DNA of 24,010 nt, taken from a virus. The position numbers and the translations under genes are program-made. Under the pieces are notes generated by a model. That model did no database searches. It was not told the origin of the DNA and saw nothing but the letters and a program-made list of their open reading frames with translations. Shown here one piece after another: positions 1 to 24,010 of the stretch. The DNA is taken from IMG/VR virus record IMGVR_UViG_3300021964_000529, positions 1 to 24,010 of that record. One strand, given 5' to 3'. The stretch's first letter is position 1; each line of letters begins with the position of its first letter.

Positions 1-1124
1 AACTTGCACGAAATAACAAGTCTCCTAAACTAGACGATCATAGATTAGACTTTACATACGGACTTAACGGACAAAGTTGGGACGCAGTCCATTTTAGAGC
101 AGACAAAATTACGGAAACGCTGAAAAAGGCATGTCAACATAAATTAGAATACTACGATGATGAGGTTATTAAAGTACATCAAGATGATTACGGTATTAGT
201 GGATTAAAAACAAAAAACAACGGTACACTTACTGCTGATTTGTATATAGATTGTACAGGATTTAAAAGTATGTTGTTAGAAGAAGCATTAGGAGAGCCTT
301 TTATAAGTTTTAACAATACACTAATTTGTGACAGGGCAGTAGCAATACCAAAAGATTATAATGCTAATAGACGGGAAGCAATGCACCCTTATACTAAAGC
401 CATTGCAATGGATAATGGATGGCGATGGCAAATTCCTACATGGAGTAGAATTGGCAACGGTTATGTGTATTCTAGTAAACACTGCACACCAGAACAAGCA
501 GAGCAACAATTACGTGATGCAATAGGAGAGTATGAAGCACAAGCAAATCATTTACATATGAAAATTGGCAAACATAAAAATATTGCAGTAAAAAATGTTT
601 ATGCTGTTGGATTAAGTGCTGGCTTTGTAGAACCTTTAGAAGCAACAGGTATTACTTTTACAACAAAAGCAGTTCAAAATTTAACTCGTATTATTTTACA
701 ACAAAATGGCATGTATGATAACACCAGCAGAGAATATCTTAGTAGAGAGTTTGAAACTATGATAGATGAAATTCATAATTTTATCTTTATACACTATAAC
801 TTATGCCATAGAAAAGATACAGAATTTTGGAAAGATGTACATAAAATAAAATTACCACCTAGTGTTGAAAAACTATATAGAATGTTCAGCCCCTCTCCTC
901 CGCCAGCATTACATATGAAAGGACACTTTGATATGTTTCACGTAGGACAATGGTTTGAATTGCTTTTCCTTATGGGATTTTATGATAATTCGAATTTAGA
1001 AATCACAGATGCTGTAAAGAAGTACGGTGATTTATCATATAATTTATACAAAACAAAAACACAAGCACAAATTGAAGCATTTCCTAACCATGCACTTTAC
1101 TTACGGGATTGGTATAATGATTAA
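1..1124 (+). CDS. Flavin-dependent tryptophan halogenase, 5'-truncated by the window edge
   Basis: The frame is open from the first complete codon at position 3 to the TAA at 1122-1124, so the N-terminus with the FAD GxGxxG motif lies outside the window. The TTG at 240 is internal, because the reading frame and halogenase-like sequence continue upstream of it. Visible signatures are the family motif GWRWQIP (418-438) followed by GNGYVYSS, and a C-terminal AVGLSAGFVEPLEATGI segment (603-653) matching the PrnA/RebH EPLESTG region that holds the substrate-contacting Glu and the chloride-binding Thr-Gly. The enzyme would use FADH2, O2 and halide to chlorinate or brominate an indole-type substrate; the real substrate is unknown. 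The Ser of the usual ESTG is Ala here. Such halogenase genes are known from T4-like cyanophages as auxiliary metabolic genes. The family call is secure; activity and substrate are inferred. Confidence 0.9.
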   Translation, partial: LARNNKSPKLDDHRLDFTYGLNGQSWDAVHFRADKITETLKKACQHKLEYYDDEVIKVHQDDYGISGLKTKNNGTLTADLYIDCTGFKSMLLEEALGEPFISFNNTLICDRAVAIPKDYNANRREAMHPYTKAIAMDNGWRWQIPTWSRIGNGYVYSSKHCTPEQAEQQLRDAIGEYEAQANHLHMKIGKHKNIAVKNVYAVGLSAGFVEPLEATGITFTTKAVQNLTRIILQQNGMYDNTSREYLSREFETMIDEIHNFIFIHYNLCHRKDTEFWKDVHKIKLPPSVEKLYRMFSPSPPPALHMKGHFDMFHVGQWFELLFLMGFYDNSNLEITDAVKKYGDLSYNLYKTKTQAQIEAFPNHALYLRDWYND

Positions 1125-1641
1125 TGATTGGATTGGGTCGTGGAAAGTAGACGACTTAACTGAATGGCGCACACAAATAAATTCTTTTTATAATCACAAA
1201 ATAGATTCACACACTGTAATTTGCTGGACCACCGCTAATAAAAAATTCATATACAAAAACTTGAATATCTTACATCCAGAAACTATTCCAGATCTTACAT
1301 CTAAATACCCTAATTGTTTTTATTTTATCTGCATGTCAAAAAGTATGCTAGAGTGGGGCAAGATTAGAGATATCAATAAAGTATTTCCTACAACAACGCT
1401 TGAACATAATGTAGAAATACCTGGTATACTAATAGAGAACACTGAAGAAAAATTAGTTGTTGAAATTGATAATGATCATTATACAACTAAAAATACATTT
1501 TGTAATATTGATCTTGGTTTAGAAGATATGTTTACTACAAATACACAAAATATTTTAATTGATTTTGATAACAGTAGATCTATTAGTAGTATTATTGACG
1601 GAGAAAAAACATTTAATCACCATTTATTAATGGGACAATGA
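1117..1641 (+). CDS. Unknown protein overlapping the halogenase gene
   Basis: A 174-residue protein starting at the ATG at 1117, which overlaps the halogenase stop by 8 nt (ATGATTAA), so the two are probably translationally coupled. The same frame extends up to 1027, but that stretch lies inside the halogenase and looks like out-of-frame lysine/histidine-rich noise, so 1117 is preferred. I do not recognise the family. It is a soluble-looking protein with no signal peptide or membrane segment, a Trp-rich N-terminus and an acidic, Asn-rich C-terminal half. Its position directly behind a halogenase makes a partner or accessory role possible, but that is inference from order alone. Its 3' end overlaps the 3' end of the opposite-strand gene at 1617 by 25 nt. 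Confidence 0.75.
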   Translation: MINDWIGSWKVDDLTEWRTQINSFYNHKIDSHTVICWTTANKKFIYKNLNILHPETIPDLTSKYPNCFYFICMSKSMLEWGKIRDINKVFPTTTLEHNVEIPGILIENTEEKLVVEIDNDHYTTKNTFCNIDLGLEDMFTTNTQNILIDFDNSRSISSIIDGEKTFNHHLLMGQ

Positions 1642-1838
1642 AATGCTTTGATTTTTGTTTTAATAGGAACAATACAGTAACATTTTTGACACATTTGCAT
1701 ACTTTTATTATAATGCTCACATTGTAAACAAGTATTCACACGTTCTTTATGCTCGTTATCGTCACACATAATTTGATCTTTTAGTTTTGTTATTTTAGTT
1801 TCAAATTCATGACCAAATAAGTCAGTAAACCAACTCAT
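1617..1838 (-). CDS. Small Cys-rich zinc-binding-like protein
   Basis: A 73-residue protein with seven cysteines, including two CxxC pairs (C37/C40 and C50/C53), C55 and C68, and a C-terminal CPINKW. The arrangement CxxC-x9-CxxC-x14-C followed by P-x-x-KW resembles small phage zinc-ribbon proteins that I recall as common unknowns in marine T4-like phages; the binding partner and function are not known. Its ATG overlaps the Nudix stop as ATGA (1835-1838), so it is the last gene of the leftward gp14-gp15-Nudix chain. Its 3' end runs 25 nt into the convergent gene at 1117-1641, with no visible terminator between the two. Confidence 0.75.
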   Translation of the reverse strand: MSWFTDLFGHEFETKITKLKDQIMCDDNEHKERVNTCLQCEHYNKSMQMCQKCYCIVPIKTKIKAFHCPINKW

Positions 1839-2281
1839 ACTATTAAATCCAATACCGTTTGTAGTTTATCTTTAATGGCTTTATTTTGAAGTGTATTACG
1901 TAGTCCTACATGTAAAGGTTTAGGCCAGCAGTTTACATTTGTCCAAGCATATCCAGAATGTTCATGATTAAGTGTTGGAATAAATTCATTATCTACAATA
2001 GCAAGATACGTGTGAAAGAAAAATTTACTGTCGTTTGATGTAAACATTTCTAAAGGTATTACTTTTTTAATAGGTGGAGTTTTACCAACTTCTTCACTAA
2101 TCTCACGTTCTAATGCTTTCCACGGAGTTTCATTTCCTTCTGCCATACCGCCAACAAGCCCCCACTGACCAGCAGTTTTTGTTTTGGTACGTTCTAGGAA
2201 TAGAAATCGTTTGGTATTGCGGGCATAAAATAATGCTCCACTACAAACTATATTTTTATCTTTTAAAGTACTAGTCGCCAT
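1835..2281 (-). CDS. Nudix hydrolase
   Basis: A 148-residue protein with an almost canonical Nudix box, G-x5-E-x7-REIxEExG, at residues 45-66 (G45, E51, R59, E60, E63, E64), preceded by the usual GQWGLVGG strand. The Glu cluster binds Mg2+ and the enzyme cleaves a nucleoside diphosphate linked to another moiety; the substrate cannot be read from the sequence (oxidised dNTP, ADP-ribose, NADH, diadenosine phosphates and RNA caps are all possible in this superfamily). The only available ATG (2281) lies inside the 3' end of gp15, a 19-nt overlap, so translation is likely coupled. The 3' end overlaps the zinc protein by ATGA. A perfect TATAAT lies on this strand at 2295-2290, but no convincing -35 goes with it. 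Confidence 0.93.
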   Translation of the reverse strand: MATSTLKDKNIVCSGALFYARNTKRFLFLERTKTKTAGQWGLVGGMAEGNETPWKALEREISEEVGKTPPIKKVIPLEMFTSNDSKFFFHTYLAIVDNEFIPTLNHEHSGYAWTNVNCWPKPLHVGLRNTLQNKAIKDKLQTVLDLIV

Positions 2282-3690
2282 GACCCTTTATTATATTCAC
2301 CTTCATAACTTTTTAACCAAGCGCCAGTTTCGTTTGTGTATTTGTACTGTACGCCTGTATATGTATTAGTTATGTAGACAGGGTCTTGTGCCACGCTAGA
2401 ATCGGCACGTTCGTCGTTTGATCCAGCATCGAAAGTAATTTCCCAATTTGTGCCATTCCATGTAATAATATCATTAGCACTTGCTTGTAATATTGTTCCG
2501 TCTGCATTTTGCCAAGCATTCATATTTGCATCTGAACTATCATTCTTAATGTGCTGATGAATGTCATTTAGTATAAGATATCTTGTACCTGCATTAGATG
2601 CACTAACATTTGGGTTATAAGTTAATGGATCAATAATAGCATCAACTGTTCCTCTACTAGTAATACTATCAGTTAGCACTGTGTTTTCAGGTACAGTATC
2701 ACTATCAAAACTTAACACTATCTCTGTGTCATCTGTTGGATTTACACTTGCTGTAGCAACAATTTCATTACCGTCTGCTTTTGCAAGTCTTACTGTACTT
2801 AATCCTGCTCTAAACTTTCCTGGATATTGATCTAATAATTTGTACCAACTTACAGGTTCCCCAGTTCTATCAAATTCGCCTGCACTAGGTTCACTAACAC
2901 CTTCGCTTGGTGATAACAACCTTGCTGTATTGTTTAATACTAGTAAGCCAAAGTTTCCTGGCGTAATATTTACTGTTGCTATAGGACTTGCTGAATCAAT
3001 AATACCATCACTAATACTTCCGGTCTCGTCAAACACACTCATAATAATTTTTTCAATAACACCGAGTTGTTTAACTTTTGCAGGAGGTGTAATCCATATA
3101 GGCATTGTGAATGTAAGTTCGCCAATATCAATTTCTGTATCAACACCCTGTGGTATAGCACGACTTGAATAGTTTACACTTGCTAGTTCAATTAAACTTA
3201 AACTAGTCCAATCAATATAGTTTGCTGTGCTTTGAATTTCTAAACTTGGATTAAACAACACAAGCATTTGTTCCATAATTTGCAATTTTTGATCTGTGTT
3301 TGTTGACCATATATCACATTTCATTTGCAAGTTAAATGGCACAGGCATTAATCTTTCTACTGTGTACCCTGGTCCTTGACTTTGTAAGTACTCGCCAGTT
3401 GCATCGTCATAATCTCTTTCACGTAAATGTACTTTACTTACGTGTGTAGGGTTTTGTACTCTGTCTCTAGCATATTCTAAACCTGTAATATAACAACTAA
3501 TACGTGGAGCACTAATTACTTTGTTTTCTGAGTTGTCACGGATAATATGTGCTACTTGGCGTGTTAGATTACCGTAACTTGTCGGAATCTTGCGAAGTGT
3601 TCCTGCACTGTCTTTGTAACTAAAGTTACTCATAACACGTACAAACTGTGTTACAAATCTACGTATCTGTCCATCATAAAAATGTTGCAT
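2263..3690 (-). CDS. 15: Tail sheath stabilisation/completion protein gp15, C-terminally extended
   Basis: A 475-residue protein whose first ~225 residues match the T4 gp15 pattern: an N-terminal HFYDGQIRRF followed by a hydrophobic stretch, then PTSYGN, a central region ending in FNP, and a strand-rich end including FTMPIWITPP. In T4, gp15 forms the hexameric ring that caps the contractile tail and joins it to the neck. T4 gp15 is about 272 residues; here an extra ~240 residues follow, Thr/Asn/Asp-rich and probably beta, with two Trp/Tyr modules near residues 400-420 and 437-460 that recur in gp14 and gp18. The ATG overlaps the gp14 stop by one base (TAATG), so translation is coupled. A fairly distant AAGGCGGA lies upstream. 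Neighbouring gp14 and gp13 complete a neck cluster. Confidence 0.85.
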   Translation of the reverse strand: MQHFYDGQIRRFVTQFVRVMSNFSYKDSAGTLRKIPTSYGNLTRQVAHIIRDNSENKVISAPRISCYITGLEYARDRVQNPTHVSKVHLRERDYDDATGEYLQSQGPGYTVERLMPVPFNLQMKCDIWSTNTDQKLQIMEQMLVLFNPSLEIQSTANYIDWTSLSLIELASVNYSSRAIPQGVDTEIDIGELTFTMPIWITPPAKVKQLGVIEKIIMSVFDETGSISDGIIDSASPIATVNITPGNFGLLVLNNTARLLSPSEGVSEPSAGEFDRTGEPVSWYKLLDQYPGKFRAGLSTVRLAKADGNEIVATASVNPTDDTEIVLSFDSDTVPENTVLTDSITSRGTVDAIIDPLTYNPNVSASNAGTRYLILNDIHQHIKNDSSDANMNAWQNADGTILQASANDIITWNGTNWEITFDAGSNDERADSSVAQDPVYITNTYTGVQYKYTNETGAWLKSYEGEYNKGSWRLVL

Positions 3691-4868
3691 TAATTATCCG
3701 CCTTAGGTTTAAGTACTTGTGATAGTGCTTGACGTTCTTCAACTTGTTTGTTGTTAATTGTATTGGTGTTTGTGTTATTAACAAAAGTACCAAGTTGTGT
3801 TTTAGCATTGTCGCTGGTCATTGGTTCAACTCTTACACCGTCTTCAACTTTTGTCCATCTAGTTCCATTATATCTAAACAATCTGTTTGGAAAATAGTCT
3901 GTTCTTAAAAAATAATCACCTTCACCACTGCCCTGTGGAAACTGGCTACCAAATCCATAAGGTGCTCCGTTAAGTGGTGCTCCGTCTCCAGTTAAGTATC
4001 CAACATAAAAATTAGCATTAGGAGTTTTAATAATAGCACTAGCGTCAATACTTGTACTAGAAACTTTTACATCACTTGCTGATCCGTCCTGTGTAAGCAC
4101 ATTACCTTCAGCGTCAGTTGGAACAACAAAATACTGTTTGGTATCATAACCACTAATAACAGGTTGATTAGGATCGCCTGTAATATCTTCATTTGCTTGG
4201 TTTAGCACTGCTTCATTAATCTGCATTTCTTTTTCATATGTTGAAAGCACATCACGTATTGTTGATCCTGTGCCTTCGCCACTGTCTTTATCAAAGATTT
4301 CTTTAAATTCTTGGCTATCAATAATTGGTTTTGCTTTTACCCTTAACAAATGTGGATACCAAGTTTGACTGAATCCTTCTGCACTTCTGTTTACATCTTC
4401 AATAACATAAAAACGCTTAAGAGCAACCCGATAGTCATTAAGTGCGTATTCGTCTTTTAGGTGCGGCAGTTCTAGAACATCACCGCTCATTAGTTTTCTG
4501 CCCAATGCTTCGACAGAACTATTAAGATGAAATGTTACAAAAATTGTATCATTTTGTAGGAACATACCAAACTGACTTAGATCAAAGTCTAGATCCTGTA
4601 CGTTGTAAATTCCTCTAATAGAATACACATCATCTGAATACTTTCTATCTCTGTTTTCTAAAAACAGCAAATCCTGTATTTTTGTTTCAGGAATATCATT
4701 TGTACCGCGAGGTTGACTAGCAGTAGCATTATCGCCTGGATCAACAGGACCTTCATATTTGTGTATGAATATGTCAGTACCGCCGACCTGAAATGCTTCA
4801 TTAACGTTCTTGTCAATAAAACGATAGTCTGCTGATTTCTCCGGTTTGTATAAACTTAATCTTGGCAT
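3690..4868 (-). CDS. 14: Neck protein gp14
   Basis: The start is set at the ATG at 4868 (residues MPRLSLYKPE...), giving 392 residues. The frame is open further up to 4940, but that stretch crosses the divergent promoter and the start of the opposite gene. Residues 60-190 follow the T4 gp14 layout: a segment ending DLSQFGMFLQND (compare SNFGMQVQDE in T4), then GDVLELPH and a strand-rich region ending near WYPHLLRVK. T4 gp14 joins gp13 in the neck that closes the head after packaging and receives the tail. The protein is longer than T4 gp14 (256 residues). The additional C-terminal part carries the module GDYFLRTDYFPNRLFRYNG (residues 317-335), followed by RW. A late-promoter octamer lies 8 nt upstream of the ATG. 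The stop overlaps the gp15 start. Confidence 0.82.
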   Translation of the reverse strand: MPRLSLYKPEKSADYRFIDKNVNEAFQVGGTDIFIHKYEGPVDPGDNATASQPRGTNDIPETKIQDLLFLENRDRKYSDDVYSIRGIYNVQDLDFDLSQFGMFLQNDTIFVTFHLNSSVEALGRKLMSGDVLELPHLKDEYALNDYRVALKRFYVIEDVNRSAEGFSQTWYPHLLRVKAKPIIDSQEFKEIFDKDSGEGTGSTIRDVLSTYEKEMQINEAVLNQANEDITGDPNQPVISGYDTKQYFVVPTDAEGNVLTQDGSASDVKVSSTSIDASAIIKTPNANFYVGYLTGDGAPLNGAPYGFGSQFPQGSGEGDYFLRTDYFPNRLFRYNGTRWTKVEDGVRVEPMTSDNAKTQLGTFVNNTNTNTINNKQVEERQALSQVLKPKADN

Positions 4869-4876
4869 AGTAATTG

Positions 4877-4884
4877 TATTTATT
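4877..4884 (-). promoter_or_regulatory. Late promoter octamer of gp14
   Basis: Read leftward, the octamer AATAAATA is followed by CAATTACT and the gp14 ATG. It matches the T4-type late -10 (TATAAATA) at seven of eight positions. It forms one arm of a perfect inverted repeat with the rightward octamer at 4886-4893. With T4-like geometry, transcription would begin about 3 nt before the ATG. Confidence 0.7.
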
Positions 4885-4885
4885 G

Positions 4886-4893
4886 AATAAATA
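4886..4893 (+). promoter_or_regulatory. Late promoter octamer of the fibre-like gene
   Basis: AATAAATA sits 24 nt before the ATG at 4918, leaving room for a short leader with GGAG at 4902-4905 (12 nt from the ATG, a long spacing). It is separated by one base from the opposing gp14 octamer, so the two promoters share the palindrome TATTTATTGAATAAATA. Confidence 0.65.
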
Positions 4894-4917
4894 TGAGTAA
4901 CGGAGAAACTGATTACC

Positions 4918-6816
4918 ATGGCGCAATTAACAATTAACACAGGATCTAGTGCAGGAGCAGGAGATGGCGATAGTCTTTATTCTGCCTTTAACAAGGTCAA
5001 TACCAATTTTACAGAAGTATATACTAGAATTGTAGCACTAGAAGATGGCAGTATTACCACAAATGTTATTGGTGATGTTCGCGGTAGTTTGTATGCTGAC
5101 GATAGTACAACATTAGTCGATGCTATAAGCGGAACACACTATGGCAATTTTGTTGGTAATTTAAAAGGCAGTGTAGTAGGTGATGATAGCACACCTATCA
5201 TAGATGGTGTAAGCAGTTCAATAAATTTAAATGGAACTGTTAAAGGAAATATTGTGCCAGATACTAATATTGCCTATGACATCGGCAGTTCAACAAAAAG
5301 ATTTAGAGATTTATATCTTTCAGGTAACACAATAACAATCGGTAATCAAACACTTTCAACAACAGCAACAGGAATTACAAGTTCAGGTACATTAACAGCA
5401 AACACTATTCAGTTAGGAACAGCAACAATCACATCAAGTGGAAGTGGAATACAAATTAGTGGTAATCTTTCCACAGGCAGTGGCGTAACAAAATCTCAAG
5501 GATTGGTTGGATTTATTTACGATGCCGGTCCTGTTAGCACATTACATAAGATAGATAAAGCACTGTTTAGTGATGTAATTGTGAGAGATATTAATGGAGT
5601 AGTAGATTCTGTTGCCACAGCAAGTGCTCAAGCAACAACCCATACTTTCTTATCAGGCTATCATATTACAGATACTGGCGGTTCAGCAAGATATAATGAT
5701 AGAACAGAATACAAAAATTATCTAGACGGTAATCCTGCCATAGAATCAGATCCATTTGGAAGTGTAATTAAGGCTGTAACTGATGGCGGCGGCAGTTTAA
5801 TTGGAGTTGAAGTAGATAAACGTGGCGAAAATGCTGGTCCGGGAGACAATCTAACAGTACAGTGTATTAACCCAAGTCAAGAAACTTTATCAATTGATAC
5901 AACAGACTCAACAGCATTCTATAACAGTCCATCATATTCGACTGCTTGGAACACAGTATTTCAAGACTATGTTGACAGATCGGGACTTGTACTTGACGGA
6001 TATCTACGAGATAGCACAGGTCAAGTTCAAGGGTGGACAGGCTACGTAAACGCTAATTGGGATTCAAGTATTTCTAATGTTGCTAGTACATATCCTTGGC
6101 TACAGTACGAAAGAAGAGTTATATTAGAATGGACCGGAGGTTCAGAAACTATAAGTCAAAATAGATTGCTAGACGACGGAACAGTTAATCTTCCTGTAAC
6201 TGCCGGTGGAAAATTTGCTGGTAATGCTGTAGGAGTTTCTAGTTCTTTAGTACTAAAGGTCCAAGAAAGATCAAAAATAATTGCCTATAGCAAAACATAT
6301 AGTGGAAGTTTCACAATTGATGGACAAACACTTAATGCTACAGTTTCATTTAATCCGTTACAAAACAATTTTGGTACATTAACTGGTGCTACTATCCAGG
6401 GTGGCGGTCCTATTCCAGCAGGAACTTTAAGTGATCTTGTTGATGCTGAAACAAATGGTATTGTATTCAATATAGATGATAACGGAACTGTAACATCAGG
6501 TAGTGGAGTTACAGGTACTATGGGAGTGTTCATTTATTTTAATGAACTTGGATATAAAGTTTTACCTTTAATAGGAAAATACGAAGACTATCAAGAATCA
6601 ACGCAAATTGCTGGTAGCAGTAATACAAGCACTGTTTTAACACCAGGGCCAGAACCGATGCCAGATCCATTGGCACTACCTCCTGTGCTAATCGCAAACG
6701 GAACACTAGCGGTAGCAGATGGTACTAATTGGGATCCAAATGGCGACGGAACACAAGCATTAATGATTTACTTAAACGGGCAATGGTATAAAGTAAACCT
6801 AACCCCAGTACCATAA
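4918..6816 (+). CDS. Fibre-like virion structural protein next to the neck genes
   Basis: A 632-residue, Gly/Ser/Thr-rich protein without long hydrophobic segments. The N-terminus has the pattern GDSLYSAFNKVNTNFTEVY (residues 18-36), common at the start of phage fibre and attachment proteins. It is followed by repeats of the type V/L-K/R-GS-V/L-Y/V-x-DDST-x-L/I-D-G (residues 51-110) and DIGSSTKRFRDLYLSG (121-136), a motif I recall from marine phage fibre and structural proteins. The C-terminus (595-632) holds the Trp/Tyr module also seen in gp14, gp15 and gp18. In T4 the neck whisker (fibritin, wac) gene sits directly before gene 13; this gene occupies the same place before gp13, so a neck-fibre role is plausible but unproven. 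A tail or baseplate fibre is the alternative. Stop to next ATG is 17 nt. Confidence 0.72.
   Translation: MAQLTINTGSSAGAGDGDSLYSAFNKVNTNFTEVYTRIVALEDGSITTNVIGDVRGSLYADDSTTLVDAISGTHYGNFVGNLKGSVVGDDSTPIIDGVSSSINLNGTVKGNIVPDTNIAYDIGSSTKRFRDLYLSGNTITIGNQTLSTTATGITSSGTLTANTIQLGTATITSSGSGIQISGNLSTGSGVTKSQGLVGFIYDAGPVSTLHKIDKALFSDVIVRDINGVVDSVATASAQATTHTFLSGYHITDTGGSARYNDRTEYKNYLDGNPAIESDPFGSVIKAVTDGGGSLIGVEVDKRGENAGPGDNLTVQCINPSQETLSIDTTDSTAFYNSPSYSTAWNTVFQDYVDRSGLVLDGYLRDSTGQVQGWTGYVNANWDSSISNVASTYPWLQYERRVILEWTGGSETISQNRLLDDGTVNLPVTAGGKFAGNAVGVSSSLVLKVQERSKIIAYSKTYSGSFTIDGQTLNATVSFNPLQNNFGTLTGATIQGGGPIPAGTLSDLVDAETNGIVFNIDDNGTVTSGSGVTGTMGVFIYFNELGYKVLPLIGKYEDYQESTQIAGSSNTSTVLTPGPEPMPDPLALPPVLIANGTLAVADGTNWDPNGDGTQALMIYLNGQWYKVNLTPVP
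5068..5247 (+). repeat. Degenerate fibre repeats inside the 4918 gene
   Basis: Residues 51-110 contain two clear and one partial copy of a ~27-residue unit: DVRGSLYADDSTTLVDAISG, NLKGSVVGDDSTPIIDGVSS and TVKGNIVPD. The pattern of alternating hydrophobics and DDST turns suggests a trimeric beta-fibre. Divergence at DNA level is high, so it is a protein-level repeat. Confidence 0.6.
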
Positions 6817-6819
6817 GAG

Positions 6820-6827
6820 GTTAAATA
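6820..6827 (+). promoter_or_regulatory. Late promoter octamer of gp13
   Basis: GTTAAATA ends 6 nt before the gp13 ATG at 6834, with GTATAT between. There is no Shine-Dalgarno at a useful distance (AGAGG at 6816-6820 is 13 nt away). The spacing predicts a transcript starting at or within a base or two of the ATG. Confidence 0.55.
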
Positions 6828-6833
6828 GTATAT

Positions 6834-7595
6834 ATGAGCAACGATTTAGAAAACAAAAAACAACAAATTTTTAATTACTGTCGCACACTACTTGGCGACG
6901 GAATGATCGATGTTGAACTTGATCCTAATCACTATGAAGTAGCACTGGAAAAAGCACTAGGCAAATACAGACAACGTGCTGAAAATGCCGTGGAAGAATC
7001 CTATGCTATACTAGAATTACAAGAAGATACCAACGATTATATTCTTCCAAACGAAGTTATGGAAGTAAGAGAATTGTTTAGACGTTCAATTGGCTCTAGA
7101 AGCGGTGGCGGAGATGGAGGTACATTGTTTGAACCTTTTAATCTTGCTTACTCAAACACATATCTTTTAAGTTCAACACAGATGGGTGGACTATCAACTT
7201 ACTATGCTTTTGCAGGATATCAAGAACTAGTAGGCAGAATGTTTGGTAGTTTTATCAACTTTAAATTTGAACCTGTCAGTAAAAAACTTACAATCATGCA
7301 ACGTCCAAGAGGCGACGAGCAGGTACTAATGCAAATCTACAACCAACGTCCAGACTTTAACTTGCTATCTGATCCATACGCAGGACAATGGTTAAAAGAT
7401 TACACACTAGCAGTTAGCAAATACATGCTAGGTGAAGCACGTTCTAAATTTGCTACAATTTCAACACCACAAGGTGGCACTTCACTTAATGGCGATGCAC
7501 TAAAAGCAGATGCCGCGGCTGAAATGGAGAAACTGGAAATGGATTTGGCAAATTACGTAGATGGCAGTAAGCCATTATCTTTCGTAATTGGCTAA
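6834..7595 (+). CDS. 13: Neck protein gp13
   Basis: A 253-residue protein with the gp13 layout: an acidic/polar helical N-terminus (NYCRTLLGDGMIDVELDPNH, residues 14-33), a helix containing ALEKALGKYRQRAENAVEES, and a central PNEVMEVRELFRRSIG segment. T4 gp13 (309 residues) works with gp14 to close the filled head and form the tail attachment site; the protein here is shorter, as I recall for marine relatives. The C-terminal ~80 residues are helical and alanine-rich (EARSKFATISTPQGG, then ADAAAEMEKLEM). The neighbouring gp14, gp15 and sheath gene support the call. The ATG has no Shine-Dalgarno but is preceded at 6 nt by a late octamer. Family assignment is by pattern, not by a search. Confidence 0.78.
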   Translation: MSNDLENKKQQIFNYCRTLLGDGMIDVELDPNHYEVALEKALGKYRQRAENAVEESYAILELQEDTNDYILPNEVMEVRELFRRSIGSRSGGGDGGTLFEPFNLAYSNTYLLSSTQMGGLSTYYAFAGYQELVGRMFGSFINFKFEPVSKKLTIMQRPRGDEQVLMQIYNQRPDFNLLSDPYAGQWLKDYTLAVSKYMLGEARSKFATISTPQGGTSLNGDALKADAAAEMEKLEMDLANYVDGSKPLSFVIG

Positions 7596-7602
7596 AAACA
7601 AC

Positions 7603-7631
7603 TTGACTTTCCACATTAATGACTATACAAT
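7603..7631 (+). promoter_or_regulatory. Sigma70-like promoter of the dNMP kinase gene
   Basis: TTGACT (7603-7608), a 17-bp spacer and TACAAT (7626-7631): each hexamer is one base from consensus with ideal spacing. The start would be near 7638, between the upstream stop (7595) and the ribosome binding site. An ATG at 7619 in the same frame as the kinase lies inside this promoter, so it cannot be the start on this transcript. Confidence 0.75.
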
Positions 7632-7648
7632 TTAAGGATACTTTTAAT

Positions 7649-7654
7649 AAAGGA
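7649..7654 (+). promoter_or_regulatory. Ribosome binding site deciding the dNMP kinase start
   Basis: AAAGGA lies 6 nt before the ATG at 7661. It selects 7661 over the in-frame ATG at 7619, which has no such site. Confidence 0.7.
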
Positions 7655-7660
7655 TCTTTT

Positions 7661-8311
7661 ATGATTATTGGCATTTGTGGACTCATAGGTTCGGGTAAAG
7701 GAACCGTTGCAGACTTCTTGGTAGAGCAAAGAGGCTTTACAAAAATATCATTTGCAGATAAACTCAAAGACGGTGTTGCTAGTGTGTTTGGTTGGGACCG
7801 AGAAATGCTAGAAGGCAACACAGAAGATTCACGTGCTTGGCGCGAAAAAGTAGATCCTTACTGGAGTACAGAACTAGGTAAACCTGTAACTCCTCGTTTG
7901 GTGCTACAACTGTTTGGTACAGACTGTATGCGTAATGGCTTCTATGATGGTATATGGGTAAGCCTAGTAAAACAGCAATTACTTGCACATCCTGAAACAG
8001 ATTTTGTTATACCCGATGTACGTTTTGAAAATGAAGCAGAAATGATTCGTTCTATTGGTGGTAAACTATGGCGTGTTAAACGAGGCGATGACCCCGAATG
8101 GTGGGAAATTGCACAAACAGAGATGCGTCAAAAAGCGGCACAGAAACAATCAAAAGGCATTGTTGTATCACACAAAATGGAAGACAAATACCCAGATGTG
8201 CATATCTCAGAATGGGCGTGGGCGAATGTAGAATTTGACGCTGTAATTGAAAATGATAGCAGTGTTGAGTTTCTTAAAAATCGGGTGTTAAGTCACCTTG
8301 TTTCCAAGTAA
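7661..8311 (+). CDS. 1: Deoxynucleoside monophosphate kinase (T4 gene 1 type)
   Basis: A 216-residue kinase beginning at the P-loop: MIIGICGLIGSGKG (Walker A GLIGSGKG at residues 7-14), followed by SFADKLKD, the lid and base-binding region, PDVRFENEAEMI (118-129), GGKLWRVKR (133-141) and HISEWAW with DAVIEND near the end. These are the hallmarks of phage dNMP kinases, which phosphorylate dTMP, dGMP and modified dCMP to diphosphates for phage DNA synthesis; T4 gp1 is 241 residues. The start at 7661 is chosen because of the AAAGGA site and the sigma70-like promoter just upstream. It is a metabolic gene between structural genes with its own early-type promoter. Its 3' end overlaps the convergent HNH gene by 38 nt. 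Confidence 0.9.
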   Translation: MIIGICGLIGSGKGTVADFLVEQRGFTKISFADKLKDGVASVFGWDREMLEGNTEDSRAWREKVDPYWSTELGKPVTPRLVLQLFGTDCMRNGFYDGIWVSLVKQQLLAHPETDFVIPDVRFENEAEMIRSIGGKLWRVKRGDDPEWWEIAQTEMRQKAAQKQSKGIVVSHKMEDKYPDVHISEWAWANVEFDAVIENDSSVEFLKNRVLSHLVSK

Positions 8312-8612
8312 ATCCTTGTTTGTGTAGTATTCGCTGACAGTTTGCACACACTGTTTTAAGATTACCGTGCCTACAGTTTGTTAGTTTACCATCTATATGA
8401 TACACTGCAAATTGCTCCTTGTGATTGCTTTCAAATCCGCACTTGTCACACTTGTCTTTTTGCCTATAACCTAGAGTATACCACATAGGTGTACTAGGAG
8501 TTCTACCTCTAGCACATTGTTCGCACTTACTTCTATAGTAGGTTTTACGACCCTTTTTATAATTAACTGCACAGGGTCTACGTTTACATGATTTACATAA
8601 TGGTCTTGTCAT
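8274..8612 (-). CDS. HNH-like zinc protein (putative endonuclease)
   Basis: A 112-residue protein. The frame is open up to 8666, but the ATG at 8612 is preferred because a late octamer GGTAAATA ends exactly 5 nt before it and the extra residues are only Arg/Lys-rich. It has two zinc-ribbon CxxC pairs in the N-terminal part (C6/C9 and C30/C33) and an HNH-type core: C55xxC58, YHIDG (H72), GNLKTVCANC (N84, C89, C92). The first His, the Asn and both CxxC of the HNH fold are present, but the usual final His of CxxCH is Gln (Q93), although H97 is close. It could be a nicking or homing-type nuclease, or a DNA-binding relative without nuclease activity. It is alone on this strand between gp13/dNMP kinase and gp18. 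Confidence 0.75.
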   Translation of the reverse strand: MTRPLCKSCKRRPCAVNYKKGRKTYYRSKCEQCARGRTPSTPMWYTLGYRQKDKCDKCGFESNHKEQFAVYHIDGKLTNCRHGNLKTVCANCQRILHKQGFTWKQGDLTPDF

Positions 8613-8617
8613 AATTG

Positions 8618-8625
8618 TATTTACC
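8618..8625 (-). promoter_or_regulatory. Late promoter octamer of the HNH gene
   Basis: On the minus strand GGTAAATA is followed by CAATT and ATG, a 5-nt spacing. The sequence TAAATACAATTA is shared with the gp14 promoter. No Shine-Dalgarno at normal distance. Confidence 0.6.
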
Positions 8626-8680
8626 CGCCCTTTTCGATACCTTTTTCGCTGTATATTATACCGCATTTTTGGATCTTGTT

Positions 8681-8688
8681 GCTAAATA
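8681..8688 (+). promoter_or_regulatory. Late promoter octamer of gp18
   Basis: GCTAAATA lies 34 nt before the sheath ATG, predicting a leader of about 30 nt that holds a strong AAAGGAG ribosome binding site at 8708-8714, 8 nt from the ATG. This is the leadered late-promoter type expected for a very abundant protein. Confidence 0.7.
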
Positions 8689-8722
8689 TGTTTAAGAACT
8701 TAAATTTAAAGGAGTTAAAAAG

Positions 8723-11700
8723 ATGGCACTATCATCACCAGGAGTTGAAGTCAGCGTAATTGACGAAAGTTTTTACACGCCAGCCACAGCATCTACAGTA
8801 CCACTAATTATTGTAGCAACGGCGGCTAATAAGCCTAACGGCGCAGGTACAGGAACTGCCGCAGGAACACTTTCCGCGAATGCAGGTACACCTTACCTAA
8901 TTACATCACAAAGAGAATTAACAGAAACGTTTGGTAATCCAACGTTCTATACAGATTCTAGCAACAATCCGTTACATGGTAACGAATTGAATGAATATGG
9001 TCTACAAGCGGCATATTCATTCTTGGGTGTTGCTAACAGAACATATGTTGTTCGTGCAAATGCAGATTTAGGCGAACTAACAGGTGCATCATCAGCACCG
9101 GCAGGTACACCAGCAGATGGAACATATTGGTTAGACACTAATGATTCATTATATGGTGTATTTGAATGGGACAAATCAACACAAAAATTTGCTAACAAGG
9201 CTCCATTAGTTCTTAACTCCGCTACAGACCTTGTTGGAAACGTAAGTTCAGGTGATCCAAAATCAAGCGTAGGATCAAAAGGTGACTATGCCATCGTCAC
9301 TGCTAGAACATCAAACGATGTTTACTACAAAAACGCAGATAACGTTTGGGTTAAAGTAGGTACAACTACAAGTGCAAATGTTGCAAGTGCGGCAGGAAGC
9401 ACATTTACTTCAGACAGTTGGGCATCAAGTTGGCCAACTATCCAAGCAACAGTTGCTTCACCAACTTTATCATCAGGTCATGCTGTAAATATTAATGGAA
9501 CTGCTGTTACAATAAGTGGTACTACTGTATCAGATTTAGCAACAGCAATTAATGCGGCAAGTATTACAGGTGTTGCGGCAAAAGTTACAGCAGGTGGAAT
9601 TTTAGAAATTTACACAGATGGAACTTCAAGCACAGACGGTACAACAGACGACGGAGCAATTATTATTGCAGATGCTACAGGTGATAACATCTGTGACACA
9701 CTAGGCATTGTTGAAACTTACTATGCTGGTCCAGAAGTACAAATTAGCAAACACTCAAGTGTTCCTACTTGGAAGTCAACTGATACATTAACTGTAGCAG
9801 GCACTTCACACAGTGCTAACAGACCAACAGGTAGTGTATGGTTTAAAACTTCAGTACCAAACCTAGGTGTAAAACTTACTACAAAAGTATGGAATGATAC
9901 ATTAGGTGCATGGACAAGTGTAAACACACCGGTCTACAACACAAGACAACAAGCAGTTTATGAAATTGATTCAACAGGTGGAACACAGATTCCAGCAGGA
10001 ACAGTTTTTGCTCTTGCAAACTATACAGGTAGAGCAACAGCAGATGATTCAACAACAGGTGTTGAAGAATTAGTAAACTTTAAATTATACAGACGTGTTA
10101 CAAGTTCACCAACTACAGTTACAGGTCAAGAGCAAGGTGCAAATCCAACTGTAACCGCAGGTTCGTTTACAATGGCAGAAACACTTGCTAACTCAGGTGA
10201 ATTTAATACTGCACAAAGTATTAGTGTAGGTGGTACTACTGTAGAAGACGTTGCAACAGCAATTAGCAGTAAAGGATTTACTAATATTGTTGCAAGCGTA
10301 TCAAACGGCTTCCTAACTATTTCACACAAATTAGGCGGCGAAATTAAAATTACTGACACTTATGGTTTATTTGCAAGTGCAGGATTTACTGGTTGGTCAA
10401 GAAACAGTGCAACTGGTGTAGAAAGCGGATCCGCTAACTTCTACACAGCAGGTGCAGACGATGACAACACATTTGTTATCTCTAACTGGAAACCACTAGT
10501 ATACCAAGCAAGCAATGATGCTCCGACAGCAACTCCAGCAGACGGAACATTATGGTATGACACTACAGTTGATGAAGTGGATATCATGGTAAACGACGGA
10601 ACTAAATGGGTAGGTTATCTAAACTACACACCATATGCTGGTGCAACTGATCCTAATGGTCCGATTGTAAGTGCTACAGAGCCTAAGAAAACAGGCGGAC
10701 AAAGTGATAACACAGATTTAGAAGAAGGTGATATTTGGGTTGATACTTCAGATGTTGAAAAGTATGGTCAAAACGTTTATCGTTGGGACAACACTGCACT
10801 TGAATGGGTAGCAATTGATGTTACTGATCAAACAACAGAAGACGGTATTATTTTTGCAGATGCACGTTACGGTTCAAGTGGTGCAACTGGAGATACTAAA
10901 GCAGATATCGACGATCTTTTAAGCACAAACTATGTTGATCCAGACTGTCCGGATCCAGCACTTTACCCACGTGGTATGTTGCTATGGAACACAAGACGTT
11001 CAGGTTTCAATGTTAAGAAATTTGTAAGAGGACATGTTGACATTACAGCAAACAGTGGTAAAAACACTCGTTACTTAGACGAAGCAATGACTTCATACAA
11101 AACAAATCGTTGGATTGGTTGGAACACAACTAAATCAGATGGTTCAGGATTATTTGGTAGACACGCTCAACGTGCAACAGTAGTTGCGGCGATGAAGGCA
11201 AGTGTAAATGCAAACGAATTGCTACGTGACGAAGAGACACGTAACTTTACATTGTTAAGTGCTCCAGGTTATCCAGAACTTACAACAGACTTAATTAACT
11301 TAAACGTTGATAGAGGTATTACAGGATTTGTGGTTGGAGATACTCCATTTAGACTACGTCCTACTGCTACTGAGTTACAAAATTATGGTAACAACACAGC
11401 AAGTGCCGCTACTGACGGTGAAGAAGGACTTGTAAGTTATGATGAATACATGGCGGCATTTTATCCATCAGGACTAACAACAGACATTAATGGTAACAAC
11501 ATTGTTGTTCCAGCATCACACATGATGCTACGTACTATTGCAGTAAGTGATGCAGTTTCTTATCCATGGTTTGCTCCAGCAGGAACAAGACGTGGTGGCA
11601 TTACTAACGCATCAGCAGTTGGTTACATTGACGGCGAAGGTGAGTTTAATGCTGTTGCATTGAATGACGGTGTTCGTGAAACAATGGCTGGTGTTAAAAT

Positions 11701-12106
11701 TAACCCACTAACATTTATTACTGGTAGTGGATTGGTTAACTTTGGTCAATACACAAGAGCAAGAAATGCAAGTTCATTAGATAGAATTAACGTTGCACGT
11801 TTAGTTGCTTATCTAAGAAGACAGTTTAGTTTGCTTGGTAAGCCATTTATGTTTGAACCAAATGATAAAATCACACGTGATGAGATCAAGCAAGCAATGG
11901 AAAGCCTATTATTAGAATTAGTAGGACAAAGAGCAGTTTACGACTTCTTAGTTGTATGTGATGAAACAAACAACACACCAGCAAGAATTGATCGTAATGA
12001 ACTCTATGTTGATGTTGCAATTGAACCAGTTAAGAGTGTGGAATTCATTTACATTCCATTACGCCTAAAGAACACAGGCGAGATAGCAACTTTGGGCAAT
12101 CTATAA
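8723..12106 (+). CDS. 18: Tail sheath protein gp18, unusually long
   Basis: A 1127-residue contractile sheath subunit. The N-terminal ~120 residues start with MALSSPGVEVSVID and contain the family's SFLGVANRTYVVRAN strand. The sheath fold resumes near residue 707 and includes YPRGMLLWNTRRSGF (748-762) and the conserved C-terminal region from VNFGQYTRARNA through LRRQFSLLGKPFMFEPND to the beta-strand end. T4 gp18 is 659 residues; the excess is a ~580-residue insertion (about 121-705) rich in Gly/Thr/Ser/Asp. The insertion holds five Trp/Tyr modules and two copies of an INGT-type module (about 254-299 and 498-540). Insertions at this place in T4 sheath point outward, so these are probably surface decorations. 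The gene has its own late promoter and strong ribosome binding site, and gp19 follows 35 nt later. Confidence 0.95.
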   Translation: MALSSPGVEVSVIDESFYTPATASTVPLIIVATAANKPNGAGTGTAAGTLSANAGTPYLITSQRELTETFGNPTFYTDSSNNPLHGNELNEYGLQAAYSFLGVANRTYVVRANADLGELTGASSAPAGTPADGTYWLDTNDSLYGVFEWDKSTQKFANKAPLVLNSATDLVGNVSSGDPKSSVGSKGDYAIVTARTSNDVYYKNADNVWVKVGTTTSANVASAAGSTFTSDSWASSWPTIQATVASPTLSSGHAVNINGTAVTISGTTVSDLATAINAASITGVAAKVTAGGILEIYTDGTSSTDGTTDDGAIIIADATGDNICDTLGIVETYYAGPEVQISKHSSVPTWKSTDTLTVAGTSHSANRPTGSVWFKTSVPNLGVKLTTKVWNDTLGAWTSVNTPVYNTRQQAVYEIDSTGGTQIPAGTVFALANYTGRATADDSTTGVEELVNFKLYRRVTSSPTTVTGQEQGANPTVTAGSFTMAETLANSGEFNTAQSISVGGTTVEDVATAISSKGFTNIVASVSNGFLTISHKLGGEIKITDTYGLFASAGFTGWSRNSATGVESGSANFYTAGADDDNTFVISNWKPLVYQASNDAPTATPADGTLWYDTTVDEVDIMVNDGTKWVGYLNYTPYAGATDPNGPIVSATEPKKTGGQSDNTDLEEGDIWVDTSDVEKYGQNVYRWDNTALEWVAIDVTDQTTEDGIIFADARYGSSGATGDTKADIDDLLSTNYVDPDCPDPALYPRGMLLWNTRRSGFNVKKFVRGHVDITANSGKNTRYLDEAMTSYKTNRWIGWNTTKSDGSGLFGRHAQRATVVAAMKASVNANELLRDEETRNFTLLSAPGYPELTTDLINLNVDRGITGFVVGDTPFRLRPTATELQNYGNNTASAATDGEEGLVSYDEYMAAFYPSGLTTDINGNNIVVPASHMMLRTIAVSDAVSYPWFAPAGTRRGGITNASAVGYIDGEGEFNAVALNDGVRETMAGVKINPLTFITGSGLVNFGQYTRARNASSLDRINVARLVAYLRRQFSLLGKPFMFEPNDKITRDEIKQAMESLLLELVGQRAVYDFLVVCDETNNTPARIDRNELYVDVAIEPVKSVEFIYIPLRLKNTGEIATLGNL
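9083..10837 (+). repeat. Modular insertion in the sheath protein
   Basis: Residues ~121-705 of gp18 are built from short repeated modules. Five are of the type GTxWxDT...Y.W/N...W: at nt 9095-9172, 9278-9358, 9824-9922, 10532-10618 and 10724-10816. Two longer modules share a core of TTVSDLATAIN / TTVEDVATAIS followed by a strand ending LEIYTD / LTISHK (nt about 9473-9622 and 10211-10330). The second type resembles the hook-IN type motif of flagellar hook-associated proteins. Confidence 0.6.
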
Positions 12107-12110
12107 TGGT

Positions 12111-12118
12111 GATAAATA
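12111..12118 (+). promoter_or_regulatory. Late promoter octamer of gp19
   Basis: GATAAATA begins 4 nt after the gp18 stop and ends 23 nt before the gp19 ATG. The predicted leader includes AAGGAG at 12128-12133, 8 nt from the ATG. It allows tube protein to be made independently of the long sheath gene. Confidence 0.7.
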
Positions 12119-12141
12119 ACTATATACAAGGAGCAAATTAG

Positions 12142-12768
12142 ATGGCTATTTCAAGTTTAAGTAAATTTACAGTTCCGTTGGCAAGTGACCAGTCAGCAAG
12201 TTCACAAGGCTTGTTGATGCCGAAACTCAAGTATCGCTTTAGAGTGAGTCTTGAAAACTTCGGCGCAGGTGCACCTAACATCGAACTAACAAAACAAATT
12301 ATTGATGTTACAAGACCAAATGTAAACTTTGAATCAATTGCGATTGATGTTTACAACTCAAAAGTTTACTACGCAGGTAAACACACATGGCAACCAATTA
12401 CAATCACAATACGTGATGATGTAAACAATGCTGTGAGCAAGAGTGCTGGTCAACAGTTACAGAAACAGTTCGATTTCTTCGAACAATCAAGTGCGGCAAG
12501 TGGTATCGACTACAAATTTAAAACTAGAATTGAAATTCTAGATGGTGGTAACGGTGCTAATAGTCCAAATGTACTTGAAACATTCGAACTAGTTGGTTGT
12601 TTCGTACAAGATATTAACTACAATCAATTGAGTTACGGAGATTCAAATCCGGTTGACGTTACTATGTCAATTCAATACGATAACGCTATCCAAACTAATG
12701 GTGCTGGTCAGCCAGAAGGTATTGGTACAGCGATTGGTAGAACAATTAGAACCTTAGCAACAGGTTAA
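12142..12768 (+). CDS. 19: Tail tube protein gp19
   Basis: A 208-residue protein. Visible family features are the N-terminal KLKYRFRVSLENFG (residues 28-41), the strand segment with DVTRPNVNFES and YYAGKHTWQPITITIRDD (75-92), and the C-terminal FELVGCFVQDINYNQL with NPVDVTMSIQYDNA. Together these are the signature of T4-type tail tube subunits, which stack as hexamers inside the sheath. T4 gp19 is 163 residues, so this is modestly longer, with extra residues at both ends. The gene has its own late promoter and AAGGAG site and is followed at once by a strong intrinsic terminator, so gp18 and gp19 form a separately controlled pair. Confidence 0.93.
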   Translation: MAISSLSKFTVPLASDQSASSQGLLMPKLKYRFRVSLENFGAGAPNIELTKQIIDVTRPNVNFESIAIDVYNSKVYYAGKHTWQPITITIRDDVNNAVSKSAGQQLQKQFDFFEQSSAASGIDYKFKTRIEILDGGNGANSPNVLETFELVGCFVQDINYNQLSYGDSNPVDVTMSIQYDNAIQTNGAGQPEGIGTAIGRTIRTLATG

Positions 12769-12796
12769 GGGCATAAAAATAGTCATCTGTTTTAAT

Positions 12797-12829
12797 GGTC
12801 GGAGACGTAAAAATCTCCGACCTTTTTTT
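12797..12829 (+). terminator. Intrinsic terminator after gp19
   Basis: A perfect 9-bp stem GGTCGGAGA / TCTCCGACC (12797-12805 with 12814-12822), an 8-nt A-rich loop and a run of seven T. It lies 28 nt after the gp19 stop and directly before the next late promoter. Confidence 0.93.
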
Positions 12830-12832
12830 ATG

Positions 12833-12840
12833 AATAAATA
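12833..12840 (+). promoter_or_regulatory. Late promoter octamer of the 12846 gene
   Basis: AATAAATA-ATAGT-ATG: the octamer ends exactly 5 nt before the start codon and begins 3 nt after the terminator T-run. No Shine-Dalgarno. Any transcript reading from this promoter should begin at or next to the A of the ATG. Confidence 0.68.
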
Positions 12841-12845
12841 ATAGT

Positions 12846-14036
12846 ATGGCAAAGTTAACTAAATTTCTAGGATCAGTAGCGAACGGTATATTTGGCAGTC
12901 AAGGAGACATGCGTGATTACCAACATGCGGCAAGGTTGTTCACAGACAACTTTATGCGTTTATCTCCAAAAGTAGAATTTTTATATCATGTATATCTAGA
13001 TATTAATCCTACCGCAATTAGAACACCTAATCCTTTTTATGGATTCAATGAAGCAGAAGCAAGAATCGAAACTGGTATGCTTGTAAAGGGTTTTAATTTA
13101 CCCGGCGTTACTGTTAATACAGAAACAAAAAACCAATACGGTAAAAAGACAAACATTCAAACTGCAATACAGTACAATCCTGTTACAATGACGTTTCATG
13201 ATGATAACAATGGATTGATTGGAGGACTTTGGGAACAGTATTTCAAGAGTCAGTATGCTGATAGTCAATTTATTGATTTTTTACAAATTGAGCCAACTTA
13301 TAATTCACAAAAGTCTACAACTGAAACGTTAGTCGCAGGTACTAAAACCACAACAACATCAACTAAACAAACAGGATTAAAATTTGGTTTTGACAATTAT
13401 AAAAGTGTAAGATTTTTTAACAATATTAAACTATATCAACTTAGTAAAAAAAGATTTTTTGAATTTACATTAATCAACCCTATCATACAACAGTGGACAC
13501 CGCCTAACATGAACAGTGCAAGTAGTAATCCTGCTGAAAATCAAATGGTTGTAATATACGAAGGAATTAAGTATGCAACCGGACGGGTCAGTACAGAGAC
13601 TGTAAAAGGATTTACAGCCTTGCATTACGATAATATTCCTTCACCGTTAGGATCCGGAGCCGCTGGACTATTTGGCCAAGGCGGAGTATTAGCCGGAGGT
13701 TTAGATGTAGTTGGCGATGTGTTACAGGGAGACATTTTTACAGATCCTTTTGCACTACTAGGAACCGCAATCAAAGCCAAACGTACATATGACGGAGCCA
13801 AACAATTATCAAGCGAAGGTATAAAAAACGAAGTAACAGGTATTGTAACAAGAAGTGTTACAAACGCGGCCAACAGAACTATTACAATGAGCGGGTTTGA
13901 TACTGTTGATCAAACATTTGCTACTCCAGCAAATCAAGAAGAAACAGTTGTATACAATCCAGCACAGCAAATTAACAATGACAGTCAACAAGGCAATGGC
14001 GGCGAAGGTCAAAATAGTAGTACCAGTACTAGGTGA
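12846..14036 (+). CDS. Tail-tube-fold virion protein, possibly gp54/gp48-like tube initiator or cap
   Basis: A 396-residue protein. Residues 40-260 follow the architecture of tail tube-fold proteins: VEFLYHVYLDI (43-53), KGFNLPGVTVNTETKNQYG (81-99), NPVTMTFHDDNNGLIGGLWE (111-130) and a late strand VVIYEGIKYATGRV. The same order of elements (ligand strand, LPG turn, PVTMTFHDD, LWE) is seen in tube and baseplate-hub tube proteins. The C-terminal ~140 residues are Gly/Ala-rich then Asn/Gln-rich and probably flexible. In T4, gp48 and gp54 are tube-like proteins that start tube growth at the baseplate and also have extended tails; this is my best guess, and a tube paralogue or tail completion protein is the alternative. 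It has a late octamer 5 nt from the ATG and no ribosome binding site. Confidence 0.72.
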   Translation: MAKLTKFLGSVANGIFGSQGDMRDYQHAARLFTDNFMRLSPKVEFLYHVYLDINPTAIRTPNPFYGFNEAEARIETGMLVKGFNLPGVTVNTETKNQYGKKTNIQTAIQYNPVTMTFHDDNNGLIGGLWEQYFKSQYADSQFIDFLQIEPTYNSQKSTTETLVAGTKTTTTSTKQTGLKFGFDNYKSVRFFNNIKLYQLSKKRFFEFTLINPIIQQWTPPNMNSASSNPAENQMVVIYEGIKYATGRVSTETVKGFTALHYDNIPSPLGSGAAGLFGQGGVLAGGLDVVGDVLQGDIFTDPFALLGTAIKAKRTYDGAKQLSSEGIKNEVTGIVTRSVTNAANRTITMSGFDTVDQTFATPANQEETVVYNPAQQINNDSQQGNGGEGQNSSTSTR

Positions 14037-14067
14037 AAATAGTACTCCTAACAATGGATAAAAAATT

Positions 14068-14454
14068 ATGGCAATAACATATTCAAACTTACCAATTCCA
14101 GACAAGAGCATTCAAAAAGATAGCAGTGACAACACTATTAAATTTTTTGATGCTTACAATAAAAAACAATTACAGTTTAAAGCAAGTGAAAGCGATGCTG
14201 TGATTTCCTTCTTTACAGGAAGAGGAATGGAATCAAATGCCGCAAGAAGTACAGCACTAATTTTTTTAACACAGTGTAAACTTGATGGTGTTAATCCATT
14301 ACAACTTTTAGATCAACTAAAAGAAATAGATAGTGTAAAACTAACAAACGCAATAGGTCAAATACTTAATATCAATAGATTACCAACTAGTGGTCTTGGA
14401 ACTGCACAAGAAGAAGTCGAAGAAAATACTGCTAAGAGGAACATCGTTGCATAA
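14068..14454 (+). CDS. Unknown protein, probable virion or assembly component
   Basis: A 128-residue protein, not recognised. It begins MAITYSNLPIPDKSI, has a strand-rich N-terminal part (NTIKFFDAYNKKQLQFKASE) and a helical C-terminal half (AARSTALIFLTQCKL, PLQLLDQLKEI, KLTNAIGQILNINR), ending in an acidic tail. No membrane segment or signal peptide. The stop overlaps the ATG of the next gene (TAATG at 14452-14456), so it is coupled to the gp4-like nuclease. An A-rich GATAAAAA lies just before the ATG but does not match the late octamer well. Its position among tail and head-completion genes suggests a structural role; nothing more can be said. Confidence 0.8.
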   Translation: MAITYSNLPIPDKSIQKDSSDNTIKFFDAYNKKQLQFKASESDAVISFFTGRGMESNAARSTALIFLTQCKLDGVNPLQLLDQLKEIDSVKLTNAIGQILNINRLPTSGLGTAQEEVEENTAKRNIVA

Positions 14455-14900
14455 TGGCACGTTTAGGAAATTTTGCCCGCGGCAAATATGATTTAAAGAA
14501 TCCTGACAAGTATATAGGAACAAAAACTCCTATGTATAGAAGCAGTTGGGAATGGCACTTTATGAAAATGTGTGACGAACATCCAGCGGTTGCTAAATGG
14601 GCAAGCGAAAGCATTAAGATACCTTACAGAAATCCACTAGATGGAAAATACACAATTTATGTACCAGACTTTTTTATTGTTTACAGCAATAAGTCTGGAA
14701 AAACACGAGCAGAGATAATTGAAATCAAACCAGAAAATCACACCGTAAAAGAGCAGGTTGGTAAAAGTGCATATAACCAAGCCAACTATATTAAAAACAA
14801 AGCAAAGTGGGAAGCGGCCGCGAAGTATTGCAAACAACACGGTATACAGTTTAGAGTAGTAACTGAAAAAGATTTATTCCACCAAGGCAAGAGAAGATAA
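14454..14900 (+). CDS. 4: Head completion nuclease-like protein gp4
   Basis: A 148-residue protein matching the T4 gp4 pattern: RGKYDLKNPDKYIG (residues 9-22), YRSSWEWHFMKMCDEHP (28-44), a PYRNP...DGKY segment, then the PD-(D/E)xK-type core PDFFIVY (71-77) and EIIEIKP (87-93; E90 and K92), and a C-terminal NKAKWEAAAKYCKQHG helix. T4 gp4 is about 150 residues and is needed to complete the filled head before tail joining; a nuclease role at the DNA end fits the core motif. The ATG overlaps the previous stop. The codons at its end (AGA AGA TAA) form part of the GATAAGTA octamer for the next gene. Confidence 0.85.
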   Translation: MARLGNFARGKYDLKNPDKYIGTKTPMYRSSWEWHFMKMCDEHPAVAKWASESIKIPYRNPLDGKYTIYVPDFFIVYSNKSGKTRAEIIEIKPENHTVKEQVGKSAYNQANYIKNKAKWEAAAKYCKQHGIQFRVVTEKDLFHQGKRR

Positions 14901-14903
14901 GTA
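14896..14903 (+). promoter_or_regulatory. Variant late octamer before gp16
   Basis: GATAAGTA followed by TTATT and ATG: 5-nt spacing, one mismatch (A to G) from the TAAATA core. It includes the stop codon of the gp4 gene. The identical octamer at identical spacing precedes the large terminase gene. Confidence 0.5.
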
Positions 14904-14908
14904 TTATT

Positions 14909-15403
14909 ATGACAAAGAAGTTAGAAGAACTACTAGATTTACCTGAAGTTAAAGAGACCATGGAGCAGGTTGAAAAGCCAGAGCCTTCAAAAGAAGTCAA
15001 AAAAGAAACGGTCAACCTTGAGCGTAGTATAGCAGAATTTGATAAAATATCTGCCGCTTTACCTATGGTTAAAGGACTTGGAGAATTAGCAGATAAAGAA
15101 CTTGACGATCTAGCAGAAAAAGCAAAACAATCATATGAAGATCTAATGGATTTGGGCATGAATGTAGAATCACGTTATGCGGGTCGAGTATTCGAAACAG
15201 CAAGTAATATGCTTAAGAATGCCATCGAAGCAAAGAGCCAAAAACTAGATAAAAAGTTAAAAATGGTAGAATTGCAACTTAAAAAGCAAAATTTAGATCA
15301 AAAAGCAGGCGAAAACGTTGATACAGTAGATGCTGAAGGGTATGTTGTAATGGATCGCAATGCCATTTTAGAACGTATTTTAAACAAGGATCAAGATAAA
15401 TAA
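14909..15403 (+). CDS. 16: Terminase small subunit gp16
   Basis: A 164-residue, highly charged, helical protein, the same length as T4 gp16. The N-terminus has a short DLPEV element; residues 65-128 form the central helical pair (DDLAEKAKQSYEDLMDLGMN, then AGRVFETASNMLKNAIEAKS and a Lys-rich coiled-coil end) that corresponds to the oligomerisation helices of gp16 (DYGVVRRNMHF...HMEVFATLMGQM in T4). The C-terminus ends in a DRNAILERILN peptide. The small terminase forms a ring that recognises the DNA end and regulates the gp17 ATPase. Identification is by layout, length and the presence of gp17 downstream. No Shine-Dalgarno; a GATAAGTA octamer lies 5 nt before the ATG. Confidence 0.75.
   Translation: MTKKLEELLDLPEVKETMEQVEKPEPSKEVKKETVNLERSIAEFDKISAALPMVKGLGELADKELDDLAEKAKQSYEDLMDLGMNVESRYAGRVFETASNMLKNAIEAKSQKLDKKLKMVELQLKKQNLDQKAGENVDTVDAEGYVVMDRNAILERILNKDQDK
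15395..15402 (+). promoter_or_regulatory. Late promoter octamer of the 15426 gene
   Basis: GATAAATA overlaps the gp16 stop codon and is followed by a 23-nt region with AAAGGAG at 15412-15418, 7 nt from the ATG at 15426. It is a leadered type like gp18 and gp19, which suggests high expression of the 15426 gene. Confidence 0.65.
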
Positions 15404-15425
15404 ACGTAGTTAAAGGAGAATATAG

Positions 15426-15929
15426 ATGGCAAGCATGTTTAAAAAATATCTAGCAGAAGCCGCAAAACAGTATGATTTTATCATCAAGGTTGCAGGCCCG
15501 TTAGATGAAAATTTTGAAGAAGGTTTAGAAGTAGCACTTAAGAAATTTGATGTTGCTAATCTTACTGCGGGTAAGAAAACTCCAATTCAAAATGTGCCTT
15601 TAGATTTTCCAGATTTAAGTAACACAGAAGTTACAGTTTTTGAAACAACATTAAACTACCCAACTACACAGTTTGAACTAAGAAATTATCTTGCAGATGT
15701 TTTGAATACACAACAGGATTTTATCCGTGTACGCAGACCAGGTGAACCAACTGAAGAGTATCAAAAAGAGCCAAGCGATAAGCCGTATGAAACAAAACTT
15801 ACAGACGGTGAATATAAAGATGCAGAAGCAGTTGATAAAGATGCGTTGGTTGTTACTGAAAAAGGTAAAGAGACGTTTTTACAGCAATTAGCAAAAGAAG
15901 CAAAAGAACGTCATCAAGGAGACGAATAA
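15426..15929 (+). CDS. Unknown protein with its own late promoter
   Basis: A 167-residue protein, not recognised as a named family. N-terminal MASMFKKYLAEAAKQYDFII is a basic/amphipathic start. Residues 19-105 look like a small alpha/beta fold (FIIKVAGPLDENFEEGLEVA... through VTVFETTLNYPT and a helix ending FIRVRRPGEPTEEYQ). The rest is acidic and probably disordered with a final helix. The strong ribosome binding site and late promoter indicate a protein needed in quantity, so a capsid- or prohead-associated role is plausible. The stop overlaps the next ATG (TAATG at 15927-15931), coupling it to the 15929 gene. Confidence 0.8.
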   Translation: MASMFKKYLAEAAKQYDFIIKVAGPLDENFEEGLEVALKKFDVANLTAGKKTPIQNVPLDFPDLSNTEVTVFETTLNYPTTQFELRNYLADVLNTQQDFIRVRRPGEPTEEYQKEPSDKPYETKLTDGEYKDAEAVDKDALVVTEKGKETFLQQLAKEAKERHQGDE

Positions 15930-16849
15930 TGGCATCATATGAAATGATCGACGTACTACAGCGTTTAAGAGAATTAGATGAAAAAAATCCTAATATAGTA
16001 ACTGACGCAGTAGACAATACAGAAAAATTTAACCCTCCAGTCGAAGAAGCAAAAAAAGCAAAACCTGATTTTCTTGATGTAGATAAAGACGGCGATAAAA
16101 AAGAGCCAATGAAAAAAGCAGTCAAGGATAAAGAAAAGAAAAAAGTAGACGAGTCTATTACTATTAGTGCTGACTCTCCTGAGGACTTACCAATCATTGC
16201 ACAAATAATGAAACTTGCAGGCATGCAACCTGTAACACCAGACATGATGCCTGATCAGGATAACACACCTGTAATGAAGGCAGAACCAAGTTGCGGTACA
16301 CCAACTTACGATAATACTCCACAAGAACAAGTAAAGGGTATTGAAGATGTAACAACACAAACAGGATACGGTGATACAAATGGTCCTAAGCATCCACAAG
16401 ATATTAGAGTAAAAGATCCTAGTCCTTTTGCAGACTATGAACAAAGATTAGCAAAACTAGCAGGCATTGAAAAAGAAGAAGTTGAAGACGAAGTAACTGA
16501 TCAAGAAACTGAAGAAGGCTATGCTAACTCAATGGGTAACGAAAAAGAGGATCCTACTTATAAAGGTTATGATCCAGACTATTCAGATCATACAGAAGAC
16601 GGTAAGCCTAAAGTCCGTTATGTACCGAGTAGATACGGTGATAATCCATTAGAGTCAATTGAACAAAACCTAATGAAAGAATATACAGATTACGTTAAAG
16701 AAAGAGAACTTTCCAAAGCCGAAGAAAAAACAAAAGAAAAATATGTTAAAGGCATGAAGAAAGAAAAAGGCGACTTTAAAAAGAGATACGGCGATGATGC
16801 AGAAGCAGTAATGTATGCAACTGCAACCAAAATGGCTAAGAAAGCATAA
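15929..16849 (+). CDS. Unknown acidic, low-complexity phage protein
   Basis: A 306-residue, strongly charged protein with little predicted globular content. Distinct pieces are a short N-terminal helix, an EF-hand-like DVDKDGD loop in FLDVDKDGDKKEPMKKA (48-64), two related peptides IMKLAGM (93-99) and LAKLAGI (174-180), a long acidic middle, and a C-terminal YVKGMKKEKGDFKKRYGDD... segment (272-305) with a VMYATATKMAKK end. The DKDGDKKEPM and the RYGDDAEAVMYATATKM pieces I recall as recurring in marine myovirus unknowns. It is translationally coupled to the 15426 gene and followed by a terminator. A prohead core, scaffold or internal head protein would fit its composition; this is inference. 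Confidence 0.78.
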   Translation: MASYEMIDVLQRLRELDEKNPNIVTDAVDNTEKFNPPVEEAKKAKPDFLDVDKDGDKKEPMKKAVKDKEKKKVDESITISADSPEDLPIIAQIMKLAGMQPVTPDMMPDQDNTPVMKAEPSCGTPTYDNTPQEQVKGIEDVTTQTGYGDTNGPKHPQDIRVKDPSPFADYEQRLAKLAGIEKEEVEDEVTDQETEEGYANSMGNEKEDPTYKGYDPDYSDHTEDGKPKVRYVPSRYGDNPLESIEQNLMKEYTDYVKERELSKAEEKTKEKYVKGMKKEKGDFKKRYGDDAEAVMYATATKMAKKA

Positions 16850-16854
16850 TTTTT

Positions 16855-16904
16855 AATCCTACTACCTTAGGATTGGGCCTCGTGTAAAAGCGGGGCTTTT
16901 TTTT
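16855..16904 (+). terminator. Double-hairpin intrinsic terminator
   Basis: Two stems in tandem just after the 16849 stop: a perfect 7-bp AATCCTA / TAGGATT (16855-16861 with 16868-16874), then GCCTCG / CGGGGC (16877-16882 with 16891-16896, one U-G pair) followed by eight T (16897-16904). It closes the 12846-16849 gene run. Confidence 0.88.
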
Positions 16905-16915
16905 GACTGAAAAAC

Positions 16916-16923
16916 AATAAATA
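16916..16923 (+). promoter_or_regulatory. Late promoter octamer of the 16929 gene
   Basis: AATAAATA-TTTTT-ATG: 5-nt spacing, no Shine-Dalgarno, 11 nt after the terminator T-run. Same terminator-promoter-ATG arrangement as at 12797-12848. Confidence 0.68.
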
Positions 16924-16928
16924 TTTTT

Positions 16929-17357
16929 ATGAAGACGGAATACACCAACGCCTTCTTTGAAGTAGTACGTGAGACAAAAGAAACACACGGTTACGAATTA
17001 CCAGTTGAACTTGAATCTTACGTTGTATATCTTTTGGCAAACTACATAGACCGTCCAGACTTTCTACCAGAGCAATCTTTTGCCGAAGCATACTTAAAAC
17101 TAGAACGTCCTTACAACCACAGTGCTAAAGAACTAGGAGATACATGTCTGTTTGTAACAGGAGTATTTCCAACATACGGTTCACGTAAAGGATTAAGCAT
17201 TAAATATTACAGTAACATAGGCAAAAGCAGTTATTCAATGGCCGGTGAAGTACTAAACATAGATCTATTTGAAAATTTAAGCCAACACTTTGATGTACTG
17301 CGTGACTTTATTGATATTAGTGTCAATAAGCACAAAATGCCTCTGTTTTTAAGATAA
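16929..17357 (+). CDS. Unknown protein upstream of the large terminase
   Basis: A 142-residue protein, not recognised. It is mostly helical with conserved-looking aromatic segments: an N-terminal amphipathic helix, YELPVELESYVVYLLANYID (residues 21-40), a His- and Leu-containing AYLKLERPYNHSAKELGDTC and a C-terminal SYSMAGEVLNIDLFENLSQH helix. There is no signal peptide or transmembrane segment. It lies 8 nt before gp17 and its final codons (AGA TAA) form part of the gp17 octamer. Cotranscription with gp17 suggests a packaging or head-related role, but nothing in the sequence proves it. Confidence 0.8.
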   Translation: MKTEYTNAFFEVVRETKETHGYELPVELESYVVYLLANYIDRPDFLPEQSFAEAYLKLERPYNHSAKELGDTCLFVTGVFPTYGSRKGLSIKYYSNIGKSSYSMAGEVLNIDLFENLSQHFDVLRDFIDISVNKHKMPLFLR

Positions 17358-17360
17358 GTA
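17353..17360 (+). promoter_or_regulatory. Variant late octamer before gp17
   Basis: GATAAGTA-ATAGT-ATG: the octamer equals the one before gp16, and the spacer ATAGT equals the one before the 12846 gene. 5-nt spacing and no Shine-Dalgarno. Confidence 0.5.
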
Positions 17361-17365
17361 ATAGT

Positions 17366-18958
17366 ATGGCACAAAATGCAAAAAGCCTTGATGGTGTTCT
17401 TGTCAAAAAAGCACACGCAAGGACTAGATATACAGAAAAAGAAATTCAAGAATTACAAGCCTGTGCAAATCCAGACACAGGTGCAAAATTCTTTATGGAT
17501 AATTTCTTTTATATTCAGCATCCAACAAAAGGCAAGTTGAGATTTGCTCCTTTTGAGTTCCAAGAAAGACTTGTTGATTCATATCACAATTATAGATTTA
17601 ACATCAACATGCTACCTAGACAAACAGGCAAGTCTACTACAGCCGCCGGTTATCTATTATGGTATGCTATGTTTAATCCAGATGTAACTGTTCTTATTGC
17701 GGCACACAAATATGCAGGTGCCCAAGAAATTATGCATCGTATTCGCTACGCTTACGAAGACTGTCCAGACCATATAAGATGTGGTGTAACTTCATATAAC
17801 AAAGGGTCAATGGAATTTGATAACGGCTCGCGAATAGTTTCACAAACAACAACAGACAACACAGGACGAGGTATGAGTATTTCGTTACTATACTGTGATG
17901 AGTTTGCATTCGTTAATCCAACCATTGCGAAAGAATTTTGGACTGCAATTTCTCCAACACTAGCAACAGGTGGTAAGGCAATTATTACTTCCACACCAAA
18001 CAGTGACGAAGATCAGTTTGCACTTATTTGGACAGAAGCCATGAAACGCTTTGACGAACATGGTAACGATACTGAAGTTGGTATAAATGGTTTCTTTGCT
18101 TTTTCTGCACACTGGAGTGAACACCCAGATAGAGACGAGCAATGGGCCGCAGAAGAAAAATCACGTATTGGTGAAGAACGTTTTAGACGTGAACACGAAT
18201 GTGAGTTTTTGATTTTTGATGAAACACTTATCAATAGCGTGAAACTTGCAGAACTAGAAGGCAAAGATCCTATTCGTAAAATGGGGCAAACACGTTGGTA
18301 CAAAGAAGTAAATCCTAATTACACTTATATTGTAAGCATGGATCCGAGTTTAGGAACGGGTGGAGATCCTGCCGCAATTGAAGTATTCGAATTGCCTAGT
18401 TTTGAACAGGTAGCAGAATGGCAACATAACAATACACCTATACAAGGACAGGTACGTATACTAGGACAAATTACTAAAACCATTATGGAAGATTGCCAGT
18501 CAAAAAGCACAACACTTCCGCAGGTATATTACAGTGTAGAAAATAATTCAATAGGAGAAGCCGCTCTTGTTGCTATAAACGAATACGGCGAAGAAAACAT
18601 TTATGGAATGTTTTTAAGTGAACCTGCACGTAAAGGGCATGTTCGTAAGTTCCGTAAAGGTTTCAATACAACACATAAAACTAAAATAGGTGCGTGTGCT
18701 AAATTCAAACAACTGCTAGAAACAGGACAATTAAAAATACATAGCAAACCGTTAATTTCAGAATTAAAAGCATTTGTAGCACACGGTACAACATTTGGTG
18801 CTAAAACAGGCGAACATGACGACCTAGTAATGGCAACCATGTTAAATGTGCGTATGCAAAAGATCCTAGCAGACTGGGATCCGGCAATATATGAGAAAAT
18901 GAGAGACGCAGAAGTGGAAGATCGAGTCTTGCCGATGCCTGTGTTCATTTCATTCTAG
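17366..18958 (+). CDS. 17: Terminase large subunit gp17
   Basis: A 530-residue packaging motor with both domains. ATPase: Walker A PRQTGKST (residues 84-91), Walker B LLYCDEF (174-180; D178, E179) and coupling motif TSTPN (208-212). Nuclease (RNase H fold): D326 in SMDPSLGTGGDPAA, E392 in YYSVENNSIGE, and D485/D486 in GEHDDLVMATML. It pumps DNA into the prohead at the portal and cuts the concatemer at headful. T4 gp17 is 610 residues; the shorter length is due mainly to shorter N- and C-terminal extensions. It is separated from gp16 by three unknown genes and a terminator, unlike the adjacent 16-17 of T4. It has a variant late octamer 5 nt before the ATG. Confidence 0.96.
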   Translation: MAQNAKSLDGVLVKKAHARTRYTEKEIQELQACANPDTGAKFFMDNFFYIQHPTKGKLRFAPFEFQERLVDSYHNYRFNINMLPRQTGKSTTAAGYLLWYAMFNPDVTVLIAAHKYAGAQEIMHRIRYAYEDCPDHIRCGVTSYNKGSMEFDNGSRIVSQTTTDNTGRGMSISLLYCDEFAFVNPTIAKEFWTAISPTLATGGKAIITSTPNSDEDQFALIWTEAMKRFDEHGNDTEVGINGFFAFSAHWSEHPDRDEQWAAEEKSRIGEERFRREHECEFLIFDETLINSVKLAELEGKDPIRKMGQTRWYKEVNPNYTYIVSMDPSLGTGGDPAAIEVFELPSFEQVAEWQHNNTPIQGQVRILGQITKTIMEDCQSKSTTLPQVYYSVENNSIGEAALVAINEYGEENIYGMFLSEPARKGHVRKFRKGFNTTHKTKIGACAKFKQLLETGQLKIHSKPLISELKAFVAHGTTFGAKTGEHDDLVMATMLNVRMQKILADWDPAIYEKMRDAEVEDRVLPMPVFISF

Positions 18959-18961
18959 TAG

Positions 18962-18969
18962 CATAAATA
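18962..18969 (+). promoter_or_regulatory. Late promoter octamer of the 18975 gene
   Basis: CATAAATA-ACAAT-ATG: 5-nt spacing, no Shine-Dalgarno, starting 4 nt after the gp17 stop. Confidence 0.68.
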
Positions 18970-18974
18970 ACAAT

Positions 18975-21203
18975 ATGAATGGATTAGATAATATATCAAA
19001 AGCAATATTTGAAAAGATTCGTGGACGTTTTCCTAAGATTGTAATGGGAGACGAAAACGGAGCGCCTACTGCTAACGAAAGTCAGGCACGTTTTTTTGAT
19101 TTTGACTGGGTAGTAAACGGTGAAAATCAAGGAGCAGTAAGCATTAGTATTCAAGAAGGCGAAGCATTAAAGATTTATTATAGTCAGAATATGCTTGAAA
19201 ACTTACCAGAGCCTATAGAAAACGAATGGTATAATTTTTTAAAAGAAATGCGTTTCTTTGCTAAAAAACATATGATGGGATTTGATACCCGTGATATAGC
19301 AAAATCTAATCTAGATAAAAGAGATTATCAATACTTGGCAAACAAACAAGTTCAGGAGTCAGCAATGTACGGAACAACTAAATCTAGTTATGAGGAACTA
19401 GACAAAACAAAACTTATTATTAGACACAAAAAAGAAATCACACCAGAGCAAACGGGTGCTAGAACAAGACACATTAGTTCATTGTTTATTGAAAATGAAT
19501 CAGGCGAACGTTTTAAATATCCTTATGCTCATTTAGCAGGTGCCAGAGCAATGGCACGTCACGTTGCTAACAGTGGTCTTCCTCATGACGACTTTGGTAA
19601 ACACATTATTGAAACTTCTAGTAACATTGCAAAACTTACTGCGTTCAAACGTTACGTTGGTAAGAAAGACTTTATGAACACAACTTCAAATGATATTATT
19701 GAAGGATCTAATATTGAACTTGAAAACTTAAGAAATCATATTAAGAAATTACAAGGTCAACAGTACTACTTAGATACAAAAGAAAATTACAGTGTGACTG
19801 AGAGCGGTGACTCAGAATTGGGAGAAGATGTTATAAACGAACTTACCAATGCATTTACTATTCCGCAGTTTAATGAAGATCTAAAAGATATGTTTCCTTT
19901 ACTACACAACATCTATCAAAAACGTGTTGCTGAAACAACAATTGATTTAGATGAAGTTGTTAAAGAAGGTTTTATGCCTAAGGAAATGGAAGGCGAAACT
20001 GAATTTGAATTTACGGGTGACGACGGCGAAACAGGCTTCGGAACTCTATACTACAAAGCAGTGATCAAACAAAGCGATGAACACGGTTACTATGCTGAAG
20101 TTGATCCCAACTCACTAAGAGGTGAAGCAGAAGGCGACGGCAACAATAAACTAGACAACGAACTAGCAACTGCTGTTGTTCAACCAGATGGTCCAGACCA
20201 TGAAGCGGCAATGGATGCGGCAATGGATGATGCTATGGATCAGATTAAAAATGCAGACATTGATGTCCCACAAGAATCAAGCGACATAGATGAATTTGAA
20301 ACTTGGGCAGACTCTGTAATGGACGAATCCCTAGATAAACAACGTATTGCTATGCTTAATAAAATGCTTGGCAAAACATTACCAGTAGGTCCTGATGCAA
20401 CAAATGCAATAAACAGTCTCAAAGGTATTATTGATGACGAAGGACTTATGAGTGAACTAAAAGACATGGCTGAGAAAGACACAGAGTCTTGTGCAAGGCC
20501 TGCTATCTATCGTTATATTCAAAAGAACGATCCTGAAGTATTAGACAAACTAAACTTCGGTGATATGAATATGGAAGACGATACTACAGATGTAACAATT
20601 GATAAAGACGGTGCTATGAAACTTAGCGGCGATGAAAAAGAGCCTAAAGATGAAAAAGCAAGTACTGAAGATATCATTGAATTTGTCCGCTCATTCTATG
20701 ACACAGAAACTGGAGCGTTTCCAAAAGGTGAAACAGGTGTGGTTATCTCCGCCCGTAAGCGTTTTGGTGATTCCGTAGGGGATCTAGTCGAAAAATTTGT
20801 ATCCAAACTGACAGGTAAGGAAGTACAAGTTGAAAACGACGATGAAGATGTAGAAGAAGGTAGCATCAAGTACATGCACAGTCTAAAAGCCAAAGGACAC
20901 AGCGACGAAGAGATAGCCAAAGAATTAAACATGTCCGCTGACGAAGTTAAAAAGGCTATGAGCAAAACTGACGAAGGCCACGAGGAAAAAGACAACAAAG
21001 ATTTCTCTGATAAAGAAATCAAAATGGCATTTGGTGTACTAAATGATCCTAGATACAAGGGCGGAAACTATTCTGGAGCAGTTGATGTAATTGAAAAGAT
21101 TGCTAAAGGATTGTCCAAACACCCTAGTGTAGAAAAAGCATTAATGAGAACAAACGAAGAATTAGACTACATCAAAGACAAATTGGCAAAATTAATTAAG
21201 TAA
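18975..21203 (+). CDS. Large acidic unknown protein between gp17 and gp32
   Basis: A 742-residue protein, not recognised as a named T4 protein; in particular it shows no portal (gp20) features that I can see. Residues 1-270 look globular (FEKIRGRFPKIVMG, RFFDFDWVVNGENQGAVSIS, EMRFFAKKHMMGFD, then HISSLFIENESGERFKYPYA and HLAGARAMARHVA). The middle, 330-450, is acidic with a short AAMDAAMDDAMD repeat. Residues 565-612 carry IIEFVRSFYDTETGAFPKGE and a basic helix, a module I recall from marine phage unknowns. Residues 633-660 (SLKAKGHSDEEIAKELNMSA...) look like a helix-turn-helix. The C-terminus is a Lys-rich helix. A late octamer places it with virion or assembly genes. Function unknown. Confidence 0.82.
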   Translation: MNGLDNISKAIFEKIRGRFPKIVMGDENGAPTANESQARFFDFDWVVNGENQGAVSISIQEGEALKIYYSQNMLENLPEPIENEWYNFLKEMRFFAKKHMMGFDTRDIAKSNLDKRDYQYLANKQVQESAMYGTTKSSYEELDKTKLIIRHKKEITPEQTGARTRHISSLFIENESGERFKYPYAHLAGARAMARHVANSGLPHDDFGKHIIETSSNIAKLTAFKRYVGKKDFMNTTSNDIIEGSNIELENLRNHIKKLQGQQYYLDTKENYSVTESGDSELGEDVINELTNAFTIPQFNEDLKDMFPLLHNIYQKRVAETTIDLDEVVKEGFMPKEMEGETEFEFTGDDGETGFGTLYYKAVIKQSDEHGYYAEVDPNSLRGEAEGDGNNKLDNELATAVVQPDGPDHEAAMDAAMDDAMDQIKNADIDVPQESSDIDEFETWADSVMDESLDKQRIAMLNKMLGKTLPVGPDATNAINSLKGIIDDEGLMSELKDMAEKDTESCARPAIYRYIQKNDPEVLDKLNFGDMNMEDDTTDVTIDKDGAMKLSGDEKEPKDEKASTEDIIEFVRSFYDTETGAFPKGETGVVISARKRFGDSVGDLVEKFVSKLTGKEVQVENDDEDVEEGSIKYMHSLKAKGHSDEEIAKELNMSADEVKKAMSKTDEGHEEKDNKDFSDKEIKMAFGVLNDPRYKGGNYSGAVDVIEKIAKGLSKHPSVEKALMRTNEELDYIKDKLAKLIK

Positions 21204-21218
21204 TTTCAGAAATTTTAG

Positions 21219-21247
21219 TTGACCTTTAGAGGAAAACTAAATATAAT
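21219..21247 (+). promoter_or_regulatory. Sigma70 promoter of gp32, with overlapping late octamer
   Basis: TTGACC (21219-21224), a 17-bp spacer and a perfect TATAAT (21242-21247): a near-ideal host promoter with a start near 21254. A late-type ACTAAATA (21236-21243) overlaps the -10, so the gene may be read both early and late. Confidence 0.82.
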
Positions 21248-21248
21248 A

Positions 21249-21281
21249 GTAGGTATGTTGTTAGAAACATATATCTACAAC
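21249..21281 (+). promoter_or_regulatory. Hairpin-forming region in the gp32 leader
   Basis: Two mutually exclusive pairings are visible. TATGTT (21254-21259) pairs with AACATA (21266-21271), extendable by GTAG/CTAC (21249-21252 with 21275-21278). Alternatively GTTGT and AGA (21257-21261, 21263-21265) pair with TCT and ACAAC (21274-21281) around one bulged T. T4 gp32 represses its own mRNA through a leader pseudoknot, so a control element is plausible here. Confidence 0.4.
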
Positions 21282-21316
21282 AGGCACATAAAGGCAAAAC
21301 ATAGGAGGCTTAAATT

Positions 21317-22303
21317 ATGGCAACATTAGCAGAAATTCGTGCAAAACTACGCGAACAAGAATCACGCACAGGTGGTTCAAATCAACAAAGCGGCGGCGAC
21401 AACGCAATTTACCCACATTGGAATATGGCAGAAGGTACTGAAGCAGTATTACGTTTCTTACCAGATGCTGATCCAGAGGCTACTTTCTTTTGGAAAGAGC
21501 GTTTGATGATCAAACTTCCATTTGCGGGAATCAAAGGTCAAACTGATTCACGTCCAGTGACAGTTAACGTTCCATGTATGGAAATGTATGGCGAAACTTG
21601 CCCTGTACTTTCAGAAGTACGTGGTTGGTTTAAAGATCCAGCACTAGAAGATCAAGGTCGTAAGTATTGGAAAAAACGTTCTTACATTTTCCAAGGATTT
21701 GTAGTTGATAATCCGATTAGTGAAGATTCAACTCCAGAAAATCCAATTAGACGTTTTATTATTGGTCCACAAATTTTCCAAATCATTAAAGGTGCTTTGA
21801 TGGATCCTGAGATGGAAGAACTTCCTACAGACTTTGTAAGAGGTGTTGACTTCCGTATTAAGAAAACATCTAAAGGTGGATATGCAGACTACTCAACTTC
21901 ACAATGGTCACGTAGAGAACGTGCTCTAACTGATATTGAGAAATCAGCAATTGACACAAATGGAGTGTATAACCTTAATGACTTCTTACCTAAGAAGCCG
22001 TCAGATGTTGAAGTTAAAGTTATTCAAGAAATGTTCGAAGCATCTGTTGATGGTGAAGCATATGATCCAGAGCGTTTTGGTCAGTACTTTCGTGCTCCAG
22101 GCATGAGTGCTCCAACTGGTGATCCGAACAAGAGTGCATCAGCACCAGCGGCAACACCTGCTCCTACTCCAGCACCTGAACCAGTAGCAGAAACTGTAGC
22201 ACAACCTGCTCCAGCGGCAACTACTGCAAGTGCAAGTGAAGATAAACCAAGTAGCGAACGTGCTAATGATATTTTAGCAATGATCCGCAACCGTCAATCT
22301 TAA
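21317..22303 (+). CDS. 32: Single-stranded DNA-binding protein gp32
   Basis: A 328-residue protein with the gp32 layout: an N-terminal basic LAEIRAKLREQESR helix region (residues 4-17, cooperative binding), an OB-fold core starting near YPHWNMAEGTEAVLRFLPD (32-50) with FFWKERLMIKLPF, VPCMEMYGETCPV (85-97), GRKYWKKRSYIFQGF and VRGVDFRIKKTSKGGYADY, and a Pro/Ala-rich linker (about 264-310) ending in ERANDILAMIRNRQS. It coats ssDNA during replication and recombination with UvsX. T4 gp32 is 301 residues with a Cys3-His zinc site and an acidic tail; here only C87 and C95 remain and the tail end is basic. A strong AGGAGG (21303-21308) lies 8 nt before the ATG. uvsX follows after 12 nt. Confidence 0.94.
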   Translation: MATLAEIRAKLREQESRTGGSNQQSGGDNAIYPHWNMAEGTEAVLRFLPDADPEATFFWKERLMIKLPFAGIKGQTDSRPVTVNVPCMEMYGETCPVLSEVRGWFKDPALEDQGRKYWKKRSYIFQGFVVDNPISEDSTPENPIRRFIIGPQIFQIIKGALMDPEMEELPTDFVRGVDFRIKKTSKGGYADYSTSQWSRRERALTDIEKSAIDTNGVYNLNDFLPKKPSDVEVKVIQEMFEASVDGEAYDPERFGQYFRAPGMSAPTGDPNKSASAPAATPAPTPAPEPVAETVAQPAPAATTASASEDKPSSERANDILAMIRNRQS

Positions 22304-22315
22304 TAAGGAGTAATC

Positions 22316-23422
22316 ATGGCGAAACCATTCGACGTTAGTAAATTTCGTAAGAATCTTACCAAGAGCATTACAGGTCTAGGTGTAGGTTTTAACGATCCTA
22401 CTGACTGGGTTTCGACCGGCAATTACGCACTTAACTATCTTATCTCTGGGGACTTCCACAAAGGAATCCCCTTAGGTAAGGTAACAGTGTTTGCTGGCGA
22501 ATCCGGTGCAGGTAAATCTTATTTTGCAAGTGGTAACATTGTGAAAGCGGCACAAGATCAAGGTATCTTTGTAGTCCTAGTTGACTCAGAGAACGCACTT
22601 GATGAAAAGTGGCTTAAAGCACTAGGTGTTGACACAGCAGAAGATAAACTTCTACGTTTGTCGATGAGTATGATCGACGATGTAGCAAAAACTATTAGTG
22701 AGTTCATGAAGGATTATAGATCAGATTATGATACTGTAGATCCTGCAGACAGACCTAAGGTACTGTTTGTGATTGACTCACTTGGTATGTTGTTAACTCC
22801 AACAGATGTTGACCAGTTTCAAAAGGGTGATATGAAAGGTGATATGGGTAGAAAACCTAAGGCACTTACAGCACTTGTACGTAACTGTGTAAACATGTTT
22901 GGTAGTTACAATGTAGGTATGGTATGTACTAACCACACATACGCATCACAAGATATGTTTGATCCTGATGATAAAATTAGCGGTGGTCAAGGTTTTGTGT
23001 ATGCTTCATCTATTGTAGTGGCAATGAAAAAATTGAAACTAAAAGAAGATGAAGACGGTAAAAAGGTAACAGATGTACGTGGTATCAGAGCCGCTTGTAA
23101 GGTTATGAAAACACGTTACGCTAAACCTTTTGAAGGCGTACAAGTAAAGATTCCATATGAAACAGGTATGGATCCTCACAGTGGACTAGTAGACTTGTTT
23201 GAAAAACAAGGCATTCTAACACAACAAGGTAACAGACTTAAATTTGTCAATAGCCGTAATGAAGAAACCCTAGAATATCGTAAAGATTGGACAGGAGAAA
23301 AGTTAGGAATCATTATGGAGGACTTTTCCAAGATTAGGCATAAGTACGAAGAGGCAGTAACAACGGAAGAAGATACTGCTAGTACAACTGACGAGGAAAA
23401 GACAAGTGACGGAGATGAGTGA
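22316..23422 (+). CDS. uvsX: RecA-like recombinase UvsX
   Basis: A 368-residue RecA/UvsX recombinase: Walker A GESGAGKS (residues 61-68), the VLVDSENALDEKWL segment with its catalytic-type Glu (92), Walker B VLFVIDSLG (149-157), an NHTYAS sensor-like motif (206-211), DNA-binding loop GGQGFVYASS (223-232) and the C-terminal KTRYAKPF region. The C-terminal ~25 residues are acidic and low in complexity. It catalyses strand exchange on gp32-coated ssDNA to prime recombination-dependent replication and repair. An AAGGAG site (22305-22310) is 5 nt before the ATG and the gene is in an operon with gp32. The next gene's ATG overlaps its end by 8 nt. Confidence 0.95.
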   Translation: MAKPFDVSKFRKNLTKSITGLGVGFNDPTDWVSTGNYALNYLISGDFHKGIPLGKVTVFAGESGAGKSYFASGNIVKAAQDQGIFVVLVDSENALDEKWLKALGVDTAEDKLLRLSMSMIDDVAKTISEFMKDYRSDYDTVDPADRPKVLFVIDSLGMLLTPTDVDQFQKGDMKGDMGRKPKALTALVRNCVNMFGSYNVGMVCTNHTYASQDMFDPDDKISGGQGFVYASSIVVAMKKLKLKEDEDGKKVTDVRGIRAACKVMKTRYAKPFEGVQVKIPYETGMDPHSGLVDLFEKQGILTQQGNRLKFVNSRNEETLEYRKDWTGEKLGIIMEDFSKIRHKYEEAVTTEEDTASTTDEEKTSDGDE

Positions 23423-23675
23423 AGATCAATTAATTGACCTTTGGGATATTTTTTCAGAATATGTCCCAAAGGCAAATAAAGAACAACTAGCAATGCAGTA
23501 CGTAAAGTGGTGTCAAGACAACGGTGTCGACGAAGACGTTCTTTATGCTTTGGGTGGTGAAGATCCGTATTTACAAGAAGCGGTAGAAGACATTCAAGGT
23601 AAAAAAGAACATGATGCTGAAGATGATGACTGGGAAAACGACTCGTATTCTAGTGACGACGAAGATTGGGATTAA
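23415..23675 (+). CDS. Small acidic unknown protein after uvsX
   Basis: An 86-residue protein starting at the ATG at 23415, preferred over the in-frame GTG at 23406, and overlapping the uvsX stop by 8 nt. The first ~60 residues are helical with conserved-looking aromatics (LIDLWDIFSEYVPKANKEQL, then YVKWCQDNGVDEDVLYALGG). The last ~25 residues are almost entirely Asp/Glu/Ser/Trp and should be disordered and DNA-mimic-like in charge. Not recognised. Tight coupling to uvsX and the following gene suggests a recombination or replication accessory role. Confidence 0.78.
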   Translation: MSEDQLIDLWDIFSEYVPKANKEQLAMQYVKWCQDNGVDEDVLYALGGEDPYLQEAVEDIQGKKEHDAEDDDWENDSYSSDDEDWD

Positions 23676-24010
23676 ATGAACTGGTATTCTAGGATTACTC
23701 AAGATATTGCTAACATTCCGGCCGCAATTCTCTGGTACGAAAACGAACTTGGAGAAGCACGTAAGGAAACAAAATTATTCGGCAATCTGGAAAAGCAAGC
23801 CGCAAACTTGCCTGGTATTGTTGAAGAACGTTTTGGACAGTTGCAGGAAATTGAAGCAATTCTAGAATACCTTAATATCGAGTTACGAAGAACACGTAGT
23901 AAGTTCTTCAAACAATATCTAGAAAATTATCAACGAGCATTATCCAGCCGGGACGTAGAAAAATACGTCGACGGTGAAGCAGACGTTGTTGACTTTGAAA
24001 AAATTATCAA
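23676..24010 (+). CDS. Helical protein, possible UvsY-like recombination mediator (truncated by window end)
   Basis: An open frame starting at the ATG at 23676, one base after the previous stop, and continuing past the window edge (111 codons visible). It is almost entirely helical and charged: MNWYSRITQDIANIPAAILW, a region with GIVEERFGQLQEIEAILEYL, then ELRRTRSKFFKQYLENYQRA and DVEKYVDGEADVVDFEKII. It directly follows uvsX and a coupled small gene. The length, charge pattern and the segment resembling T4 UvsY's SADKDVLKVDTSL make a UvsY-type mediator possible, which would load UvsX onto gp32-coated ssDNA. This is a weak assignment; the gene itself is well supported by spacing and coding character. 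Confidence 0.6.
   Translation, partial: MNWYSRITQDIANIPAAILWYENELGEARKETKLFGNLEKQAANLPGIVEERFGQLQEIEAILEYLNIELRRTRSKFFKQYLENYQRALSSRDVEKYVDGEADVVDFEKII

Follow-up and report, generated by a model that had tools for sequence, protein, structure and literature searches.

A short Trp/Tyr module probably shared by the tail sheath and neck proteins of a large T4-like phage lineage

Does a short Trp/Tyr pattern that recurs in the virion genes of a 24-kb IMG/VR virus fragment (24,010 nucleotides; here called the window) represent a single module, and what might such a module do on the outside of a phage particle? The original prediction, made from the sequence of the window, was that one module is reused in four virion proteins, with five copies in the tail sheath protein gp18, one in gp14, two degenerate copies in gp15, and one at the end of a fiber-like protein. 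The isolates nearest to the window in gp18, gp15, and gp14 are Sinorhizobium phage Phosso, Agrobacterium phage Atu_ph07, Pseudomonas phage PA5oct with its relatives, Salicola phage SCTP-2, and phages of the RaK2 group; the window therefore belongs to a marine lineage of large T4-like myoviruses.

The gene for the gp18-like tail sheath protein (8723..12106, plus strand; 1127 amino acids) matches PF17482 (E = 2e-15) and phrog_10581 (E = 1e-217), as well as the T4 gp18 profile and gp18 chains in the PDB (E = 3e-23), and its product carries the Phage_sheath_1C/T4 gp18 C-terminal core of a T4-type tail sheath. This conserved core consists of an N-terminal part (residues ~1-116) and a C-terminal part (~735-1127), and the modules lie within the large insertion between them. 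Immediately upstream of gp18 is an HNH endonuclease-like open reading frame (ORF) on the minus strand (8274-8666; phrog_2255, E = 2e-6), and beyond gp18 are two neighboring tail-tube-like genes (12142-12768 and 12846-14036), each matching phrog_4542, a pair annotated likewise in PA5oct, RaK2, and Phosso. The gp15-like tail terminator, or sheath stabilizer (2263..3690, minus strand; 475 amino acids), is identified as of the T4 type both by PF16724 (E = 1e-25) and by a Foldseek match of its model to T4 gp15 (9mkb_AB, E = 1.2e-8; also 4huh). Its N-terminal part and fold are like those of T4 gp15, but it has a module-bearing C-terminal extension of ~260 amino acids beyond the T4-like part. The small adjoining ORF (1835-2281) is NUDIX hydrolase-like in sequence, and a MutT/NUDIX gene also lies beside gp15 in RaK2 and PA5oct relatives; farther along, ORF 240-1124 (PF04820, E = 2e-66; phrog_2928) codes for the C-terminal part, but not the N-terminal half, of a tryptophan halogenase and is possibly an auxiliary metabolic gene. 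The gp14-like neck protein (3690..4865, minus strand; 391 amino acids; phrog_11591, E = 3e-87) is named by its position beside gp15 and near a gp13-like gene. It shares the gene neighborhood of T4 gp14, and its module lies in a long C-terminal part that may be an extension; any resemblance to T4 gp14 in sequence falls short of significance (hhalign E = 0.04-0.08, with a probability of about 1).

The translations and gene assignments of all nine predicted segments were as originally described. A regular expression of the predicted pattern was too strict, finding one match (in gp14), and profile tests were used instead. All pairs of segments were compared by hhalign, with 105 other 37-residue windows from the same alignments as controls; the alignments for the first comparison held 28 gp18, 13 gp14, 11 gp15, and 3 fiber sequences, and the deepened alignments held 50 gp18, 64 gp14, and 64 gp15 sequences. 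Four of the five predicted gp18 copies (M1, M3, M4, and M5) and the gp14 copy at residues 311-348 (3822..3935, minus strand) match one another above all 105 controls. The predicted gp14 copy is thus borne out, and it is also found with the module profile and with a hidden Markov model (HMM) built solely from tail-fiber copies (E = 0.004). The core group holds in the deepened alignments, apart from a few near-ties and one control window, c_gp14_235, which scored high against M5 and gp14 and contained a genuine second gp14 module of RaK2. RaK2 gp14 (2989-4449 of its locus, L089) has two module copies versus one in the window gp14. The fifth gp18 copy, M2, is weaker, and its reliable links are solely with M5 and gp14.

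As seen in these copies, the module is ~30-38 residues long and reads G-x-x-W-x-(D/K)-T, a loop, aromatic-x-(W/Y), a turn, and x-x-W-V. All of the gp18 copies are on the plus strand, and in the AlphaFold2 model of gp18 (mean pLDDT of 55; the core poor and the insertion mostly 60-90), M1 to M5 each form three successive strands. M1 (residues 127-163; 9101..9211), with conserved W136, W149, and F156, has strands E135-138, E144-150, and E155-159, and was found in a genome HMM search at E = 8e-14 with a profile that includes M1 itself. M2 (residues 184-216; 9272..9370) has a degenerate first strand (Y189), Y201/Y202, and W209, with strands E189-192, E199-203, and E209-211. M3 (residues 365-403; 9815..9931) has W373, an aromatic residue at 390, and W397 (strands E372-376, E384-391, and E396-405), and M4 (residues 599-636; 10517..10630) has W611 and W629 (strands E610-612, E615-624, and E629-631). 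M5 (residues 664-702; 10712..10828), with W672, Y681, Y686, and W695 and strands E671-673, E685-689, and E694-698, is the gp18 copy nearest to the general tail-fiber form described below (tail-fiber-only HMM, E = 3.7e-4; genome search with profile A8, E = 5.3e-6). The predicted unit is consequently a set of three successive strands and not the simple two-stranded beta-hairpin that had been proposed. A Foldseek search of BFVD with the gp18 model returned a related sheath and no useful match for the module.

The gp18 insertion also holds a sixth copy, M6, that is absent from the original prediction. Its first two strands (E428-432 and E453-458) lie in residues 420-461 (9980..10105), and its third, a predicted strand containing SNWKPLVY, lies in residues 586-600 (10478..10522). 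Atu_ph07 and Phosso have an unbroken M6, whereas a flagellin-IN-like domain divides the window copy at the turn between strands 2 and 3; M6 was overlooked because this domain occupies its hairpin turn. When the two parts were rejoined, the resulting profile matched M5 with a probability of 83, and none of 101 controls did as well. The inserted domain, IN2 (residues 474-572; 10142..10438), is the second of two such domains in gp18 and is paralogous to the first, IN1 (residues 245-341; 9455..9745), with a probability of 95.8. IN1 matches PF07196 (Flagellin_IN; E = 0.0015), the window score of 19.1 bits being below the curated cut-off of 22.7, and three members match this family, the best of them a relative with an E value of 2.2e-6; the top PDB matches of the IN-like domains by Foldseek are flagellin and FliD. 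IN1 and IN2 resemble the outer domains of flagellin and FliD in sequence motif and top fold matches, but they differ from them in lying within a phage sheath, where they alternate with Trp modules. IN2 is missing from the M6 site in Atu_ph07 and Phosso, and the placement of IN domains relative to the Trp modules varies: in these two phages an IN domain lies between M1 and M2, and M6 contains none.

Evseev et al. (2022) grouped sheaths with extra outer domains as type 3, with Atu_ph07, SCTP-2, and RaK2 among those modeled, and proposed adhesion or stability as functions of the extra domains (PMC9230969). The window gp18 is homologous to these three sheaths and likewise has a large insertion between the core halves. 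The passages of that paper dealing with the extra domains describe them mostly as Ig-like beta-sandwiches, and neither a short Trp module nor IN-like domains are mentioned there (PMC9230969). We found no match to any Ig family in gp18, gp14, or gp15, and an Ig-like identity was rejected; the antibody and titin matches returned by Foldseek had low probability and came from the low-confidence gp18 model.

The two copies predicted in gp15 are degenerate, and their standing depended on the depth of the alignments: with shallow alignments (11 sequences) the gp15 segments did not score above control, whereas in the 64-sequence alignment both beat every control against several modules. Copy a (2431..2592, minus strand) consists of a first strand, GTRYLIL, a long loop, and strands 2-3 (DIITWNGTNWEITF), and copy b (2287..2403, minus strand) reads VYITN..QYKYTN..AWLK. 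The AlphaFold model of gp15 (mean pLDDT of 64) has the same three-strand order twice in the C-terminal extension, as E370-373, E408-411, and E416-420 in copy a and as E438-442, E448-452, and E457-460 in copy b. The gp15 relatives are far more module-like than the window copy, with, for example, YTTNLNTGIQYRWDGTEWTLSFEG at copy b, and one of them has an extra module-like insertion. The best gp15 score with the tail-fiber-only profile was E = 0.055. Taken together, strand order and sequence in the unsuperposed models suggest, with modest confidence, that the gp18 and gp15 copies share one fold. A resemblance of the gp15 end to DUF2793 was considered and dropped, as there was no Pfam match.

The remaining predicted copy, at the end of the fiber-like protein, fared less well. 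The gene (4918-6816) occupies the interval between gp14 and gp13 on the other strand and has close relatives in only a few contigs; its place resembles that of the T4 fibritin gene (wac), which adjoins gene 13. The ADGTNWDP-type sequence at its C-terminal end (6685..6813, plus strand) was not above control when aligned with its own close family, and a diversified alignment gave a weak profile-profile signal by hhalign, strongest against M5. Single-profile searches gave E values above 1 (A2, E = 1.5), and the tail-fiber profile gave no match. Sequences of the ADGTNWDP type occur, terminally or internally, in proteins of other phages. We therefore do not accept the fiber end as a member of the module family, since it has no tail-fiber profile match and its profile-profile link is weak; it is a distant cousin at most.

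To describe the distribution of the module, we searched whole genomes with profile A2, made from 22 gp18 and gp14 copies. In Atu_ph07, PA5oct, SCTP-2, and Phosso, all of which contributed to A2, every match better than E = 0.007 fell in gp18 or gp14, and in RaK2 and Munch (whole genomes of 345-350 kb), which did not contribute, all A2 matches were likewise in gp14 and gp18; searches of the T4 genome with the module profiles gave no match. Across 4,586 ORFs from 168 related loci, A2 at E < 0.01 detected 136 of 146 gp18 and 100 of 104 gp14 ORFs and no others, gp15 included. Reuse of the module is also supported for tail-fiber genes: in three larger relatives (113-182 kb), two modules lie near the N terminus in each of three consecutive fiber-like genes, Atu_ph07 and PA5oct also have modules in genes of a similar type, and PHROGs labels several of these genes as tail fiber or collar proteins. 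The three consecutive paralogous fiber-like genes, with a common N terminus and two Trp modules each, are located at 3253-8608 (locus L203), 2805-8315 (L204), and 3777-9144 (L205). It had also been claimed that every copy lies in extra sequence not present in the T4 protein. This is the case for the gp18 and gp15 copies; for gp14, where similarity to the T4 protein is not significant, it cannot be shown.

Searches for a known identity gave little. Pfam and NCBIfam have no entry for the module, PHROGs has no named module family (yielding solely the parent protein families and weak matches), sequence searches of solved structures returned chance-level matches only, and our literature search for the motif found nothing. 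CBM_5_12 was rejected as an identity, its match being weak, limited to two gp15 relatives (best E = 0.003), and absent from the gp18 and gp14 modules, as was SH3_5 (12.8 bits against a cut-off of 22; E values no better than 0.034 for two A2 members).

What might the module do? Most likely, it forms a three-stranded antiparallel meander in which the three conserved aromatics pack as a mini-core, and such a mini-core would let the module fold almost alone, so that it could be inserted into loops or added at ends. Their invariance across all of the proteins that carry the module suggests that the aromatics hold it together. Within gp18, mean pairwise identity is 0.64-0.69 in the core, 0.47-0.53 in the modules, and 0.37-0.38 in the IN domains, while the glycine and aromatics inside the modules are nearly fixed, the pattern expected if the unit is exposed and its aromatics are needed for folding. 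In the arrangement that we propose, a general form widespread in phage tail fibers and tail-tip proteins would have been multiplied inside the outer insertion of gp18, where six copies now alternate with the two flagellin-IN-like domains, of which one is lodged in a module's turn, and would also have been placed toward the C termini of gp14 and gp15. Its most likely role would be that of a spacer and decoration unit thickening and stiffening the outer surface of the sheath, neck, and fiber stalks. That the unit has been multiplied, appended to protein ends, and opened up by an inserted domain while its aromatics stay fixed favors this reading, and we think it fairly probable that the gp18 and gp14 segments (firmly) and the gp15 segments (in degenerate form) are one virion module of this exposed kind. 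The sequence repeat, its distribution, its absence from the T4 genome, and the strand predictions are what the analysis shows; as the searches turned up no solved structure containing the module, we infer its exposure and role, and likewise the mini-core and descent from a common ancestor over convergence.

The same aromatics could instead make the modules weak glycan-binding units, with exposed Trp and Tyr providing many low-affinity contacts with cell-surface polymers. Adhesion of this sort has been proposed for phage Ig-like domains. The modules do occur in tail fibers and in the sheath insertion, a site at which additional domains have been proposed to promote adhesion (PMC9230969), and the sub-threshold CBM_5_12 match in two gp15 relatives points the same way. 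However, that match is weak and missing from gp18 and gp14, and conservation of the aromatics in every context is more readily explained by folding than by a binding face specific to the host, making glycan binding, in our judgment, somewhat unlikely.

The exposed-spacer reading also supposes that the copies in different genes are related, and here the evidence comes largely from tail fibers. A consensus query gave 677 matches across 218 phage records; those listed with annotations were mostly tail fiber, minor tail, and tail proteins, and the listed hosts were Vibrio, Mycobacterium, Acinetobacter, Synechococcus, Geobacillus, and others. Among ten matched proteins that were fetched, several contain two to six copies each, and their reversed sequences gave nothing significant. 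These GDxW...LYxYDGxxW repeats of tail fibers and tail-tip proteins have the same residues, length, and spacing as our module and occur in several copies per protein, but elsewhere they lie beside lambda-J-like or coiled-coil regions, whereas here they are inside contractile sheath and neck proteins. The tail-fiber-only profile (15 copies) detects 69 gp18 and 55 gp14 ORFs and one other ORF, with no matches to reversed sequences. By this cross-detection the gp18 and gp14 copies fall with the GDxW module, in a resemblance that is partly selected, as the tail-fiber copies were fetched with a consensus modeled on the motif. Direct detection fails in both directions between HMMs built from gp18 only and from gp14 only (best E = 0.69 and 12), and the two proteins are thus linked via the tail-fiber form. 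The expectation that the segments should find one another is accordingly borne out in profile-profile comparison and with the tail-fiber-only HMM, and fails in direct detection between gp18 and gp14.

That failure is what convergence would predict. Hairpins carrying aromatics and a D/N-G turn can readily evolve, the units are just 30-38 residues long, and the gp15 and fiber copies match mainly at the hairpin; on this account the copies in different genes would be unrelated. Against it, the copies also share the G-x-x-W-x-D-T first strand, a single tail-fiber-only profile recovers both gp18 and gp14, and the six gp18 copies are most simply explained as duplications. We consider convergence unlikely and, from sequence comparisons, homology of the gp18 and gp14 modules probable. 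The claim of one module reused in several virion proteins is supported in gp18 and gp14, has fairly good support in gp15, and is not supported in the fiber-like protein beyond a distant resemblance.

Finally, the modules could be joints, with gp14, gp15, and the first sheath rings interlocking at the neck-tail junction by like-with-like strand pairing, a notion that draws on the extensive contacts of the T4 gp14 C-terminal region (178-256) with gp15 203-245 (PMC12270204) and on the C-terminal positions of the copies in gp14 and gp15 here, but that seems improbable, as a neck joint explains neither six copies per sheath subunit nor the tail-fiber copies and as homology to T4 gp14 is not significant.

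Under the preferred reading of an exposed, self-folding spacer and decoration unit, a module that is common in phage fibers yet absent from Pfam and NCBIfam builds up the outer region of a contractile sheath and is found again in the neck. A bolder version, which we regard as quite unlikely, is that a single mobile mini-domain has been exchanged among sheath, neck, and fiber genes and has also offered a place for larger domains to be inserted, of which M6 would be an example; if so, the whole virion exterior would share one repeated surface unit, acting as a common coat or weak adhesive. A description of the module would help in annotating many hypothetical tail proteins, and it offers a testable case of how sheaths may become enlarged in large phages, through multiplication of a self-folding unit and insertion of domains at its turns.
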